Below, one piece after another: positions 1-64,000 of a DNA stretch of 64,000 bases (positions within the stretch are counted from its first letter, which is position 1; the number at the start of each line of letters is the position of its first letter). The stretch comes from Phycisphaerales bacterium (GTDB lineage: Bacteria > Planctomycetota > Phycisphaerae > Phycisphaerales > SM1A02). A program made the position numbers and the translations under genes. The notes beneath the pieces were generated by a model that was not told where the DNA came from, did not search any database, and saw only the letters and a program-made list of their open reading frames with translations. Where the stretch lies: the NCBI GenBank assembly GCA_029260575.1, contig JAJDDB010000004.1:1-64000 (forward strand). Reading direction: 5' to 3'.

Positions 1-1
1 G

Positions 2-289
2 CGCGCTGTTGCAGGCGACCGAGCGTACAGTTGTGAACGCATTCGAGCGTGGCTCGCGTTGCGCGGCATCGAAGCGGTGATTCCGACGCGACGCAACCAG
101 TTGCCCGAACCACTGAACAGAACAAAGTACAAGCGGCGCAACGTTGTGGAGCGCTGCATCGGCTGGTTGAAGTGTTGCCGACGACTCGCCACGCGCTACG
201 AAAAACTGGCGATGCACTACCTGGCGATGGTTAAACTTGCCATGATTCAACGCTGCCTGCGACTTCTCGATCCGTCAGACAGGGCCTAG
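2..289 (+). mobile_element. IS5-type transposase, C-terminal part (5' end outside window)
   Basis: An open frame enters from the left edge and ends at a TAG. It encodes the C-terminal part of an IS5-family DDE transposase. GDRAYSCERIRAWL carries the second catalytic Asp region, and IEAVIPTRRNQ is the usual following strand. RNVVERCIGWLK supplies the final catalytic Glu, followed by the family-typical RRLATRYEKLA. About 95 residues are visible. The N-terminal part, the left inverted repeat and the completeness of the element cannot be judged. No right terminal repeat is obvious downstream. The last 61 nt recur in diverged form near 39.34 kb. Confidence 0.8.
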
Positions 290-388
290 CACGGTATCAG
301 ATTGTCGCGGCCTACTACTGACCGTTTACATGCGCTGCTATGCAGATTACGTATTGAATTGGACGAGGTCAGGCTTCGTGTTCGTCAC

Positions 389-701
389 TTGATTCCAAGC
401 GTCAGTCGCGGATTCCGGAGCGCTATTCGACTACGTTCGGGTGTTTGATTTGAATTCTCGGATCTCAGCCGCATATTCCCAAGTTTTAGACTCTAACTCC
501 CGGGTTTTAGATTCCAAGACCCACGTTTCAGTTGCTGATCCCCGGGCGTTAGCCACTTACTCCCGGGAAAACGAACCTCATTGCCGGGTTTTGAACGCTT
601 GCGCCCGGGAGTTTGAGACGTTCGCCGTAGGTTACAAGTCTGTCTCCCGAGTGGCAGTAGCAAATTCCCGAGAGTCCGCGACTGATTCCCGGGTTTTGCG
701 C
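389..701. repeat. Degenerate tandem array, 21-nt period (array 1)
   Basis: From 450 to 701 the DNA falls into twelve consecutive 21-nt units without phase loss. Each unit has a variant of TTCCCGGGTTTT at the same offset, for example units starting at 492, 576 and 681. Looser copies with 19-23 nt spacing reach back to about 389. Because 21 is a multiple of 3, frames stay open on both strands and give artificial-looking heptapeptides: xxxSRVL on plus, KPGNxxx on minus. I do not regard these as genes. The remaining part of this gene-free stretch (290-388 and 702-760) holds nothing I recognise apart from a possible ribosome site before 761. Confidence 0.8.
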
Positions 702-760
702 GGTCAGTGTGCGCGCCTGTCAACGACCTCGAAACGAACCGCGCCCGTAAGGGAGCATGA

Positions 761-2431
761 ATGCTGTTCGAGTCTCTCGCGCGCGTGGTTTACGCAACCC
801 GCTTCCTCACGGGCGCGGCTCGTCAAGGCTCGCAATGGTCAACGACGTCGAGCAATCCTGCCGATAGCGACTGCATGACCACACCTGTCGTTTCGATCCT
901 CATCCCCAACTTCAACAACGGTCCATCGAGTGCCATTGATGGGCAGCGGGATTTCCTCGGCGACCTGCTGCAATCGCTGCATGACTCGCTGCACGATGAT
1001 CCCACGCCGGTGCAGATCATCATTGCCGATGACGGCAGCACCGATGAATCGCTCGAAACCGCCCGGCAGTGGTCGAATCAAACATGGACACAAGGTGGGC
1101 GGGAAGTCCATCCATTCTGCACACTCATCGAACTGCAGCACACCGGCGTGCTCAGCATTGTTGCCAATCGCCTCACGCACGAATCCAAGGGTGAGATTCT
1201 TGTTCGCCTTGATGGCGACATTGTCGTGCATACCAAGCACTGGGCAAGCGAACTGAAGCGCATCTTTGACAATGCACCGCCCGATGTTGGCGTGGTGGGG
1301 CCGTTGCAGCTTTCGCCGGATGGGTTTGTGCATTCTGCGGGAGACTGGCTGCTGCACCCGCGCGGCTATCACCACATAGCCCAGGGCGCAGCTCGCAGCG
1401 CGATCACGCGCAGTAGTGAAGTCGATCATGTGATGGGGTGTTTCTACTGCTTCCGCAGGAGTGTGTGGAACGCAGTTGGCGAATACGACGAAACAATTCT
1501 GCGCGGCCAGACTGTGGATTACACAATGCGGGCCCGCACCAAGAGTTTTCGTGTGTGGTGTGTGCCGACGATTGTGTTTACGCATTACCACAGCAAGCGC
1601 AAGCAACGCGACAACACTGCGGACAAGCAGGATGGTCTGCAGCAGACGTTGCAACGATTTCGCGACAAGTGGGGGTTCGATCGACTGGCTCCCGATCTTG
1701 ATGCGGCAGCCGAGCGCTATACAGGAACGCCGTTGCTGTGGAACGCGCGCGTGTTCGGGCCGAGGACTGACGAAACCCAAATGCAGACCACGCTGGAGAA
1801 TAGTCGCTGGACGCAGTACGCAGACAACGAAGCGCTGCAGGCCGGAATCGGCACGCAGGTTGCAGTGGCATTGCAAGCAATCAACGAGCACCAACAAGAC
1901 GGTCCGATTGTGCAATACGGCTGCGGCGATGGGTTGGTCTGTCACCTGCTTGCGCAGCGCGGCGTGTACATGGTCGGCATCGACAGCAGTGAATCCAAAC
2001 TCTCAATCGCCCGGCAGATGACGGGTGCGGTGCACTATGCAGATTCTCCGCCGACATTTATTCAACAGTCCGATCCGCAGCACCTACCGATCGAAACCGG
2101 CGAAGCATCATGTGTCTTGCTACTCAACGTTCTGGAGCGGCATCCGAATCCGGTCGGACTGTTGAAGCAATCGCATCACGCGCTGCGTCCGGGCGGCTGC
2201 ATTGTTCTCACCTCAACACCTCGGCAGCAGGCGATCGACAACGACAATGATCACGTCTGTCTGTTCCGCGCGCACGAACTGGATGCGCTGCTGCGCAATG
2301 TGAATCTGTTTGATGTGCCGAATGAAGCGCCGCCAGACACAGCAGTGGGCATGGTGCGTGTGCTGCGAAGTCGCAATACGGTCAATGCGCAGCCGGGCGG
2401 CGCGGCGGTCGTGTTATGCGCGGGGTCGTAG
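761..2431 (+). CDS. Family 2 glycosyltransferase fused to a SAM-dependent methyltransferase
   Basis: The predicted 556-aa protein has two enzymatic halves. The GT-A domain begins at VVSILIPNFNNG (about residue 43), continues through IIADDGSTDESL, and has a DGD metal/nucleotide motif in VRLDGDIVVHTKHW. After about residue 370 a class I methyltransferase follows, with VQYGCGDG as the SAM loop and ALRPGGCIVLTSTP as the post-motif strand. Such fusions usually act in surface polysaccharide or glycan modification; the substrate is unknown. The start is uncertain. ATG 761 has an AAGGGAG site 7 nt upstream, while ATG 875 begins right at the conserved domain and may be the true start. The gene stands alone after repeat array 1. 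Confidence 0.85.
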   Translation: MLFESLARVVYATRFLTGAARQGSQWSTTSSNPADSDCMTTPVVSILIPNFNNGPSSAIDGQRDFLGDLLQSLHDSLHDDPTPVQIIIADDGSTDESLETARQWSNQTWTQGGREVHPFCTLIELQHTGVLSIVANRLTHESKGEILVRLDGDIVVHTKHWASELKRIFDNAPPDVGVVGPLQLSPDGFVHSAGDWLLHPRGYHHIAQGAARSAITRSSEVDHVMGCFYCFRRSVWNAVGEYDETILRGQTVDYTMRARTKSFRVWCVPTIVFTHYHSKRKQRDNTADKQDGLQQTLQRFRDKWGFDRLAPDLDAAAERYTGTPLLWNARVFGPRTDETQMQTTLENSRWTQYADNEALQAGIGTQVAVALQAINEHQQDGPIVQYGCGDGLVCHLLAQRGVYMVGIDSSESKLSIARQMTGAVHYADSPPTFIQQSDPQHLPIETGEASCVLLLNVLERHPNPVGLLKQSHHALRPGGCIVLTSTPRQQAIDNDNDHVCLFRAHELDALLRNVNLFDVPNEAPPDTAVGMVRVLRSRNTVNAQPGGAAVVLCAGS

Positions 2432-2713
2432 CGTAGGGAACTGGCTGTAGCCCGCTCACCACTATGCCAGGGTCCGACCGTCCGGACAATTTGAGTGGAA
2501 TTCGACCTGCCGGTGTATCAGCAAGCCGCTTCTTTGTATGGGATGTACCGCTGAGACCGCTAAACATGACCAGATAATGCGGGTCGAGCCAAATGATTCA
2601 CTGAATTGGAACAATCTCGGAGTCGGTGCGGTTCATGAGACTCGAACGGACCTTGATTTGCGGGACCTGTCAGGATAGTTGGGACACGGCTGGACGTGTC
2701 AGGAGTCAGGGCG

Positions 2714-4339
2714 ATGCCTCAGCGATTTGCAACGTGGATGAAATTCATTTCGATCGGCCTGATTCTGGTGAGCGTGCTGGTTATCGCGCGATCGCTGCCC
2801 ATCAATCAATGGATCGAAGTGCTGGAGAACTGGCTGAACACTCTTGGATGGTGGGGCCCGGGAATTTTTGCGGGGATTTACATCATCGCAACAGTATTGC
2901 TGCTGCCGGGGTCTGCGTTGACGCTGGCTGCGGGCGCGATTTTTGGGTTATGGATCGGCCTTGCAGCAGTATCAGTCGGCTCGACACTTGGCGCAGGCGC
3001 TGCGTTTCTGATCGGGCGCTACTTTGCCCGTGGAGCGGTGCTGCGCATGGCTGAGCGCAATTCCAAATTCGGCGCAATCGATCGCGCCATTGGCGAAGGC
3101 GGATGGAAGATCGTCGCAATGTTGCGCCTTTCGCCGGTCGTGCCGTTCAACCTGCAAAACTACATGTACGGCCTGACCCCGATTCGCTTCTGGCCGTACT
3201 TGTTGACGAGTTGGATTGCAATGTTGCCGGGCACGTTCTTGTATGTGTACATCGGGTACATCGCGCGGCAGGCAGCGGCAGGTGATGGCGGCGGCGGCGG
3301 ACAGACCGGCAAGTGGATATTCCTCGGCGTTGGTCTGCTGGCGACAGTGGTTGTGACACGATACATCGTCAAACTCGCACAGAAACAACTTGCGGAGCAA
3401 TCGGACATGCCAGATGAATTGCAGGAAACAACAGACGAACAACAGCCGAAAGCTGCTGAATCCAAAGCAGCCGGCGGATGGCGCGTGGCGCTGCCACCGG
3501 CGCTTGCAGTCGTCGCGATAGCTGCAGCAGCATTCATGTGGATAAACCAGGAGCAGGTAGCAAACGCATTATCCTTTGGTCCACCGCGGGTGACTCCTGA
3601 AGAAACGTATGAACGCAAACCCGATGGCCCTACATTCGATCATTCGATATTTGATGCGATTGTTACCGCTCACGTTGATGATGACGGGTGGGTGGATTAC
3701 GCAGCAATAGTCGCCGATCAGTCAGGTCTGGATGAATATCTTGGGCAGCTTGAGAAAGCGCCTTTTGATGAACTTGGCAGAGACGAAAAGCTTGCACTGC
3801 TCATAAACGCCTACAACGCTTTTACGATCAAACTCATTGTCGATAATTACGACACCGTCAAGAACGCTTCGGACGGGATCAAAGCGATTCCTGGTGACGA
3901 GCGGTGGGATGCCAAGCGATGGCGCGTCGGCACGTACACGTGGTCGCTCAATCAGATTGAGCACGAGCAGATTCGACCGAATTTTGCCGAGCCGCGCATT
4001 CACTTTGCACTGGTATGCGCTGCGGTTGGATGTCCGCCGCTGCGCAATGAAGCCTTTGCTGCGGATAGTCTTGATGCGCAGCTCGAAGAGCAAACGCAAT
4101 ATGTGCACAGCTATGCAACGTGGTTTCGTTTCGATGCTGACGCATCCAAAGTACATCTAACGAAGCTGTATCAGTGGTACGGCGGCGATTTTGAGCAGTC
4201 GGCAGGTTCCGTGCTGCAGTATGTTGCACAATACGCGCCGGCACTGAGGAGCGCGCTGGAAGAAGGCAATTCGCCGACGACGCAATGGCTGGACTACAAC
4301 TGGAAGCTTAACGATGTGACCAACCGTCAACCGCGATAG
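2714..4339 (+). CDS. TVP38/TMEM64 (VTT) membrane protein fused to DUF547
   Basis: The 541-aa protein starts with a TVP38/DedA-type membrane domain: several hydrophobic segments, a re-entrant-like stretch rich in Gly (GSALTLAAGAIFGL), and the RLSPVVPFNLQNY motif typical of VTT proteins. After a further membrane segment near residue 270 it continues into a complete DUF547 domain (about residues 300-520) with INAYNAFTIKLI and FALVCAAVGCPPL. ATG 2714 is chosen because AGGAG lies 8 nt upstream; an in-frame GTG at 2696 has no such site. It heads an apparent operon with the flavoprotein (48 nt downstream) and the glycosyltransferase. VTT proteins move lipids or small solutes; DUF547 has no established role. 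Confidence 0.85.
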   Translation: MPQRFATWMKFISIGLILVSVLVIARSLPINQWIEVLENWLNTLGWWGPGIFAGIYIIATVLLLPGSALTLAAGAIFGLWIGLAAVSVGSTLGAGAAFLIGRYFARGAVLRMAERNSKFGAIDRAIGEGGWKIVAMLRLSPVVPFNLQNYMYGLTPIRFWPYLLTSWIAMLPGTFLYVYIGYIARQAAAGDGGGGGQTGKWIFLGVGLLATVVVTRYIVKLAQKQLAEQSDMPDELQETTDEQQPKAAESKAAGGWRVALPPALAVVAIAAAAFMWINQEQVANALSFGPPRVTPEETYERKPDGPTFDHSIFDAIVTAHVDDDGWVDYAAIVADQSGLDEYLGQLEKAPFDELGRDEKLALLINAYNAFTIKLIVDNYDTVKNASDGIKAIPGDERWDAKRWRVGTYTWSLNQIEHEQIRPNFAEPRIHFALVCAAVGCPPLRNEAFAADSLDAQLEEQTQYVHSYATWFRFDADASKVHLTKLYQWYGGDFEQSAGSVLQYVAQYAPALRSALEEGNSPTTQWLDYNWKLNDVTNRQPR

Positions 4340-4387
4340 CGCGGCTTCGTTGAATTTGTTTTCGATTCTTGAACAGAGGAGTTGGCG

Positions 4388-5950
4388 GTGCAAAACGTAG
4401 CCACAGAGACAGTTGAAGCGCAGCGTATCATCGAAGATTTACCACAGACCGCTCCTGCTGATGAGCACAATCGCACGTTGGTGTCGAACGTACACCCACA
4501 GGACTGGATCAATCCGAAACCAAGCGGGCGGTACAACATGGTTGTCATTGGAGCTGGCACAGCAGGTCTTGTCACTGCGGCCGGGGCTGCGGGTCTTGGC
4601 GGGAAAGTCGCATTGATCGAACGCGCGTTGATGGGTGGCGACTGTCTGAACGTGGGTTGCGTGCCTTCCAAGGCGCTGTTGCGCTGCGCTCGAGCCGCCG
4701 CCGACGTGCGCGATGCTGGGGAATTCGGCGTGAACGTTGCAGGTGGATACGAGGTTGATTTTCCTGCGGTCATGCAGCGCATGCGCAACCTGCGGGCGTC
4801 GATCAGTACTCACGACTCGGCAAAGCGATTTACCGAACTTGGCGTTGATGTATTTATCGGCGATGGAAAATTCACCGGCCCGAGCACCATCGAAGTCGGT
4901 GGGCAGCAACTGGAATTTGCTCGCGCATGTATCGCCACCGGCGCGCGGGCAGCTGCGCCGCCAATTCCGGGACTTGAAGACGCAGGGTATCTGACAAACG
5001 AAACGGTTTTCTCCCTGACCGAGTTACCGCAACGCATGGCAGTGATCGGCGCGGGGCCGATAGGTTGTGAGATGGCACAGGCCTTCGCGCGGTTTGGAAG
5101 CAATGTCACGCTTATCGAGTCGGAAAGTCAGATCTTGATCAAGGAAGACCCCGATGCCGCGGCTGTGGTGGAACGAGCACTGCATCGAGACGGTGTCACG
5201 ATTCAATGCTGCGGCAAAGCAGCCAGCGTCGCGCGAAACGGCGACACCCGAACAATCACACTGCAAACACCCGAGGGAACAATGACGCTTGATGTCGATG
5301 CAGTTCTTGTTGCCGTGGGCAGAGCGCCCAATGTGGAAGGGCTCGGGCTTGAGAATGTCGGTGTCGAATTCGACAAACGTAAAGGCGTCACTGTCGATGA
5401 AAAACTGCGAACGACCAACAGCAAGATCTTTGCTGCAGGCGATGTTGCGTATAAGTATCAGTTCACGCACACAGCGGATTTCACAGCTCGTATTGTGCTG
5501 CGCAACGCGTTGTTCTTTGGCCGCTCCAAAGCAAGCGATCTCATCGTGCCGTGGTGTACATATACCGATCCCGAAATTGCCCACGTTGGTCTGAATGAAG
5601 CAATGGCGGCCGAGCATAACGTCGAGATCGACACAATCAGTATTGACATGGGCACGGTCGACAGGTCCATCCTCGAAGGCGACACCGACGGACTGTTGAA
5701 AGTGCACCTGAAGAAGGGGTCGGACATCATCGTCGGCGCGACGCTCGTCGCCAGGCATGGCGGTGACATGATTTCAGAACTCACACTTGCAATGCAGTCA
5801 GGCACAGGACTGAAGACTGTAGCCAACACGATCCATCCGTATCCGACCGTTGCCGAAGCGATTCGCAAGGCTGGCGATCAATTCAATCGCAGCCGTTTGA
5901 CTCCTTTCGTCAGCAAGATGTTCGAGCGACTGCTTCGCTGGCGCCGTTAA
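4388..5950 (+). CDS. Mercuric-reductase-like FAD/NAD(P)-dependent disulfide oxidoreductase
   Basis: This is a class I pyridine-nucleotide disulfide oxidoreductase of about 520 aa. It shows the FAD-binding VVIGAGTAG, the redox-active pair in GGDCLNVGCVPSK, the NAD(P) loop VIGAGPIGCEMAQAF, the second FAD motif IFAAGDV, and a C-terminal dimer-interface HPYPTVAEAIR. The Hg-binding Cys pair at the extreme C-terminus of true MerA is absent (the end reads MFERLLRWRR), so mercury reduction is unlikely. About 45 extra residues precede the FAD domain. GTG 4388 fits AGGAG at 4377-4381. The gene lies between a VTT-DUF547 gene and a TIGR04283-type glycosyltransferase, a neighbourhood seen with this subfamily in other bacteria (from memory). 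Confidence 0.88.
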   Translation: MQNVATETVEAQRIIEDLPQTAPADEHNRTLVSNVHPQDWINPKPSGRYNMVVIGAGTAGLVTAAGAAGLGGKVALIERALMGGDCLNVGCVPSKALLRCARAAADVRDAGEFGVNVAGGYEVDFPAVMQRMRNLRASISTHDSAKRFTELGVDVFIGDGKFTGPSTIEVGGQQLEFARACIATGARAAAPPIPGLEDAGYLTNETVFSLTELPQRMAVIGAGPIGCEMAQAFARFGSNVTLIESESQILIKEDPDAAAVVERALHRDGVTIQCCGKAASVARNGDTRTITLQTPEGTMTLDVDAVLVAVGRAPNVEGLGLENVGVEFDKRKGVTVDEKLRTTNSKIFAAGDVAYKYQFTHTADFTARIVLRNALFFGRSKASDLIVPWCTYTDPEIAHVGLNEAMAAEHNVEIDTISIDMGTVDRSILEGDTDGLLKVHLKKGSDIIVGATLVARHGGDMISELTLAMQSGTGLKTVANTIHPYPTVAEAIRKAGDQFNRSRLTPFVSKMFERLLRWRR

Positions 5951-5967
5951 GCGTGGTTCACCGTAGA

Positions 5968-6822
5968 ATGCACGTACAGCAGCAGCCTGCTGTCGGGAGC
6001 GTGCACGTGCATTCAGTTACGAACAACCATGCGGATTCGACAGCACGCAACGGCGCGCCGATCTCGATCATAGTTCCGACGCTGAATGAGCAGCAGCATC
6101 TCAACAGCACGCTCAAGCATCTTTGCGCACTACACGCAGGTGAGATTATCGTTGCCGATGGCGGGTCGAGCGATGACACAGTGCAGATAGCGCAGGCACA
6201 TGGCGCGAAAGTTGTGCAGTCGCAGCCGGGGCGCGGCACCCAGTTGAATACCGGGGCTGCCGAGGCGACGGAACAGACGCTGCTGTTTCTTCATGCCGAC
6301 ACGATGCTTCCTGCGACCTTTCATGAAGAAGTTGTGCGGATTCTGGCCCAACCGAACGTCAGCGCAGGCGCGTTCCGCTTGTGTGTTGATTCAAATCACT
6401 TTTCACTGCGCATCATCCAGGCATGCGCCAATCTACGTACGCGCTACCTGCAATTGCCGTATGGCGATCAGGCGCTGTTCATGACGCGCGAGATGTTTTC
6501 TCGGGCGGGAGCATTTCCGCAATATCCCGCCATGGAGGACTTCTGTATGGTCAAACAGTTGCAACAGTTGGGCCGGGTCGCAATGAGCGAACATGCGGTC
6601 GTTACATCTGCCCGGCGATGGGAACAGCGGGGGCCGTGGCGGACGACTGCGCTGAATCAGTTGTGTGTACTTGCCTATCGACTCGGCGTTTCCCCGCAGC
6701 GCATTGCCCGGTGGCGCTGCCAAGCAAGCAGGTGCGTTACTGCTGCGGCGCCGATGCGTGGTCAACCCAACGCACAATATTCAGCAGTAGATTCCGAGCG
6801 GAATCCGTCGTATAGCCGCTGA
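5968..6822 (+). CDS. TIGR04283-type glycosyltransferase (arsenosugar-type family 2)
   Basis: This GT2 enzyme starts its domain at ISIIVPTLNEQQHL, has EIIVADGGSSDDT and then GRGTQLNTGA...LFLHADT. That order is characteristic of the TIGR04283 group, named for arsenosugar biosynthesis but also found outside it. The usual family end (YRLGVSPQRIARW) is followed here by about 40 extra residues that overlap the 3' end of the opposite-strand DUF4159 gene by 86 nt. ATG 5968 is used; a GTG at 5953 and a GTG at 6001 after GGGAGC are alternatives. It is third in the 2714-6822 operon. No radical-SAM ArsS or arsenic methylase is visible nearby, so arsenosugar synthesis is not supported here. Confidence 0.82.
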   Translation: MHVQQQPAVGSVHVHSVTNNHADSTARNGAPISIIVPTLNEQQHLNSTLKHLCALHAGEIIVADGGSSDDTVQIAQAHGAKVVQSQPGRGTQLNTGAAEATEQTLLFLHADTMLPATFHEEVVRILAQPNVSAGAFRLCVDSNHFSLRIIQACANLRTRYLQLPYGDQALFMTREMFSRAGAFPQYPAMEDFCMVKQLQQLGRVAMSEHAVVTSARRWEQRGPWRTTALNQLCVLAYRLGVSPQRIARWRCQASRCVTAAAPMRGQPNAQYSAVDSERNPSYSR

Positions 6823-9190
6823 CACCCCAGGAGGGTTGATCAAGCAGTGCATGTGACACATCTTCGCGGCTTAGCAGCACGCGTGGTTTGTCGTCGACGA
6901 AGATTGCCCGCACGCGCGGCGTTGTTTCTCTTGCTCCGAAGGTCTGCAGTGCGAACGGTCTGTATTGCACGCGCCCTAAATCCATTGCTTCTGTAATACC
7001 ATCGCCGGTTATGATCGCTTGGCGAAACAGCGACTGTGGTGGTGCCTTGAAGAGTTCCTCAAGAACCTTCTCTGCTGCGGTCGTAAATTCGCCGACGCCG
7101 CCAACTGTCTCAAACAGAATTGTTCCGCCGGTTTTGATGTACGCCTCAATTGCCAGTTGCTCTTGTACAGTAAAGACATGCGGGTCGACGCCGGTTACGA
7201 TGACAAGATTTGGCTGCGGCTTCGTCTCATGCAACGCTGACAATGCAACAGTTGTCACCCGTATCGGCTGACCGAATCGGGATTGCACTGCATTGCGCCA
7301 TTGCCGCAGCGCCACCGGTTCAGCATCCCAGTTTCCGTCGTAGAGAGCCCGCGAAATTGTGAACGTGTTTGCTTCGCCAGCAGGTTCTGCAGTATTTGTG
7401 GCAGGTTTTCCGAGCGCGATGAGGCGCAGCTTGGGCGCATTGAATTCTGATGCGTAGAAATACACGTTCGCAGCGACCTGTTCCTGCGCAGAATCGCTGA
7501 TCGCGCGCGATTGAAATGTTCGTGAGATGTCCATCGGCGAGATAATGATCAACTCGCGCACTCCATTGGACAAACCCTTGAGCGGCACACGCCGACCATG
7601 CACGGGCGCGAGGGTGTACGCCCAGTGATCCGGCGGGAGATTGCGCCATTCGTACTGCGGATACATGATTCGACCGGCCTCTTCGATTGAATCAGCAAAG
7701 CTGCGCTTGGCACCTTCGTTGACCGCCAGCAAAAGGCCGCCGTGATCGAGATACGTCTTCAGCGCAACAAGTTGCGGAATGTTTGGTTTGGCGATTACAG
7801 CGTCGACCGGTTGTTCACCGCGAGATTGCTGGCCAAGGAGTTTTCGCGCTTCAACAGCAAGCCGCTGCGGATTGACGTTCGTTTCACCCAGCCACGGCAG
7901 CGGTTTATCCGAAGCCAGGTACAACATCGGCGCATCCAGCCAGGTCTCGGGTCCGGCTGCGAAGTCGACGATCTGCCAGCTGACCATTGTCTCGGTTGAG
8001 TCGCTGATGAATGCGGTAAGGTTGGCGACATCGCGCGGCCGGTTATTCCAGTGCAACTCGTCGATCTGCAGCTTGTTGATCGCAATCGGCGACCGTCCCC
8101 GGCTGAGGAACATCAGCGCAAACGCAAGATGGTGATTGCGAATCAGCCCGGCTTTCGCGTTTCCGCCAACGTGTTCGTGTACGGTCATGGTGCGCGTTGG
8201 TTCATCCCAGTTGCACAATCTGCGGATGAGTTCTGCAGCACCTTCGCGGAACCAGTCGTGCTCGCCGAAGTATCGGTATCCGCTTGCCATACCGACGCGT
8301 TCGACGCCGTACAGATAGTAATAGAAATCCGCATCGCGACCGGGATTCTGCGTCGGCGAGAAGTTCTCCGCCATCCATTTCAAGGCCAGGTCGATCGAAT
8401 GTTGGTGTCGGGACTCAACTCGCCGGGGCAGCTTTACGGATTCTTCTGCATGCAGGTAGTCTTGCGTGATGAACAGCACCGTCAGACCCGCTGCCGTCAT
8501 CGAACCGCGCGGCGGCGAGGAATTCGCTCGATAGTTCCATCCACCATCCGCAAGCTGCGATTCGATATACGCTTCTTCGAGCATGCGCCAGTAGCGCGCA
8601 TCACACTCGACGCCGCGCTTCGCTGCTTCCCACAAGCCGAGCGCGCCGTATTGACGTAAGGACTGATCCTGCCGTGATGCATTGGGTTGCTGCGTATACC
8701 CCCAGCCGCGCACGCGCTCGCTGAACCCGTCAATCAACCACTGCTGATCCTTCTCCAGATTCGGGTGATACTTCTGCGGCAGTTTTGCCCAGATGTGGGC
8801 GCGAATCGCCACCGCATACGTCCCGCTCATGCCGGACGTCTCAAGATCGTCAATCGCATCGCGCAGGCGCGGGTTCTGATACGACTCACCTGCATACAAC
8901 AAGGCAAGCGCACACAGCGCGGTGTACCCGCCTGTCTGATTTTCATCACCGTGCGGGTTGTACGACCACCGAGGCGGATCCCAGAAATGCTCCGCATCCT
9001 TGCGGGTGTACAACTCCTCGACGATCGCTTCAATCGCCCGCAGCACGTGTTCATCAGTCAGCGCATCAGCAGCAATCTGTGGCAGCTCATCCTGCGCAGT
9101 TGCCGGCGACTGTACCGTCAATAGCGCCGCAGCGAGCGCGCACCACAACGCTCGCAAGTGCTTCTTCGGAATGCGTGTTTCTTCGGGCAA
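6737..9190 (-). CDS. DUF4159 protein with prenyltransferase-like N-terminal helical repeats
   Basis: An 817-aa exported protein. The N-terminus (RALWCALAAALLTVQSPATAQ) is a signal peptide. Residues of about 60-350 contain repeats of the squalene-cyclase/prenyltransferase alpha-toroid type (GGYTALCALALLYAGES, DGGWNYR). The C-terminal half is a DUF4159-type domain (WAYTLAPVHG and following), a fold found mainly in planctomycetes and related to gatase-like periplasmic modules. The track start is a TTG at 9190; a later TTG near the signal peptide is possible. It lies 6 nt after sppA and is probably cotranscribed with it. Substrate and activity are unknown. Its 3' end overlaps the convergent glycosyltransferase gene. 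Confidence 0.85.
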   Translation of the reverse strand: MPEETRIPKKHLRALWCALAAALLTVQSPATAQDELPQIAADALTDEHVLRAIEAIVEELYTRKDAEHFWDPPRWSYNPHGDENQTGGYTALCALALLYAGESYQNPRLRDAIDDLETSGMSGTYAVAIRAHIWAKLPQKYHPNLEKDQQWLIDGFSERVRGWGYTQQPNASRQDQSLRQYGALGLWEAAKRGVECDARYWRMLEEAYIESQLADGGWNYRANSSPPRGSMTAAGLTVLFITQDYLHAEESVKLPRRVESRHQHSIDLALKWMAENFSPTQNPGRDADFYYYLYGVERVGMASGYRYFGEHDWFREGAAELIRRLCNWDEPTRTMTVHEHVGGNAKAGLIRNHHLAFALMFLSRGRSPIAINKLQIDELHWNNRPRDVANLTAFISDSTETMVSWQIVDFAAGPETWLDAPMLYLASDKPLPWLGETNVNPQRLAVEARKLLGQQSRGEQPVDAVIAKPNIPQLVALKTYLDHGGLLLAVNEGAKRSFADSIEEAGRIMYPQYEWRNLPPDHWAYTLAPVHGRRVPLKGLSNGVRELIIISPMDISRTFQSRAISDSAQEQVAANVYFYASEFNAPKLRLIALGKPATNTAEPAGEANTFTISRALYDGNWDAEPVALRQWRNAVQSRFGQPIRVTTVALSALHETKPQPNLVIVTGVDPHVFTVQEQLAIEAYIKTGGTILFETVGGVGEFTTAAEKVLEELFKAPPQSLFRQAIITGDGITEAMDLGRVQYRPFALQTFGARETTPRVRAIFVDDKPRVLLSREDVSHALLDQPSWGVSGYTTDSARNLLLNIVRWVDHASAPQQ

Positions 9191-9196
9191 TCCGTT

Positions 9197-10312
9197 TTAC
9201 CAGCTCAGGTACATCAATCGCGGTGCTGCAAGTTCGTTGGCAAACGTGCGAATGCGCTCCGCATCAAGGGGCGTCGACGTTGTACGTTGATGCGCCTGCA
9301 TCAGCAGCCCGTCACCAAACAGCGAGGGCGGGTATCGCAGCACAACCACTTCCGCAGAACGCGGACCCAAACCGATCATCCGCTCCGCTTCGACGACTGC
9401 ATCGTCGAGATACCCGATCGAATCGATCAGGCCGCTCGCTTTGGCCTGCTCTGCGGTGTAGATCGAACCATCTGCAAGGTCGCGGATCGCAGATGCATCG
9501 CCGATCGCTTCGCCTCTGCCGTCCGCCACGCGCTTTAGGAACGTTTCGTACGATGCATCGAGCATGTCAATCACCTTGGCGCGATCCTGTTCACTCCACG
9601 AGTGGAAGATGTCGTTGGCAACATCCTTGTTCGGCGAGTTCGTCGCCACCAGCGTAATCGGTTCGATGCCGACCTTGTCCAGCAAGCCCTCAAACGTCAT
9701 GACCTGCGCGATCACGCCGATCGAACCGGTGATGCACGTCTGCTGGGCCATGATGTGATCAGCAGTACACGACACGTAATACCCGCCGGACGCTGCGATC
9801 CCGCCGTAACTTGCAACGACATCAATATTGTTTTTGTGCAGCCGCTGCACTTCGTACCAGATTTCATCAGAACTCGTCACGCCCCCGCCCGGCGAATCGA
9901 TGCGCAGCACCACCGCATCGAAATCCTCGCTCAGCACATGATCGACGCAGTCGCGCACGAACGTCGCCTTGTTCCAGTCGATGATTCCCTCGATCGGAAT
10001 GATCGCAATCCGCCGCGACGATCCGCCATCCTGGTAGTGCTCTTCAAGGACGACCCGATCGACGCTGGATCTGCCGAACATGATCGCGATGCCGATGACG
10101 ATACCCATCAGGAAAATTCCGCCGAACAGCAACAGCCCAAAGATGAACCCGACCGCCCGCACGAACCCGCCCGGCTTGGCGGTCACATACACACGCTGCG
10201 GCGGCGGCGGCGGCGGTGGTGGTGGCGGCGGCATATACCCATACCCCGGCGGCGGTGTCTGTCCATGATGCGGTGGCTGGGGTACGTTTCCTGAGGGTTG
10301 CTGCTGATTCAT
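9197..10312 (-). CDS. sppA: Signal peptide peptidase SppA-type serine protease (S49)
   Basis: This 371-aa membrane protease has a Pro/Gln-rich cytoplasmic N-terminus with a run of 11-12 prolines. A single membrane anchor follows (FIFGLLLFGGIFLMGIVIG), then the S49 core. IIPIEGIID opens the domain, VVLRIDSPGGGV is the oxyanion/substrate strand, VVASYGGIAASGGYYVS carries the nucleophile Ser, and GSIGVIAQVMTFEGLLDKVG completes the fold. The short form usually has a Ser-Lys dyad completed by oligomerisation. ATG 10312 is preferred over a longer in-frame upstream extension, because GGAG lies about 9 nt before it and the extension would run into the divergent gene. It is followed after 6 nt by the DUF4159 gene. 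Confidence 0.9.
   Translation of the reverse strand: MNQQQPSGNVPQPPHHGQTPPPGYGYMPPPPPPPPPPPQRVYVTAKPGGFVRAVGFIFGLLLFGGIFLMGIVIGIAIMFGRSSVDRVVLEEHYQDGGSSRRIAIIPIEGIIDWNKATFVRDCVDHVLSEDFDAVVLRIDSPGGGVTSSDEIWYEVQRLHKNNIDVVASYGGIAASGGYYVSCTADHIMAQQTCITGSIGVIAQVMTFEGLLDKVGIEPITLVATNSPNKDVANDIFHSWSEQDRAKVIDMLDASYETFLKRVADGRGEAIGDASAIRDLADGSIYTAEQAKASGLIDSIGYLDDAVVEAERMIGLGPRSAEVVVLRYPPSLFGDGLLMQAHQRTTSTPLDAERIRTFANELAAPRLMYLSW
10201..10237. repeat. Polyproline-coding GGC/GGT microsatellite in sppA
   Basis: Tandem GGC/GGT triplets on the plus strand encode the 11-12 residue proline run in the cytoplasmic tail of the SppA-type protease. Such tracts are prone to length change and would need elongation factor P for efficient translation. 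Confidence 0.7.
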
Positions 10313-10381
10313 GATTCGATTCTCCAGTCGGCTATGCTGAGCTGCCGGCACAATCCTAGCCGGTTCGCCCGCGAGACTTGT

Positions 10382-11017
10382 ATGCCCCCATCCCGAGACA
10401 GTTCCTATCTCGATCCCTACCGCAGCGCGATCAAGCAGCACGGCCCGGGCTTTGCCGCCACGCTGTGGGGCAGCAGGTCTGCTCAGCAGCTTCGCTTCGA
10501 TGTCATGATCGACCTCGCCGGCTTCAAAAACTGCACCATCATCGACGCCGGTTGCGGCAACGGCGACTTCGCTGCCCGCCTCCTGCAGCGCGACATTGCC
10601 TACCGAAAATACATCGGCATCGACGCCATCAGCGAAATGATCACGCAGGCCAACGAGCGCGAACTTGATCGCTGCACATTCCTCGAAGCGGACATGGTGC
10701 ACGATGCGGATGTGTTCAACGGTTACGAAGCGGACTATGTCTGCTTCAGCGGTTCGCTGAACACGATGGATGATGAACTGGCGATGCGGCTGGTTCGCCG
10801 CGCGTTTGATGCAGCAGCCCAAGGAGTCATGTTCAACTTCTTAAGCAATCGCCCGCATGCGCGCTGGGGCGACAAGGACCTCACACCCGCCCGGCGGTTC
10901 GACACCGCACAGTGGCTGGACTGGTCAATGCAGCAGACCAGCAGAGTGTCATTCACACAGGCATATCTGGACGGCCATGACGCGACGGTGATGATGCTGC
11001 GGGATGGGGATGAGTAG
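10382..11017 (+). CDS. Class I SAM-dependent methyltransferase, substrate unknown
   Basis: A 211-aa protein with a Methyltransf_25-like core. TIIDAGCGNGDFAARLL is the SAM-binding motif I, GIDAISEMITQA gives the acidic residue binding the ribose, and DYVCFSGSLNTM corresponds to motif IV. The sequence ends LDGHDATVMMLR, the usual last strand. It is transcribed divergently from sppA with 69 nt between the starts. ATG 10382 is the first in-frame ATG after that gap; the frame is open further upstream without a better start. Nothing in the sequence shows whether it methylates a protein, lipid or small molecule. Confidence 0.8.
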   Translation: MPPSRDSSYLDPYRSAIKQHGPGFAATLWGSRSAQQLRFDVMIDLAGFKNCTIIDAGCGNGDFAARLLQRDIAYRKYIGIDAISEMITQANERELDRCTFLEADMVHDADVFNGYEADYVCFSGSLNTMDDELAMRLVRRAFDAAAQGVMFNFLSNRPHARWGDKDLTPARRFDTAQWLDWSMQQTSRVSFTQAYLDGHDATVMMLRDGDE

Positions 11018-11137
11018 GTGCCGCTCAGCGCGAGCGTGGAACTGGCGACGAGTCGCTGAGGAGACCTTGCGAATGGACATGGCGAGCAAGCCGTCTTGAT
11101 CGGCCAGAATCTTGATGCGATTCATCGAACCATGATG

Positions 11138-12877
11138 TCAACGCCATTGTAGCTGGTCTAAGAGTTCAGCCTTGAAGCCATTGGCCACTTCAACAAAGCG
11201 TGTGTATGAACCACCGAACAGTCCAGCGCTCAAGGGCAGCCAGTCGTCACCATCGCGATTCGCTTCTTCCAATAGCTCGCTGAACGGATCAGTTGAATAG
11301 GTGTGCGAGTTATATTTCCAAGCAAAACGACCTGGATGACCCCAATTCATATTCGTGAGATCAGCATGACACAGTGCATAGAGAAGCTCAAAGCGATCGA
11401 ATGTGTGCTCGTAGCGGCTTCCCAATTGGAGAACGTCTTCAACAATCGGCTGCAACCGCATGAATAGGTACTCGCTCGAAGGCGTGTATTTCTTCTCAAA
11501 TTCCGGAATCAACTTGAAGGCGTTCTTGCGGTTGACGCCAAGCATCGCTTTCACTGTGGCTTCAAGTACTGTGCAAGTCTTGCCAAGGCGATCAGACCTA
11601 ACAGAGGTCGTAAAAAGACTGTGGAGACTGATGTAGTTTTCGCCATCGATCGCCGCCATACCACCAGAGTACATTGCGAGCAACATCGGATAGGATCGAA
11701 GTGCGAGCCACAAGCTGAGCCCACCCTGAGGTTCGATTTCACCGGCCAAGACATGAACAATCTGTTGAGTGTTTGCTTGTTGATCTTGGTCTGCCCAGCG
11801 ACCTAAAAGAATCGAGACTGTCAACAGGTCTGAAACAGCTTCTTCATAGTTCTTGAGTCGGGTTACGAAATCATCTGGTTCGATGCCCCCGCCTTGCACT
11901 GAGAAGTCTGCTTCGCCGAGCCTCTCCTGCGCGATTCTAAGTTCGCGCTTCACCAAGTTGTGCAATGGAATGCGATACTGTTGATCCGACAAGTAAGTTT
12001 CAAGTTGCTGGCGGAGTGCAGGTGTCTCAAGAATCTCAGGAGGGGCCGACAGGTCGGTCGGTATCTCTATCAATAGATTTTCTGTGTCTTTAGTTTCGTC
12101 AACATTTTGTGGCACATCTGGGATTGTAAAAAAGAAGTCGCCGTCACCAGCGAATTGCGTTCGGTGTGGTGACTGTTGCGAGCGGTTATCCTTGGCGACT
12201 TTGTCGTAGACATATGCCATTACCGCTTCCGCATGAATCATGCCGTCTTTGTTTGGCATGAAGCCGCTAAGAGCATCTAAAAGATACCCCGTGAAAATTG
12301 AATGACCGTTTCGCGGACCTCCTCCATCTGCGACAACCTGATTACCCTTTCCCGCAGCCAACACTTGTCTTGAATATCGTGCCATCATGTCGTGAACAAA
12401 CCGAGTACCACCTGGACGGAGTCCTCGCATAGCCATAAGCCCGCTATAGCATGCATCCATGATGAACAACACGTGCTTCGCGCGAATCATGCACGATCTG
12501 TGCACGAGATCGTCCCACGGAAGCAATGTACATGTATTTTCAGAGTCACCCTCAACCGGAATTAAGAATCCAAAGTCGCGATCATTGACAGTCACGGTAT
12601 GCCCGTGTCCTGCATAAAAAATGACTACACGGTCATCATCGCCCGTAACACGATGGAGCTTGTCCATTTCTTGCTGAATTCGCGGTAGGGTGGCGTCACC
12701 GTCAAGCAGGATTTGAACGTTCTCAAGTGGAAAGCCAAACTGCTTTATCAACTGTTGGGCAAACACATTGGCATCGTTGCAAGCATAATCGAGCTTAGCT
12801 TCATGCCGATATTCATTTACTCCTACCACTAGTGCCCAATGGTTGTCATATGTTGGGTTGTATTTTGGCTGAGGCAT
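11138..12877 (-). CDS. Caspase-family (C14) peptidase with an uncharacterised C-terminal region
   Basis: A 579-aa protein with an N-terminal caspase-like fold. HWALVVGVNEY opens the domain; the catalytic His lies in FYAGHG (H91) and the catalytic Cys in IMDACYSG (C143). The first 260 residues are therefore an apparently active metacaspase/ortho-caspase domain. Residues of about 290-579 (alpha-rich by appearance, with QQLETYLSDQQYRIPLHNLVKREL and a later Trp/Tyr-rich end) match no family I recognise. There is no signal peptide, so it is probably cytoplasmic. Base composition reads lower in GC than its neighbours. It is a single gene, with repeat array 2 starting about 90 nt upstream. Bacterial caspases of this kind often act in abortive-infection or stress death circuits, but no partner gene is evident. 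Confidence 0.88.
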   Translation of the reverse strand: MPQPKYNPTYDNHWALVVGVNEYRHEAKLDYACNDANVFAQQLIKQFGFPLENVQILLDGDATLPRIQQEMDKLHRVTGDDDRVVIFYAGHGHTVTVNDRDFGFLIPVEGDSENTCTLLPWDDLVHRSCMIRAKHVLFIMDACYSGLMAMRGLRPGGTRFVHDMMARYSRQVLAAGKGNQVVADGGGPRNGHSIFTGYLLDALSGFMPNKDGMIHAEAVMAYVYDKVAKDNRSQQSPHRTQFAGDGDFFFTIPDVPQNVDETKDTENLLIEIPTDLSAPPEILETPALRQQLETYLSDQQYRIPLHNLVKRELRIAQERLGEADFSVQGGGIEPDDFVTRLKNYEEAVSDLLTVSILLGRWADQDQQANTQQIVHVLAGEIEPQGGLSLWLALRSYPMLLAMYSGGMAAIDGENYISLHSLFTTSVRSDRLGKTCTVLEATVKAMLGVNRKNAFKLIPEFEKKYTPSSEYLFMRLQPIVEDVLQLGSRYEHTFDRFELLYALCHADLTNMNWGHPGRFAWKYNSHTYSTDPFSELLEEANRDGDDWLPLSAGLFGGSYTRFVEVANGFKAELLDQLQWR

Positions 12878-12965
12878 TGCTGCTTAAGAATACAGCTACA
12901 TCGATAGAGCTGCCAAACGGAAACAATTTGCTCTTTTATACACCGAAAGAAGACTTCTTTCTTCA

Positions 12966-13196
12966 GCGTTCATACCTCTTTTCTGGCCGTTCATAGCTCT
13001 GTGCGCCTCGTTCAGAGTTCTTTACGCGCCGTCTATTGCTCTGAACGCGGCATTCATAGTTCTTTTTTCGGCGTTCATAGCTCTGAATGCGGTGTTCATA
13101 GCTCTACATTTGTTGTTCATAGCTCTTTCCTCAGCGTTCATACTTCCCTGCGCGGCGTTCATAGCTCTTGGTTTCGCGTTGATACTTCCTTTTTGG
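12966..13196. repeat. Degenerate tandem array, 21-nt period (array 2)
   Basis: Eleven consecutive 21-nt units each consist of a conserved block close to GCGTTCATAGCTCT followed by 7 variable nt, with no phase slip from 12966 to 13196. A weaker unit may precede it at 12945. The best copies start at 13071, 13092, 13113 and 13155. Read on either strand the array stays open (HSSxxGV on plus, RAMNAEx on minus), which is a consequence of the period and not evidence for a gene. It fills the gap between the caspase gene start and the plus-strand gene at 13445. The rest of that gap (12878-12965 and 13197-13444) shows only the ribosome site of the latter. Confidence 0.88.
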
Positions 13197-13444
13197 TGAC
13201 TTTCGCAGACCGGGTCCTGCGCAAGCATCTCTCGGGCCGCAGTTTAGATTTGAATCTGTCGCGCAGGCACTGTTGAACGCTGAGCAATTCGCGCTGGGAA
13301 TGTTCTCGCCATTTGCGCAGTTTTGTGACTTTGTATGAATCAAGTTGCATGTCGCGTCGAGCAATGCATCGAGCGGGGACGTGCAGCGGCGTGTGTTGCT
13401 GGCGGACTCCGCAGAGGAGGGGTCATTTCAAAAGGAGCATTGCG

Positions 13445-14137
13445 ATGCCTCTTGATTATCTCCCCAGCCGCGAAGCGGATTTGCTTGCGTGGACCAATAG
13501 TTTCAGCTCACAAATTACTGCGGACCCGGTAGTTTTCGGCCTTGATGCCATTCAGGCAACCACGCTTGCGACACTGTTGAGCGATTTCCAGGCGACGTAC
13601 GACGCAGCAACGAACAACAACACGCGGACACCTGCGATCATTGTCGCCAAGCGCGATGCCAAGAATGCATTGATCGCGAAGATTCGTGAACTGGCCGCCA
13701 TCATTCAGGCAGACCCGAGTGTGACGGATCAGCAAAAGAGCGGTCTTGGTCTGACAGTGCGCGACAGTGAACCAACGCCTGTGCCGGTGCCGAAGACGCG
13801 GCCGGGCATACAGATATTTTCGTCCGTCGGGCGGAGCGTGACCATCAAGCTCAGTGATGTGGAGAACCCGGATTCGCGCGGCAAGCCCGAAGGTGTCGAT
13901 GGCGCGACGGTGTTGACATTCCTCGGCTCGACGCCGCCTGCGCCCGAAGACATCCCTGCGTGGACGTTTCAGGGCAATACGGGTCGAACATCGTTGACGG
14001 TCAACTTTGATCCGTCGGTGGAATCGGGCACGACCGCATGGTTCACTGCGTTCTGGTTCAACACGAGAAAGCAATCCGGGCCGGCAACGCTGCCGGTCAG
14101 CACGCAGATTCCGGGCAGTCTGCCGCAGGCTGCGTAA
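13445..14137 (+). CDS. Planctomycete hypothetical protein with a C-terminal beta domain
   Basis: A 230-aa protein. ATG 13445 follows AAGGAG by 8 nt, a strong ribosome site. The N-terminal half is helical and charged (READLLAWTNSFSSQITA, AKRDAKNALIAKIRELAAII) and ends with LGLTVRDSEPTPVPVP. After this proline-rich hinge comes a beta-rich region with TFQGNTGRTSLTVNF and TAWFTAFWFNTRKQSGP, compatible with a fibronectin-III-like or other Ig-like fold. No signal peptide is visible. I recall this architecture as a recurring hypothetical family in planctomycetes and some other phyla, without an assigned function. A strong terminator follows directly, so it is monocistronic and possibly well expressed. 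Confidence 0.75.
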   Translation: MPLDYLPSREADLLAWTNSFSSQITADPVVFGLDAIQATTLATLLSDFQATYDAATNNNTRTPAIIVAKRDAKNALIAKIRELAAIIQADPSVTDQQKSGLGLTVRDSEPTPVPVPKTRPGIQIFSSVGRSVTIKLSDVENPDSRGKPEGVDGATVLTFLGSTPPAPEDIPAWTFQGNTGRTSLTVNFDPSVESGTTAWFTAFWFNTRKQSGPATLPVSTQIPGSLPQAA

Positions 14138-14174
14138 CAGTTTGCAAAACCGATATTGGCATGCTCCTTTTGTG

Positions 14175-14214
14175 TCCAAGGGCCGGAGGTTGTCTCCGGC
14201 CTTTGGATTTTTTT
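14175..14214 (+). terminator. Rho-independent terminator
   Basis: A 14-bp stem with one G-U pair (14175-14188 with 14194-14207), a five-nt loop, and a run of seven T immediately after. It lies 38 nt after the stop of the gene at 13445. This is the clearest intrinsic terminator in the window. Confidence 0.9.
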
Positions 14215-14311
14215 ATGTGGTGGTGACGGCTGTCTTCGAATGTCTATGTGGTCCCAGGGTCGGGGGACCCTGGGCTTTGCGGCGGAGCGTGGGTTCGATA
14301 CGCTATGGCCC

Positions 14312-15058
14312 ATGGCACTACTTGTACTGAACCACAGTCCGCATTCGGGTATTGAACGATTGGGCGAGACGCTCAACGACTTCGGCCACAATCTGCGCAC
14401 GATCAACCTGCACGAAGGCGATCCGCTGCCGGTCGATCTGGACAGCGTCGATGGCATTGTGAGCTGCGGCGGCACTCCTTCGGCCAATGATGATTCGCTG
14501 GAATGGCTGGCTGGTGAGATGGACCTGATACGCGCGGCCCACGAACACTGCCTGCCTGTGGTTGGTTTGTGTCTCGGCGGGCAGATCGCCACCCGCGCGC
14601 TCGGCGGCACGGTTGCCCAGCGTGATGACGGGATGCATCTGGGTTGGGCTGAAGTGTCATTGACGCCGACTGGTCGCGAGGATCCGCTGCATGCGGGGAT
14701 TGCGTGGACGAGCCCGCAGTTTCATTGGAATCGTGAACATGTTGTTGCGCCGCCGAAGGGGGCGCGTGTGTTGGCGACGTCGCCGAACTGTGCGATTGAA
14801 TCGTGGGCGCTGGGCCTGCGGACGTATGCGCTGCAGTATCACCCGGAGATTCGCCGCGAGACGATTGACGTGTGGATTGATGATGATCCGTACGCGCTGG
14901 AGGAAGCGAAGCTGACGCGCGATGAACTGGCGAACGCGACTGACAAACACATTGCGACGATGCAGCGGTTGGCGGATCGGTTGTTCACATCAATGGCGCT
15001 GGTGCTGATGCCTGTGGATCGGCGGTACAAAGGTGTTGCGAAGCAACTGCACCACTGA
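14312..15058 (+). CDS. Class I glutamine amidotransferase (GMP-synthase-like GATase)
   Basis: A 248-aa stand-alone GATase-1 domain. The nucleophile Cys lies in VVGLCLGGQIATRALG, and the catalytic His and Glu lie in LQYHPEI. The conserved early loop is IVSCGGTPSAND. These proteins hydrolyse gamma-glutamyl bonds or glutamine, and stand-alone members often degrade gamma-glutamyl adducts or act as unknown amidotransferases. No synthase partner is adjacent, so the acceptor is unknown. ATG 14312 is chosen because the domain starts at once (MALLVLNHSPHSG); the frame is open further upstream but overlaps the terminator region. Confidence 0.85.
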   Translation: MALLVLNHSPHSGIERLGETLNDFGHNLRTINLHEGDPLPVDLDSVDGIVSCGGTPSANDDSLEWLAGEMDLIRAAHEHCLPVVGLCLGGQIATRALGGTVAQRDDGMHLGWAEVSLTPTGREDPLHAGIAWTSPQFHWNREHVVAPPKGARVLATSPNCAIESWALGLRTYALQYHPEIRRETIDVWIDDDPYALEEAKLTRDELANATDKHIATMQRLADRLFTSMALVLMPVDRRYKGVAKQLHH

Positions 15059-15113
15059 AGAAAAGTGGGAAAGCCAAACAGCCGGACAGCCAAATATTGG
15101 AAGTGCAGAAAGC

Positions 15114-15130
15114 CGCGACCGTTGGTCGCG
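15114..15130. terminator. Possible bidirectional hairpin between convergent genes
   Basis: A perfect 7-bp stem (15114-15120 with 15124-15130) with a 3-nt loop lies between the convergent stops at 15058 and 15144. T-rich flanks are short on both sides, so termination is plausible but not certain. Confidence 0.4.
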
Positions 15131-15143
15131 CGTTTGGTGTGCG

Positions 15144-16688
15144 TCAAGGCGATGTGTTCGGCGCGTTCCGCAGGCGGTGAACGGGGAAAACTTCGTTTTG
15201 CGTGATGTGGTCATCAAAGAAATTCCACGCGACGAGGCCGTCTTCTGATTCGGGTTCGAGCAGGAACACGATGAGATTGCCGAGCGGTTGTGCGGTGTGG
15301 ACGATGTACGTGCCGTTGTGGAACGATCGCTGCTCGATAAATGTTTCGGTTTCAAGCCGCACGAATGTGTGATTCTGAAATTCGCGATCGGCACGGTCGA
15401 GTGCAGTGATGCGCATGGATTCAACTGTTGCGCTGCCGGTGTAATGTTGTACATCAATGCCGTGGGCGCGGAGGTTGGTCATGATGTTCTCGCAGCCGGG
15501 TTCGATGATGTAGGCATACGGCCGGGCGATGGACTTTGTCGCTTCGAACCTGCCGATGTGTACGACGCGGTGTGTGGTTGGTTCATCGGTGTCGCCGACG
15601 TACCCGAGAATGTCTGCAGGATTGTGGAACGCTGCAAAGCGAGTGCGCAGGGCGATCGTGTCATCCGGTTGTGGTGATTTGCCTGCCCGGACAATTTCGC
15701 GGCGCACTTGGTCATGCACAGATTTGATGTCATCGGCGTGCGCTGCAGTGAAGCGCAGGATTTCATCGACGAAGATGTATGTACACAGCACGCGGTCCTT
15801 GAATGGTGCGTAGGAATAGGCTTCGGAGAGGATGGACAGCTGGCCGCGCAGGCCCTGGTAATTGGCGCCGAAGCGTGGGTTGGATGAGTACGTCGCCCAC
15901 TTTGTGTGTTCTTTGTTGAAGTTGCCGTAGTAGAACATGTCGTAGTCGCTGCGCTGCTTGACGCGCTCGGTGACGACGGGCAGAAGTTGTTCGCGCAATA
16001 GTTCGGTAATAGCCGGCGGCGTCGAGGGATGCAAAGGCGTGTCGTAAGTCAGCGTGTAGCGATGGCGTGAACCGTTGGTGGTGTGCGTGTCGATGGTGAG
16101 ATGGGGGTCCCATTCAGTGAGGAATGCTGCGAGCGCGCGGGTTTCGGGCGCTTCGAGTTTGATGTAATCGCGGTTGAGATCGAGGTCTTGTGCGTTGGGG
16201 CGGATGCCGACGGGATCGGGACCGATTTGGCCCGGGCGGTTTTCTGCGATGGGGCCGAAGCGTTCGTTGCCATCTGCGTTGTAGATCGGCGCGATGACAA
16301 TGATGAGATTATTGAGCAGTTCGTGTTTCGGTTGCAGCGCAAACTCGCGCGTCAGCATGAGCAATGCTTCCTTGCCGCAAACTTCACCTGCGTGAATGTT
16401 GCCCATTGCAAAGACGATCGGCTTGCCGGAGTCGCGGGCCTGCTGTGCATTTTCAATCGGCGGATTGGCGAGAATGGCCAGTGGAATGTCCCTGCCTTCG
16501 ACGGTTGTGCCCATTGAAGAGCGGCGCATGATGTCCGATTGTGCTTCGATGCGATCGAGCAAATCGATTACCTGGTCGTAGGTTGCGGTGTGCTGATAGT
16601 CCGATGTCTCAGCGACAGTCAGAAGTTCCGCAGGCGGTTGCGGAACGTTAACGAATGTGCTGAACAGCGCGAGTAGTGACATAAGCAT
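15144..16688 (-). CDS. M14-family zinc carboxypeptidase, exported
   Basis: A protein of about 514 aa with an N-terminal signal sequence (MLMSLLALFSTFVN) and an M14 fold. The zinc ligands are in GNIHAGEVCGKEA (HxxE) and IDTHTTNG (distal His). DLNRDYIKLEAPE is the substrate-binding Arg region, and SILSEAYSY resembles the segment with the general-base Glu. It probably trims peptides or amino-acid conjugates in the periplasm. ATG 16688 is selected because CCGGAG lies about 8 nt upstream and the signal peptide begins there; the frame is open 55 codons further but that stretch overlaps the divergent gene. The C-terminal 150 residues are likely an accessory beta domain. Confidence 0.88.
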   Translation of the reverse strand: MLMSLLALFSTFVNVPQPPAELLTVAETSDYQHTATYDQVIDLLDRIEAQSDIMRRSSMGTTVEGRDIPLAILANPPIENAQQARDSGKPIVFAMGNIHAGEVCGKEALLMLTREFALQPKHELLNNLIIVIAPIYNADGNERFGPIAENRPGQIGPDPVGIRPNAQDLDLNRDYIKLEAPETRALAAFLTEWDPHLTIDTHTTNGSRHRYTLTYDTPLHPSTPPAITELLREQLLPVVTERVKQRSDYDMFYYGNFNKEHTKWATYSSNPRFGANYQGLRGQLSILSEAYSYAPFKDRVLCTYIFVDEILRFTAAHADDIKSVHDQVRREIVRAGKSPQPDDTIALRTRFAAFHNPADILGYVGDTDEPTTHRVVHIGRFEATKSIARPYAYIIEPGCENIMTNLRAHGIDVQHYTGSATVESMRITALDRADREFQNHTFVRLETETFIEQRSFHNGTYIVHTAQPLGNLIVFLLEPESEDGLVAWNFFDDHITQNEVFPVHRLRNAPNTSP

Positions 16689-16730
16689 GAAGAGCTCCGG
16701 GAAACTGGCTGCGTTGATGTGCGTATCGTA

Positions 16731-17345
16731 ATGATGATGGCACGCCCTGCCGAAAAAGCGCAACGGATTCGAGATGAACTTACCTGTCCTTCGTGCAGTT
16801 ACAGTCTGCGCGGGCTGGCGGGAGATGTTGTGACGTGTCCGGAGTGCGGGCACGAGTGCAACATTGTCGCCATGATGACCCGGCAGTGGACCGGCCCATG
16901 GTATGACGCGCCGGGATTCAGCAAATTGCTGTGGCCGTTAGTGTGGTTGATGATCGGATCAGTACTCGGGTTGATGGCGCTTGTGATAGACGCGAGCCTG
17001 GTAGACGGTCCGGGTGCTATTACCGTTGTCTGGTATCTCCTGGTGGTGGTTGTCTGGCTTGCACTGTTGGGCAACGTGATCGACATTCCTACGAAGGGCA
17101 AGGGGATCGGTCTGTCGATGCTCGGGCACGGATTGTTCGTGGGCTACATCACGGGCATTGTGATCGTCGTGTGGGCGATTGTTTCTGCGATCAGCTCCCG
17201 GCACGTAGTTCTTCAGGCAGTTTTTCTCGGGCTCATTGCTGTCGGCGCAAGTCTCTTTTGGCTGATGCGGCGCGGCGAGAAATACATTGCCCAGCGGTGT
17301 ATTCAGGCGTGGGTGAATCAGCCGGCAGCTCCGCATGACGCATAG
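16731..17345 (+). CDS. Zinc-ribbon four-TM membrane protein (paralogue 1)
   Basis: A 204-aa protein with an N-terminal zinc ribbon (CPSCSYSLRGL...CPECGH, about residues 18-46). A conserved linker (QWTGPWYDAPGFSKLLWP) and four hydrophobic segments follow (about residues 70-180). The CPxCxYxLRGL ribbon in front of membrane helices is a recurrent planctomycete arrangement without known function. It is followed 18 nt later by a clear paralogue with the same ribbon, linker and topology. Three consecutive ATGs (16731, 16734, 16737) compete as start. The gene is divergent from the carboxypeptidase. Confidence 0.75.
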   Translation: MMMARPAEKAQRIRDELTCPSCSYSLRGLAGDVVTCPECGHECNIVAMMTRQWTGPWYDAPGFSKLLWPLVWLMIGSVLGLMALVIDASLVDGPGAITVVWYLLVVVVWLALLGNVIDIPTKGKGIGLSMLGHGLFVGYITGIVIVVWAIVSAISSRHVVLQAVFLGLIAVGASLFWLMRRGEKYIAQRCIQAWVNQPAAPHDA

Positions 17346-17363
17346 GTTGGTATTCTTATTCTC

Positions 17364-17996
17364 GTGAAAAAGCCACGACATCGCGCTGCGGATGTTGCAC
17401 GAATGCTGGATGAACTGAAGTGCTTCTCGTGCGGCTATGAGTTGCGCGGACTCACTGGCAATGTGGTGACCTGTCCTGAGTGCGGCAGGCAGCACAACGT
17501 TACAAACATGATCATCAAACAGTGGAATGGGCCGTGGTATCGGGCTCCGGGTTTCAAACTGCTGGGGCTGCCGTTGCTCGCGCCTGTCGCGTGGTGCTTT
17601 GTAATGGGTGCGTGCGGGCTGCTGTTCATTAACTCGCCGGGCAATTTTACTGCCGTGTTCTGGGTCGCAACTCTCGGTGCTGTCGTTGGGTGGTTCGCAC
17701 TGATGTATCGTGCTCTAACAAAGTATCGGCGACGGATCGGGATTGTATTGACAGTCATGGTGCAACTCATCTTTCCACTTTACACTGTCGGATTATTTAG
17801 TGTGTTTGTTATCCCGGTGATGATTTACTTTGAGATTGACACAGGTGAAGATGTGCCAGTCGCCGTATTCGCTGTATGTGCCACAGTTGCCGGTTTCATG
17901 TTTCTGCTTGCCTATGGCGTACAGAGAATCTTTGCGCGACTCTGCATCCGCACTCATGTTCGCAGATTGTCCGATGAGGGTACGATACGACCATGA
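17364..17996 (+). CDS. Zinc-ribbon four-TM membrane protein (paralogue 2)
   Basis: A 210-aa paralogue of the preceding gene. It has the ribbon CFSCGYELRGL...CPECGR, the linker QWNGPWYRAPGFKLLGLP, and four membrane segments to about residue 195. The conserved linker immediately after the ribbon in both copies suggests a functional interface and not just a tether. GTG 17364 is the start used (VKKPRHRAADVARML). Its stop overlaps the start of the HD gene by 4 nt (ATGA), so the three genes form an operon. Confidence 0.75.
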   Translation: MKKPRHRAADVARMLDELKCFSCGYELRGLTGNVVTCPECGRQHNVTNMIIKQWNGPWYRAPGFKLLGLPLLAPVAWCFVMGACGLLFINSPGNFTAVFWVATLGAVVGWFALMYRALTKYRRRIGIVLTVMVQLIFPLYTVGLFSVFVIPVMIYFEIDTGEDVPVAVFAVCATVAGFMFLLAYGVQRIFARLCIRTHVRRLSDEGTIRP

Positions 17997-18544
17997 ACAT
18001 CGACGAAGCACGAGCGCTGATGCACGAATGGACGAAGAGCAAAGCACTGCGCGTGCATATGGAATGTGTTGCAGCGTGCATGGCGGCGTATGCGGACATA
18101 CACGCGCCTGATGACAAAGATCGTTGGATCATTGCTGGATTGCTGCACGATTTTGATTACGAGAAGCACCCAACACTTGATCAGCATCCGCAGGATGGTG
18201 TGGCGTGGTTGCGCGCAAACATCGATCTGGATGACGACGTGCTGAACACGATTCTTGCCCATGCCCCGCATACTGGTGAGCCGCGTGACACGCCGATGAA
18301 GAAGAGCATCTTTGCAGTGGATGAACTGGCGGGGTTCATTGTGGCGTGTGCGAAGGTTCGGCCCAACGGCATCAGCGACATGCAGGCCAAGAGCGTGAAG
18401 AAGAAGCTCAAAGACAAGGCATTTGCAGCAGCAGTGTCGCGAGAAGATATTCGGCAGGGGATTGAAGAACTAGGCGTCGATCCGACGGAACACATCCAGC
18501 GGTGTATTGATGCGATTAAGGATGCCGAAATCAATCTTGATTGA
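17993..18544 (+). CDS. HD-domain hydrolase (HDIG-type)
   Basis: A 183-aa HD-superfamily protein. LRVHMECVAACM contains the first His, GLLHDFDYEKHP is the HD pair, and ILAHAPHTGEP contributes the later His ligands. This arrangement is that of small HDIG metal-dependent phosphohydrolases. Substrate (nucleotide or other phosphoester) is unknown. It is translationally coupled to the upstream zinc-ribbon membrane protein (ATGA overlap). Intergenic 18545-18817 downstream holds nothing recognisable. Confidence 0.85.
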   Translation: MNIDEARALMHEWTKSKALRVHMECVAACMAAYADIHAPDDKDRWIIAGLLHDFDYEKHPTLDQHPQDGVAWLRANIDLDDDVLNTILAHAPHTGEPRDTPMKKSIFAVDELAGFIVACAKVRPNGISDMQAKSVKKKLKDKAFAAAVSREDIRQGIEELGVDPTEHIQRCIDAIKDAEINLD

Positions 18545-18817
18545 TCACACCATAACTCGCCCGATACTGTGATCGAATATTTTTGCGAGAGGTGTGACAT
18601 CCGCCTGTCACTGTGAATCCAATGAGCGTCATTCATTCCGATAGCCTTGCCTGAGCCAAGGTGGGGCGCGTTGTAGGGCCAGGGCATTCGGCCGAACAAT
18701 CAGTTTTTGCATGCGAACGCTTGATTCGCTGTCGGCGCGACCGCCTCGTTCCAAGCGATCCGTTATCGGTGTATCAGCGTGATTGTGATGCAAAGAACGA
18801 ATAGCGAGGTGGCACAA

Positions 18818-19222
18818 ATGGCGTACATTCGGAATCTAAAGTTGGAAATCAGCAAGGTTGACAATGCGAAGCAAAGACGGGTGACGGTGACGTACGAAGT
18901 CTGTTTCACGGATTGTGAAACATCTGCGGGTTCGACGTTCAACGAGAAAGTCACGCTTCGCGGTGATGATCCGGTCTGGGATGACCATCTGATCACATTG
19001 CACGGCTCGTGCATTCGGGCGCAGAAGGGGTGCATTGATCGTCGGTTCTCTCGAATCGTTTCGACGAGTGTGCTTGATGAGGATGCAGATACGATTATCT
19101 TCGGGTGGGTGATCAGTGGCCGCGATGAGGTGTATGCCCGGGTACGGCTCACACCGTTCGAACCAAGCGGTGATTCTGAGCGCTCCAATACCGTCAAAGC
19201 ACATTTTGGTCCGGCGGGTTGA
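18818..19222 (+). CDS. Hypothetical small beta-rich protein
   Basis: A 134-aa protein with no family I recognise. ATG 18818 is preferred because AGGTGG lies about 6 nt upstream and the product MAYIRNLKLEISKVDN begins with a regular beta strand pattern. Alternating hydrophobic residues throughout (RRVTVTYEVCFTDCE, DADTIIFGWVISGRD, EVYARVRLTPF) suggest an all-beta fold. Four Cys are present, two of them close together in CFTDC. There is no signal peptide. It lies alone between the HD operon and a terminator facing dinB. Confidence 0.55.
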   Translation: MAYIRNLKLEISKVDNAKQRRVTVTYEVCFTDCETSAGSTFNEKVTLRGDDPVWDDHLITLHGSCIRAQKGCIDRRFSRIVSTSVLDEDADTIIFGWVISGRDEVYARVRLTPFEPSGDSERSNTVKAHFGPAG

Positions 19223-19254
19223 TCAATTTCTCCATGGACCGCAACTTCGAAAAG

Positions 19255-19281
19255 CCGTCGGTAATAATCCGGCGGTTTTTT
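19255..19281 (+). terminator. Rho-independent terminator
   Basis: A 7-bp stem with one G-U pair (19255-19261 with 19269-19275), a loop of seven nt, and six T. It lies 32 nt after the stop of the gene at 18818 and before the convergent end of dinB. Confidence 0.75.
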
Positions 19282-19318
19282 GTGTCGCCTGTCACGCATG
19301 AAAGATTTCTGGTGATAA

Positions 19319-20536
19319 CTACAAATCATGTCTCGGGTCCGGCACACTTCGAAAGGCGATGCGCAGCGGGGCGCTGTCGCGGGCGTCGTGCATGGTGGCG
19401 GGGTATACCACGTTGCGGCCATATTTCACATTTAACTGATCGATGGCAGCGCACAGCTTCATTCGCCGGCGTTGCTGCGGGAACAGCGGCTGTGTGACGC
19501 AGTGCTCAGCAGTGAGGTGATGCAGAGTTACGCCCACGCATTGCGGCAGCTTATCGGGGCGGCGCTGCCACAAACGCGTCAGAGCCTGGATCATCTCCAG
19601 CGTGTCCTGCGTGTCGTTGAGTCGTGTCCATGCTGACCATCCGGGTTGATGGTTGTGACGAATATGAAGCGTGAGTCGGCCGGCCCAATAGCGCAGTCGG
19701 CGCGCGCGAGCGGCGGCTTTGTGCAGCAGGCGCGTCGCGACGGCGTGAGCGTCAACATCATTGCGCAGTTTCGGCGGAAGTACATGTTGATGTCCAATGG
19801 AGCGACGGTGTGTGGGTGCATCAGTAGTCTGCTCACCGCGCAGCCGACGATACCAATACCGTCCGAGTACACTGTGGAAAAGTCGCACCATTTCCATTTC
19901 GTTCAACGCGCACAATTCTTCAACAGTGTAAATCCCCAGACTGTTAAGGCGACGTTGTGTTCGCGATGCAATACCGGGCAGATCAGTCAGCTTCAATGAA
20001 AAAAGTCGTTGTGGAAGTTCGTGAGAACGGATCACCACCAGACCGTCGGGTTTGTGTAAGTTGGTGGCAAGCTTGGCCAGAAATTGGTTGGGTGCGATAC
20101 CGATCGAGCAGCGGACGTACTCGCCAATCCATTCGGTAATCGTCCGTTTGATGTTATGGGCAATCTCTACAGCGCGCACTTCCTGGCACTCAACCCCCAA
20201 CAGACGGGCGGACATCTCATCAATCGAGTGAATCGCCTCCACGGGAATGCATGTGTCAACTGCTGCGATGATGCGGTGATGGAAGTCGATGTATCGTTCA
20301 TGCCGGGCTTCGACGATGCGAAGCTTCGGACACAGGCGTTTCGCTTCTTTGACATTCGTTCCGGTTCTGATCCCAAATGCCTTGGCCTCGTAGCTGGCAG
20401 CAATGCAGCAGGTGGCATCGCTCATAAGCGGCACAACTGCCACCGGGTGGTCGCGCAGTTCCGGTCGCAGCTGCTGCTCCACCGAGGCGAAATAGCTGTT
20501 GAGATCGAGAAACAGGGTGATGAGGTGGTTAGACAT
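19319..20536 (-). CDS. dinB: Y-family DNA polymerase IV (DinB-like)
   Basis: A 405-aa translesion polymerase. ITLFLDLNSYFASVEQQ holds the first catalytic Asp, and SIDEMSARL (S-[IL]-D-E) holds the second Asp/Glu pair. ASYEAKAFGIRTGTNVKEA is the finger region, RCSIGIAPNQFLAKLAT the following palm motif, and LTDLPGIASRTQRRL the thumb helix-hairpin-helix. No beta-clamp motif is obvious at the C-terminus. ATG 20536 is chosen over the TTG at 20557, because that TTG lies within the -10 element of the proposed promoter. The gene probably belongs to the SOS response (see the operator entry). It lies downstream of dxs in the same direction but has its own promoter. Confidence 0.93.
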   Translation of the reverse strand: MSNHLITLFLDLNSYFASVEQQLRPELRDHPVAVVPLMSDATCCIAASYEAKAFGIRTGTNVKEAKRLCPKLRIVEARHERYIDFHHRIIAAVDTCIPVEAIHSIDEMSARLLGVECQEVRAVEIAHNIKRTITEWIGEYVRCSIGIAPNQFLAKLATNLHKPDGLVVIRSHELPQRLFSLKLTDLPGIASRTQRRLNSLGIYTVEELCALNEMEMVRLFHSVLGRYWYRRLRGEQTTDAPTHRRSIGHQHVLPPKLRNDVDAHAVATRLLHKAAARARRLRYWAGRLTLHIRHNHQPGWSAWTRLNDTQDTLEMIQALTRLWQRRPDKLPQCVGVTLHHLTAEHCVTQPLFPQQRRRMKLCAAIDQLNVKYGRNVVYPATMHDARDSAPLRIAFRSVPDPRHDL

Positions 20537-20551
20537 CTGAGATTGACTACC

Positions 20552-20585
20552 GAACAAATATCGAACACAGTTGAGATTGTGTCAA
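20552..20585 (-). promoter_or_regulatory. dinB promoter overlapped by a LexA-like GTTC-N7-GTTC repeat
   Basis: On the minus strand TTGACA (20585-20580) is followed, after exactly 17 nt, by GATATT (20562-20557), a good -35 and a 4/6 -10. The direct repeat GTTC-N7-GTTC (20566-20552) straddles the -10. That spacing and half-site equal the LexA operator known in Alphaproteobacteria. The expected transcript start near 20550 leaves a leader of about 14 nt before ATG 20536. The inference is repression by a LexA-type protein occluding the -10. Confidence 0.7.
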
Positions 20586-20757
20586 CGAAAAAGTTCTTTG
20601 TGCGCGCATCACGAACACAATGATGCTGTGATGCGATTGTTGCGCAAGAGGATCGCATGGCAGCAGTTACGTGTCGTAAGAGACATGCTGTCGTTTACAG
20701 TTTTATCTGCTTGGCGTCTGAAGCCGCCGAGCCACTCTCGTGGTGATTGGGGTGGCG

Positions 20758-22767
20758 TTATCGCGAGGTGATAGTCGCAGGTGTATTTGTGTCGGTCAGG
20801 GTTTCGATGACCGGCTTCGAGCCCGTAGATCGATCCACAACCTCGCGTACAGTTCGCGCGATCGAGGCCGCATTGATACCGGCTTCTTCGAGCTGGCCGG
20901 GGCGCGAGCCCTGGTAGATCCAGTGCGTTGAAGGGATCGCCAAGCGTGTGACGAGTCGAGTATCAAGACCGTGTTCGTTGCACGTATCTATCACGCAGGA
21001 ACCGAATCCGCCTTCACGGCCATGGTCTTCAACGGTGATGATCGGGATAGTGCGCTCGATCAATTCGCGCAGCAATTCGATGTCAACCGGTTTGGCGAAG
21101 CGCGCATCGTAGAGGTTGACCTTGTACTCGCTGTCGAGCGTGTCGATCGCAGCGGCGCCTTCAATCACCATCGTGCCATAGGCAAGGATTGCAGCATCGG
21201 GAGCATCGTGTTCGATGAGCGAACGGGCCTTGCCGAGTTCGAACGGCGGGCAGTTTTCCTTCGTGAATCGATCGCTGACACTGTCGCGTGGATAACGAAC
21301 CGCACTGATTCCTGCGTCATACGTGCGCATGAATTCAAGTGATGCACGCAGGCTCGGTTCGTCCATTGCCGCCATGAGCACCGCATCGGGGAAGACACGA
21401 AGTATGGACACATCACAGAAGCCGTGATGCACAGCGCCATCGCCGCCGACGAGACCTGCGCGATCGAGACAGAGGCGCACCGGCAGTCCCTGCAAGGCTG
21501 CTTCCTGGAATGCCTGGTCGAAGGCTCGCTGCACGAATGTCGAATACACCGCAAAGAACGGTTTCCAGCCGGTCTTGGCGAGGCCGGCCATCATGTCCAT
21601 GGCATGGCTCTCGCAGATGCCTGTGTCCCATGTGCGTTCGGGAAACTTCGGGAGGACCTGCGCGATGCCGGTGCCGTCGGGCATGGCTGCGGTGGCGGCG
21701 ACGACTTTGTCATCGCGATTCATGACATCAATTAGCGCATCAGCAAAAGCACTTGTGAAGCTGCGCCCGCTGGATTTCAATTCAACGCGGCAGGACTGAC
21801 TCTTGAGTTCGGTACCGTTGGTAATGCTGAATGGCTTAGGTGAGTGAAACGTCGTTGCATCACCTTCGGAGAAATTGAACCCCTTGCCCTTGACGGTGTG
21901 TACGTGCAGAACCAACGGACGATCGAAGTCCTTCACCTCGACCAGCATGTCGACGAGCGAACGAATGTCGTGACCATCAATCGGACCGACGGTGAGCAGG
22001 CCGAACTTCTCGAACCATGCATCTTCCGCAAGCGCGTCCTTGGCGATCTCACCCATGCGGTGATACATCTCCTCGATGATCGATTTGCCCGGCAGATGCG
22101 AAACAACATCACGGGCAGCGCGTTTCATATTTCGGAACGATGAACTGACGCGCAGCCGGTCGAGATACTGCGCAACTGCGCCTTGGGGTTTGGCAATGGA
22201 CATACCGTTGTCGTTGAGCACGACGAGCAGTTGCCGTTTGAGCGTGCCAGCGTTGTTGAGGCCTTCCATGGCAACGCCGTTGACAATGCTGGCGTCACCG
22301 ACGAGGGCAACAACGCGCCGACCATCGGGATTTGCCTTGGGGTCGAAACTCTCGTTCTTCAGCAGGTCACCTCGCGCCATACCAACTGCGGTGGAAACAG
22401 CAGTGCCAGCATGACCGACGGCAAAGAGGTCGTAATCGGATTCACGCGGGTCAGGGAAGCCGGCCATGCCGTTGCGCTGCCGCAGTGTGCTGAGCATGGG
22501 GAATCGGCCTGTGAGCAGCTTGTGCGGATAGCACTGGTGACCGACGTCAAAGAGCAGGCGATCGTGGCCGAAGTCAAAGACGTAGTGCAGGGCGATTGTG
22601 AGTTCGACCACGCCGAGGTTGGGCGCGAAGTGTCCACCTGTCTTCATAATCTGATCGCAGATGGCGTCGCGAATCTCATCTGCGACAGCTGGCAGCTTGT
22701 CGATCGGAAGAGCCTTGAGATCGGCGGGCGAATTGATCGTCGGCAGCAGGTCGTACGTTCGTGACAT
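20758..22767 (-). CDS. dxs: 1-deoxy-D-xylulose-5-phosphate synthase
   Basis: A 669-aa full-length DXS, the first enzyme of the MEP pathway, condensing pyruvate and glyceraldehyde 3-phosphate with thiamine diphosphate. The thiamine-binding motif is GDASIVNGVAMEGLNNAG. Other family marks are KTGGHFAPNLGVVELTIAL, FDVGHQCYPHKLLTGR and GPIDGHDI. The transketolase pyrimidine domain is also present (CLDRAGLVGGDGAVHHG). The C-terminal transketolase domain is complete. It follows the polyprenyl synthetase gene by 89 nt on the same strand, so precursor supply and prenyl chain synthesis are probably cotranscribed. Confidence 0.95.
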   Translation of the reverse strand: MSRTYDLLPTINSPADLKALPIDKLPAVADEIRDAICDQIMKTGGHFAPNLGVVELTIALHYVFDFGHDRLLFDVGHQCYPHKLLTGRFPMLSTLRQRNGMAGFPDPRESDYDLFAVGHAGTAVSTAVGMARGDLLKNESFDPKANPDGRRVVALVGDASIVNGVAMEGLNNAGTLKRQLLVVLNDNGMSIAKPQGAVAQYLDRLRVSSSFRNMKRAARDVVSHLPGKSIIEEMYHRMGEIAKDALAEDAWFEKFGLLTVGPIDGHDIRSLVDMLVEVKDFDRPLVLHVHTVKGKGFNFSEGDATTFHSPKPFSITNGTELKSQSCRVELKSSGRSFTSAFADALIDVMNRDDKVVAATAAMPDGTGIAQVLPKFPERTWDTGICESHAMDMMAGLAKTGWKPFFAVYSTFVQRAFDQAFQEAALQGLPVRLCLDRAGLVGGDGAVHHGFCDVSILRVFPDAVLMAAMDEPSLRASLEFMRTYDAGISAVRYPRDSVSDRFTKENCPPFELGKARSLIEHDAPDAAILAYGTMVIEGAAAIDTLDSEYKVNLYDARFAKPVDIELLRELIERTIPIITVEDHGREGGFGSCVIDTCNEHGLDTRLVTRLAIPSTHWIYQGSRPGQLEEAGINAASIARTVREVVDRSTGSKPVIETLTDTNTPATITSR

Positions 22768-22856
22768 AGTCTGGCTTTCTCAGCAGGTGCGATCGGTTGC
22801 GCCCGGAATCAATGTCGTTTTGTCAAGAGTCGAGTGTGTAACAGGGTGTGCTTCAG

Positions 22857-23759
22857 TCATCGGGTTCGCACGGCTAGATAGTCGCACAATTGCGCCAAAT
22901 CGCCAGCCGGCTCACCCAACTGCGTGAGGGCATTGCGAGCGGACGCGTGAAGTGTACGGATAGCCTCGCCCGATCGTTCGATTCCAAGCAGGCCTGGGTA
23001 TGTCAATTTTCCGGCAGAGGCGTCTTTGCCTGTGGCCTTTCCAGCATGTTCGGCAGTCTGGGTAAGGTCCACGAGATCATCAACAATCTGGAACATCAAT
23101 CCGATTGCCTCGCCGTATTTCGAAAGTGCTTCAAGCTGCGCTGGATCAGCATGTCCGCAAAGCGCGCCCATTCGGCAGGCAGCGCGCAGCAAGGCGCCGG
23201 TCTTGTTGGTGTGAATGAGTTGTATTTTCTGCTCGTCGTCGAGATTGTCGGGAAGACCGCCGAGTGTGTCGTAGACCTGGCCTGCGATCATGCAGGTTGT
23301 GGCGTGGGCGAGTTCCATGGTGAGTTGCCCGGGGGCCACGCCCGCCTGTTCGGCTTCGGCAATCAACTCAAATGCCAAAGCCATCATTGCGTCGCCAGCC
23401 AGAATCGCCATGGCTTCACCAGCCTGCACGTGCAGCGTCGGCTGTCCCCTGCGAAGCATGTCATCGTCCATAGCGGGAAGATCATCGTGCACGAGTGAGA
23501 AGGTGTGTATGAGTTCCATTGCCGCAGCAGGGCCGAGCGCACGAGCAGTGTCACCGCCGACAGCTTGGCAGCACAGCAGCGTCAGGGCCGGCCGGAGCCG
23601 CTTGCCGGATGAAAGAACGGAATACCGCAGCGCGTTTGCGAGATTTTCGGGCAGTCCAGCAGAGTCGATTCGACTGCGGATGAACCGATCGGTCTGCTCG
23701 GCAGCGGTTTCAATTGCTGCGGGCGGCTGCGTCTTCACGTTGGTCAATGTTTCATGCAC
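22857..23759 (-). CDS. ispA: Polyprenyl (farnesyl/geranylgeranyl-type) diphosphate synthase
   Basis: A 300-aa trans-isoprenyl diphosphate synthase. The first Asp-rich motif is in LVHDDLPAMDDDMLRRGQPT, with the two-residue insertion typical of bacterial type FPP synthases; the second is QIVDDLVDLTQ. GKRLRPALTLLCC is the substrate-binding Lys/Arg region. Product chain length cannot be fixed from sequence alone; farnesyl or geranylgeranyl diphosphate is likely. It is first in a minus-strand pair with dxs and is divergent from the TolQ/MotA-type gene (78 nt between starts). Confidence 0.88.
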   Translation of the reverse strand: MHETLTNVKTQPPAAIETAAEQTDRFIRSRIDSAGLPENLANALRYSVLSSGKRLRPALTLLCCQAVGGDTARALGPAAAMELIHTFSLVHDDLPAMDDDMLRRGQPTLHVQAGEAMAILAGDAMMALAFELIAEAEQAGVAPGQLTMELAHATTCMIAGQVYDTLGGLPDNLDDEQKIQLIHTNKTGALLRAACRMGALCGHADPAQLEALSKYGEAIGLMFQIVDDLVDLTQTAEHAGKATGKDASAGKLTYPGLLGIERSGEAIRTLHASARNALTQLGEPAGDLAQLCDYLAVRTR

Positions 23760-23837
23760 GGGATGTGATTGTACCGCACTACAGGCGGCAGAAGGGGATT
23801 GGGGGCCGCAAGGCGGATCGGCCTATGATGGCAGGCG

Positions 23838-24581
23838 ATGGCTGGACTTGTTGACGACATGGCGATGCTGATCGACCGCGGCGGGTACGTAATGGTGCCG
23901 CTGCTGGCGCTGAGCATCATAAGTCTGGCTCTTATCGCAGAGCGAGCGTGGTTCTGGGCGGCCCTGCACAGCAGTTCGCGGCGCAGTCGCATTGGCTTGT
24001 TGCACGATGCATTGCGACAGGGCAATTCCAGCGGCGCAAGACGGCTGATTGACAACGATCGATCTGTGTACGGAACGCTGGCGCGGCGGATGTTGGACGA
24101 TGGAGCCAGCAACGCGGTCGCATTGGAGCTGGTGGAGTCGCTACGGCCGCGCATCGACCGATTCATGGTCAGTCTGTCGACAATCATTACCGCAGCGCCG
24201 CTGCTGGGGATTCTGGGAACGGTGATAGGCATTATTCGATCGTTCAATCTGCTTGGTGAACAGGCAACGCTGACCGACCCGCGGTTGGTGGCAACGGGTA
24301 TCGCAGAGGCGCTGCTGACCACCGCGCTGGGGTTGGTCGTTGCGCTGGTGACGCTGTTTCCGTACATGATTTATCGGGGGCAGGTAGATCGGGCTGTGGG
24401 GCGGATGGAATCGCTGATCGCTGCTGCCCAAGAAGCTCATGGCAGCGTCAATGTTTCGTCCGGGCATCGCGCGCCAGCAGGCGACGATGAGACGCGTCAT
24501 GACGATGCACGGCCACAAGTGAGAGCCGCGCACGATGGCGGCAGACAATCAGCAGCATTGCCGTCACGAACAAGCCGATGA
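23838..24581 (+). CDS. MotA/TolQ/ExbB-family proton-channel protein
   Basis: A 247-aa inner-membrane protein with the three-helix TolQ/ExbB topology. The first segment is YVMVPLLALSIISLALIAERAW; a cytoplasmic loop of about 90 residues follows; then come two helices, APLLGILGTVIGIIRSF and LLTTALGLVVALVTLFPY, which carry the family's conserved Gly/Thr pattern. It would form the channel with an ExbD/TolR partner, but no such partner is adjacent. The C-terminal 35 residues are charged and low-complexity. Start ATG 23838. Confidence 0.88.
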   Translation: MAGLVDDMAMLIDRGGYVMVPLLALSIISLALIAERAWFWAALHSSSRRSRIGLLHDALRQGNSSGARRLIDNDRSVYGTLARRMLDDGASNAVALELVESLRPRIDRFMVSLSTIITAAPLLGILGTVIGIIRSFNLLGEQATLTDPRLVATGIAEALLTTALGLVVALVTLFPYMIYRGQVDRAVGRMESLIAAAQEAHGSVNVSSGHRAPAGDDETRHDDARPQVRAAHDGGRQSAALPSRTSR

Positions 24582-24623
24582 CGAGAGCATCCAACCGGGG
24601 TTTCAAACGTACAAGGGTTTACC

Positions 24624-25940
24624 ATGCTGACAACGCACTTACGCAGGATTGTCCATACAGTTTTCATCGGGGCGCTTGGTTTTGTGACAGTGTGCAGCGC
24701 GCGTGCTCAAGATACGCCGCAGCCTGTGGAATTGGAGCCGGGCTATCTACGAGTAACCGAAGGTGATGACGGCGTTATGTCGCTGGACATTGCAATCACA
24801 ACGTTTGCTTCCGAAGAGGATGCTGATGCTCCGACGATTACGCTTGTCGGTGTCGCACACTTAGGCGACGGAGAATATTACGCAACACTTCAGGATCTGC
24901 TTGAACAACATGACCTGGTGTTGTACGAGTCGGTGATGCCGGATGGTGTGAATCGCAGCGCATTTGAAAATGATGAACAAAGACAGGCGTACACCCGATC
25001 GGCGTTGACATTTGTGTGGGCACAAGCGATTGCATTTGAAAATACCCGCGGCAGACACCCAAAGTCGCTTCAGGAATTGAGCGAATTTTCCAACAGCCGC
25101 GACAGCCGAACCGGCGACTGGATCGCGCACGCGACCGATGGCTGGGGGCAGCCGCTGCAGTATGACTGCACGGATGACGGTGCCTGCGTGTTGTTCAGCT
25201 ACGGAGCGGATGGAGCAACCGGCGGCGCGGAGTATGACACAGACATATTCAGCTTCGAGCCGGACATTGCTGCTAAGGCTGCGGCGTACGCACAGGCGCC
25301 CGATGATCAACTGCAGGCGCAGCTTGCTGAGGCACTCAATCTGGAATTTCAGCTTGATTCGATCAATTATGCGCGCGACGGCTGGTTGTGCAGCGATATG
25401 ACGATGAACGAATTGAATGATGCGATGACTGCCCGAGGGTTGGATTTCGGTCCGATCAGCAGCACCCTTGCGGGAACGTCGTTGTCAGGCACGATTGTCA
25501 AGGTGCTGCTCGGCATCATGAAGGTTGCCAACGCCATGCTCGACGGCGCTATCGTGGACATGTTCAAAGTGGTCATGATCGAGATGCTTGGCGATGAACA
25601 GATTATGGAACAAGGCCTCGAACAATTCGGCGCGGGGTTTGGTGATGTGATCATCGGCGATCGCAATCAGGTTGTAATGGACGATCTGGAGGCGGTCGTT
25701 GGGGCAGCGGAATACGAGACCATCGCAGTTTTCTACGGTGCAGGCCATCTGCCGGATTTCGAGACCCGTCTGCGCGAGCAGTTGGGCTATGAACCCGTTG
25801 TCAAGCGGTGGGAACCGGCGATTTCTGTTGACCTTGCATCGTCGTCCATTCCCGAACAACAGCTTCGGCAACTGCGATTCATGATTCGCCGTTCGATGCA
25901 ACAAAACATGGCGATGCAGCGCGCCCGACGAAAGAACTGA
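24624..25940 (+). CDS. TraB/GumN-like protein with an inserted GspG pseudopilin-like domain
   Basis: A 438-aa exported protein (signal MLTTHLRRIVHTVFIGALGF). The TraB fold is indicated at both ends: ITLVGVAHLGDGEYY and LVLYESVMPDG near residues 70-110, and IGDRNQVVMDDLEAV...VFYGAGHLPDFETRLRE near the C-terminus (the GAGH and G-H motifs of TraB/PrgY/GumN). Between them, at about residues 142-207, lies a segment with the hallmarks of the type II secretion major pseudopilin GspG globular domain: HPKSLQEL, DGWGQPLQYDC, FSYGADGATGGAEYDTDI. The calcium-site acidic residues of GspG are retained. AAGGG lies about 6 nt before ATG 24624. Function unknown; a membrane or periplasmic hydrolase is suggested by the TraB part. 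Confidence 0.78.
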   Translation: MLTTHLRRIVHTVFIGALGFVTVCSARAQDTPQPVELEPGYLRVTEGDDGVMSLDIAITTFASEEDADAPTITLVGVAHLGDGEYYATLQDLLEQHDLVLYESVMPDGVNRSAFENDEQRQAYTRSALTFVWAQAIAFENTRGRHPKSLQELSEFSNSRDSRTGDWIAHATDGWGQPLQYDCTDDGACVLFSYGADGATGGAEYDTDIFSFEPDIAAKAAAYAQAPDDQLQAQLAEALNLEFQLDSINYARDGWLCSDMTMNELNDAMTARGLDFGPISSTLAGTSLSGTIVKVLLGIMKVANAMLDGAIVDMFKVVMIEMLGDEQIMEQGLEQFGAGFGDVIIGDRNQVVMDDLEAVVGAAEYETIAVFYGAGHLPDFETRLREQLGYEPVVKRWEPAISVDLASSSIPEQQLRQLRFMIRRSMQQNMAMQRARRKN

Positions 25941-25949
25941 AGTTCGACG

Positions 25950-26891
25950 CTATTCGTGATACCAGTCTTCAGAGTCGGCTTCGTCGATCCAGCGGCGCAT
26001 GTCATCGAGTGCCAGCGGTGTTTCCAGATTGACGTGGCCGTCCGCAAAGAGGACAACGACGGCGCCATCGAATCTGCCAAGCGGCGTTGGCGCGTCGCGG
26101 CGAAACACTTCAAACTCGTTGCGGGATGTCGTGCTCCTGCCCCATTGCCTGACATTTGCGAGATACGGCGGATGCACGAGGTGTGTCCCATCGACATCAT
26201 CAAGGGCTTCATGAAAGACGCCGACTGGCAATTGCGCTGCGGTGCAGAACGCGACAATCTGATCTGGACGATCAATTGCAGAAATTGAGCGCGACAACAG
26301 ATTTGCAACGCGGCCACTGGAATCCAATGCGGTCTTGAATCGTGTGAGTGGAACGCGCACTGGATCATCACCGGGCTGGCCGACATTCTGCATTTCGTAA
26401 TAGCCGCCAAGGTAATGGCCGTTGTATCCGAAGGCAGGGTGTTGCGCGATGTCTTCAGCCATATCAGGGTCTGACATGCCGAGCATATCTGGCGTGTCTT
26501 CATCTTTGTAATACCGAATGACGTCATGACTGTAGTCAAGATATTGCAGCAGCCGCCATGTCCACGGGCCGGCGATATTCTCGTCGCCTGCAAGGTACGA
26601 CGGTGCCGGTGGAACCCTACCTCCATCCGGGAACTTGTACGTCACGCGCCAATTTTGTTGTACTGCGGTTTCGAGGTATCCGGGCAGCGCGCTGTCGTTG
26701 TTGGCGTTGGAATATAAATTCCAGGCTACACCCACTTGGCGAATGCGATTCAGTTCTGCGGTTTTCCTGCTGCTCTTGCGTGCGCTGAGTAGCGCAGGCA
26801 TGAGCAGGCCAATCAGAACAGCAATGACGCCGATGACAACCAGCAATTCGATGATGGTGAATCCTCGATGTTGGCGTGTCGAATAGTGCAT
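25950..26891 (-). CDS. Type II secretion/type IV-like pseudopilin, planctomycete prepilin protein
   Basis: A protein of about 313 aa with a class III signal: RGFTIIELLVVIGVIAVLIG, with the Glu at +5 after the prepilin peptidase site. A long variable region and a C-terminal FADGHVNLETPL follow, the last part of the DUF1559-like H-x-DG architecture. These proteins are very numerous in planctomycetes and their roles are mostly unknown. ATG 26891 overlaps the stop of the upstream lipoprotein gene by one nt (TGATG), so the two are translationally coupled. It converges with the TraB-like gene, 9 nt away. Confidence 0.88.
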   Translation of the reverse strand: MHYSTRQHRGFTIIELLVVIGVIAVLIGLLMPALLSARKSSRKTAELNRIRQVGVAWNLYSNANNDSALPGYLETAVQQNWRVTYKFPDGGRVPPAPSYLAGDENIAGPWTWRLLQYLDYSHDVIRYYKDEDTPDMLGMSDPDMAEDIAQHPAFGYNGHYLGGYYEMQNVGQPGDDPVRVPLTRFKTALDSSGRVANLLSRSISAIDRPDQIVAFCTAAQLPVGVFHEALDDVDGTHLVHPPYLANVRQWGRSTTSRNEFEVFRRDAPTPLGRFDGAVVVLFADGHVNLETPLALDDMRRWIDEADSEDWYHE

Positions 26892-27814
26892 CAATCAGTC
26901 CTGTCGCGGTCTGCGGTTTGTGCTGTGATCCCAGCCGTCGCATGCCGGCCAGCTGGATCTCGATTGATGATATCGCTTGTAGATTCATCGGGCGGTTTGG
27001 ATTTGGTTCCGGGCAGTGGCGCTGCGGGCAAACGAATAAACGGTGTTTCGCCGCGCAGATGCCGGGCGATATCTGCAATGATGCGTGGATCGCGGAAGGC
27101 ATCGTGATGCGCGCCCTCGAACGGGCGATTGGGCACCCACCACGGATGTTCACCGGGCGGAGAGGTGTTATCAGCACCAACAATCAGATCACCAAGCCGC
27201 ACGTAGCAATACATTTCATATTCGTGTGCGGGCACATGCTGATTCAGCAGCGCGAGCAAGGCGGAGCCGCATCGCATATCTGACGCCCTGCGTTCAAACG
27301 TGCCAAGTTCCGCCATATCCGCGCCGCGGTGCGGTGTTCCGATCGTAAATAATCGTCGTATGCGTAAGCGACGCCGGCCATCTGTACGTTCAGCCGCTGC
27401 ATAGCGGGCTACAAGGCCTCCCATAGAGAACCCGATGACATCGACTTCGAGAGTCTCCCCGACATCCGGTGTCTCGTCGCCGAATGCTCGGTCAACCGCT
27501 TGAATGACGCGCTCGCGACATTTTTCAAATGACGATGCGCTGAGCAGTGAGACGTGTTCGATTTTGATGTCATCTTCGCCGACAGCGCGAACAGCACCGG
27601 CAAGACGTGCGGTCATCATGCGCGTGTTCGCCCAGCCGCCGATGATCAGCACCGGGCGATCAAATGGCTTGGGATCATCGCGCATGGTTCGTAGCGCATC
27701 CTTCGCTTCGCGCACTGTAAGCGGGAAGGAAGGGTTCATCTGTTCGCTGCTGCTGCATCCCGCAGAAAGCAGAAATACGAGCAGGAAAGTGAGTCGGCAA
27801 AGGTGTTGAAACAT
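26891..27814 (-). CDS. Lipoprotein alpha/beta hydrolase (esterase/lipase-like)
   Basis: A 307-aa predicted lipoprotein: MFQHLCRLTFLLVFLLSAGC contains a lipobox (LSAGC). The alpha/beta hydrolase core is marked by PVLIIGGWANTR (oxyanion loop), the nucleophile elbow IGFSMGGLVARYAA, and TIGTPHRGADMAEL, as in lipases and PGAP1-like esterases. The catalytic His is probably the one in FEGAHHDAFRD. The tail from about residue 270 is disordered. Its stop overlaps the start of the pseudopilin gene. Substrate is unknown. Confidence 0.85.
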   Translation of the reverse strand: MFQHLCRLTFLLVFLLSAGCSSSEQMNPSFPLTVREAKDALRTMRDDPKPFDRPVLIIGGWANTRMMTARLAGAVRAVGEDDIKIEHVSLLSASSFEKCRERVIQAVDRAFGDETPDVGETLEVDVIGFSMGGLVARYAAAERTDGRRRLRIRRLFTIGTPHRGADMAELGTFERRASDMRCGSALLALLNQHVPAHEYEMYCYVRLGDLIVGADNTSPPGEHPWWVPNRPFEGAHHDAFRDPRIIADIARHLRGETPFIRLPAAPLPGTKSKPPDESTSDIINRDPAGRHATAGITAQTADRDRTD

Positions 27815-27985
27815 GAGCGGTGTAGTGTAGGGACCGCAATGCGGTTGGGTTCAATTCGGCGGTTTCATAGGGTCTTGCATTCGCCGCCAGCCGGTGCGAC
27901 CATACGCACATCGGCGATCGCGACCGGCAACTGCAATATGCGAACGCCATTACATGCGATGAACTTCACTGACAGGAGCAATGCC

Positions 27986-28621
27986 ATGACACTTCGACTG
28001 GGCGATACAGCACCCGATTTCAAAGCTGAGACTACCGAAGGCGAGATTCAATTCCACAACTGGCTGGGCAACGACTGGGGCATGCTGTTCTCACATCCCA
28101 AAGACTTCACGCCGGTATGCACTACCGAACTCGGCGCGATGTCCAAGATCAAACCCGAGTTTGATCGCCGAAGTGTAAAGGTGTTGGCGATCAGCGTTGA
28201 TCCGGTGGATTCACACAAGAAATGGATTGCCGACATTAACGAAACGCAGAACACCAAGGTGAATTTCCCGATCATCGGCGACTCGGATCACAAAGTCGCC
28301 GACCTGTACGACATGATCCACCCGAAGGAGTTGGATCAGATGACCGTGCGGTCGGTGTTCATCATCGGTCCCGACAAGAAGATCAAGCTGATGCTGACGT
28401 ATCCCGCTTCGACGGGACGCAACTTTGATGAACTACTGCGCGTGGTTGACTCGGTACAGCTCACCGCAAAGTACCAGATTGCGACGCCGGCCAATTGGAA
28501 CGATGGCGATGATTGCATCATCGTTCCGCAGGTCAATAACGAGGAAGCGACCAAAAAATTCCCCAAGGGGTTCACGGAAGTGAAGCCGTACCTGCGTCTG
28601 ACGCCGCAGCCGAACAAATGA
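27986..28621 (+). CDS. 1-Cys peroxiredoxin (Prx6 type)
   Basis: A 211-aa peroxiredoxin that reduces hydroperoxides. FSHPKDFTPVCTTELG contains the peroxidatic Cys in the PxxxTxxC frame. The C-terminal NWNDGDDCIIVPQ is the hallmark of the Prx6 group. AGGAG lies 7 nt before ATG 27986, so the longer upstream frame is not used. The next gene, a rhodanese/MBL protein, starts 15 nt after its stop, so a shared role in thiol, peroxide or sulfide stress is likely. Confidence 0.93.
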   Translation: MTLRLGDTAPDFKAETTEGEIQFHNWLGNDWGMLFSHPKDFTPVCTTELGAMSKIKPEFDRRSVKVLAISVDPVDSHKKWIADINETQNTKVNFPIIGDSDHKVADLYDMIHPKELDQMTVRSVFIIGPDKKIKLMLTYPASTGRNFDELLRVVDSVQLTAKYQIATPANWNDGDDCIIVPQVNNEEATKKFPKGFTEVKPYLRLTPQPNK

Positions 28622-28636
28622 TTGGATCCATCACGC

Positions 28637-29761
28637 ATGAGTATTGATATCAGCGTTGACGAATTGAAGCGCAAACTCGCATCGGGTGACGACTTCGCCA
28701 TCATCGACATCCGCGAGGAAGGGCCTTTTGCAGACTGGCACATTCCAGGTGCTGTGAATCTGCCGGTGCTGCTTGCGATGCGGATGAACGACTGGGCGCC
28801 GCTGCAGGCCGCCGCGCCGCAACTGCCCAAGAAGAAGCCGCTGGTGATGGTGTGCAATCAGGGAATCAGCTCGCGCAAGGCCGCGATGGTGCTGCAGCCG
28901 ATGGGGTTTGATGTCACCTCGTTGGCCGAGGGCATGAACGGTTGGAGCGGTGTGCATAGCGAAGCGCCGATTGATCTGCCGGGTACGTCTGACGCGGTGG
29001 TCGTGCAGGTGCGCCGCAATGCCAAGGGGTGTCTGTCGTATTTCATCGGCAGTCCGACAGGCGGACAGTCGTTTGTCGTTGACCCCTCAGCAGATGTTGA
29101 AGCGTATCTTGAGATCAATGCGCGGATGGGCTATGAACTCACCGCCGTACTTGAGACGCATGTACATGCGGATCATGTCTCACGCGCGCGGGAACTGGCC
29201 GAAGATGCCAATGCGACGCTGTATCTGCCCGCCAATGAACGTGTGAACTTTCCGTATGAGTCAGTTTCTGATGGTGACACAATCAAGGTCGGCGATTTCA
29301 AGATCGAAGTCATCGACACGCCGGGGCACACTGGCGAAAGCGTGACGTATCTCGTGAACGGCAAACTCGCACTCACCGGCGACACACTCTTCACCGATTC
29401 CGTCGGCCGACCGGACTTGGAACAGGGCGATGAAGGAGCGGTCGAGGGCGCGAAAATGCTGTATGTCTCGCTGCACGAACGGCTGTTGAAACTGGATGAT
29501 AAAGTTATCATTGCGCCAGCTCATACCGGAGCGGGGATTCCGTTTGATGGCAAAGCTGTGTGCGCACCGTTGAGTCAAGTGCGGACCGCATCAGAATTGC
29601 TGGATCTCGATGAAGAACACTTCGTTCCGGCGATTGTCGATCGCATCGGAGCCAAACCGCCAAGCTTCACGACGATTATTGAAGTCAACGAAGGCAAACG
29701 CCCCGTCCCGAGCGACCCGGCGGAGCTCGAAGTCGGGCCGAATCGCTGCGCTGTGGGGTGA
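28637..29761 (+). CDS. Rhodanese fused to a metallo-beta-lactamase-fold persulfide-dioxygenase-like domain
   Basis: A 374-aa two-domain protein. The N-terminal rhodanese (about residues 1-110) has its active Cys in VMVCNQGISSRKAA. The C-terminal MBL domain has the HxHxDH metal site (THVHADHVSRA), the later ligands GHTGES, LTGDTLF and PAHTGAG, and VGRPDL as in ETHE1-type persulfide dioxygenases. Rhodanese first and dioxygenase second is the reverse of the common order. ATG 28637 starts the rhodanese domain cleanly. It is in an operon with the peroxiredoxin and probably oxidises persulfides formed from sulfide. Confidence 0.88.
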   Translation: MSIDISVDELKRKLASGDDFAIIDIREEGPFADWHIPGAVNLPVLLAMRMNDWAPLQAAAPQLPKKKPLVMVCNQGISSRKAAMVLQPMGFDVTSLAEGMNGWSGVHSEAPIDLPGTSDAVVVQVRRNAKGCLSYFIGSPTGGQSFVVDPSADVEAYLEINARMGYELTAVLETHVHADHVSRARELAEDANATLYLPANERVNFPYESVSDGDTIKVGDFKIEVIDTPGHTGESVTYLVNGKLALTGDTLFTDSVGRPDLEQGDEGAVEGAKMLYVSLHERLLKLDDKVIIAPAHTGAGIPFDGKAVCAPLSQVRTASELLDLDEEHFVPAIVDRIGAKPPSFTTIIEVNEGKRPVPSDPAELEVGPNRCAVG

Positions 29762-29920
29762 ATTGTGATCTCTACTTCAGTTGCTATGCGGCCGTTACTG
29801 CTACCAAGCAATTTGGAATGCCAAATACGACTTTACGATTCCCACTAAAAAGAATGTGTGGGATCCGAGCGTGAGAATTATTGCCAGCGAATTCCACACC
29901 CAAAACCACAGCTGTGAGTG

Positions 29921-30373
29921 TCAAGCCGAAGCTAGAGATGCTAGGTAAGCCATTCCAGGCGCTAGCGCGGACACGACCACTCCAATACTGAACCACAGCA
30001 ACGCTGAACTCATTTGCAGGGTGCCAGCAAAGTTGCCTTCACGGACAGACAAATTTCCAAGGAAAGCCAGTAACGCAATGGCAGCCGCTCCATTGATGAG
30101 CATTGCCGCCTTCATTGCTGCTCCGCCTGCTGCCCATGAAGCTCGATAATTCTCAATCTGAAATCGAGTCTTCGCATCAAACTCTGCGAGATTGGATTCA
30201 ATTTTTGCACGCCATTCTGCAAGCTCAGGTTCGGTGAGTTCTCTATCTTGATCACGGAATATTCTCAGATCAGATAAGTACTGCCGAAGACGAGTGATCC
30301 GAATTGTCTTGCGACCTGTGGCTGAAAGGTTGGCAAGTGCATCATCGAGTTCGTTGATCGGATCAATTGCCAT
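29921..30373 (-). CDS. Small hypothetical membrane protein
   Basis: A 150-aa protein. The N-terminal 75 residues are helical and highly charged (LRQYLSDLRIFRDQDREL, EPELAEWRAKIESNLAEF). Two membrane helices follow near residues 90-110 and 122-145 (AMLINGAAAIALLAFLGNL and LLWFSIGVVVSALAPGMAYL). I recall similar short proteins, usually hypothetical, in proteobacteria; no function is known. Composition looks lower in GC than ispG, which precedes it by 25 nt on the same strand, and this hints at recent acquisition. Confidence 0.7.
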   Translation of the reverse strand: MAIDPINELDDALANLSATGRKTIRITRLRQYLSDLRIFRDQDRELTEPELAEWRAKIESNLAEFDAKTRFQIENYRASWAAGGAAMKAAMLINGAAAIALLAFLGNLSVREGNFAGTLQMSSALLWFSIGVVVSALAPGMAYLASLASA

Positions 30374-30398
30374 ATGATTCCTGTTCTGTCAAACACAT

Positions 30399-31679
30399 TT
30401 AACCCCGGCTCACCGTCACCTGTTCGACAAGTCCCGCGGCGATCTTCGCTTCACCGGAGCCGAGTTCACCGATCGGGTCAGGCGGAATGATGTCCACCTT
30501 CTTCTCGCCGAGCTTCGCTGCACCGGTGCGGACCTTTTCCTGAAACGTGCGGCATTCTGTTAGCAAGCGATCAAGGATTTCCTCTTCAGGCACATTCGCA
30601 ACGCGCTCGCCTTGTACATAGATGATCCCTCGGCGGTCGCCTGCGAAGATGGCGACGTCTGCGCCCTCCGCTTCGCCGGGGCCGTTGACGACGCAGCCCA
30701 TTACCGCCACCTTGATCGGCAGATCGATTTCCGCAGCGAGTTTGTGCCGGACTTCCTGCACGAGTGTAAACAGATCAACCTGAATGCGCCCGCATGTGGG
30801 ACATGCGATCAATTCAGCACCAATGCGCGTGCGCTTACCCAGGCAGTACAGCATCTCCAGACCGTCTTCGACTTCGAGAACGGGATCGCTTGCGTAGCTG
30901 ATGCGAATCGTGTCGCCGATGCCGTTGGCCAGAAGTGTGCCCAGCGCCACGACACTTCGGATTGCGCCGGTTTCCTTCGGTCCTGCGTGCGTCACACCAA
31001 GATGTAACGGGTAATCAAATCGCTTACTGATTTCCGTGTAGACATCAATGACGAGAGCCGGGTCCATCGACTTTGCACTGATGATGACATCGTGGAATTC
31101 ACGGGCTTCGAAAATGTCCATGTATTCTTCGAGTTTGGCGATCATCAGCGCGATGAGGTGGCCGTTCTTGTGTTCGGAAAAGTACTTGCCGAGCTCAGCG
31201 AGGCGTTTCTGTTTGTCCTTGCGTTCGACGATGGAACCTTCATTCACGCCGATACGGATGGGGATGCCCGCGTTCTTGCACGCATCGATGACAGCGTTCA
31301 CCTGCCCGCGGTCGCTGATGTTGCCGGGATTCAGGCGAATCTTATGCACGCCTGCTTCGACGGATTCGAGCGCACGTTGATAGTGAAAATGCACATCCGC
31401 AACGATCGGCACTGTCGTCTGCTTCAAAATCTCGATCAGCGCTTCGGTGTCTTTGCGCTGCGGGACAGCAACGCGGACGATGTCAGCCCCGGCTGCGGCG
31501 AGCTTGTTAATCTCCGCAACACAGGCATCAATGTCATAGGTGTAGCCGGCCGTCATGGACTGGACGGACACCGGAGCGTGTGTCGTGTCACCAAGCCCGC
31601 CGCCGATGCGAACGATGCCGGTGTGGTCATTGCCGACGAGGACCTGGCGAGTTGGTCGCGGTGGTTGCATGGGGGTCAT
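30399..31679 (-). CDS. ispG: 4-hydroxy-3-methylbut-2-enyl diphosphate synthase (IspG/GcpE)
   Basis: A 426-aa IspG, the MEP-pathway step forming HMBPP from MEcPP. VSVQSMTAGYTYDIDACV and VPIVADVHFHYQRALE are the TIM-barrel substrate motifs. The [4Fe-4S] ligands are in ACPTCGRIQVD and VMGCVVNGPGEAEGADV. The length is that of the usual bacterial short form without the plant-type insertion. ATG 31679 is close to the domain start; a second ATG at 31670 is possible. With dxs and the polyprenyl synthetase this places three isoprenoid genes within 11 kb, although not in one operon. Confidence 0.95.
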   Translation of the reverse strand: MTPMQPPRPTRQVLVGNDHTGIVRIGGGLGDTTHAPVSVQSMTAGYTYDIDACVAEINKLAAAGADIVRVAVPQRKDTEALIEILKQTTVPIVADVHFHYQRALESVEAGVHKIRLNPGNISDRGQVNAVIDACKNAGIPIRIGVNEGSIVERKDKQKRLAELGKYFSEHKNGHLIALMIAKLEEYMDIFEAREFHDVIISAKSMDPALVIDVYTEISKRFDYPLHLGVTHAGPKETGAIRSVVALGTLLANGIGDTIRISYASDPVLEVEDGLEMLYCLGKRTRIGAELIACPTCGRIQVDLFTLVQEVRHKLAAEIDLPIKVAVMGCVVNGPGEAEGADVAIFAGDRRGIIYVQGERVANVPEEEILDRLLTECRTFQEKVRTGAAKLGEKKVDIIPPDPIGELGSGEAKIAAGLVEQVTVSRG

Positions 31680-31821
31680 TCTAACTGCGGGCAGCAGTGG
31701 GGACTACATACTGCGGAATCTCGATGCGGGTTCGGCAAAAGAGCCTTGGGGTGGGATTTCGACTGAGATTGGAACATAATGCACGCCGCGCCGGCTGGCG
31801 GTGCATTGATCGGAATGAGTA

Positions 31822-34800
31822 ATGAATGATCCTGATGACCCGCAATCGGTCGACAGCCACGAGAAAGATTCTGCATTGGCCGAATCGTCGCCGGCGACGG
31901 GCGCTGTGAGTGACGAAGTGATAGACGCAGTTTCGGAGCCGACTACAGAAGTTGATCCGCTGCAGCACAAACTCGATATTGCGCGTCGGGAGCTGCTTGA
32001 TCTGACGCTGCGCAATCGGCTGCTCAACACGCCGAGGCGGTCCAAGCGCGGCTCAGGGCTTGAGATTGTTGATGAAAAGACGACGGAGTTGTTCCGTATT
32101 CTCGTGACTGACGGCAAGGACATGAGTTTTCTCGCCCGGCCGAAGCGCAGTGATGCCGACGATGAACAAGACCCAGACGCTGAAGCTCATGAAGCATTTG
32201 ACTGGGCCGAATCGATCAAGCTCGAACAGCCGGAAGAGGAAGATGTTGATGATCGTGGTGTCGCCAAGCGGCATCGAGACACGAAATTGCAAACTGCGCT
32301 GACGAGCGAGGCACTGCAGAAGCGGTTGCTGCGGATGTTCTACGAGGCGCGCACTGCCCAGGAAGAGCAGGGTGTCAACATTCTGTATCTCGCGCTGGGG
32401 TTCTTGAAATGGTTTGAAAGTGAATCCTCTGATACCGAGCGTTGTGCGCCGCTGATACTCGTGCCGGTGGAGTTGGATCGGCGCAGCGCCCGCAGTCGAT
32501 TTGTGGTTCGCTACAACGGCGATGAGATTGCGACGAACCTCTCGCTGCAGGCAAAGCTGTACGCAGATTTCGGTATCACGCTGCCGGACATCAGCAGCGA
32601 TGATGACGACACGGAGTTCGACCCTGCGACGTATCTACAGTCAGTCCGGCAGGCGATTGCGAATCTCAGTCGTTGGGACGTCCTCGACGATGACATTTCG
32701 CTCGGTTTCTTTTCGTTTGCCAAATTATTGATGTATCGCGATCTGGATGCGCGCAACTGGCCGGCTGATGATGAGAGTCTGCTTGCGAATCCGCTGATTT
32801 GTTCGCTGCTCAGTGACGGTTTTACTGATAATGGTCCGATTCACGACGACGGGCAGTTGATTGACGATGTGTTGCCCGCCATTGAAACAATTCACGTGAT
32901 GGAAGCGGACAGTTCGCAGTCGCTGGCGATCGATGAAGTTCGGCAGGGGCGCAATCTCGTGATTCAAGGCCCGCCTGGCACGGGTAAATCGCAGACGATC
33001 ACAAACATCATTGCCTCGGCTGTTGCAGAGGGAAAACGTGTATTGTTTCTGGCGGAGAAACTCGCTGCGCTGGATGTGGTCAAGCGGCGGCTGACGAATA
33101 TTGATCTTGGCGATGTCTGCCTGGAGCTGCACAGCAACAAGGCACGCAAGAAAGCGGTGCTGCACGAACTGGATCGAACGCTGAGGCTCGGCGTGCCGCG
33201 TGTGGGTTCGGTCGAACAGACTGCAGCGCAACTTGAAAAGAGTCGGCAATACCTGAATCGGCACGCGCAGTTGATGCATCAACGGTCTGATCCAAGCGGC
33301 TTAACGCCGTACCAGGTCATCGGGCAGTTGGTACGACTCGGCAATTATGGCCATGCTGCGCCGGAGTTTGAGTTGGTTGGCGCCGATCAATGGACTGCAG
33401 ATGAAGTGCGCAGTCGGCACGAGCAGCTCGAATTCTTGTTGAACCACTTGCGCGCAATCAACATTCCGAATCAACATACCTGGCGTGGCGTGGGGCTTGA
33501 TTCAAGCTTGCCGAGCGATCGCGCGCGGTTCGCTGCGAAGTTACCGGGTGCTGCTCAATGCGTTGAGGACGTGCAACAGAGTGCAGAAGCGCTGGGAGCG
33601 ATGCTGTCTTGTAACGTTGGCAGGCGTATCAGGGATGTGCAGCGGTTGATCAGTTTCGGTCGAGCGCTGGCGGAAGGGCCGGAGATGGATGCCCGCGCGA
33701 TGGCTGATGCGGTGTGGGTTGAACGTCGCGCGGAAATTGCTCGTCTGGTTGAGACTGCAGGAATATTTGCCAAACGGCACAAAGAGCTTGATGGCGTGGT
33801 GGTTGATGCGGCGTGGTCCTTTGAGGCAGCGGAAGCGCGGCGCGATCTTGCGGCGTACGGCAGGTCATGGTTCCGGTTTCTGAACGGCAGGTATCGAAGA
33901 GCCAAGGCGTCGCTGTGCGGGTTGTTACAAGGATCGTTACCGAAGTCGCTGGTCGAGCGTCTCGGGATACTTGATGCACTGATTGAAGCGCGCTCGGCAT
34001 GGGCGGTACTGGTGTCGCGCGATGAACTTGGCCGGCAAGCGTTCGGGCGAATGTGGTCGGGCGCTGACAGCGACATGATCGCGCTCCTAGAGATTGAACA
34101 GTGGGAGCGCACCTGCAGCGAAGATCCAAATGTGCCGGACGGTTTTCGCAAGGTGCTTGCGCGGGTTGCGGATCGGGAATCGTTGTCGAAGGCTGTTCAC
34201 GTGACCGATGCATCGTTGACCGTATGTTGTGAGGCGTTGGACGCGATCGTTGAAGTGCTCCTGTTGGATGTTGTGATTGCGTTTGCCGGTGACAGCGATG
34301 CGCGACCGGTGGCGTCATTACAGGACACAAGGCTGGACAAGTGGCGTGCGCGCCTCGACGATTGGCTTGCCGATGTCGAAGGCGTCGCCAGGTGGATCGG
34401 ATATCGCCAGCAGGATGCAATTGTGCGCGGGCTTGGTCTGGAGGAACTGTGTGACCGGTTGTTTGACGGCCGGATCGAAGCCGATGATGCGAAAGCGCAC
34501 TTCAGTTTTGCGTATTACGAATCAATAGTACGGGTAATGATGGCGCAGTTCCCTGCGCTGCAGTCGTTTGATGGATTGACGCATGAGCAGATTCTCGAAC
34601 AGTTTTGCCAACTCGATCGCAAGCACATTGAACTGACACGGCAGCGTGTGGCGCGGGGGCATTACGACAACATTCCGCGCGGCGGTGCGGGAATAGGTCA
34701 GCTTGGACAACTACTTCACCAGATCAACTTGCGTCGTCGGCATTGGCCAATTCGAAAGCTCATACGCAATTGTGGCAATGCGATTACTCGTATCAAGCCG

Positions 34801-36750
34801 GTCTTCATGATGAGTCCGATGTCGATTGTGCAATACGTCGAGCCTGGCACGTTGGATTTTGATGTGTTGGTGATTGATGAAGCATCGCAGGTGCAGCCGG
34901 TGGATGCTCTTGGTGCAGCGGCACGTGCAAAGCAGATCGTTGTGGTCGGCGATGACAAACAGTTACCGCCGACGCGGTTTTTCAGTCGCGCCCTCGAAGG
35001 TGATGGGATTGACGACGCGGATGATGATGATGGCCGAGCGGTCGGCAATCTGGAATCGGTGCTCGGGTTGTGCAGGTCGCAGGGCATGGCAGACCGGATG
35101 CTTCGCTGGCATTATCGCAGTCGTCATCACTCGTTGATTGCAGTGTCGAATCGCGAATTTTATGAAGATCAGTTGTACGTGATTCCCAGTCCGACCCGCG
35201 AAGGGACGCACAGCGGTGTCGTGTTTCATCACGTAACTGATGGTGCGTACGATCGTTCTGGTTCGCGCACCAACCGTGCTGAGGCAATCGCAGTCGTGGA
35301 ATCCGTGGTGCGACATGCGCTTGAACATCCGGCAACGTCGCTGGGTGTTGTTGCGTTTTCTGTAGCGCAGCGCGATGCAATCATCGACGAACTGGAACGA
35401 CAGCGGCGCAAGCAGCCGGAGATTGAATCATTCTTCGCAGTTGGAGTGGAAGAACCGTTCTTCGTCAAAAACCTGGAGAACGTGCAGGGTGATGAGCGCG
35501 ATGTGATCTACATTTCTGTCGGTTACGGCCGCGACGGCGGCGGCTACATGTCAATGAACTTCGGCCCGTTGTCCAACGAGGGCGGCGAACGCCGGTTGAA
35601 TGTCCTGATCACGCGAGCCAAGCATCGTTGCGAGATCTTTTCTTCCATTACAGATGAAGACATCGATCCGGCGCGGGCGACGGGACTCGGTCCGCGGGCG
35701 CTCAAGACGTATCTGGCCTTTGCGCGCACCGGACGGCTTGGAGTTGCTCTGCCAAGTGAACGCGGTCACGACTCTGCGTTCGAAGAAGCTGTGGCAGTGT
35801 CGCTTGCGCGGTCAGGATATGAAGTTGAACCGCAGGTCGATGAAGCTGGATTTTTCATTGATCTGGCGGTGATTGACCCGCAGCAGCCCGGGCGCTATCT
35901 GCTGGGCATTGAATGTGACGGCGCGGCGTATCACAGCGCGCGGTCTGCCCGTGATCGTGATCGCACGAGGCAAGCAGTGCTTGAACAGCGCGGCTGGCGG
36001 GTACATCGAATCTGGAGCACGGATTGGTTCAACCGGCCAAAAGACGAATTGGCCAAAGTCGTTGCAGCGATTGAACGCGCGCGTGTGGAATGTGCAGGCA
36101 ATGGTACTGCAGCAGTGTGTGGCGGCGACGCGGCGAAGCTACATGAATCGGTCAGTGTTGATCGTGTTGTCGCAGATGAAGATGCGCATTCGTTCGCGCA
36201 GCCGTATGAAGAAGCCGCAATCGATGTGCCGAGCCATCAGGCGTTGCACGAGGTTCCGGCGCATGAATTGGCTGCATTGGTGACGAGGATTGTGCATATC
36301 GAACAACCCGTTCATCGATCTGAAGTTGCCCAGCGCGTCACTACACGTTGGGGATTGACACGAAGTGGATCACGGATCAGCAGCGCTCTTGATGATGCGA
36401 TTGAATTGGCACTGAGCAGGCAGGCGCTGCATCTTGTTGACGATGCCTTCTTGGTGCTAGATCCAGCTTTGACACCGGTCGTGCGCGATCGCAGTCAGGT
36501 TCAATCGTCGTCGCTTCGGCAGGTGGATCGGTTGCCGCCAAGCGAATTGAAACAATGCATGACTGAACTGCTCATGCATCATGCAGGAGCCACGCGCGAT
36601 GAACTGATTCGATCAACGTTACGTCAGCTTGGATGCCGTATGACGACAAGTCTGCGCGAATTGCTGGACGCGTTGATCGATGAGCTTCTGTCGAGCGGCC
36701 GTGCAATCCAGGACGATGGTCGACTGCGTGTGGAAACTGCATCCCCATAA
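31822..36750 (+). CDS. DUF4011-SF1 helicase-REase(MTES_1575)-DUF3320 protein, candidate defence nuclease
   Basis: A 1642-aa multidomain protein. An acidic tail of about 45 residues leads into DUF4011 (from LLDLTLRNRLLN, near residue 55). Then comes an SF1 UPF1-type helicase: Walker A GPPGTGKS near residue 383, Walker B VIDEASQ near 1019, motif III VVGDDKQLPPTRF, and motif VI in RRLNVLITRAKHR. The nuclease domain, near residues 1310-1420, has the Vsr/DUF559-like core: FFIDLAVID and the invariant GIECDGAAYH. The DUF3320 domain follows from about 1476. Proteins of this layout include single-gene antiphage systems reported for DUF4011-helicase-Vsr (from memory), but non-defence roles are possible. 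It is monocistronic, between ispG and a regulator. Confidence 0.9.
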   Translation: MNDPDDPQSVDSHEKDSALAESSPATGAVSDEVIDAVSEPTTEVDPLQHKLDIARRELLDLTLRNRLLNTPRRSKRGSGLEIVDEKTTELFRILVTDGKDMSFLARPKRSDADDEQDPDAEAHEAFDWAESIKLEQPEEEDVDDRGVAKRHRDTKLQTALTSEALQKRLLRMFYEARTAQEEQGVNILYLALGFLKWFESESSDTERCAPLILVPVELDRRSARSRFVVRYNGDEIATNLSLQAKLYADFGITLPDISSDDDDTEFDPATYLQSVRQAIANLSRWDVLDDDISLGFFSFAKLLMYRDLDARNWPADDESLLANPLICSLLSDGFTDNGPIHDDGQLIDDVLPAIETIHVMEADSSQSLAIDEVRQGRNLVIQGPPGTGKSQTITNIIASAVAEGKRVLFLAEKLAALDVVKRRLTNIDLGDVCLELHSNKARKKAVLHELDRTLRLGVPRVGSVEQTAAQLEKSRQYLNRHAQLMHQRSDPSGLTPYQVIGQLVRLGNYGHAAPEFELVGADQWTADEVRSRHEQLEFLLNHLRAINIPNQHTWRGVGLDSSLPSDRARFAAKLPGAAQCVEDVQQSAEALGAMLSCNVGRRIRDVQRLISFGRALAEGPEMDARAMADAVWVERRAEIARLVETAGIFAKRHKELDGVVVDAAWSFEAAEARRDLAAYGRSWFRFLNGRYRRAKASLCGLLQGSLPKSLVERLGILDALIEARSAWAVLVSRDELGRQAFGRMWSGADSDMIALLEIEQWERTCSEDPNVPDGFRKVLARVADRESLSKAVHVTDASLTVCCEALDAIVEVLLLDVVIAFAGDSDARPVASLQDTRLDKWRARLDDWLADVEGVARWIGYRQQDAIVRGLGLEELCDRLFDGRIEADDAKAHFSFAYYESIVRVMMAQFPALQSFDGLTHEQILEQFCQLDRKHIELTRQRVARGHYDNIPRGGAGIGQLGQLLHQINLRRRHWPIRKLIRNCGNAITRIKPVFMMSPMSIVQYVEPGTLDFDVLVIDEASQVQPVDALGAAARAKQIVVVGDDKQLPPTRFFSRALEGDGIDDADDDDGRAVGNLESVLGLCRSQGMADRMLRWHYRSRHHSLIAVSNREFYEDQLYVIPSPTREGTHSGVVFHHVTDGAYDRSGSRTNRAEAIAVVESVVRHALEHPATSLGVVAFSVAQRDAIIDELERQRRKQPEIESFFAVGVEEPFFVKNLENVQGDERDVIYISVGYGRDGGGYMSMNFGPLSNEGGERRLNVLITRAKHRCEIFSSITDEDIDPARATGLGPRALKTYLAFARTGRLGVALPSERGHDSAFEEAVAVSLARSGYEVEPQVDEAGFFIDLAVIDPQQPGRYLLGIECDGAAYHSARSARDRDRTRQAVLEQRGWRVHRIWSTDWFNRPKDELAKVVAAIERARVECAGNGTAAVCGGDAAKLHESVSVDRVVADEDAHSFAQPYEEAAIDVPSHQALHEVPAHELAALVTRIVHIEQPVHRSEVAQRVTTRWGLTRSGSRISSALDDAIELALSRQALHLVDDAFLVLDPALTPVVRDRSQVQSSSLRQVDRLPPSELKQCMTELLMHHAGATRDELIRSTLRQLGCRMTTSLRELLDALIDELLSSGRAIQDDGRLRVETASP

Positions 36751-36981
36751 ACAACGAAATTCCGGTAGTCAACGCGCACGGCAAGACTGTGGCGGATTTT
36801 CGTTATCGGCCGGTCAATCTTGGGCCGGGTAGTTGGTATGGCGAACCCTGCCGATCTGCATCGTCTGCGTGGTGAGCGCGCGCTGCACCGCGGGTTTGCG
36901 ATCGTCAAACAGGTCTCCCCATCGGTCGATAGTCCCGTTGGGCCGATCCACAGCCGGTCATTGCTTCTGAGAGGGGAACAG

Positions 36982-38145
36982 ATGAAGCCGAACACGCGGC
37001 GCAACTCCGTGACGTTGTCCGATGGCAAACGTGACGACCTCCTTAATCGGTTGGACGGCAAGATGCCGTCTGCCAGTCAGGATCGCACAGCGCGTCGCGG
37101 AAGTGAGCGACGGGTCGATCAGCGATTCGAATACCGTCATCGCGACATCGGGTTGAAAGTCGAACACCTTGGTGGTGGGTCGAGCCAGCTTCTAGTCAGC
37201 GGACGAAACCTCTCCAGCGGCGGCGTTGGCTTCCTCCATGGCGCTTTTCTGCATCCGGGTTCAATTTGTCAACTTGAGTTGGTGACCGCGTCAGGACAGG
37301 TCGAGCATATTGCGGGCAAGGTCGTCTCGTGTCGTCATGTCGAGGGCACAGTTCATGAAGTCGGTGTGCAATTCGAGCAGCGGCTGGATCCCAAACGATT
37401 CGTGAGCAGCGAGGCGGACGATCAGCGGGCTGGGCTGGATTCTATGGAGGTGCCACGCATCCACGGCCGGCTTGTTTATGTCGAGGACCTGCAGGCTGAA
37501 GCTGCATTGTTGATGCACTACTTGAAACCGACCGGCATAAATATTTCGCACGTGACCGCACCTGGTCTTGCGCTTGATGAAGCAAAGCGCGGCAACGTTG
37601 ATTACCTGTTCACCGACCTCGATCTTGATGGTGATGATGGCGTTGAGCTGATTAAGAAGCTTCGAGAGAGTAGCTTTGCCGGCCCCATTGTTGTTGTGAC
37701 AGCTGAGACCGATGCGAAACGGTTACACGCAGCGACCGTTGCTGGAGCTGATGAAATCCTGAGTTTGCCGTACAACGCCGGCGAGTTGTATCAACTTCTT
37801 CTGCAGCTGCAGGACAGGGTCAGTGGACTGCAAGGCGGCAAGTTGTACAGCACGCGTTCTGGCGATCCGGCGCTTGCGCAACTCATTACTGAATTCATCA
37901 AGGATGCAACAAAGCGTTCCGAACTGATTCAAAAGGCTATGGAGGAACAGCAGCTTGATGCAGTGCGCGCCGTATGCCTGCAATTCAAGGGCTCAGCTCC
38001 AGCGTATGGGTACGAGCCACTTGGCGAGATTGCCAGTCGAATTATCGTATTGATCGATGATGGCAGTGCGTTCGACGCTACAGTCAACGAGTTGCGCCGC
38101 ATGGTCATCATGTGCCAAAGCCTGGGTGTGCGAACGCAAGAGTGA
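36982..38145 (+). CDS. PilZ - receiver - degenerate Hpt regulator
   Basis: A 387-aa signalling protein. PilZ (about residues 40-150) has the c-di-GMP motifs RRVDQRFEYR and NLSSGGVGF. A CheY-like receiver follows (about 158-275), with the phosphoacceptor Asp in FTDLDLDGDDG and VVTAETDAKRL as the switch strand. The C-terminal helical region (about 285-387) looks like an Hpt domain, but the phosphoacceptor His is replaced by Leu in CLQFKGSAPAYGY, aligning with the HxLKGSA motif. It therefore could sense c-di-GMP and phosphorylation but not relay phosphate. ATG 36982 follows GAGGGG by 5 nt; a longer frame from 36820 is unlikely. A diverged copy of its last codons lies near 39.2 kb. Confidence 0.85.
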   Translation: MKPNTRRNSVTLSDGKRDDLLNRLDGKMPSASQDRTARRGSERRVDQRFEYRHRDIGLKVEHLGGGSSQLLVSGRNLSSGGVGFLHGAFLHPGSICQLELVTASGQVEHIAGKVVSCRHVEGTVHEVGVQFEQRLDPKRFVSSEADDQRAGLDSMEVPRIHGRLVYVEDLQAEAALLMHYLKPTGINISHVTAPGLALDEAKRGNVDYLFTDLDLDGDDGVELIKKLRESSFAGPIVVVTAETDAKRLHAATVAGADEILSLPYNAGELYQLLLQLQDRVSGLQGGKLYSTRSGDPALAQLITEFIKDATKRSELIQKAMEEQQLDAVRAVCLQFKGSAPAYGYEPLGEIASRIIVLIDDGSAFDATVNELRRMVIMCQSLGVRTQE

Positions 38146-38249
38146 TAACAGTGAATCGATTACGGAAGTTCTGGGTGGCGCTATCCATCCCACGCGATCG
38201 CTCGAACGCCCGTTGCGGCCGGTTGCACAACTGAGTCACGACCGAAACG

Positions 38250-38295
38250 GCCCGGATGATTTTCCCATCCGGCCTGATATGTCAGGATATGGCGC
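38250..38295. terminator. Weak hairpins between convergent genes
   Basis: CCGGATG (38253-38259) pairs with CATCCGG, and a second small palindrome CCTGATATGTCAGG lies just after. No strong T-run follows. They lie between the convergent stops at 38145 and 38364 and may end transcription in one or both directions. Confidence 0.3.
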
Positions 38296-38363
38296 ACGTT
38301 GATCGTGACTTTACCGCTGAATTCAGGCAGAGAACGCGTTGCAGTGTGCGGTCTTTAGCCAGT

Positions 38364-39209
38364 TCATGCCAGTATCGGTGCCGTTGAGTGTCTTGAACCA
38401 GCGTGCAGCGTCGGTGTTATTACGCAAATGCCAACGCTGACTAAATCCACAGCAATGCGCGTTGACGGATGAGCTACCACCTGCTGCCACGCAGACCACA
38501 TGCCGGGTGACCATCGAATGTCATCAAAGATCATGATGCAGTTGTCCGCTGCGAGCGGACGAATCATCTCGAAGTACTCGATCGTCGGTTTTTCTTGATG
38601 GTGCCCGTCAATGAATGCATATTCCACGGGTTCACCCGCATTCAGGGCATGCGGTAACGTATCCGAGAACCGACCCTGGATATAGGTAATGTTGTCCAAG
38701 CCCAGATCTTGGTGCACTTCTTGGGCCAGTTGAATTCGCGATCGGGAACCCTCAAGGGTTACAAGCCGGCCCTGCCCGTTCAATTTCATTGCTGCAGCTT
38801 GATAGGCAGAGGAAATCCCGATGCACGTTCCCAATTCCAAAGCCGATTGCGGCTTGAATTCTCTGATTAACAAATGCAAGAGTGTTGCTGGGCGCTGTTT
38901 CTTGCTGGCTGAACACACATGTCGAACGGTCTGACCTTCGATGACATTGCGACATACAGCCAGTTCGCGGCGCTTGGCCTCGATTCGGTGGCTCCACCGT
39001 GCAGATTCATCCGGCTCGTCGGCGCGAAGTTGTTGGAGAACCATGGCGAGGCGCGCACCTATCGGATTGTTAATTGCTGCCAGAGCTTGCAATCGTCTTT
39101 GACGACCAATTCGGGCCGCTGGAACGACATGAATTCGAGCGCAGAAGTTATATGCCACTCGTCCAAGGCCTTTGCTTGTTGACAACACGTATATGACTCC
39201 GGTGCACAT
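38364..39209 (-). CDS. Class I SAM-dependent methyltransferase (O-methyltransferase-like)
   Basis: A 281-aa protein with a Methyltransf_24-type fold. SALELGTCIGISSAYQAAA is motif I, RLVTLEGS ends at the ribose-binding acidic residue, and VEYAFIDGHHQEKP carries the metal/catalytic Asp as in caffeoyl-CoA O-methyltransferases. CIMIFDDIRWS follows. Substrate is unknown. The N-terminal 70 residues are poorly conserved-looking and the ATG at 39209 may not be the true start; it lies at the edge of the recombination scar. It converges with the PilZ regulator gene. Confidence 0.75.
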   Translation of the reverse strand: MCTGVIYVLSTSKGLGRVAYNFCARIHVVPAARIGRQRRLQALAAINNPIGARLAMVLQQLRADEPDESARWSHRIEAKRRELAVCRNVIEGQTVRHVCSASKKQRPATLLHLLIREFKPQSALELGTCIGISSAYQAAAMKLNGQGRLVTLEGSRSRIQLAQEVHQDLGLDNITYIQGRFSDTLPHALNAGEPVEYAFIDGHHQEKPTIEYFEMIRPLAADNCIMIFDDIRWSPGMWSAWQQVVAHPSTRIAVDLVSVGICVITPTLHAGSRHSTAPILA

Positions 39210-39212
39210 GTG

Positions 39213-39279
39213 GACGCGAGGGTCAATGAACTATGCGGTATGGTAATAATGTGCCAGAGTCTGGGCGTTCGTGCGGAGT
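39213..39279 (+). pseudogene. Remnant of a paralogue of the PilZ-receiver regulator (last codons)
   Basis: This stretch aligns with 38074-38140, the end of the regulator gene. VNEL and MVIMCQSLGVR are shared. Within the MVIMCQSLGVR block every difference (seven) falls on a third codon position, so the copy diverged as a coding sequence. No upstream part of the paralogue is present and no stop follows at the equivalent place. Confidence 0.7.
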
Positions 39280-39340
39280 GGAATTTTCACATGACCGAAC
39301 GCCTCGGTATTGCGTTCTGGCCGTATGATGTTCTCCAGCA

Positions 39341-39401
39341 GGTCAAAGTCGCCACGATTCAATACTGCCTACGACTTCTCGATCCGTCAGACAGAACCGA
39401 G
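39341..39401 (+). mobile_element. Remnant of an IS5-type transposase C-terminus
   Basis: This 61-nt stretch matches 229-289, the end of the transposase at the left edge, with about ten mismatches. The block CGACTTCTCGATCCGTCAGA is identical. It is the final 20 residues of the transposase (VKVATIQYCLRLLDPSDR); no other transposase sequence is nearby and the stop codon is lost. Confidence 0.75.
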
Positions 39402-39457
39402 TTGAAACTACAGCAGGAAATGATTCGTACCGAGAATTGCAGATATGATTGGCGGCG

Positions 39458-40408
39458 ATGGAATCGTTGCCGAAGACGATTGTGATTGTTGGGCCAACTG
39501 CCGGTGGGAAGACCGACTTGTCGCTTGAGCTTGCTGCGCGATTGCCCGGTGGCGGCGAATGTGTGTGCGCAGACTCCATGCAGGTCTATTGCGGTATGGA
39601 TATTGGCACAGCAAAACCAACTGCTGAGGAACAGGCGCGAGTGCCGCATCATCTTCTTGATCTTCTGGAACCGTCTGAAGACGGGTTCAGCGTGGATACG
39701 TGGCTGCAGCTTGCTCGGCAGATAATTGGCGACATAGCAGCGCGCGGCTCGGTCCCGATTGTTGTCGGCGGGACGAACCTCTATATCCAGGCGCTGTTGT
39801 ACGGCATGTTCGAAGGACCGGTGCCGAACGATGATTTGCGCGCGCGTTTGCAGTCGATGGAAACTGAGGAACTTCGAGCACGCCTGGAGGAAGTGGACCC
39901 GGATGCGGCGCAGCGCCTGCACCCCAATGATCGCAAACGGACGGTACGTGCGATCGAGGTTTTTGAATTAACCGGTCAGCCGATCAGCGCGTTGCAGGAC
40001 CAGTGGAGCGCTTCGCGACCTCGCGATGACATATTCGTAGTCGGGCTTGGGTTTCCGCCGGAGGTGATTAACAAGCGAATCAATGCGCGGGTCAAGTTGA
40101 TGATGCAGCGCGGCTTGCGCGATGAAGTGCATTCTCTCTGGGCAAATGGTCAATTGGGCAGGCAGGCATCGGAAGCTCTGGGGTACAAGCAGATGATTGA
40201 TGCATTCGAGGCCAGGACGACCGAGGAAGAAGCATTTGAGCAAATCAAGATTCAGACCCGGCGGTACGCCCGTAAGCAGCGGACGTGGCTGAAGCGGTTT
40301 CGGATGCACCAGCCGGGGCTGTGGCTGGATGCGGCCGATCAGAGCGCGCAAGAGCTTTGTAATAAAGCACTTATCTGTATTGAAGCGTGGCTTGATGCCT
40401 GTGGGTAA
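39458..40408 (+). CDS. miaA: tRNA dimethylallyltransferase
   Basis: A 316-aa MiaA, adding the dimethylallyl group to A37 of tRNAs reading UNN codons. VIVGPTAGGKTDLS is the P-loop; ADSMQVYCGMDIGTAKP is the conserved DSMQVYrgmDIGTAKp motif; PHHLLDLLEP and VVGGTNLYIQALL follow. YARKQRTWLKRF is the C-terminal tRNA-binding helix. ATG 39458 is used; the TTG at 39449 is less likely. It stands at the head of the housekeeping block, 57 nt after the IS remnant. Confidence 0.95.
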   Translation: MESLPKTIVIVGPTAGGKTDLSLELAARLPGGGECVCADSMQVYCGMDIGTAKPTAEEQARVPHHLLDLLEPSEDGFSVDTWLQLARQIIGDIAARGSVPIVVGGTNLYIQALLYGMFEGPVPNDDLRARLQSMETEELRARLEEVDPDAAQRLHPNDRKRTVRAIEVFELTGQPISALQDQWSASRPRDDIFVVGLGFPPEVINKRINARVKLMMQRGLRDEVHSLWANGQLGRQASEALGYKQMIDAFEARTTEEEAFEQIKIQTRRYARKQRTWLKRFRMHQPGLWLDAADQSAQELCNKALICIEAWLDACG

Positions 40409-40563
40409 TGGAATACTTCCGCAGGTCGCAGCGATTTGCCGATGCACAAGCAATCTTGACAGCCGGCTCTGGAACGGTAGCGTGCCGCCCCCTAGCCTGC
40501 TTCGAAATGCTTGGAAGCTTTGGTTGATACCGGACCCGCATTGGGTCGATAGTTGCCCCGTTC

Positions 40564-43221
40564 ATGGCCAAGAAAAAAACAACTCGGAAGAAAACCAGCA
40601 GCCGCAATCGCTGGGACGAGCCTATCGACGCCAAGGGTAAGCAATTGGTGATTGTGGAATCGCCGGCCAAGGCGCGCACGATCAACCAGTACCTCGGCCG
40701 CGACTTCGTCGTTGCTGCGTCGGTCGGGCATGTTCGCGATCTGCCAACCAAAGCGCCAAAGGGCAGCAAACAGCCGGTGCCGGGTGTCGATCTGGAACAT
40801 GGTTTCAAACCGACGTACGAAGTGCTGGCGGACAAGAAGTCGATCGTGAATCGTCTGAAGAAGGCAGCCAAAGAAGCCGTCAAGATATGGTTCGCAACTG
40901 ACCTTGATCGGGAAGGCGAAGCGATTGCCTGGCATCTTGCGCAGGAGCTCGGTGTCAAGACCGCCGATGCGAAGCGCGTCGTATTCAACGCGATTACAAA
41001 ATCAGAAATACAACGAGCGTTCGAAACGCCGCATTCCATTGACGAATACAAGGTGAACGCCCAGCAGGCGCGCCGGATTTTGGATCGAATCGTCGGCTAC
41101 CAGGTGTCGCCGCTGCTCTGGAAGAAAGTCGCACGAGGTTTGAGCGCCGGCCGCGTGCAATCGGTTGCAGTCCGTCTGGTTGTCGATCGGGAGCGCGAGA
41201 TCGACGACTTCGTACCCGATGAGTACTGGAAGATCACCGGCTACTTCACGGTCGACGTGGACAAGACCGGTGCATTGCGCGAAGCTTGGGTGAAATGGCT
41301 TGCAGACACCGCAGAACGCAAGGAAAATGAGAAGGGCGTTTCAAACGAAGCGTCGATCCGCGAGAAGAACGCCTGGCTGAACGAGCATCAATCCATCAGC
41401 GGTGAGTTGTTCAAGATAGATGGCAAGAAATTCGAAGCGACGAATGTCGAGCAGGCACGTCGTGCGGTCGAATTGTCCGGGCTCCAAGTCGTTGAAGAAG
41501 ACGTCACGGTCGACGAGAAGGCCAAAGGGCCGGCAAAGCGACAGGTGACCCTCATAGGCACACTTGCTGGCACACAGCCTGATTGGCGCGTGCAATCAGT
41601 CGGCACAAAGCGGACGCGCAGCCGGCCATATCCGCCGTACATCACTTCCACAATTCAGCAGGCTGCAGCTAACCTGCTCGGGTTCGGCGCGCAACAAACT
41701 ATGCGTGTCGCACAGCAGTTGTATGAAGGTGTCGAGATCAAAGGTCGCGGTTCAGTCGGTCTGATTACCTACATGCGTACGGATTCGACACACCTGTCGG
41801 ACGATGCAGTCTCGCAGGTGCGCGGGTTCATTGATCACAGCTTCGGAAAGAAGTATCTGCCCGAAAAGCCCAATCGCTACCGGGCCAACAAGCAGGCGCA
41901 GGAGGCGCACGAAGCGATTCGACCTACGGATGTCGGGCTTGATCCGAACAGCGATGCAGTGAAGGCAAGTCTTGATGCAAATCAACTTAAGGTGTATCGC
42001 CTGATCTGGGAACGCTTTGTCGCGTGTCAGATGACTCCGGCGGAATGGGATTCGACGACGATCGAATTCGGCGCAGAATTCAACGGCCACGAAGTCGTGT
42101 ACAAGACCACCGGCCGAACACTCGTCTTTGACGGGTTCTATAGGGTTGCAGGCATCCCGAAGGTGTCTGATGAACTTGTCCTGCCGGAGATGACCGAAAC
42201 GCAGCCATTGGCAGCGCTGCAGATCGAACCTGCTCAGAAATTCACGAATCCGCCGCCTCGGTACACCGAGGCATCGCTCATCAAGCGCCTGGAATCTGAA
42301 GGGATCGGTCGGCCGTCCACGTATGCGTCGATTATCAATGTGATTCAAAATCGTAAGTATGTCGAGCAAATCGACAGGCGGTTCTACGCAACCGATCTCG
42401 GCGAAGTTGTGACGGACAAGCTCGTGCAGAGTTTTCCTCGATTGATGGATCTCGGCTACACCCGCACGCTGGAAGAGCACCTGGACAGGATCGAGGAACA
42501 GCACACGGACTGGCAGGAAATGTTGGCCGAGTTCTACGAGCGCTTTGCGACGAATCTTGAAGAAGCGCACGAGAACATGCGGCACGCAAAGGCGGAGATG
42601 CAGCCGGCACCGTATAAATGTCCGAAGTGCGGCAGCAAGACCTGTTACCGCTTCGGACGCAACGGCAGGTTCCTGTCGTGTTCGGCGTACCCGGAATGTG
42701 ATTACGCAGCGCCGATTAATCGAATAGGTGAACCGCTTCTGCCGGAGCGCGTCAACATTCGATGTCCCGAAGATGGCTCGGGGATGTTGCTGCGCAGCGG
42801 TCGATTCGGAAAGTTCATTGCCTCGCCGAATTACCCCGATGTGAAATTTGTGCTCAATCTCGACAAGAAGGGTGGGCTCAAGCTTCCGCAACCGCCGCCG
42901 TACAAGACGGAGTTGACCTGCGAGAAATGTGATGCGCCGCTGTATCTGCGCCGGGGCAAGCGCGGGCCGTGGCTTGGTTGCTCGACATTCCCGAAATGCA
43001 AGGGGCGCATGGCGTGGTCGAAAGTTGAAGACGCTACGAAAAAGAAGCTTGAGATGAAACTCGATGAGCACGAACGAGCTCATCCGCAGCCGGAATTGCA
43101 CACGCTTGACGGCGATGTCATCAAAGAAGGCACGAATATTGAGGATCTGCTGCTCAGCGACGAGGTCCAGCAGCTTGAGATTCACCCCGACGCCGCTGAG
43201 ACTCACACGGAAGCGGCGTAG
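40564..43221 (+). CDS. topA: DNA topoisomerase I
   Basis: An 885-aa type IA topoisomerase that relaxes negative supercoils. Toprim: LVIVESPAKARTI and ATDLDREGEAIAWHLA. The active-site Tyr lies in GLITYMRTDSTHLS. RGLSAGRVQSVAVR and EGIGRPSTYA are further core motifs. Two C-terminal zinc ribbons (CPKCGSKTCYRFGRNGRFLSCS and CEKCDAPLYLRRGKRG...C) are visible, with a third atypical repeat between them. The Lys-rich N-terminal 20 residues are an extension. ATG 40564. Confidence 0.95.
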   Translation: MAKKKTTRKKTSSRNRWDEPIDAKGKQLVIVESPAKARTINQYLGRDFVVAASVGHVRDLPTKAPKGSKQPVPGVDLEHGFKPTYEVLADKKSIVNRLKKAAKEAVKIWFATDLDREGEAIAWHLAQELGVKTADAKRVVFNAITKSEIQRAFETPHSIDEYKVNAQQARRILDRIVGYQVSPLLWKKVARGLSAGRVQSVAVRLVVDREREIDDFVPDEYWKITGYFTVDVDKTGALREAWVKWLADTAERKENEKGVSNEASIREKNAWLNEHQSISGELFKIDGKKFEATNVEQARRAVELSGLQVVEEDVTVDEKAKGPAKRQVTLIGTLAGTQPDWRVQSVGTKRTRSRPYPPYITSTIQQAAANLLGFGAQQTMRVAQQLYEGVEIKGRGSVGLITYMRTDSTHLSDDAVSQVRGFIDHSFGKKYLPEKPNRYRANKQAQEAHEAIRPTDVGLDPNSDAVKASLDANQLKVYRLIWERFVACQMTPAEWDSTTIEFGAEFNGHEVVYKTTGRTLVFDGFYRVAGIPKVSDELVLPEMTETQPLAALQIEPAQKFTNPPPRYTEASLIKRLESEGIGRPSTYASIINVIQNRKYVEQIDRRFYATDLGEVVTDKLVQSFPRLMDLGYTRTLEEHLDRIEEQHTDWQEMLAEFYERFATNLEEAHENMRHAKAEMQPAPYKCPKCGSKTCYRFGRNGRFLSCSAYPECDYAAPINRIGEPLLPERVNIRCPEDGSGMLLRSGRFGKFIASPNYPDVKFVLNLDKKGGLKLPQPPPYKTELTCEKCDAPLYLRRGKRGPWLGCSTFPKCKGRMAWSKVEDATKKKLEMKLDEHERAHPQPELHTLDGDVIKEGTNIEDLLLSDEVQQLEIHPDAAETHTEAA

Positions 43222-43383
43222 TCCGGGGATTTCTTGGCGGCGTTGCCAGTCGGCGGTAACATACAGATGTAGATAGTGCACCGCCTGCATGCTCCCGGTA
43301 TGTCGCGCACCCACGTCGCTTCGCGCCATGGACCATCCCCCCGCACCCCGGCGGAACTGTCGACATACATCGGAGTCAGACTC

Positions 43384-43977
43384 ATGGCGAGAATGCGCGC
43401 TCCCGCACGGCGGCGTCAACTTCTCGAGGTGGCTGCAGATGTTTTTTCGCGCAAAGGCTACCACGGCGCGACCACCGCAGAATTGGCACGAGAAGCGGGA
43501 ATCACAGAACCCATTTTGTATCGGCACTTCACAAGCAAGCTTGAGTTGTTTGGGACGCTGATTGACGAGGTTGGCAACAACGCCGTCGCGACGTGGCAGG
43601 AATCGCTGGAGGCAGCGACAACGCCTGCTGATCGATTGCGAATACTGATGACTGCGAACCCCGCTGTACGTGGGCGTGGTCAGGGTGTGTACCGCGTCAT
43701 CATTCAGGCAATGACAAGCAACGCCGATGAAGCAGAAATTCGCACGACGCTTCGACGACACCTGCGGAAACTACAGATGTTTGTGGCTTTCGAACTTGCC
43801 GTTGCCCAGGACAATGGCTTGATCGGTGCGGACATTGAGATTGACGTATTGTCTTGGATGTTGGTGGACATGACGGTCGGCTTCGGCCTGATCGGACCGC
43901 TGGATGTACCCGGCCACAACAAAGCAGCCGGTGCGGGGCGGGTTCATAAACTGCTTGCGTCACTGCTTAGCAACTGA
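43384..43977 (+). CDS. TetR/AcrR-family transcriptional regulator
   Basis: A 197-aa regulator. The N-terminal helix-turn-helix is typical: LLEVAADVFSRKGYHGATTAELAREAGITEPILYRHF. The C-terminal half is a helical ligand-binding domain without recognisable specificity. ATG 43384 begins MARMRAPARRR; the frame is open further upstream, with no better start. It sits between topA and pgk, and no divergent target gene is obvious; autoregulation or control of a distant gene is likely. Confidence 0.9.
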   Translation: MARMRAPARRRQLLEVAADVFSRKGYHGATTAELAREAGITEPILYRHFTSKLELFGTLIDEVGNNAVATWQESLEAATTPADRLRILMTANPAVRGRGQGVYRVIIQAMTSNADEAEIRTTLRRHLRKLQMFVAFELAVAQDNGLIGADIEIDVLSWMLVDMTVGFGLIGPLDVPGHNKAAGAGRVHKLLASLLSN

Positions 43978-44069
43978 ATTGTGCGGATACTGCTGATCGG
44001 TATGATCAACGCGACTCGACGAATGAGCCGCCGGGGTGGTGGTGACGCAAGATCTGAACTGATCAGCCA

Positions 44070-45278
44070 ATGACAAAACGCAGTATTGACAAAGTAGAGG
44101 TTGCTGGAAAACGGGTTCTGATGCGGGTGGACTTCAATGTTCCGCTTGCTGCCAACGGAAGCGTGGCCGACGATCGTCGCATCCGCATGGCCCTTCCGAG
44201 CATTCGCAGTGTGCTTGAACGCAGCGGCAGAGTGGTGTTGATGAGCCATCTCGGTCGTCCGGGCGGCAACGGCTATGAGGCGGAATTTTCGCTGCAACCG
44301 GCTGCCCAGCGGCTTGGTGAGATTCTGAACGACGTGACCATCACGTTTGCCCAGCGCGATTGTGTGGGTGCGGAAGCGGTTGACGCTGTGGCCGCAATGC
44401 CAGCCGCCAGCGTCGTGGTCCTGGAGAACCTGCGGTTTCACAGCGGCGAAAAGGCGGGCGATGATTCGTTTGCTCTGAAGCTTGCACCCTTCGGCGATGT
44501 GTACTGCAACGACGCGTTCGGCACGGCACACCGAAGCGACGCATCGATGGTTGCAGTCCCAAGAGCAATGTCGGGCAAACCGAAAGTGGCGGGACTCCTG
44601 CTGCAAAGAGAGCTGAAATATCTTTCGGAGACGATCGAAGAAGCGCGCAAGCCGTTCGTAGCGATCCTCGGCGGTGCAAAAGTTTCGGACAAACTTGGCG
44701 CGATTCGCAATCTGATCGGCCGAGTCGATTCAATCATCGTTGGTGGGGCGATGGCGTATACATTCCTCAAAGCTCAGGGAATCGACATCGGCGACAGCCG
44801 AGTCGAGGTTGAAATGCTGGAACAGGCAACACGCATTCTCGAAGAATTGCGCAGCACAGCAACCGAAATGCATCTGCCGATCGACCATGTTTGTGCGCAG
44901 GAGATTTCGTCGGACACCAACGTGCGCGTGTGCAGCGAGTCTATTCCTGCCGGCTGGATGGGCCTGGACATCGGGCCGGACACATACATCGGCTATCGCG
45001 AAGTTGTCAGCGGCGCGCAGACGATTGTGTGGAACGGTCCAATGGGTGTATTTGAAACGCCGCCGTTCGATGTTGGAACACGAAGGGTTGCAGAGGCGGT
45101 TGTGCAAGCAACCGAGGCCGGCGCGGTCAGCGTCATTGGCGGTGGTGACACTGCTGCTGCAATTGAGGCATTCGGCATGGCTGAGCAGGTCTCACATGTC
45201 TCCACCGGCGGCGGGGCTAGCCTGCAGATGCTTGAGGGCAAGCCGTTCGAGTCGGTCGAATTGCTGGACGACGCCTGA
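44070..45278 (+). CDS. pgk: Phosphoglycerate kinase
   Basis: A 402-aa glycolytic enzyme converting 1,3-bisphosphoglycerate and ADP to 3-phosphoglycerate and ATP. RVLMRVDFNVPL is the signature; LMSHLGRPGG holds substrate-binding His/Arg. VAILGGAKVSDK and the nucleotide loop VIGGGDTAAAIEAFG...STGGGASLQMLEGK are intact. It is followed by a redoxin gene after about 180 nt. Intergenic 45279-45461 holds only the downstream ribosome site. Confidence 0.95.
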   Translation: MTKRSIDKVEVAGKRVLMRVDFNVPLAANGSVADDRRIRMALPSIRSVLERSGRVVLMSHLGRPGGNGYEAEFSLQPAAQRLGEILNDVTITFAQRDCVGAEAVDAVAAMPAASVVVLENLRFHSGEKAGDDSFALKLAPFGDVYCNDAFGTAHRSDASMVAVPRAMSGKPKVAGLLLQRELKYLSETIEEARKPFVAILGGAKVSDKLGAIRNLIGRVDSIIVGGAMAYTFLKAQGIDIGDSRVEVEMLEQATRILEELRSTATEMHLPIDHVCAQEISSDTNVRVCSESIPAGWMGLDIGPDTYIGYREVVSGAQTIVWNGPMGVFETPPFDVGTRRVAEAVVQATEAGAVSVIGGGDTAAAIEAFGMAEQVSHVSTGGGASLQMLEGKPFESVELLDDA

Positions 45279-45461
45279 AAACGCGCGATGGAACATCGCA
45301 GCGTCAGACGTGTCTGCTATGAGCGGGCCAGCGGGATACTGAAGCGGGCAAATATAAATTCCCGGATGAGAATTGTTCGGCTGGCGTCCAGTTGGATATC
45401 GTAGTACGTGATGGGCTCGATTCCGTGCCCGCTGAAGAGTGCCTTCCAAAGGGGTTTTTTC

Positions 45462-46508
45462 ATGTTCTTGAAGCGATTCAATCCTGTATTCGCAGCACTC
45501 GTGATCTTGAGTTGTAGCGTGTCTGCACACGCACAGCGCGAGTCTCTGGAGTTGGGCGATCAGGCTCCCGGTCTGGATGTTGAAGTGTGGCTCGGTCCGG
45601 AAGTGTCAATTCAGAACGGCTTCACGTACGTGGTCCTGTTCTTTTCAACACAGGACAGCCGGATCGAACAGACCTTTAACATGCTCAGCAAACTTTACGA
45701 AGCCAACAAGTCCGAAGGTCTAAATGTCTTTGCAGTGGCTGACGAGGAAGAAGATGTCGTCAGGAATTATGTGCAGCGTTTGGGAGACTTTGCGAATTTC
45801 CCCGTAGCTGTTGACAGGCGTGGTTCTTCGAGTCGCAACTGGATCGGCGCATCGGAGTTGGAGAAAACGCCTGCAGTATTTCTCGTGGATAAGCGCGGAA
45901 TACTCCAATACATCGGCGATCCGCTGGCGCAGGATTTCGGCGACATCCTGGAACTGGTCGTTACCAAGCGATACGACGCAAAGTTGTACAAACAGGCCGA
46001 TCCCGCAATCAAGGCAATGAAGACGGCACGAAGAATGCGTAATTGGCGCATGTGCCTGAAATACCTCGACGATCTCATTGACACGGACAACTATGCGTTT
46101 GCCCCAAAGGTGCTGGATAAGTTCGAGGTTCTGCTGGTTGACATGGGAGAGAAGGAGCGGGCTTACGAATACGCGCGCGAGGTCATGGTGAAGTATGCAA
46201 CTGACTTCGAGTTGCTGTACTGGCTTGCAGAAAAGATCGTAGAGGATTCGAAGATTCCAGATGACAAGCGTGACCTTGACGTTGCATTAGAGTTGGTGCA
46301 GATCGCTGCGCCGCAAATAGATGCAAACGATCCGGATCGATATTCAACGATAGCGAAGGTGCATTTTCATCGTGGCGAGTTTCGCGAGGCCGTGCAGATG
46401 CAGCGCAAGGCATATCTCACTTCGCCGCCGCTGCGCAAGGAGAATTTCGAAAAGGTGCTACGGACGTACATGGAACAAGCTCGACGATCGTCGAAATCGA
46501 GCCGCTGA
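45462..46508 (+). CDS. Exported thioredoxin-fold protein lacking the CxxC, with C-terminal helical repeats
   Basis: A 348-aa protein. MFLKRFNPVFAALVILSCSVSAHA is a signal peptide. A redoxin/TlpA-like fold follows (about residues 30-185): LELGDQAPGLDVEVW, YVVLFFSTQDSRIEQTFNML, and KTPAVFLVDKRGILQYIGD with the conserved cis-Pro. At the position of the WCxxC active site the sequence reads STQDSR, so no thiol chemistry is possible there. Residues of about 200-340 form TPR-like helical pairs. AAAGGGG lies 7 nt before ATG 45462. Probably a scaffold or binding protein. Confidence 0.78.
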   Translation: MFLKRFNPVFAALVILSCSVSAHAQRESLELGDQAPGLDVEVWLGPEVSIQNGFTYVVLFFSTQDSRIEQTFNMLSKLYEANKSEGLNVFAVADEEEDVVRNYVQRLGDFANFPVAVDRRGSSSRNWIGASELEKTPAVFLVDKRGILQYIGDPLAQDFGDILELVVTKRYDAKLYKQADPAIKAMKTARRMRNWRMCLKYLDDLIDTDNYAFAPKVLDKFEVLLVDMGEKERAYEYAREVMVKYATDFELLYWLAEKIVEDSKIPDDKRDLDVALELVQIAAPQIDANDPDRYSTIAKVHFHRGEFREAVQMQRKAYLTSPPLRKENFEKVLRTYMEQARRSSKSSR

Positions 46509-46547
46509 GCCACGTTGTGCGCACGATCGCATGATTCAACGTACGAT

Positions 46548-46572
46548 CCGCCGCTGCAAAGCGGCGGTTTTT
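46548..46572 (+). terminator. Rho-independent terminator
   Basis: A perfect 8-bp stem CCGCCGCT/AGCGGCGG with a GCAA tetraloop and five T. It lies 39 nt after the redoxin-like gene and separates it from rpe. Confidence 0.85.
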
Positions 46573-46612
46573 CATAGTTGAGCAGCAGTGCCAACCAACA
46601 TTGGATCAGTTC

Positions 46613-47317
46613 ATGAACAGATCTCCGACAAACATTCTTGCAGGTGAATTGGAGGCACCCTTGGTTGCGCCGTCGATTCTGTCTGCGGACTTCGCGCGAT
46701 TGGGTGCCGAGTCTCAGGCTGTGCTTGATGCCGGAGCTGATCTGCTGCATCTGGATGTCATGGACGGACACTTCGTGCCAAATCTGACAATGGGACCTGC
46801 AGTGTGCAGCAGTCTTCGGAACCACCTGCCTGAAGTCTTTCTGGATGTACACCTGATGGTGACAGATCCCGGGCAGATGATCGAGCCGTTCGCAAACGCA
46901 GGCGCGGATAATCTGACCTTTCACATTGAAGCTGATGGCGACCCGCAGGATCTGATCAAACGCATTCGCGATCACGGCATGAGCGCCGGTGTCTCGGTTC
47001 GGCCGGGCACTGATGCGTCAGCGTTGCACAGTATTCTTGGAGATGTTGACCTGGTCTTGTTAATGACTGTTGAGCCGGGTTTTTCCGGCCAGATGTTCAT
47101 GGAAAACATGATGCCCAAGGGACGCGCTATTCGGGAATTGCTGCGCAGCGATCAGCGCCTTGAAGTTGATGGGGGCGTGAATGAGCGTACCTCGCCGCTG
47201 TGCAGGAAAGCAGGTTGCGATGTGCTCGTCGCAGCATCAGCGATTTTCGGTTCATCGGACTACGCGTCCGTCATTGCGGGGCTGCGCGGAACCGGGCGCG
47301 TGGCGACAAGGAGTTAA
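46613..47317 (+). CDS. rpe: Ribulose-phosphate 3-epimerase
   Basis: A 234-aa TIM-barrel epimerase interconverting ribulose 5-phosphate and xylulose 5-phosphate. VAPSILSADFARLG, LHLDVMDGHFVPNLTMGP, VHLMVTDP, LLMTVEPGFSGQMF and EVDGGVNERT are the family motifs, with all metal ligands (His, Asp, His, Asp) in place. The residues after the barrel are few and unremarkable. ATG 46613 is used; a TTG at 46601 is possible. The next gene begins 3 nt after its stop. Confidence 0.94.
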   Translation: MNRSPTNILAGELEAPLVAPSILSADFARLGAESQAVLDAGADLLHLDVMDGHFVPNLTMGPAVCSSLRNHLPEVFLDVHLMVTDPGQMIEPFANAGADNLTFHIEADGDPQDLIKRIRDHGMSAGVSVRPGTDASALHSILGDVDLVLLMTVEPGFSGQMFMENMMPKGRAIRELLRSDQRLEVDGGVNERTSPLCRKAGCDVLVAASAIFGSSDYASVIAGLRGTGRVATRS

Positions 47318-47320
47318 TGC

Positions 47321-47992
47321 ATGGCGACGAAACCCGCAGGGCACTATCTCACGTTGATTGCCAGCGGTGAAACCACGTGGAGCCGCGAAGGGCGGTTGCT
47401 GGGTTCTGCGGACCTTCCGCTGAGCAATGAAGGTCTGTCACAAGCGACGCGTGATGCAGAGGCGTTGGCGGGCGAACTCGGGCTTCAGGAGAAGTCGCCT
47501 TCACCGCCGTTCTCGGTGATTCACCATCCGCCTGATGAAGCCGCCACTGCAACAGCGCAAACAATTGCAGCCAGGTTGAACAGCAAGACAAAGGCAGTTG
47601 ATGATCTGCGCGAGCCGCATCTTGGACTACTTGAGGGATTGACCGAGCAGACATTTGCGGAGCGGTATCCAAAGCGCAAGAAGCAATTCAATGATGATCC
47701 GTTGTCGATGTCGCCGCCGGAGGGTGAAAATCTGCTGGACGCGCGCAACCGGTTGTTCGCAGCCGTTGTGCGACTCATTCAGAAAAAAGGCAAACGAGGA
47801 AAGTCGGGCGAAGTCGCAATTGTTCTGCATCATCTGAATCTCGGATTGTTGCGCTGCTGGTTCAGCGATGTCGATCCGTCGCGCCTGTGGGAATTGATCG
47901 CCGAGCGACCACGAGTGGAGCGCTATTTTATTCCCCCGGATCAGTTGCAGCGTCTTGCGGACATTGCTTCTGAAGAAGGTGCGTCAGCGTAA
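47321..47992 (+). CDS. Histidine-phosphatase fold protein without the RHG motif (pseudoenzyme?)
   Basis: A 223-aa protein with a phosphoglycerate-mutase-like outline: LTLIASGETTW stands where family members read LIRHGETxW, then LLGSADLPLSNEGLSQA (the GxxDxPLtxxG segment), and VAIVLHHLNLGLLR with the second His. Arg and the nucleophilic His of the RHG motif are replaced by Ala14 and Ser15. The protein can therefore not form the phosphohistidine intermediate. It starts 3 nt after rpe, so it is probably translationally coupled to it. Confidence 0.75.
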   Translation: MATKPAGHYLTLIASGETTWSREGRLLGSADLPLSNEGLSQATRDAEALAGELGLQEKSPSPPFSVIHHPPDEAATATAQTIAARLNSKTKAVDDLREPHLGLLEGLTEQTFAERYPKRKKQFNDDPLSMSPPEGENLLDARNRLFAAVVRLIQKKGKRGKSGEVAIVLHHLNLGLLRCWFSDVDPSRLWELIAERPRVERYFIPPDQLQRLADIASEEGASA

Positions 47993-48065
47993 AAGTGTCA
48001 GTTACTGCGGGAGTGGACGAACAGCGCAGTGTCAGCGACAATACACGCAAAGGGAGCCGGCGAGT

Positions 48066-48914
48066 ATGAGCCAGGTACCGGGACGAAGCTGGACAGACGA
48101 GACGATTGCGGGGCGGCCCAAGAAAGCTGTGCCCGAAGGTCTGTGGCTGCGCTGCGATGCGTGTGCGAGCATGTTGTTTCGTCGGTCGGTCGCAAACAAT
48201 CTCTGGGTGTGTCCGGAATGTCAGCATCACTTCCGTGTGAATGCTGCCACACGCATCGAACAGTTGACCGACCCTGAGAGTTTCGATCCGTTCAACGAAG
48301 ATATGTCGCCTGCCGATCCGCTGCATTTTGTCGATGTCAAACCGTACACGCAGCGCATCGAAGCGGCGCAGAAGAAGACCGGGTTCAAAGACGGGGTGCG
48401 CACCGGAACTTGCTTCATCAAAGGACGGAAGGTCATTCTAGCTGTGATGGATTTCACGTTTCTTGGCGGGTCCATGGGGTCGGTGGTCGGCGAAAAGATC
48501 GCCTTCGCAATCGAACAGGCAGGCGAACGTGATCTGCCGCTGGTCATCGTCAATGCGTCCGGCGGGGCGCGGATGATGGAATCCGGGTACTCGCTGATGC
48601 AGATGGCAAAGACCGCCGCAGCGCTAGCCCAATTCGATGAACAGGGAGGATTGTTCATCAGTGTCCTGACAGATCCGACAACCGGCGGCGTGACGGCCAG
48701 CTTCGCAATGCTCGGCGACCTGATCCTGGCTGAGCCGAAGGCTTTGATCGGTTTCGCAGGTCCGCGTGTGATTCAGCAGACGATTCGCCAGGACTTACCC
48801 GAAGGTTTTCAGCGGGCCGAGTTCCTTCAGGACTGCGGATTTATCGACCGTGTCGTGCCGCGCAGTGAACTGCGCAGCGAGATCTCCAGCATCATCGACT
48901 ACACCGGCAAGTGA
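48066..48914 (+). CDS. accD: Acetyl-CoA carboxylase carboxyltransferase subunit beta
   Basis: A 282-aa AccD. The N-terminal zinc ribbon has CDACASMLF...CPECQHHF. Carboxyltransferase motifs follow: GKI-type FIKGRKVILAVMDFTFLGGSMGSVVGEK, VIVNASGGARMMESGYSLMQMAKT, and DPTTGGVTASFAMLGD. It would transfer carboxyl from biotin to acetyl-CoA together with AccA, which is not in this window. ATG 48066 lies after GGGAG about 8 nt upstream. The next gene, lnt, begins 51 nt later. Confidence 0.95.
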   Translation: MSQVPGRSWTDETIAGRPKKAVPEGLWLRCDACASMLFRRSVANNLWVCPECQHHFRVNAATRIEQLTDPESFDPFNEDMSPADPLHFVDVKPYTQRIEAAQKKTGFKDGVRTGTCFIKGRKVILAVMDFTFLGGSMGSVVGEKIAFAIEQAGERDLPLVIVNASGGARMMESGYSLMQMAKTAAALAQFDEQGGLFISVLTDPTTGGVTASFAMLGDLILAEPKALIGFAGPRVIQQTIRQDLPEGFQRAEFLQDCGFIDRVVPRSELRSEISSIIDYTGK

Positions 48915-48965
48915 ATGATGTGGTCCTGCGCCGCGCTTCGTCGGCATTGACGTACAATCGCCGTG

Positions 48966-50636
48966 ATGTTGCAACGAGTGCTGGCCATCACCGGGTTTGC
49001 AGCGATTCACGCTGTGTGTTTCGCGCTCATGTTCCCGCCACATTTTGCGTGGCCGCTGGCGTTTGTGACGGTCGCGCCGCTCGTGGTTACGGCACTCCTC
49101 GCCACGCGTACGTGGCAGGTGCTGCTTGGCGTTGGCGTTGTTGAAATCGCACTGTTCCTATGGCTGCAGCGATGGACAGCGGGCATTTCACAGGCTGGAT
49201 ATGTGCCGCTTGCGGTGTATTGCGCGCTGTGGCCGACGCTATTTGTAATCGTGCTGCGGCGCGCGCTCCGCCATGAATTCGTCGCGCGGCTTCCTTTGGC
49301 AATTACCGCTGCGATTCTCTGGACCGGCTTCGAATTCTTTCGCGGCACAATTCTGCTCAACGGCTATCCGTGGTTTCTGCTGGGACACCCGCTGGTCGAA
49401 TGGCCGGTGCAAGCGCAGTCGGCTGATCTTCTTGGCACATACTTTCTGGGGTCGGTCGCTGCCGCATTCAGCGGATTGCTCGTCGACATCTGGCGATGCA
49501 GACGAAATGAATTCTCAACGCGGAAGTTGATCGGCGAAGCAGTCGTTGTTGCTGCGCTGTTGATTGTCAATCTCGGATACGGCTCGTGGCGCATGAGTCA
49601 GACGGATGCGCTGCGACCGGGTCCGACGCTTCTTGCTGTGCAGACAAATCTGCCACAGGACAATCGCAATGCCTGGACTGCTGAAATGCAGGCTGAAGAT
49701 GTACCGGGCTTTATGGAGTTGACCCGTGCGGCGCTGGCCGAGGCTGAAACGGATATTGATCTGATCGTCTGGCCGGAAACGCTTGTACCCGGCGTCGGGT
49801 TCGAACAGGAAGCGATTGATCTACTCAGCGGGTTTGGCGCGCAGGCGATGCATATGTACCGCTGGCCGATCGAGGTTGATCAATTCGCGAGAGAACTCGG
49901 CATCGCAATGCTGGTTGGCGCGCCTGCATGGGTCGGCCCGCAGACCAAGACTGTCGACGGCATGATCGAATTGCTTCCGCCCGAGCATCGTTACAACAGC
50001 GCATACCTGATTACAGGTGACCTGCCGTATCAGCGATATGACAAGTACTTCCTGACCCCGTTCGGCGAGACAATGCCGTATATCTCAAGCTGGCCGTGGC
50101 TGGAACAGAAGTTATTGTCGCTCGGCGCTTCGGGCATGACGTTTAATCTCAGCGCTGCGGACGAGATCGACTCGCTGGAATTCTCGTTTGACGGCAAGAC
50201 GATCGGACTTGGCACGCCAATCTGCTTCGAGGATTGTGTCTCGCATGTCATACGGCAAATGGTGTATCCGGACGGGTCCAAGCGGGTTGATCTGCTGGTA
50301 AATCTCAGCAACGACGGCTGGTTCTGGTGGGATGATGGAACGCGCCAGCAACGAGTGCAGATTTCCCGACTGCGCTGCATCGAAAACCGTGTTCCGCTGG
50401 TGCGGTCGGTGAATACGGGCAATTCCGTGCACCTTGATTCGATGGGAAAAGTGGCAGCCGTGATCAGCGAAGGCCGATACGGAACGAGCAGAATTGCAGG
50501 TGCACTAGTTGCGCAAACCCAGTTGGATTCAAGACGTACGATCTACGGCCGGATTGGCGACGTGTGGGGATGGATATGCCTTGCCGGGCTCGTCTGCCTT
50601 ACAATCATCGCACTGAAGCGACCGAATGTCCGATGA
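48966..50636 (+). CDS. lnt: Apolipoprotein N-acyltransferase
   Basis: A 556-aa Lnt that adds the third acyl chain to lipoproteins. The N-terminal part has about six membrane segments. A nitrilase-like periplasmic domain follows, with catalytic Glu in IVWPETLVP, Lys in YDKYFLTPFGE and Cys in GTPICFEDC. A last membrane helix (WGWICLAGLVCLTIIAL) closes the protein. The distance between the Glu and Lys is somewhat large because of an insertion near residues 285-330. ATG 48966 is used, with a GTG 3 nt earlier. Lipoproteins in the window (27814, 50684) would be substrates. Confidence 0.92.
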   Translation: MLQRVLAITGFAAIHAVCFALMFPPHFAWPLAFVTVAPLVVTALLATRTWQVLLGVGVVEIALFLWLQRWTAGISQAGYVPLAVYCALWPTLFVIVLRRALRHEFVARLPLAITAAILWTGFEFFRGTILLNGYPWFLLGHPLVEWPVQAQSADLLGTYFLGSVAAAFSGLLVDIWRCRRNEFSTRKLIGEAVVVAALLIVNLGYGSWRMSQTDALRPGPTLLAVQTNLPQDNRNAWTAEMQAEDVPGFMELTRAALAEAETDIDLIVWPETLVPGVGFEQEAIDLLSGFGAQAMHMYRWPIEVDQFARELGIAMLVGAPAWVGPQTKTVDGMIELLPPEHRYNSAYLITGDLPYQRYDKYFLTPFGETMPYISSWPWLEQKLLSLGASGMTFNLSAADEIDSLEFSFDGKTIGLGTPICFEDCVSHVIRQMVYPDGSKRVDLLVNLSNDGWFWWDDGTRQQRVQISRLRCIENRVPLVRSVNTGNSVHLDSMGKVAAVISEGRYGTSRIAGALVAQTQLDSRRTIYGRIGDVWGWICLAGLVCLTIIALKRPNVR

Positions 50637-50683
50637 ATGTCATTCCGGGCCGATCGGATAACAGGACCACCAAGGAGCGGATC

Positions 50684-51943
50684 ATGAACAGTACTGCACA
50701 CGCATGGAGTTTTGTAGCCGTCCTCGGATGTACAGCAGGGTTGGCAGCCTGCACGAGTGCCCAGGACGCAGATTGGAGTTCCACGCAATCGACATATTCC
50801 GACCCGGCTCAAGACGAGACTCAGCCGGCGCAGCCGCAAGACGATTGGGGGATCTTCGGTGATGGGACAGGCACTGCTGCGACGGCTGATGCGGAGATTC
50901 CGCTGGATGCACTTGACCCTGTCGAGCGCGCAACAGCGTTGAGGGCAACTGCAGTCGATCTGTTGCTACAGGCGTCACAATCACAGGACCCGCTTCTGCG
51001 CGCAAATGCTATGGAGTCGCTGCACCATTCTCCGCAGTTTGCTGAACAGGTCGTGCGGCGCGGCATTGTTGATGACAATCGTGGCGTGCGTTTTGTTGCG
51101 GCGATGACAATCGGTCGGCTCAAAATGAAACACCTCGCGCACCTGCTTGAGCCGATGACGAATGATGAGTCAGAATCTGTGCAAGCAGCAGCGCTGTATG
51201 GTCTGAAGCGATGCGGTTTTAACATCGATCTCAATCCGCTTGGCGAATTTCTGTTCAGCAATGAACCGGAGGTCAAGGCCAATGCTGCGTTGGTGCTCGG
51301 CGAACTGGGTGATCGAAGCGCGATACCTATGTTGCGGTCGGCACTGGGCAAGGGCATGGTGCGGTCCTCACCGATCCGGGCCAAACTCGTGGATCTTCAG
51401 ATTGCTGAGGCAATGGTGAAACTCGGCAAGGATACTGAAGTCGAGGGCATCCGCGCGGCCCTGTTCAGCCCGGCGGAGCAGGGGGAATTGACCGCATTGG
51501 CGGCGATGATCCTCGGCCGATTGCATGATGAGGGGGCAAAACCCACTTTGATTGACCTGGCTACCCGCAGTGGCGAGCGGCGTCAGCCAGCTGAAGTGCG
51601 GATGGCTGCAACGTTGGCCGTTGCCCAGATTGAACCCACACAGGCACCGATCCAGGTGCCGATGCTGTTCCTGGATTCTGATCGACCCGGCCTGCGGATG
51701 CAGGCTGCGTTGACATTGGGGTTCATCGGCGGAGCACAGGCGGAAAAGGCTGTACTGCGGCTGATGGATGATGAAGACCCGCTGGTGCAGGTGGCCTCAG
51801 CCGGTGCTGTGCTGCAGATGCAGAGTCGCCAGGGCGGTTTTGCACGCGGTCGCGCCTTTGACGCAACCACAGGTTCTATTGACACGAATCGTTCACCGCG
51901 ATACAAAAGAGAATTGTCGCAGGCGGGCGATAATCGCAGATAG
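50684..51943 (+). CDS. HEAT-repeat lipoprotein
   Basis: A 419-aa protein. The start ATG 50684 follows AAGGAG by 6 nt and gives a lipoprotein signal with the lipobox LAAC (residue 21 area); the preceding frame extension of 15 codons is unlikely. After a Gln/Pro/Asp-rich linker, residues of about 75-380 are HEAT/PBS-lyase-like repeats (VRFVAAMTIGRLK, EVKANAALVLGELGDRSAIPML, GLRMQAALTLGFIGG). It is probably a protein-binding scaffold at the outer membrane or periplasmic face. It lies 47 nt after lnt, so the two may be cotranscribed. Confidence 0.85.
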   Translation: MNSTAHAWSFVAVLGCTAGLAACTSAQDADWSSTQSTYSDPAQDETQPAQPQDDWGIFGDGTGTAATADAEIPLDALDPVERATALRATAVDLLLQASQSQDPLLRANAMESLHHSPQFAEQVVRRGIVDDNRGVRFVAAMTIGRLKMKHLAHLLEPMTNDESESVQAAALYGLKRCGFNIDLNPLGEFLFSNEPEVKANAALVLGELGDRSAIPMLRSALGKGMVRSSPIRAKLVDLQIAEAMVKLGKDTEVEGIRAALFSPAEQGELTALAAMILGRLHDEGAKPTLIDLATRSGERRQPAEVRMAATLAVAQIEPTQAPIQVPMLFLDSDRPGLRMQAALTLGFIGGAQAEKAVLRLMDDEDPLVQVASAGAVLQMQSRQGGFARGRAFDATTGSIDTNRSPRYKRELSQAGDNRR

Positions 51944-52124
51944 AGTACGATGATGCAGGCTTGAGGCACTCACATTCCGCCCGGTTCAGGCCTGTTTTGC
52001 ATCATGGAAATGAGTGGTGTTCGGCACTCCTGAGCACTGTTACGCTGAACTTCAGTCGAGCTGATTGCTCGGTCGATCGTTCCGGGAAAAACGCCCCGGT
52101 ACATAACTCCACGAGGACAACATC

Positions 52125-53009
52125 GTGCACGTTCTGACCAAGATCTTTATCGTTCTTGTAGCGCTCCTGACTGTTCTGCTGGTCCCGTTGGTGGTCGTTT
52201 ACGCCCACAACGAGGACAATTACAAGGCAAAGTATCAAAGCATCGAATCGCAGCTCTCCACTGCACAGAATCAACTGGACAGCGCGCAATCACTGTTCAA
52301 CGCAGAGCGCACCCGCCTGGAAGCCATGCGGCAGGATGCTGAGCGCGATGCTCGGGACTTGCGAGCTGAGCGCGATCGACAGGATGCGGAAGTTCGCCAG
52401 CTCGAAGGCCGGTTGACCACTGCGGAATCGTTGAAGCAGGAAATCTTCGGCAAGCTCGCCACGCTGGCCAGCACACTTGAAGCGGGACAGCAACTCACCG
52501 GCACACTTGTGGGTGAGGTCCGCGATCTTCGTAAGGATGCGATGCAGTCCGAGACCCGACGGGTCGAACTGGATGATGCCCTGCGTGAGAAGATCAGCCA
52601 ACTCGAAGTTGCCATTGCTGCTCGCAGAATGCTCGAAGAAGAGCTGAACCAATTGCGTGATGATCACGCACAGGCAATGGATACTCTGCGAACCTATGTT
52701 GCAACCTATGGAGCGATCCGCGACAACGAATTCAACTTAAGCTCCGTTCCATCTGATCGCGACATGCAGGCAGCTGTCCTCAAGGTCATGCGGAGTGCTG
52801 ATCGGGTGCTTGTCGAAATCGATGCCGGCTCACGCGATGGTGTTCGCGAAGGCTGGACAATGGTTGTCGCGAACGGCGGCACCTTCATCGGCAACCTGCG
52901 GATCATCGAAGTAGACATCAACCGTTCCACCGGAGTGTTGACGCTGGAAGATCCTTCAATGGCAGCAGTCCAGATTGGTCATTCGGCGACTGCTCGCAAG
53001 GGCCGCTGA
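52125..53009 (+). CDS. Membrane-anchored coiled-coil protein with a C-terminal beta domain
   Basis: A 294-aa protein. GTG 52125 precedes a single membrane helix (IFIVLVALLTVLLVPLVVVYAH). A coiled coil of about 150 residues follows (roughly 35-205, rich in Ala/Glu/Arg/Gln heptads). The C-terminal domain (about 215-290) is beta-rich: VLVEIDAGSRDGVREGWTMV, NGGTFIGNLRIIEVD, SGVLTLED-like end. That layout resembles MreC, whose gene is only 1.5 kb away, and suggests a role in the cell-shape complex. It is not MreC itself, since mreC is present downstream. Confidence 0.75.
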   Translation: MHVLTKIFIVLVALLTVLLVPLVVVYAHNEDNYKAKYQSIESQLSTAQNQLDSAQSLFNAERTRLEAMRQDAERDARDLRAERDRQDAEVRQLEGRLTTAESLKQEIFGKLATLASTLEAGQQLTGTLVGEVRDLRKDAMQSETRRVELDDALREKISQLEVAIAARRMLEEELNQLRDDHAQAMDTLRTYVATYGAIRDNEFNLSSVPSDRDMQAAVLKVMRSADRVLVEIDAGSRDGVREGWTMVVANGGTFIGNLRIIEVDINRSTGVLTLEDPSMAAVQIGHSATARKGR

Positions 53010-53096
53010 GCCCGCAGGGGCTGGTCGACGACCCGACAGACAAGATCTTCGATCTTCACACGAACAAACCATCCGTCCCACGGAGTATCAGCGGCT

Positions 53097-53267
53097 ATGA
53101 GTCAGTTCAACGCACCAGTCAAGAAAACAGGCGGCGGAATCAACGTCTACACGGGTTTGCTCGGCGCAGCTTTGATTGTCCTTCTCATTGGTGTGTCGCT
53201 GATGGCGATGCGAAATATGGAGCATTCCGGCGAGAGCAACCCAATCGCATTGATCGCCGGCCGATAG
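53097..53267 (+). CDS. 56-aa single-TM protein upstream of mreB
   Basis: A short open frame of 57 codons, ATG 53097 to TAG 53265-53267. It has a short polar start (MSQFNAPVKKTGGGIN), one membrane helix (GLLGAALIVLLIGVSLMAM), and a soluble tail ending SNPIALIAGR. GGAG lies about 11 nt upstream. It lies between the coiled-coil gene and a hairpin preceding mreB. Its arrangement suggests a small accessory of the divisome/elongasome, but no function is known. Confidence 0.65.
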   Translation: MSQFNAPVKKTGGGINVYTGLLGAALIVLLIGVSLMAMRNMEHSGESNPIALIAGR

Positions 53268-53298
53268 TTCAAATCCACCGCAATTGACAATTGTTGAC

Positions 53299-53335
53299 AG
53301 CCCGACGCAAATGCCCACAGCGTCGGGCTTTGTCT
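53299..53335 (+). terminator. Putative terminator between the small membrane gene and mreB
   Basis: A perfect 10-bp stem AGCCCGACGC/GCGTCGGGCT (53299-53308 with 53320-53329) with an 11-nt loop. The following sequence, TTGTCT, is only moderately T-rich, so efficiency may be partial. Confidence 0.6.
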
Positions 53336-53450
53336 ATAGTGACCTTATCTGACGTTTTTCGACGCCAGCGGTCGATCCAATTCACGGAGCGACGGCCACT
53401 TGTACGCCGTCCCGAGAATTTGGCACAGGCGCAGATCGGAGTGGTTGGCA

Positions 53451-54503
53451 GTGGTACTGGACAAGGTGCTCAGCTTTTTCAGCGTGGACATGGGCATCGA
53501 TTTGGGCACATGCAACACGCTGGTGTGCGTGCGCGGCGAAGGAATCGTGCTCAACGAGCCGTCCGTCGTGGCGGTAAAGCGCGGCACAAACAAAGTGCTC
53601 AACAACGGCAATGCGGTCGGCTGGGCGGCCAAGGAAATGCTCGGCAAGACGCCCGGCTCGATCAGCGCGATCCGCCCGCTCAAGGATGGCGTCATCAGCG
53701 ACTTTGAGATCACCGAAGCCATGCTGAGTTATTTCATCCGCAAAGTGAACGGCCGCAGCCGATTCGTCGGCCCACGCGTCGTCATCGCTGTGCCATCGGG
53801 CATCACAGCAGTTGAGAAACGCGCTGTGCTGGACTCGGCAGAGCGAGCCGGAGCTCGCCGGGTGTATCTCGTTGAAGAACCAATGGCGGCAGGCATCGGC
53901 GCTGGGCTTCCGATCGTCGAGCCGACTGCGTCGATGGTTGTTGACATCGGCGGCGGCACAACAGAAGTCGCCATCACATCACTGGCAGATATCGCGACCT
54001 GTGAATCAATTCGCGTTGCCGGCGATGACATGGATGAAGCGATCATCAGCCACATGAAAAAAGCATACAACCTCACGATCGGAGAGCAGACGGCTGAGCG
54101 CATCAAGATCGAAGCAGGTTCCGCAGCTCCAGTCGAAGAAACGTCCTCGCTGGAGGTGCGCGGCAGAGACATGATTTCTGGTTTGCCGCGCAAGACGGTA
54201 ATCTCCAGCGACGAGATTCGCGAAGCTCTGCAGGAGCCGATTGGTTCGATCGTGGAAGCGGTGACGCGCACGCTGGAACGTGCAGAGCCGGAACTCGCTG
54301 CTGACCTTGTTGATAATGGAATCTGTCTCGTCGGCGGGGGAGCGCTGCTGCGCGGTATTGACGTCGTTTTTTCAAATGCGACCGGGCTCGATGTCCGCAT
54401 TGCTGACGATCCGATGACCTGCGTCGCCCGCGGGACGAGTATTTACCTGGAAAACCTTGAGGACTGGAAAGCCACGCTCGAATCGGAGATGGATGAATTC
54501 TGA
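53451..54503 (+). CDS. mreB: Rod-shape-determining actin homologue MreB
   Basis: A 350-aa MreB. Phosphate 1 and 2 loops: MGIDLGTCNTLV and VVDIGGGTTEVAI; the adenosine motif is LVGGGALLRGID. LVEEPMAAGIGAGLP is the conserved connecting motif. The start is taken as GTG 53451 (VVLDKVLSFFSVDMGIDLGT), 10 nt after GGAG; TTG 53445 is possible. The longer frame from 53400 has no ribosome site. It is followed by mreC and mreD, which form an operon with it. Confidence 0.95.
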   Translation: MVLDKVLSFFSVDMGIDLGTCNTLVCVRGEGIVLNEPSVVAVKRGTNKVLNNGNAVGWAAKEMLGKTPGSISAIRPLKDGVISDFEITEAMLSYFIRKVNGRSRFVGPRVVIAVPSGITAVEKRAVLDSAERAGARRVYLVEEPMAAGIGAGLPIVEPTASMVVDIGGGTTEVAITSLADIATCESIRVAGDDMDEAIISHMKKAYNLTIGEQTAERIKIEAGSAAPVEETSSLEVRGRDMISGLPRKTVISSDEIREALQEPIGSIVEAVTRTLERAEPELAADLVDNGICLVGGGALLRGIDVVFSNATGLDVRIADDPMTCVARGTSIYLENLEDWKATLESEMDEF

Positions 54504-54549
54504 TCGGGTCATGCGCCGCTGCGCCACGGAATGAGGGCTGATCTCAAGC

Positions 54550-55449
54550 ATGCGTCGCACACCAATCGCATTTCTTGCTGCGGTCGGGTTGACAGTTTTC
54601 GTCAGCCTGCTTCCGACGCGCTGGCTTGGGTGGGTAAGCGATGTATCGTCGATTGTGCGCCTGCCGGTGGCTCCGCTCGGCGATCTTGGCAACAGTGCTG
54701 CGCATTGGTTTCGTCAGCCGGCGACAGCACATTCGGAACTCGATCCAATAACGCGAGATCTGGTCAATGACCTGGAGCAGCAGCGCGATCAATATGAACG
54801 GTTGTATTACGCAGCCGATCAACGAGTCGCAGAATTAGAAGAACAATTGCAGCAGTTGCAGCAGGTGCCCGTGGAAATGCTGAACACGCCGGTAACGCTG
54901 CTGCGGGCCCAGATCACTACACGGCACCCCAACCAGTCAAACGGGCCGGTACAGCTTAACCGCGGCACGCGCCACGGCGTCAAACGCAATGCTATTGCGG
55001 TGTACCAGGGTGTGCATCTGATCGGCCGAATTGCTGATGTATCCAATGTCTCGTGTTCGCTGCACCAACTGACGAACTCTGCAACAGGACTGATTCGCGC
55101 TGCGATCTTTCCTTCCGGTGTCGAGGCGGCGACGGCCCATGAAACGGCGCGGGTGGCGCTGCGACCTGTCGGCGATGGGACGTTCGTAGGCGACGTCGCG
55201 CAGGAACATCAGGTGCAGCAGGGCGATTCCGTGCGCCTGTTCGATCCAGCCTGGCCAATCGGCGCGCAGGCAATGGTGATCGGCACTGTGACAGAAGTGC
55301 GCAACAAGGACGATCAGCCGCTGCGCAATGAAGTTGTCGTTACGCCGCGATTCACTGTCAGTCAATTGTCGGATGTGACACTGATCGTCGAAGAGCGAGC
55401 GCCGTTGAACAGCGGCAATGCCGTTGCCGGGGCCGATGCACAGCAATGA
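54550..55449 (+). CDS. mreC: Rod-shape-determining protein MreC
   Basis: A 299-aa MreC. One N-terminal membrane segment (IAFLAAVGLTVFVSLLP), a coiled coil near residues 75-105 (LVNDLEQQRDQYERLYYAAD...), and two beta-barrel domains (PVQLNRGTRHGVKRNAIAVYQGVHLIGRIADVS and the C-terminal GDSVRLFDPAWPIGAQAMVIGTVTEV). The dimerisation and elongasome-binding regions are present. It starts 46 nt after mreB and its stop overlaps mreD by 4 nt. Confidence 0.92.
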   Translation: MRRTPIAFLAAVGLTVFVSLLPTRWLGWVSDVSSIVRLPVAPLGDLGNSAAHWFRQPATAHSELDPITRDLVNDLEQQRDQYERLYYAADQRVAELEEQLQQLQQVPVEMLNTPVTLLRAQITTRHPNQSNGPVQLNRGTRHGVKRNAIAVYQGVHLIGRIADVSNVSCSLHQLTNSATGLIRAAIFPSGVEAATAHETARVALRPVGDGTFVGDVAQEHQVQQGDSVRLFDPAWPIGAQAMVIGTVTEVRNKDDQPLRNEVVVTPRFTVSQLSDVTLIVEERAPLNSGNAVAGADAQQ

Positions 55450-56018
55450 GATGGACCGTTTTCAGCATTGTGGCGTTGTTGTTTCTCGTACTGGAAACGA
55501 GTTTCCGCAACGTGCTGCGCATAGATCCAATATCGCCATCGTTCATGGCATCGCTGCTTGTGTTCATCTCGCTGTTTGCGCCTCGGCACAACGCACTGTG
55601 GTGTGCGCTCATCCTCGGCATACTGATGGACCTCAGCATTGCACTTCCGCAGCCGTCGAACGTTGAGATGTACATCGCCGGGCCATACGCGCTGGGGTAT
55701 GTTGGAGCATCGTTCATGATCCTGCAGATTCGGCCCATGGTATTCCGCCGACGGCTGCTGACCTTTGCAATCCTCACACTGGTTGCACTGGTGCTGATAG
55801 GCTTGGTGACAGTCGCACTGTTCACACTGCGATCATGGCTTCCCTGGGCGGATGCGTACTATCCAACCGATCCATCAGCGATTCGCGAACTCGTCCGCCG
55901 GCTGGGCATAGCGGGGTATTCTGCATTGCTGGCAATCCCGCTCGGGTGGCTGCTGATTCAAAGTACCCGGATGTGGGGATTCGCGCAGACCGCACCCACC
56001 CGTGGGTTGGCGTACTAA
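55446..56018 (+). CDS. mreD: Rod-shape-determining membrane protein MreD
   Basis: A 190-aa integral membrane protein with about five membrane segments. Length and position after mreC identify it as MreD; sequence similarity in this family is low. LVFISLFAPRHNALWCALILGILMD is the typical central region. Its start overlaps the mreC stop by 4 nt (ATGA). Confidence 0.85.
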   Translation: MRWTVFSIVALLFLVLETSFRNVLRIDPISPSFMASLLVFISLFAPRHNALWCALILGILMDLSIALPQPSNVEMYIAGPYALGYVGASFMILQIRPMVFRRRLLTFAILTLVALVLIGLVTVALFTLRSWLPWADAYYPTDPSAIRELVRRLGIAGYSALLAIPLGWLLIQSTRMWGFAQTAPTRGLAY

Positions 56019-56088
56019 TGAATTGAATCATCGGACAATTCCGGCGGTACACTGATGAGGTTCTGCACCGCACAGGGGGCGCTATTCC

Positions 56089-57327
56089 ATGCATCGGATG
56101 ATCATTTTTGACGATGGGCTTGGGCACTTCGGCCCAATGACTGACCTGCGCGCCAGCTTCGAGATTCGAACAGGCATGTTTACAACGGCCGGCCGCATCG
56201 CAGCCACCTGGCCAAAGACGCTTGCTGCGTATTGGGTGCCGGCGCGGCTGGAAGGCGTACTACGTCGCCGGGCCGATGCGCTTGTCAATGAATTGCCTGA
56301 TGAAGAACTGGTCTGTTGCGTCAACGGTCGATGGGCGCTGCCTGATGTGGATGTGCAAGTCGCAGATGGCGAAGCGCTGATCGAGAAGCGCACCGGCGAG
56401 GTGATCATCGCGCATCTTCGTCGCGCAGATGCGGAATATCTTCTGACAACCGGGCAACTGCATGAGCGTGTGCATACGCGCACTGTTGAGCAGCGCGTGT
56501 TATATCGCTATCCGTGGGATGTCATCGCGCTGATGAAGCAGACGATTTCGCATGACATTCTGAGCACACGTGTGTTGGAAGCAGCGCTGCCTTCTGTGGA
56601 TGTTTCGATCATGGGCGAACACCCGGTAGAGATCGCGCGTACAGCGGTGATCTGTCCGCAGGTTGTCATTGATGCAACGACCGGGCCGGTGATCATTCAC
56701 GAACATGCGACCGTGCGTCCAGGCGCAGTCTTGTGTGGGCCGTGTTCGATTGGCGCGCACGCGATTGTTCTTGATTGCGCTATCATTCGCCCGCACACTG
56801 TGATCGGGCAGTGGTGCAAGGTGGCAGGCGAAATCAGCAGCACGATCTTTCAGGGGTTTTCCAACAAGGCCCACGATGGTTTTCTCGGCGATTCATGGGT
56901 CGGCAAGTGGGTCAACCTCGGCGCGGGCACGACGAATTCGAACTTGCTTAATACATACGGCGAAATCATGATGCGCGTTGAACCAGACGGCCCCAGGCAT
57001 CGCACGGGGTTGCAATTTCTGGGCGCAATCATCGGCGACCATGTCAAGACCGCCATCTGCACCCGATTCATGACTGGTACGTTGATTGGCACCGGCGCGA
57101 TGATCGCATCGACCGTGCCGCCGACGAATGCGGTGCGACGGTTTGCGTGGCTGACCGACGAAGGAGAACGCAGCTACAAGATTGAAAAATTCATTGCAGT
57201 GATGAAGACGGTAATGGACCGTAGAGACCGCAGCCCGAGTGAGCAGTATGTGCAAACGATCATCGACTTGCATGAAAGGTATGTCGATGCGCGGAAACCA
57301 TCTCCGAGCGGGACTGCCGGGCAGTGA
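56089..57327 (+). CDS. GlmU-like left-handed beta-helix protein (putative sugar nucleotidyltransferase)
   Basis: A 412-aa protein of the GlmU_2 type. The N-terminal half (about 1-190) begins MIIFDDGLGHFGPMTDLRASFEIRTGM, as in NTP_transf_4 proteins. The C-terminal half contains hexapeptide left-handed helix turns (VEIARTAVICPQVVID, VIIHEHATVRPGAVLCGP, CKVAGEISSTIFQGFSNKAHDGF). The second segment resembles GlmU's acetyltransferase active site. The canonical G-x-GTRM nucleotide loop of GlmU is absent. Possibly an acetyltransferase or nucleotidyltransferase of cell-envelope sugars. ATG 56089 is used, with an internal ATG at 56098. It is the last gene of the run before polA. Confidence 0.8.
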   Translation: MHRMIIFDDGLGHFGPMTDLRASFEIRTGMFTTAGRIAATWPKTLAAYWVPARLEGVLRRRADALVNELPDEELVCCVNGRWALPDVDVQVADGEALIEKRTGEVIIAHLRRADAEYLLTTGQLHERVHTRTVEQRVLYRYPWDVIALMKQTISHDILSTRVLEAALPSVDVSIMGEHPVEIARTAVICPQVVIDATTGPVIIHEHATVRPGAVLCGPCSIGAHAIVLDCAIIRPHTVIGQWCKVAGEISSTIFQGFSNKAHDGFLGDSWVGKWVNLGAGTTNSNLLNTYGEIMMRVEPDGPRHRTGLQFLGAIIGDHVKTAICTRFMTGTLIGTGAMIASTVPPTNAVRRFAWLTDEGERSYKIEKFIAVMKTVMDRRDRSPSEQYVQTIIDLHERYVDARKPSPSGTAGQ

Positions 57328-57584
57328 ATCAAGCACACCTCACAGCCGCTGATGCATACAGCGGGTGGACGGTGGGAAACGATAATGAAACGATGGGTCA
57401 AACGTACTTGGATGACACACTTCCGTGTCCGGATTGCGTCGTTCGATCTTTGAATGCCTATTTTGCCCTGCGTGCGGGTTGCGGCGATGCGATCGTGGTT
57501 CTGTGAACCGGGAGTCTGCATTGGCAACCTTGGACATCTAGACCGCGCGCCATCGCGGCGAATCTCTCGCTACGATTGCCATTC
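57328..57584. other. Intergenic stretch before polA
   Basis: A 257-nt gap. A 60-codon frame (57324-57506, GTG start overlapping the previous stop, with CPDC) runs through it. It has no ribosome site and no recognisable product, so I do not call it. I see no terminator or promoter of good quality in the rest. Confidence 0.5.
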
Positions 57585-60413
57585 ATGCCGCGGAAGACGC
57601 TGTACCTGATTGACGGCCACGCGCAATTTTTTCGCGCGTTCTACGCCATTCGCAGCAGAATGACGAGCCCAGTCACCGGCGAGCCGACGAACATGACCTA
57701 CGGCTTCGTGGGCATGCTCCTGAAACTGCTGCGCGACTATAAGCCTGATTATCTTGCGGTCGTAATCGATGTCTCGGGTGATCGCGAATCGTTCCGCAGC
57801 CAACTGCTGCCAACGTACAAAGCCAACCGCGAAGAGATGCCCGACGATCTGCGTCCGCAGATCAGCCGATGTGTGGACCTTCTCAAGCAGATCAACATTC
57901 CCGTGCTCGGGCAGGAGGGCGTAGAGGCGGATGATGTGATCGCAACGCTCGTCCGGCGCATCGAACGGGAGCACCCCGATCTTGAAATTCGAATCGTTTC
58001 GCGTGACAAAGATCTGGCGCAATTGCTTGACAAACACATTCATATGTTTGATGTACACAAGGACGAGCAGGTAACCGCTGCGGACGTATTTAAGTACGAA
58101 GGCGTCGAGCCCAGACATGTGGTGGACATGCTGGCATTGATGGGTGATAACGTCGACAACATTCCCGGCGTGCCGGGCATTGGACCAAAGACTGCGGCGC
58201 ATCTCATCACAACATACGGCACGATTGAAAATCTTTACGACCACATCGAAGAAATCAAAGGCAAGCGAAGGGAAAACCTGGAAGCGCATCACGATACGGT
58301 GTTGTTGAATCGACAGCTCGTGCAATTGCACGATGATCTCGAAGTGGACTTTGATCTTGAAAATGCCTTGGGTGATCCAGGCGGATTGCCTGCTGATACA
58401 TTCAAGAATCTTCTGCGCGAACTTGGGTTCGGACGGTATGTAGATGAACTGCAGCAACTGCTCATGGGGATTGCGGTACAAAGCGGCACACTGCAATCAA
58501 TCAGCCCATCATCTGATGCAATTGCGAACACCCTTTTTGAGCAGGAGAGTGTTGTTGCCAGTTCGGCACCGCGCGCAGCCGGCACGTACAGCGCGATCAC
58601 GACAAAAAAACAGCTCGAGAAGCTCGTTGCGAAGTTGCGCGAGACAATGCAATGCGCGCTGGACACGGAGACAACGAGCATTCAAGCAGTCCAAGCGGAT
58701 GTTTGCGGGCTTTGCATTGCTGTTGAGCCGGAGGAAGCGTGGTACATTCCTACACGCTCACCGGAGCCGCAAACGCATCTTGACACACAGACAGTATTAG
58801 ATGCACTGCGCCCCTTACTTGAAAACCCAACGTTCCAGATCACCGGTCACAATCTCAAGTATGACTTGAATGTGCTCCGTCGGGCTGGGATTGATGTGCG
58901 CGCGACGTTGTTTGACACGATGATCGCAAGTTACGTCGTTGATGCGACGCGTTCCAGTCACAGTATGGATGTGCTGGCTCTCGCGTTACTCAATCACACG
59001 TGCATTCCGATCAGTGAACTCATCGGCAAAGGGAAGAACCAGAAACGCTTTGATGAAGTGCCGCTTGCGCAGGCTATCGAATATGCAGCGGAAGATGCGG
59101 ACATCACGCTGCGACTGCGCGATGCGCTGGAGCCACAGCTTGATGCATTGGAGTTGCGCGCGTTGTTTGATGATGTCGAGATGCCGCTGGTCAAAGTGCT
59201 GGCGGAGCTTGAATACAACGGCATTCATCTCGATCCGGATGAACTCGATCGGCAGCGCTTGAATTTGAATGGTCGGATCGATGATCTGCGCCAGCGCATC
59301 AGTGCTGCAGCGCCGCATGCATTCAACCCGGATTCACCGAAGCAGCTTGCAGCGGCGCTGTTCAATACGCCGGACGATGATCCGCCGGGGCTTGGCCTGC
59401 GCGTCACGAAGCGCGGCAAGACAGGGCCGTCGACGGATGTGGAAGTGCTGGAACGGCTGGCTGCTGATCCGGATGTTACGACGGAAGTTCCGCAGCTTAT
59501 TGTCGAGTATCGGCAGCTCACCAAACTAGTAAACACGTATCTGCTGGCATTAAAAGACGCAATCAACCCGGAGACGAGGCGGGTACATGCATCATTCAAC
59601 CAGACCGTCGCAGCAACCGGGCGGCTGAGTTCATCGGACCCGAACCTCCAGAACATTCCGATTCGCACGGATGTCGGCAGGGAGATTCGCAGGGCCTTTG
59701 TCGCAGAAGCGGGGAACATACTGATCACCGCAGATTATTCGCAGATTGAACTGCGCCTGCTCGCACATCTGTCGCAGGATCCAGCACTCATTGACGCATT
59801 CCAGCGCGGTGCAGATATCCACACCGAAGTCGCAGCGGAAGTGTTTGACGTGTCACCTGATGATGTAACCAGCGCGCAGCGCAACAGCGCGAAGATGGTC
59901 AATTTCGGAATTGTGTATGGCATTACGCCGTATGGCCTGGCCCGCAGGCTCGGGCCGGACAGCTCCGTTGAACAGGCGACGCAGATTATTGATGAATACA
60001 ACAAGCGCTTTGCAAAGATCAGCGAATTTCTGCAGCAATGCGTGGATCACGCCCATACGCATGGCTATGTGGAAACGATCCTCAAACGCCGACGAGCAAT
60101 CCCGCAGATCACCTCGAAACAGCCGCGGCTTCGGTCGCTCGGTGAGCGCATGGCGATCAACACCGTTGTGCAGGGTTCTGCAGCTGATCTCATCAAACTG
60201 GCAATGATCGATCTGTACGCTCAGCTTCCAATGGAGCACTCACACGTGCGAATGCTCCTGCAGATTCATGACGAACTGGTCTTTGAGGCGCCGCATTCAG
60301 ACGCCGACGCTGTTGCGGAATATGTGAAACAACACATGGAAACCGCAATGGATTTGACCGTCCCACTGGTCGTGAGTGCCGCATGGTCGGAAAGCTGGGT
60401 GGATGTCAAATAG
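57585..60413 (+). CDS. polA: DNA polymerase I
   Basis: A 942-aa Pol I with all three activities. The 5' nuclease (about 1-300) has LYLIDGHAQFFRAFYA, EADDVIATLVRR and GDNVDNIPGVPGIGPKTA. The 3'-5' proofreading domain retains its catalytic acidic pair in ALDTETTSIQA and later HNLKYDLNVLRRAG, TYAAEDADITLRL-like YAAEDADITLRL. The polymerase domain has motif A DYSQIELRLLAHLSQD, motif B RNSAKMVNFGIVYG and motif C QIHDELVFEAPH. ATG 57585 starts the nuclease fold directly. Confidence 0.95.
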   Translation: MPRKTLYLIDGHAQFFRAFYAIRSRMTSPVTGEPTNMTYGFVGMLLKLLRDYKPDYLAVVIDVSGDRESFRSQLLPTYKANREEMPDDLRPQISRCVDLLKQINIPVLGQEGVEADDVIATLVRRIEREHPDLEIRIVSRDKDLAQLLDKHIHMFDVHKDEQVTAADVFKYEGVEPRHVVDMLALMGDNVDNIPGVPGIGPKTAAHLITTYGTIENLYDHIEEIKGKRRENLEAHHDTVLLNRQLVQLHDDLEVDFDLENALGDPGGLPADTFKNLLRELGFGRYVDELQQLLMGIAVQSGTLQSISPSSDAIANTLFEQESVVASSAPRAAGTYSAITTKKQLEKLVAKLRETMQCALDTETTSIQAVQADVCGLCIAVEPEEAWYIPTRSPEPQTHLDTQTVLDALRPLLENPTFQITGHNLKYDLNVLRRAGIDVRATLFDTMIASYVVDATRSSHSMDVLALALLNHTCIPISELIGKGKNQKRFDEVPLAQAIEYAAEDADITLRLRDALEPQLDALELRALFDDVEMPLVKVLAELEYNGIHLDPDELDRQRLNLNGRIDDLRQRISAAAPHAFNPDSPKQLAAALFNTPDDDPPGLGLRVTKRGKTGPSTDVEVLERLAADPDVTTEVPQLIVEYRQLTKLVNTYLLALKDAINPETRRVHASFNQTVAATGRLSSSDPNLQNIPIRTDVGREIRRAFVAEAGNILITADYSQIELRLLAHLSQDPALIDAFQRGADIHTEVAAEVFDVSPDDVTSAQRNSAKMVNFGIVYGITPYGLARRLGPDSSVEQATQIIDEYNKRFAKISEFLQQCVDHAHTHGYVETILKRRRAIPQITSKQPRLRSLGERMAINTVVQGSAADLIKLAMIDLYAQLPMEHSHVRMLLQIHDELVFEAPHSDADAVAEYVKQHMETAMDLTVPLVVSAAWSESWVDVK

Positions 60414-60541
60414 GGCAAAGGTAGTTGGTTTGACGGTTTGTCGAGTTTTTGCTTGTGGAACGCGTCTGCGGGAGGTACATCTGAATGTCAAGTCGCGATT
60501 CACTGATCGCGGTCCGAGAAGAGAACAAGAGAGGCAATCCA

Positions 60542-61363
60542 ATGGACATCAAAGTGTTGGCGTGCGCCGTGGCCATAGCTGTAGGTAGCGGTCTGCTCGC
60601 GCAGGGCGCCGCTGCAGATATCACAGACTTCACTAACTGGACGCAGGTACAGGATCCTGCCAATGCCAACTTCACTGGCAGTTCCACCATGACCAACGCG
60701 ACGCTGTTCGCTGACGATGGTGCTGTGCCGCTGGCAACCGACATTGGGTATCAATCCGTCAACGGCGTGACACCGGCGACTTCCACCGCTGGATACATGT
60801 TCGATTACACGCAAAGCTTCTCGATTGCGATCGACTATGCATTGTCCTTTTCGAACAACCCTGTTGGAATTCTATCACTCGGATTCGGCATCGGTGAAGA
60901 CGGCTTGGGCATGAATTCTGCAGGTGTCGTGATGGTGACGCAGAATGGTCTGCCGCTCGGCACGTTTGCCGGTGCAGCACGTGCGGGTGACAACGATGCT
61001 GGTTCGTTTATCACCGGCCTGCCTGCGACATTGTCAGGCAGCTTCTTTGCGTCGTATGACGCGGTAACGGGAACGATCACTGCAGGGGCTTCGCAGACGC
61101 CGGGCGCTGCGGCGCCAACTGCGACCGGATCGTTCAACATGCTGCAGGATCAGTGGAATGATGAAAACCTGCTTGCGAGCTTTTTCATACGCAGCGGCCC
61201 GATTGTCCCGTGGTCGGGCGGCAACGGCGAAGTGGTGTTTTCGAATTTTCGAATGCTCGACGGCCAGGCGATTCAGATTCCCGCGCCGGCGTCGATTGTC
61301 GTGTTTGGGTTGCTCGGCGTCGGCAGGCGACGTCCGTGCCGCGCCTACGCACAATTGAACTGA
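60542..61363 (+). CDS. PEP-CTERM/IPAP-type exported surface protein
   Basis: A 273-aa protein. ATG 60542 follows AGAGG by about 8 nt and starts a signal peptide (MDIKVLACAVAIAVGSGLL). The body is Gly/Ala/Ser/Thr-rich and beta-like. The end IQIPAPASIVVFGLLGVGRRR is a PEP-CTERM-type sorting signal: IPAP in place of the PEP core, a short hydrophobic stretch and Arg residues. The protein is therefore predicted to be processed by an exosortase, which is not in this window. The nine residues after the Arg cluster are longer than usual and could reflect a small frameshift near the end. Confidence 0.8.
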   Translation: MDIKVLACAVAIAVGSGLLAQGAAADITDFTNWTQVQDPANANFTGSSTMTNATLFADDGAVPLATDIGYQSVNGVTPATSTAGYMFDYTQSFSIAIDYALSFSNNPVGILSLGFGIGEDGLGMNSAGVVMVTQNGLPLGTFAGAARAGDNDAGSFITGLPATLSGSFFASYDAVTGTITAGASQTPGAAAPTATGSFNMLQDQWNDENLLASFFIRSGPIVPWSGGNGEVVFSNFRMLDGQAIQIPAPASIVVFGLLGVGRRRPCRAYAQLN

Positions 61364-61373
61364 CGCAATGTAA

Positions 61374-62324
61374 TCAACCGGAATCGTTGACAACAAAATC
61401 TGTCACTACCGCGCAGTGGTCCGATGCATCCGTGCAGATCACGCGATGATCCGCGACAGTCCATTGCTTCGGCCCGAAGATGTAATCGATGCAGCGCGAT
61501 GGGCCGTCAGATGGAAACGTTGATGCAAAGTCAATTGTACTGGTGAAGCGCTTCGCATCGAACACTGCCTGGATTGACGGCGAACCCGGCTTGGCGTTGA
61601 AGTCGCCTGCGAGAATTGTCGGTCCAGTACCAACGTGCCCAAGTATCTCATGCACTTGTTCGAGATTCATGTCGTCGTGAATAATGCAGTTGTGGATCGA
61701 CGCAAGTGTGATCTGCGCATCGCCGATTGACGTCGCGCACAGCAGCAATCTGCGGTTGTTCTTAATGGTGTAAAACGGCCGTCTGCCGGGCAGTGATGGG
61801 TTGGCGATGGCGTCGATCGGCCGGCGCGACAAGATCGCGTTGCCGCTGACCATGCGATAGAACGGCAGGCCGAAGTTGAAATTCTCGCCGAAGACCCAAT
61901 GCGGCATATCCGTCAGCCGGCTGAGAACAGCAAGTTGGTTGACAGGACAGGGGCCGCATTCGACAACAACTTCCTGGAGGAATACGAAGTCTGGTTGCTC
62001 GGCGTTGATGACGTCGGCCACAAGGCGAAGCTGTTCGCGTACGGATTCCGTCGATGCAGTGTTCAATTCCTCATCCATTGCAAAAGCCTTGGCAATGTTG
62101 AAAGCCATGATGCGGACCGACACATCGGAAGATTGCGAATCGGCTGCGGTGATGCCGGCTGGACGTGCGGGTGCCCCTGAAAGGGGCGTCTCGGCATTGG
62201 CCAGCCACAGGCCGTTAATCACGAACAGCCCGGCCACAAGTGCAGGGACGCCGATCAGTATCAACGCGGCAGCATATAGACCACGGCGGAGACAGCGGCG
62301 CCAACGAGGCTTTGGACGTGTCAC
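61374..62324 (-). CDS. Membrane-anchored endonuclease/exonuclease/phosphatase (EEP) family protein
   Basis: A 316-aa protein. The N-terminus has a basic stretch and one membrane helix (GLYAAALILIGVPALVAGLFV). The EEP catalytic domain follows: IMAFNIAKA, VFLQEVVVE (Mg-binding Glu), ASIHNCIIHDD, LAGDFNAKPGS and the final SDHCAVVTD (catalytic Asp/His). Such proteins cleave nucleic acids or phospholipid head groups; the substrate here is unknown. GTG 62324 starts the protein. Confidence 0.88.
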   Translation of the reverse strand: MTRPKPRWRRCLRRGLYAAALILIGVPALVAGLFVINGLWLANAETPLSGAPARPAGITAADSQSSDVSVRIMAFNIAKAFAMDEELNTASTESVREQLRLVADVINAEQPDFVFLQEVVVECGPCPVNQLAVLSRLTDMPHWVFGENFNFGLPFYRMVSGNAILSRRPIDAIANPSLPGRRPFYTIKNNRRLLLCATSIGDAQITLASIHNCIIHDDMNLEQVHEILGHVGTGPTILAGDFNAKPGSPSIQAVFDAKRFTSTIDFASTFPSDGPSRCIDYIFGPKQWTVADHRVICTDASDHCAVVTDFVVNDSG

Positions 62325-62473
62325 GACAGTAATACCGCCCGCGGCTCAATCGAGGTTCGGATTTGTTACCTGATTCATCCAAGTGAATCGCTGCGAATCT
62401 TGACGCAGGCAGAAGGGGGTGGATACACTGCTCGGCCCGGCCAAGCAGGTCGGGACCCGAATACCGGGTATTT

Positions 62474-62547
62474 GGGGCGGTAGCTCAATTGGTTAGAGTA
62501 CTGGACTGTCGATCCAGTGGTTGCGGGTTCGAGTCCCGTCCGCCTCG
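62474..62547 (+). tRNA. tRNA-Asp (anticodon GTC)
   Basis: A complete 74-nt cloverleaf. The acceptor stem pairs 62474-62480 with 62540-62546 with one G-U; the anticodon stem CTGGA/TCCAG encloses CTGTCGA with anticodon GTC at 62508-62510; the T arm contains GGTTCGAGTCC. The discriminator is G at 62547. The 3' CCA is not encoded. Confidence 0.97.
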
Positions 62548-62557
62548 CTTGACGACA

Positions 62558-62590
62558 AAGCCCTGCCATCTTCGGCAGGGCTTATTTGTT
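62558..62590 (+). terminator. Hairpin after tRNA-Asp
   Basis: A perfect 10-bp stem AAGCCCTGCC/GGCAGGGCTT with a six-nt loop, 10 nt after the tRNA, followed by ATTTGTT. It probably ends the tRNA transcript. Confidence 0.75.
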
Positions 62591-62667
62591 GCGCATGCCG
62601 TTATCTTGAGCAATCTTGCGTGTGTGCTTTCGACACAACCGCACGCGAGCCGCATCCGGTCGTTGAT

Positions 62668-62808
62668 GCCGCTTTCCGCCAGCGCCTTGATCGCCACCGC
62701 TCGATCAAGCTGCGCATCATGGCCTAAGTACACCACACCCATGCCGCCACGGCCGAGTTCATGCTCGATCGTGTACGTGCCTATGGTCGTGGGGTGCGTG
62801 TCTGGCAT
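62668..62808 (-). pseudogene. Truncated Ser/Thr protein kinase, N-terminal 47 residues only
   Basis: From ATG 62808 the sequence encodes YTIEHELGRGGMGVVYLGHD and AVAIKALAES: the kinase Gly-rich loop and the catalytic Lys. After that the similarity ends abruptly, and the frame continues through the tRNA-Asp region without kinase content. The preceding gene ends at 62873, so it would have been a tandem kinase gene. Confidence 0.75.
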
Positions 62809-62872
62809 TTGGGAGTGTAGCGAAACCAACTTCAGAATTGAGTGGAGGAATCCGGTCGCGGCCACGGGCGCG

Positions 62873-64000
62873 TCAATCCTGCCGGAATTCCTCGAACCAG
62901 TTCTCGATGACGGAGATTGTTGCCGGATCGTCCGCTTCCACATTGCGCAGTACTGCGATGAAGCGATCGGGATCCGGCGTCGGATGAATATCAGGCAAGC
63001 GGTCCCTATCAATTGTTGCATCGTCGAAGACCGGCCGCGGTGTGCTGAAAACGGGCGAGGGTTCAATCGTCACGTCTACTTCTTTGAATGTGTCATCAGA
63101 CCAGTAGTACAACGACTTGCCGTCAACCGACCACACAGGCGAGTTGCCTTGTTCAATGGAGACCTGCCATTTGCCGGTTCCATCCGGCGTACGCGTGCAA
63201 TAGACCTGCTGTGTACCCGATTCTGCCGAAGTGTATGCGAGCACATCACCAGTCGGGTGCAGGGTAAACCCCTGAAACGTTGACTCGGCGGCACGCAGAG
63301 TCTTCTGATCAGTCGGATCTTCCAGCGAAATGAGTGTCATGGTCCGGTCCTGTTGGAAGGGGTCGGACATCGCTGCGCCTGTTGTAAATGCTTTGTTGAC
63401 GGACATGATCATTGCATTGATGGCAGGTCGAGTCTCTCCGGAACCGTCTGCGGCAATGAAGTGTGTCGCTGACTTCGACATGTCTCCGAGATCCGGCGTC
63501 ATCACCATGATCTCACGACCGTCCGGCGACCAGCCCACGCCGACCGCAACGTCGTCGTAGTAGGTAACGCGACTGTTGACGCCGCGTGCGAGGTCGCGCA
63601 CCCAGACATCCGCTTTATTGAACGCCTCGCCGGCCGTGAACAGCACCTTCGTCCCGTCCGGTGAAACGATCGGATTTTGAATCAGGTTGAAACCGCCGCT
63701 GATCGCCTCGACCACGCCCGATCGAGACAACCAGACGAGCTCGCCACCCGGAGTGCGGGTGCCGCGCATCATCACCAGCGTGCCGTCGTTTGAGACGCTT
63801 GGTGATGAAGCTTTGTTCAGAACAAGGAACGGATCACCGGCGACAGTCATCGATTCCGGCGAGAATTCGACTGCCCAGATACTCTGCGGATCGAATCCGT
63901 GCGCAAAGAGCACATGCCCCGTGGGCGACCACGCTGGATCGAACAGCGAGTATTCACCCATGTCGGCAATTTCGACCCGGCTGGTTCCGTCGTAGGCCTG
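62873..64000 (-). CDS. WD40-like (PD40) C-terminal part of a Ser/Thr kinase-type protein (5' end outside window)
   Basis: An open frame runs to the right edge without a start; about 375 residues are visible. It consists of TolB/PD40 beta-propeller repeats (DPAWSPTGHVLFAHG, PSVSNDGTLVMMRG, NPIVSPDGTKVLFTAG, GVGWSPDGREIMVMT, GNSPVWSVDGKSLYYW). It ends with the phrase SVIENWFEEFRQD, typical of planctomycete and acidobacterial protein kinases with a propeller tail. The kinase domain is therefore expected past the right edge; this is inference. The next gene downstream is a truncated second kinase start. Confidence 0.85.
   Translation of the reverse strand, partial: QAYDGTSRVEIADMGEYSLFDPAWSPTGHVLFAHGFDPQSIWAVEFSPESMTVAGDPFLVLNKASSPSVSNDGTLVMMRGTRTPGGELVWLSRSGVVEAISGGFNLIQNPIVSPDGTKVLFTAGEAFNKADVWVRDLARGVNSRVTYYDDVAVGVGWSPDGREIMVMTPDLGDMSKSATHFIAADGSGETRPAINAMIMSVNKAFTTGAAMSDPFQQDRTMTLISLEDPTDQKTLRAAESTFQGFTLHPTGDVLAYTSAESGTQQVYCTRTPDGTGKWQVSIEQGNSPVWSVDGKSLYYWSDDTFKEVDVTIEPSPVFSTPRPVFDDATIDRDRLPDIHPTPDPDRFIAVLRNVEADDPATISVIENWFEEFRQD

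Follow-up and report, generated by a model that had tools for sequence, protein, structure and literature searches.

Two tandem arrays with a period of 21 nt lie in the stretch of DNA analysed here (64,000 nt, hereafter the window), and one of them precedes a small gene with paralogs elsewhere in the genome. The relevant features of the window are the following:

452..703, forward strand: second 21-nt array, about 12 units near TCCCGGGTTTTAG, gene-less, a member of the array class by period only
11138..12877, reverse strand: divergent caspase-domain gene, a neighbour outside the element
12947..12967, forward strand: possible degenerate first unit AAGAAGACTTCTTTCTTCAGC, in register with the array
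12968..13198, forward strand: eleven-unit tandem array with a 21-nt period and the core GTTCATAGCTCT, 5′ of the FN3-family gene
13199..13444, forward strand: spacer of 246 nt between array end and start codon
13445..14137, forward strand: family gene for the 230-aa protein P0001, with a helical N-domain (about 1-105) and an FN3 domain (about 113-227)

Each unit of the array at 12968-13198 comprises the 12-nt core GTTCATAGCTCT and nine looser bases, the last few of which are partly kept (GC or GGC). The ten spacings returned by a motif scan all equal 21 nt and the register is unbroken. The preliminary description had placed an eleven-unit 21-nt array upstream of the gene at 13445, which is confirmed with an exact span of 12968-13198; its division of the unit into a 14-nt block and seven variable nucleotides is better replaced by 12 + 9. 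In a scan of the 64-kb window over periods 12-60, period 21 reaches an identity of 0.661 over 168 nt at this array, against a mean of 0.274 (SD 0.045), and periods which are not multiples of 21 all stay at or below 0.458. Tandem Repeats Finder detects both window arrays, each in pieces. A whole-genome search found one sequence relative of the array, a gene-less array on another contig (C27:775730-775921), and none was found in 30 related genomes. Near the array, Rfam yields sub-threshold matches only; one tRNA in the window reaches its gathering score. A match to osmY RNA at 13383-13447 ends at the start of the family gene, and with 25.2 bits against a gathering score of 46.9 it probably reflects chance.

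The array at 452-703 (from about 437 in the scan) is the second outlier of the same period scan, at 0.53. The period scan and the comparison of units bear out the earlier statement that the two window arrays have a common period and unrelated letters. Furthermore, a period scan of a further 400 kb of the same genome reveals new 21-nt arrays, again of unrelated letters, in two loci (L039 and L049), and 21-nt arrays of other sequence are present in relatives too. The array class is thus defined by period and not by letters, as had been proposed; the outcome named as speaking against it, a lack of other 21-nt arrays in this genome and its relatives, is clearly contradicted. The arrays of the window, L039 and L049 each lie directly upstream of homologous genes. 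For the array at 452-703, a search of the genome matched only itself, with no cognate array elsewhere, and no family gene other than 13445-14137 was found in the window, so none lies near this array.

The divergent gene on the other side of the array at 12968-13198 encodes a protein with a Pfam Peptidase_C14 domain (E 1.2e-15), the C-terminal half of which matches the PADLOC candidate defence family PDC-S65 (E 2.8e-43). The preliminary description had placed the array upstream of both this caspase gene and the gene at 13445, as a possible carrier of regulatory sites. A link to the caspase gene was dropped, as arrays go with the family gene and not with the far-side gene. Because paralogs carry upstream arrays whatever lies on the far side, the array belongs with the forward-strand gene 13445-14137 rather than with the caspase gene. 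A defence-island setting, prompted by PDC-S65, was also considered and rejected: PADLOC matches are scattered, and none is common to more than two among 82 neighbours at 14 family loci of the same genome. Pfam assigns these 82 neighbours to ordinary housekeeping families, none common more than twice among the 25 commonest listed. Neighbour genes were called by a custom script and scanned as a single set. Since the nearest neighbours show no recurring partner, the recurring unit is the array plus one gene.

The linkage of arrays to family genes was scored with a fixed criterion: an identity of at least 0.5 over 84 nt, with 20 or 21 as the best of periods 19-23 and with alternation at 42 or 40 nt allowed. 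An array within 1 kb upstream is found in 47 of 63 family loci (17/21 in the same genome, 30/42 in relatives), and 37 of the 63 still carry one at a stricter cut-off of 0.6. The criterion favours periods of 20 and 21; when the range of periods is widened to 15-33 or 12-44, the top score still falls on 20, 21 or 42 in most loci with an array. The 63 leave out three loci at contig ends (L070, L071, L097), two with short upstream sequence (L129, L142), a fragment (L116) and repeated places; they include two overlapping loci (L064 and L079), and the 47 include L075, though its array is barely one unit long once trimmed. In the 47 loci the order is array then gene on one strand. The distance from array end to start codon has a median of 198 nt (quartiles 129 and 246; 40 array-bearing family loci), and the arrays comprise 5-22 units of 20 or 21 nt.

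As background, 464 kb of the same genome (the window plus the further 400 kb) supplied 420 tiles of 1.06 kb, eight of which pass. Three of the eight lie at family genes, one at the array 452-703, three in long-ORF stretches of L044 and one in L054. All three family genes in these 464 kb plus L037 carry arrays. Among fresh loci from other genomes, 14 of 23 pass upstream, or 12 of 21 once two repeats of earlier loci are removed, and 1 kb downstream of fresh family genes 2 of 22 pass, at 0.50 and 0.51. The criterion fails in 16 of the 63 family loci and in 9 of the 21 fresh ones. One of these nine, L216 in genome G634, carries a 22-nt array (score 0.93) 100-256 nt upstream of its family gene, so that the period can leave 20-21. 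In L122, L207 and L210 two unit types alternate and 42 nt therefore outscores 21. Taken as a pair, array and family gene look like an undescribed two-part genetic element; a search of the open-access literature, with subscription journals and preprints lying outside it, found no description of such an array or gene family.

The genome contains 23 matches to P0001 at an E limit of 1, and the two weakest have values near 0.1. Family matches occur in 11 of 61 relatives, 15 of 392 phylum genomes and 61 of 397 class genomes, often several per genome; in the phylum and class searches up to seven candidates were scored per genome. The named records with matches are MAGs of Planctomycetota, mostly Phycisphaerae. 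No relatives were found in phage and plasmid records searched with P0001, nor in viral contigs searched with two alignments. Pfam gives nothing above cut-off for P0001 (sole match DUF2808, E 0.084) and no match for one paralog, NCBIfam gives no match for P0001, and PHROGs and PADLOC give none for P0001 or one distant member. In these four collections, no match of P0001 to a transposase, nuclease, Nop-domain, ribbon-helix-helix, replication-initiator or toxin family was accepted.

An AlphaFold2 model based on ten sequences (mean pLDDT 87, pTM 0.50) predicts helices to about residue 100, followed by a beta domain. Residues 113-227 match the FN3 beta-sandwich (Foldseek E 1.5e-5; VIA-align Z 12.0, rmsd 2.0 over 92 residues). 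Modelled alone, the N-domain reaches a pLDDT of 84 with four or five predicted helices; Foldseek finds no PDB match for it at E 0.001 or better, an absence which proves nothing. The family is not uniformly basic, as the pI of 55 members ranges from 4.4 to 11.6 (4.9 for the window copy).

The spacing of the units is close to invariant. When 39 of the 47 arrays were scanned for the motif together with 100 nt of flank on each side, 339 spacings of 19-27 nt were obtained: 276 of 21, 61 of 20 (four of them inside 21-nt arrays), one of 22 and one of 27. Besides these there are ten spacings of 41 or 42, where a unit is skipped, eighteen between 8 and 15, mostly half-spacings adding to 21, and eleven long ones due to stray motif matches in the flanks. 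The ungapped array criterion favours regularity, and the motif scan could still reveal shifts inside and beside the arrays. From one unit to the next, a mean of 41% of the positions differ (42 arrays), and untranslated DNA with so many substitutions is expected to show many indels. The near absence of indels despite this divergence therefore indicates that spacing is constrained.

As 21 is divisible by three, the arrays might encode a seven-residue repeat peptide. For the window array the frame test alone decides nothing, since stop codons are missing from two sense frames. Across the class, the period is 20 nt in 7 of 47 arrays and, among 36 arrays of 21 nt, five have no open frame on either strand and eleven no open sense frame. 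Translation as the common purpose of the arrays is unlikely, and we regard a repeat peptide as an extremely improbable explanation. The preliminary description had named translation as an outcome against its proposal; for the class as a whole, the 20-nt periods and closed frames answer in the negative.

Neutral minisatellites, generated by slippage beside a recombination-prone gene family and functionless, would account for several properties of the arrays: the units within an array derive from one another by tandem duplication, some arrays show hardly any variation between units, and the letters vary by locus. Slippage, however, gives no reason for periods of 20 and 21 nt only at scores of unrelated loci, nor for the avoidance of indels at 41% unit divergence. 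In addition, one unit has outlasted its spacer. This is seen in L061 of the same genome and L082 of a different bacterial family, the proteins of which are 70% identical: the unit is common to both and the spacer hardly aligns. We hold the neutral explanation to be very unlikely.

Array and protein vary together. Across 44 arrays, the more alike two proteins are, the more alike their arrays tend to be (Mantel r 0.29, p 0.0005). Mean array similarity is 0.575 in the 17 pairs with proteins more than 60% identical, against 0.32-0.39 in lower identity bands. An exception is L067/L073, where arrays are alike (0.78) and the proteins just 30% identical. The 20-nt period requires two changes on a quick protein tree, and 0 of 500 shuffles give as few (six rows, the seventh, L089, being too short). 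Loci with and without an array do not form clusters on the protein tree (10 changes against a shuffled mean of 10.2). About 17 array types exist within the same genome.

Some units recur away from any family gene. The genome was queried with 15 gene-linked arrays, the window array and the array at 452-703, and seven gene-less arrays repeat a gene-linked unit, for 7 of the 16 gene-linked arrays queried:

C3:66681, C16:72734, C27:219143, C2:125596, C27:133747, C27:304097, C27:775730: gene-less cognate arrays

No family gene was found with the family model within these seven loci (3.0-3.2 kb each). In five of them, the likeness to the gene-linked partner is limited to the array. Gene-less L163 has both array and leader in common with L077 (463 bp at 88.6%), and L159 and L080 have a weak common stretch beside the array. 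As two of the seven thus have common flanks with a gene-linked counterpart, the gene-less arrays could have been left behind when a gene was lost. A search with 13 arrays in seven relatives gave one clear gene-less cognate (L190 in G057) and a second candidate near a contig end (L193). One gene-less array of the same genome, L164, apparently occupies the interval between a convergent pair of genes and not a promoter (ORFs judged by eye). Another, L162 (C16:72734-72970), precedes a gene with an Abi_C domain.

A locus of gene and array together with scattered gene-less arrays of matching unit is also the arrangement of a selfish or mobile repeat maintained by its linked protein, as in REP/RAYT systems, with the gene-less arrays as non-autonomous copies. 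REP/REPIN sequences are outlined in PMC3733652 as palindromic units of 20-40 bp, and REP/RAYT likewise combines one gene with repeats and gene-less repeats of matching type elsewhere. The 463-bp stretch of L163 and L077, the patchy multicopy spread of the family (61/397 class genomes) and the broken copies in L074 and L080 fit such a view. Unlike REP/RAYT, the arrays described here are tandem and in strict register, and the linked FN3 protein has no Y1-type transposase match in Pfam or NCBIfam, nor any other transposase or nuclease match. Gene-less arrays number only about one per type, and the phage, plasmid and viral collections, searched with P0001 or one alignment each, contain no matches. 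A mobile repeat is in our opinion quite unlikely. In L074 (C28:21785-24961), the broken family gene stands behind a mosaic of L063-like and L060-like units, and a further stretch of the locus matches the downstream side of L060 at 89% identity.

Whether the partner of the array is DNA or RNA can be approached through the symmetry of the units. Among 48 arrays, 12 have a consensus more palindromic than column-permuted controls (p ≤ 0.02), and in a fresh set 7 of 13 arrays are palindromic at p ≤ 0.05; the window array is not (control p 0.57). RNA-hairpin units had been suggested by eye and by a phase-fitted test, in which the phase was chosen for pairing and both-side changes numbered 123 against 68 in shuffles. 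With the phase taken from column composition alone, paired cells number 1259 against 1254 expected (42 arrays) and the excess of both-side changes vanishes in this unbiased repeat, so that hairpin units were withdrawn. Mismatches of G-U (130) and A-C (132) are equal. These compensation tests cover pairing within units, as distinct from pairing between units and from pseudoknots. If the arrays acted as folded RNA from one fixed strand, compensation and a surplus of G-U would be expected; the lack of compensation, together with G-U equal to A-C, matches the expectation for independent half-sites in a DNA dyad. Palindromes without compensatory changes or an overall strand bias favour a DNA target over a structured RNA.

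In the opposing model the transcribed array would supply a repeat RNA with which the protein pairs, in the fashion of type III toxin-antitoxin systems, where the protein binds unit-length RNAs from a repeat array upstream of its gene. This model draws on the order of array then gene on one strand in the 47 loci. It also draws on folding. Compared with dinucleotide shuffles, 48 arrays fold better on both strands (mean z -1.98 and -2.01), the window array much better as sense (z -5.4) than as antisense (-1.2) and L140 also in favour of sense, and long hairpins link adjacent units in many arrays. Against this model, the overall strand preference is absent (p 0.41), as are a G-U surplus and a compensatory excess. 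A terminator-like site between array and gene exists in just 4 of 45 loci (simple rule; 0 on the other strand and 1 in the upstream control), no toxin-family match is found and the proteins are often acidic. As in ToxIN, a tandem array of locus-specific type lies directly upstream of a small protein gene. ToxI repeats are, in the account given by PMC8860590, RNA pseudoknots present in 3 to 5.6 copies in E. coli clusters; the arrays described here, in contrast, count 5-22 units of 20/21 nt, with no compensatory pairing, general terminator or toxin-family match. We find an RNA partner rather unlikely. A terminal inverted unit at the gene-side end of the array, striking in L074 and L084, was set aside as a general feature (4/40 against 0/40 at the other end).

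Ordinary cis regulation would interpret the same palindromes differently. A regulator from another locus would recognise the array, either as an operator with many sites or as a repeat that tunes the promoter, and gain or loss of units would tune expression by two-turn steps. The position of the array 5′ of the gene, at a median of 198 nt in the 40 loci, is consistent with this, as are the palindromic trend, the near-fixed register and the fresh expansion of some arrays (L126 and L141, at 0.95-0.96). One common regulator cannot, however, easily read unrelated units, and about 17 types would need as many regulators. Moreover, a recurring neighbour gene was not found, and gene-less L164 apparently lies between convergent genes. 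A separately encoded regulator seems to us a fairly improbable solution.

The reading that we favour, tentatively and at somewhat less than even confidence, is that the array provides a helically phased DNA platform, to which a locus-specific partner, in the simplest case the neighbouring protein, would bind. The array would act in cis as double-stranded DNA, offering evenly phased candidate sites linked to the helical-FN3 gene. Since 20 or 21 bp approximate two turns of B-DNA, bound copies would be aligned on one face of the helix, which could allow cooperative assembly. The binder would probably be dimeric, a proposal made because many units are palindromic. Locus-specific recognition is expected because units differ between loci while related proteins keep related units, and the family protein is proposed as the binder because it is the only locus-specific factor found. 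Each family protein, or a complex containing it, may thus read its own array; it would control its own gene and dock at the few gene-less arrays with a matching unit. The DNA-binding role that we infer draws on the genetics of the loci and not on fold or charge. Against the DNA platform stand the lack of a recognised known DNA-binding fold, the pI range of 4.4 to 11.6 and the array of the window itself, which is non-palindromic and folds better as sense RNA. The loci that fail the array criterion (16 of 63, and 9 of the 21 fresh ones) and the possible origin of gene-less arrays through gene loss also count against it.

A bolder version of the DNA platform, which we consider doubtful, is a system of private addresses. 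About twenty paralogs in one genome would each read only their own phased 20-21-bp array, present upstream of the gene and again at one or two distant sites that lack a gene; protein and address would coevolve, and a filament on the array might mark, tether or silence these sites.

Among the known systems close to a DNA platform are ParR/parC centromeres and iterons, in which direct repeats of about 20 bp lie upstream of the gene whose protein binds and polymerises along them. Tandem repeats of about 20 bp upstream of a gene are common to these systems and to the arrays described here. The latter differ in being chromosomal, with many paralogs per genome, an unrelated unit at each and no recurring partner gene. 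Unlike ParR, P0001 has no ribbon-helix-helix match in Pfam, and its N-domain has four or five predicted helices. Partition loci of this kind also include a linked motor ATPase gene; at the family loci, the Pfam view of the 82 neighbours extends to the 25 commonest families.

Two further systems combine short repeats with dedicated proteins. TIGR-Tas is presented in PMC12045711 as a constant/variable short-period array beside a single protein gene, with repeat letters which vary by locus; its units yield 36-nt guide RNAs with two spacers, and the Tas proteins carry a Nop domain (PMC12045711). Here, in contrast, the unit spacing is 20 or 21 nt (a few arrays alternate at 42) and P0001 has no Nop domain at the Pfam cut-off. 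CRISPR arrays have repeats of 24-48 nt, unique spacers and cas genes, whereas the unit described here is 21 nt long and includes nine loosely conserved bases; no cas-like neighbour is present among the caspase and family genes.

Ordinary tools miss this element because its letters differ per locus and the period alone is common. If the pairing of protein and array is specific, one genome would hold many natural and distinct protein-target pairs, a test bed for the coevolution of specificity, and the element may represent a new mode of organisation or regulation of bacterial chromosomes. Should the partner be RNA, or the arrays be selfish, they would still represent a new kind of repeat-protein element in Planctomycetota.

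Lastly, Ala-Ala forms the C-terminus of 38 of 55 family proteins, often with Leu or Ile two to three residues earlier. Such ends may resemble ssrA-type degrons.
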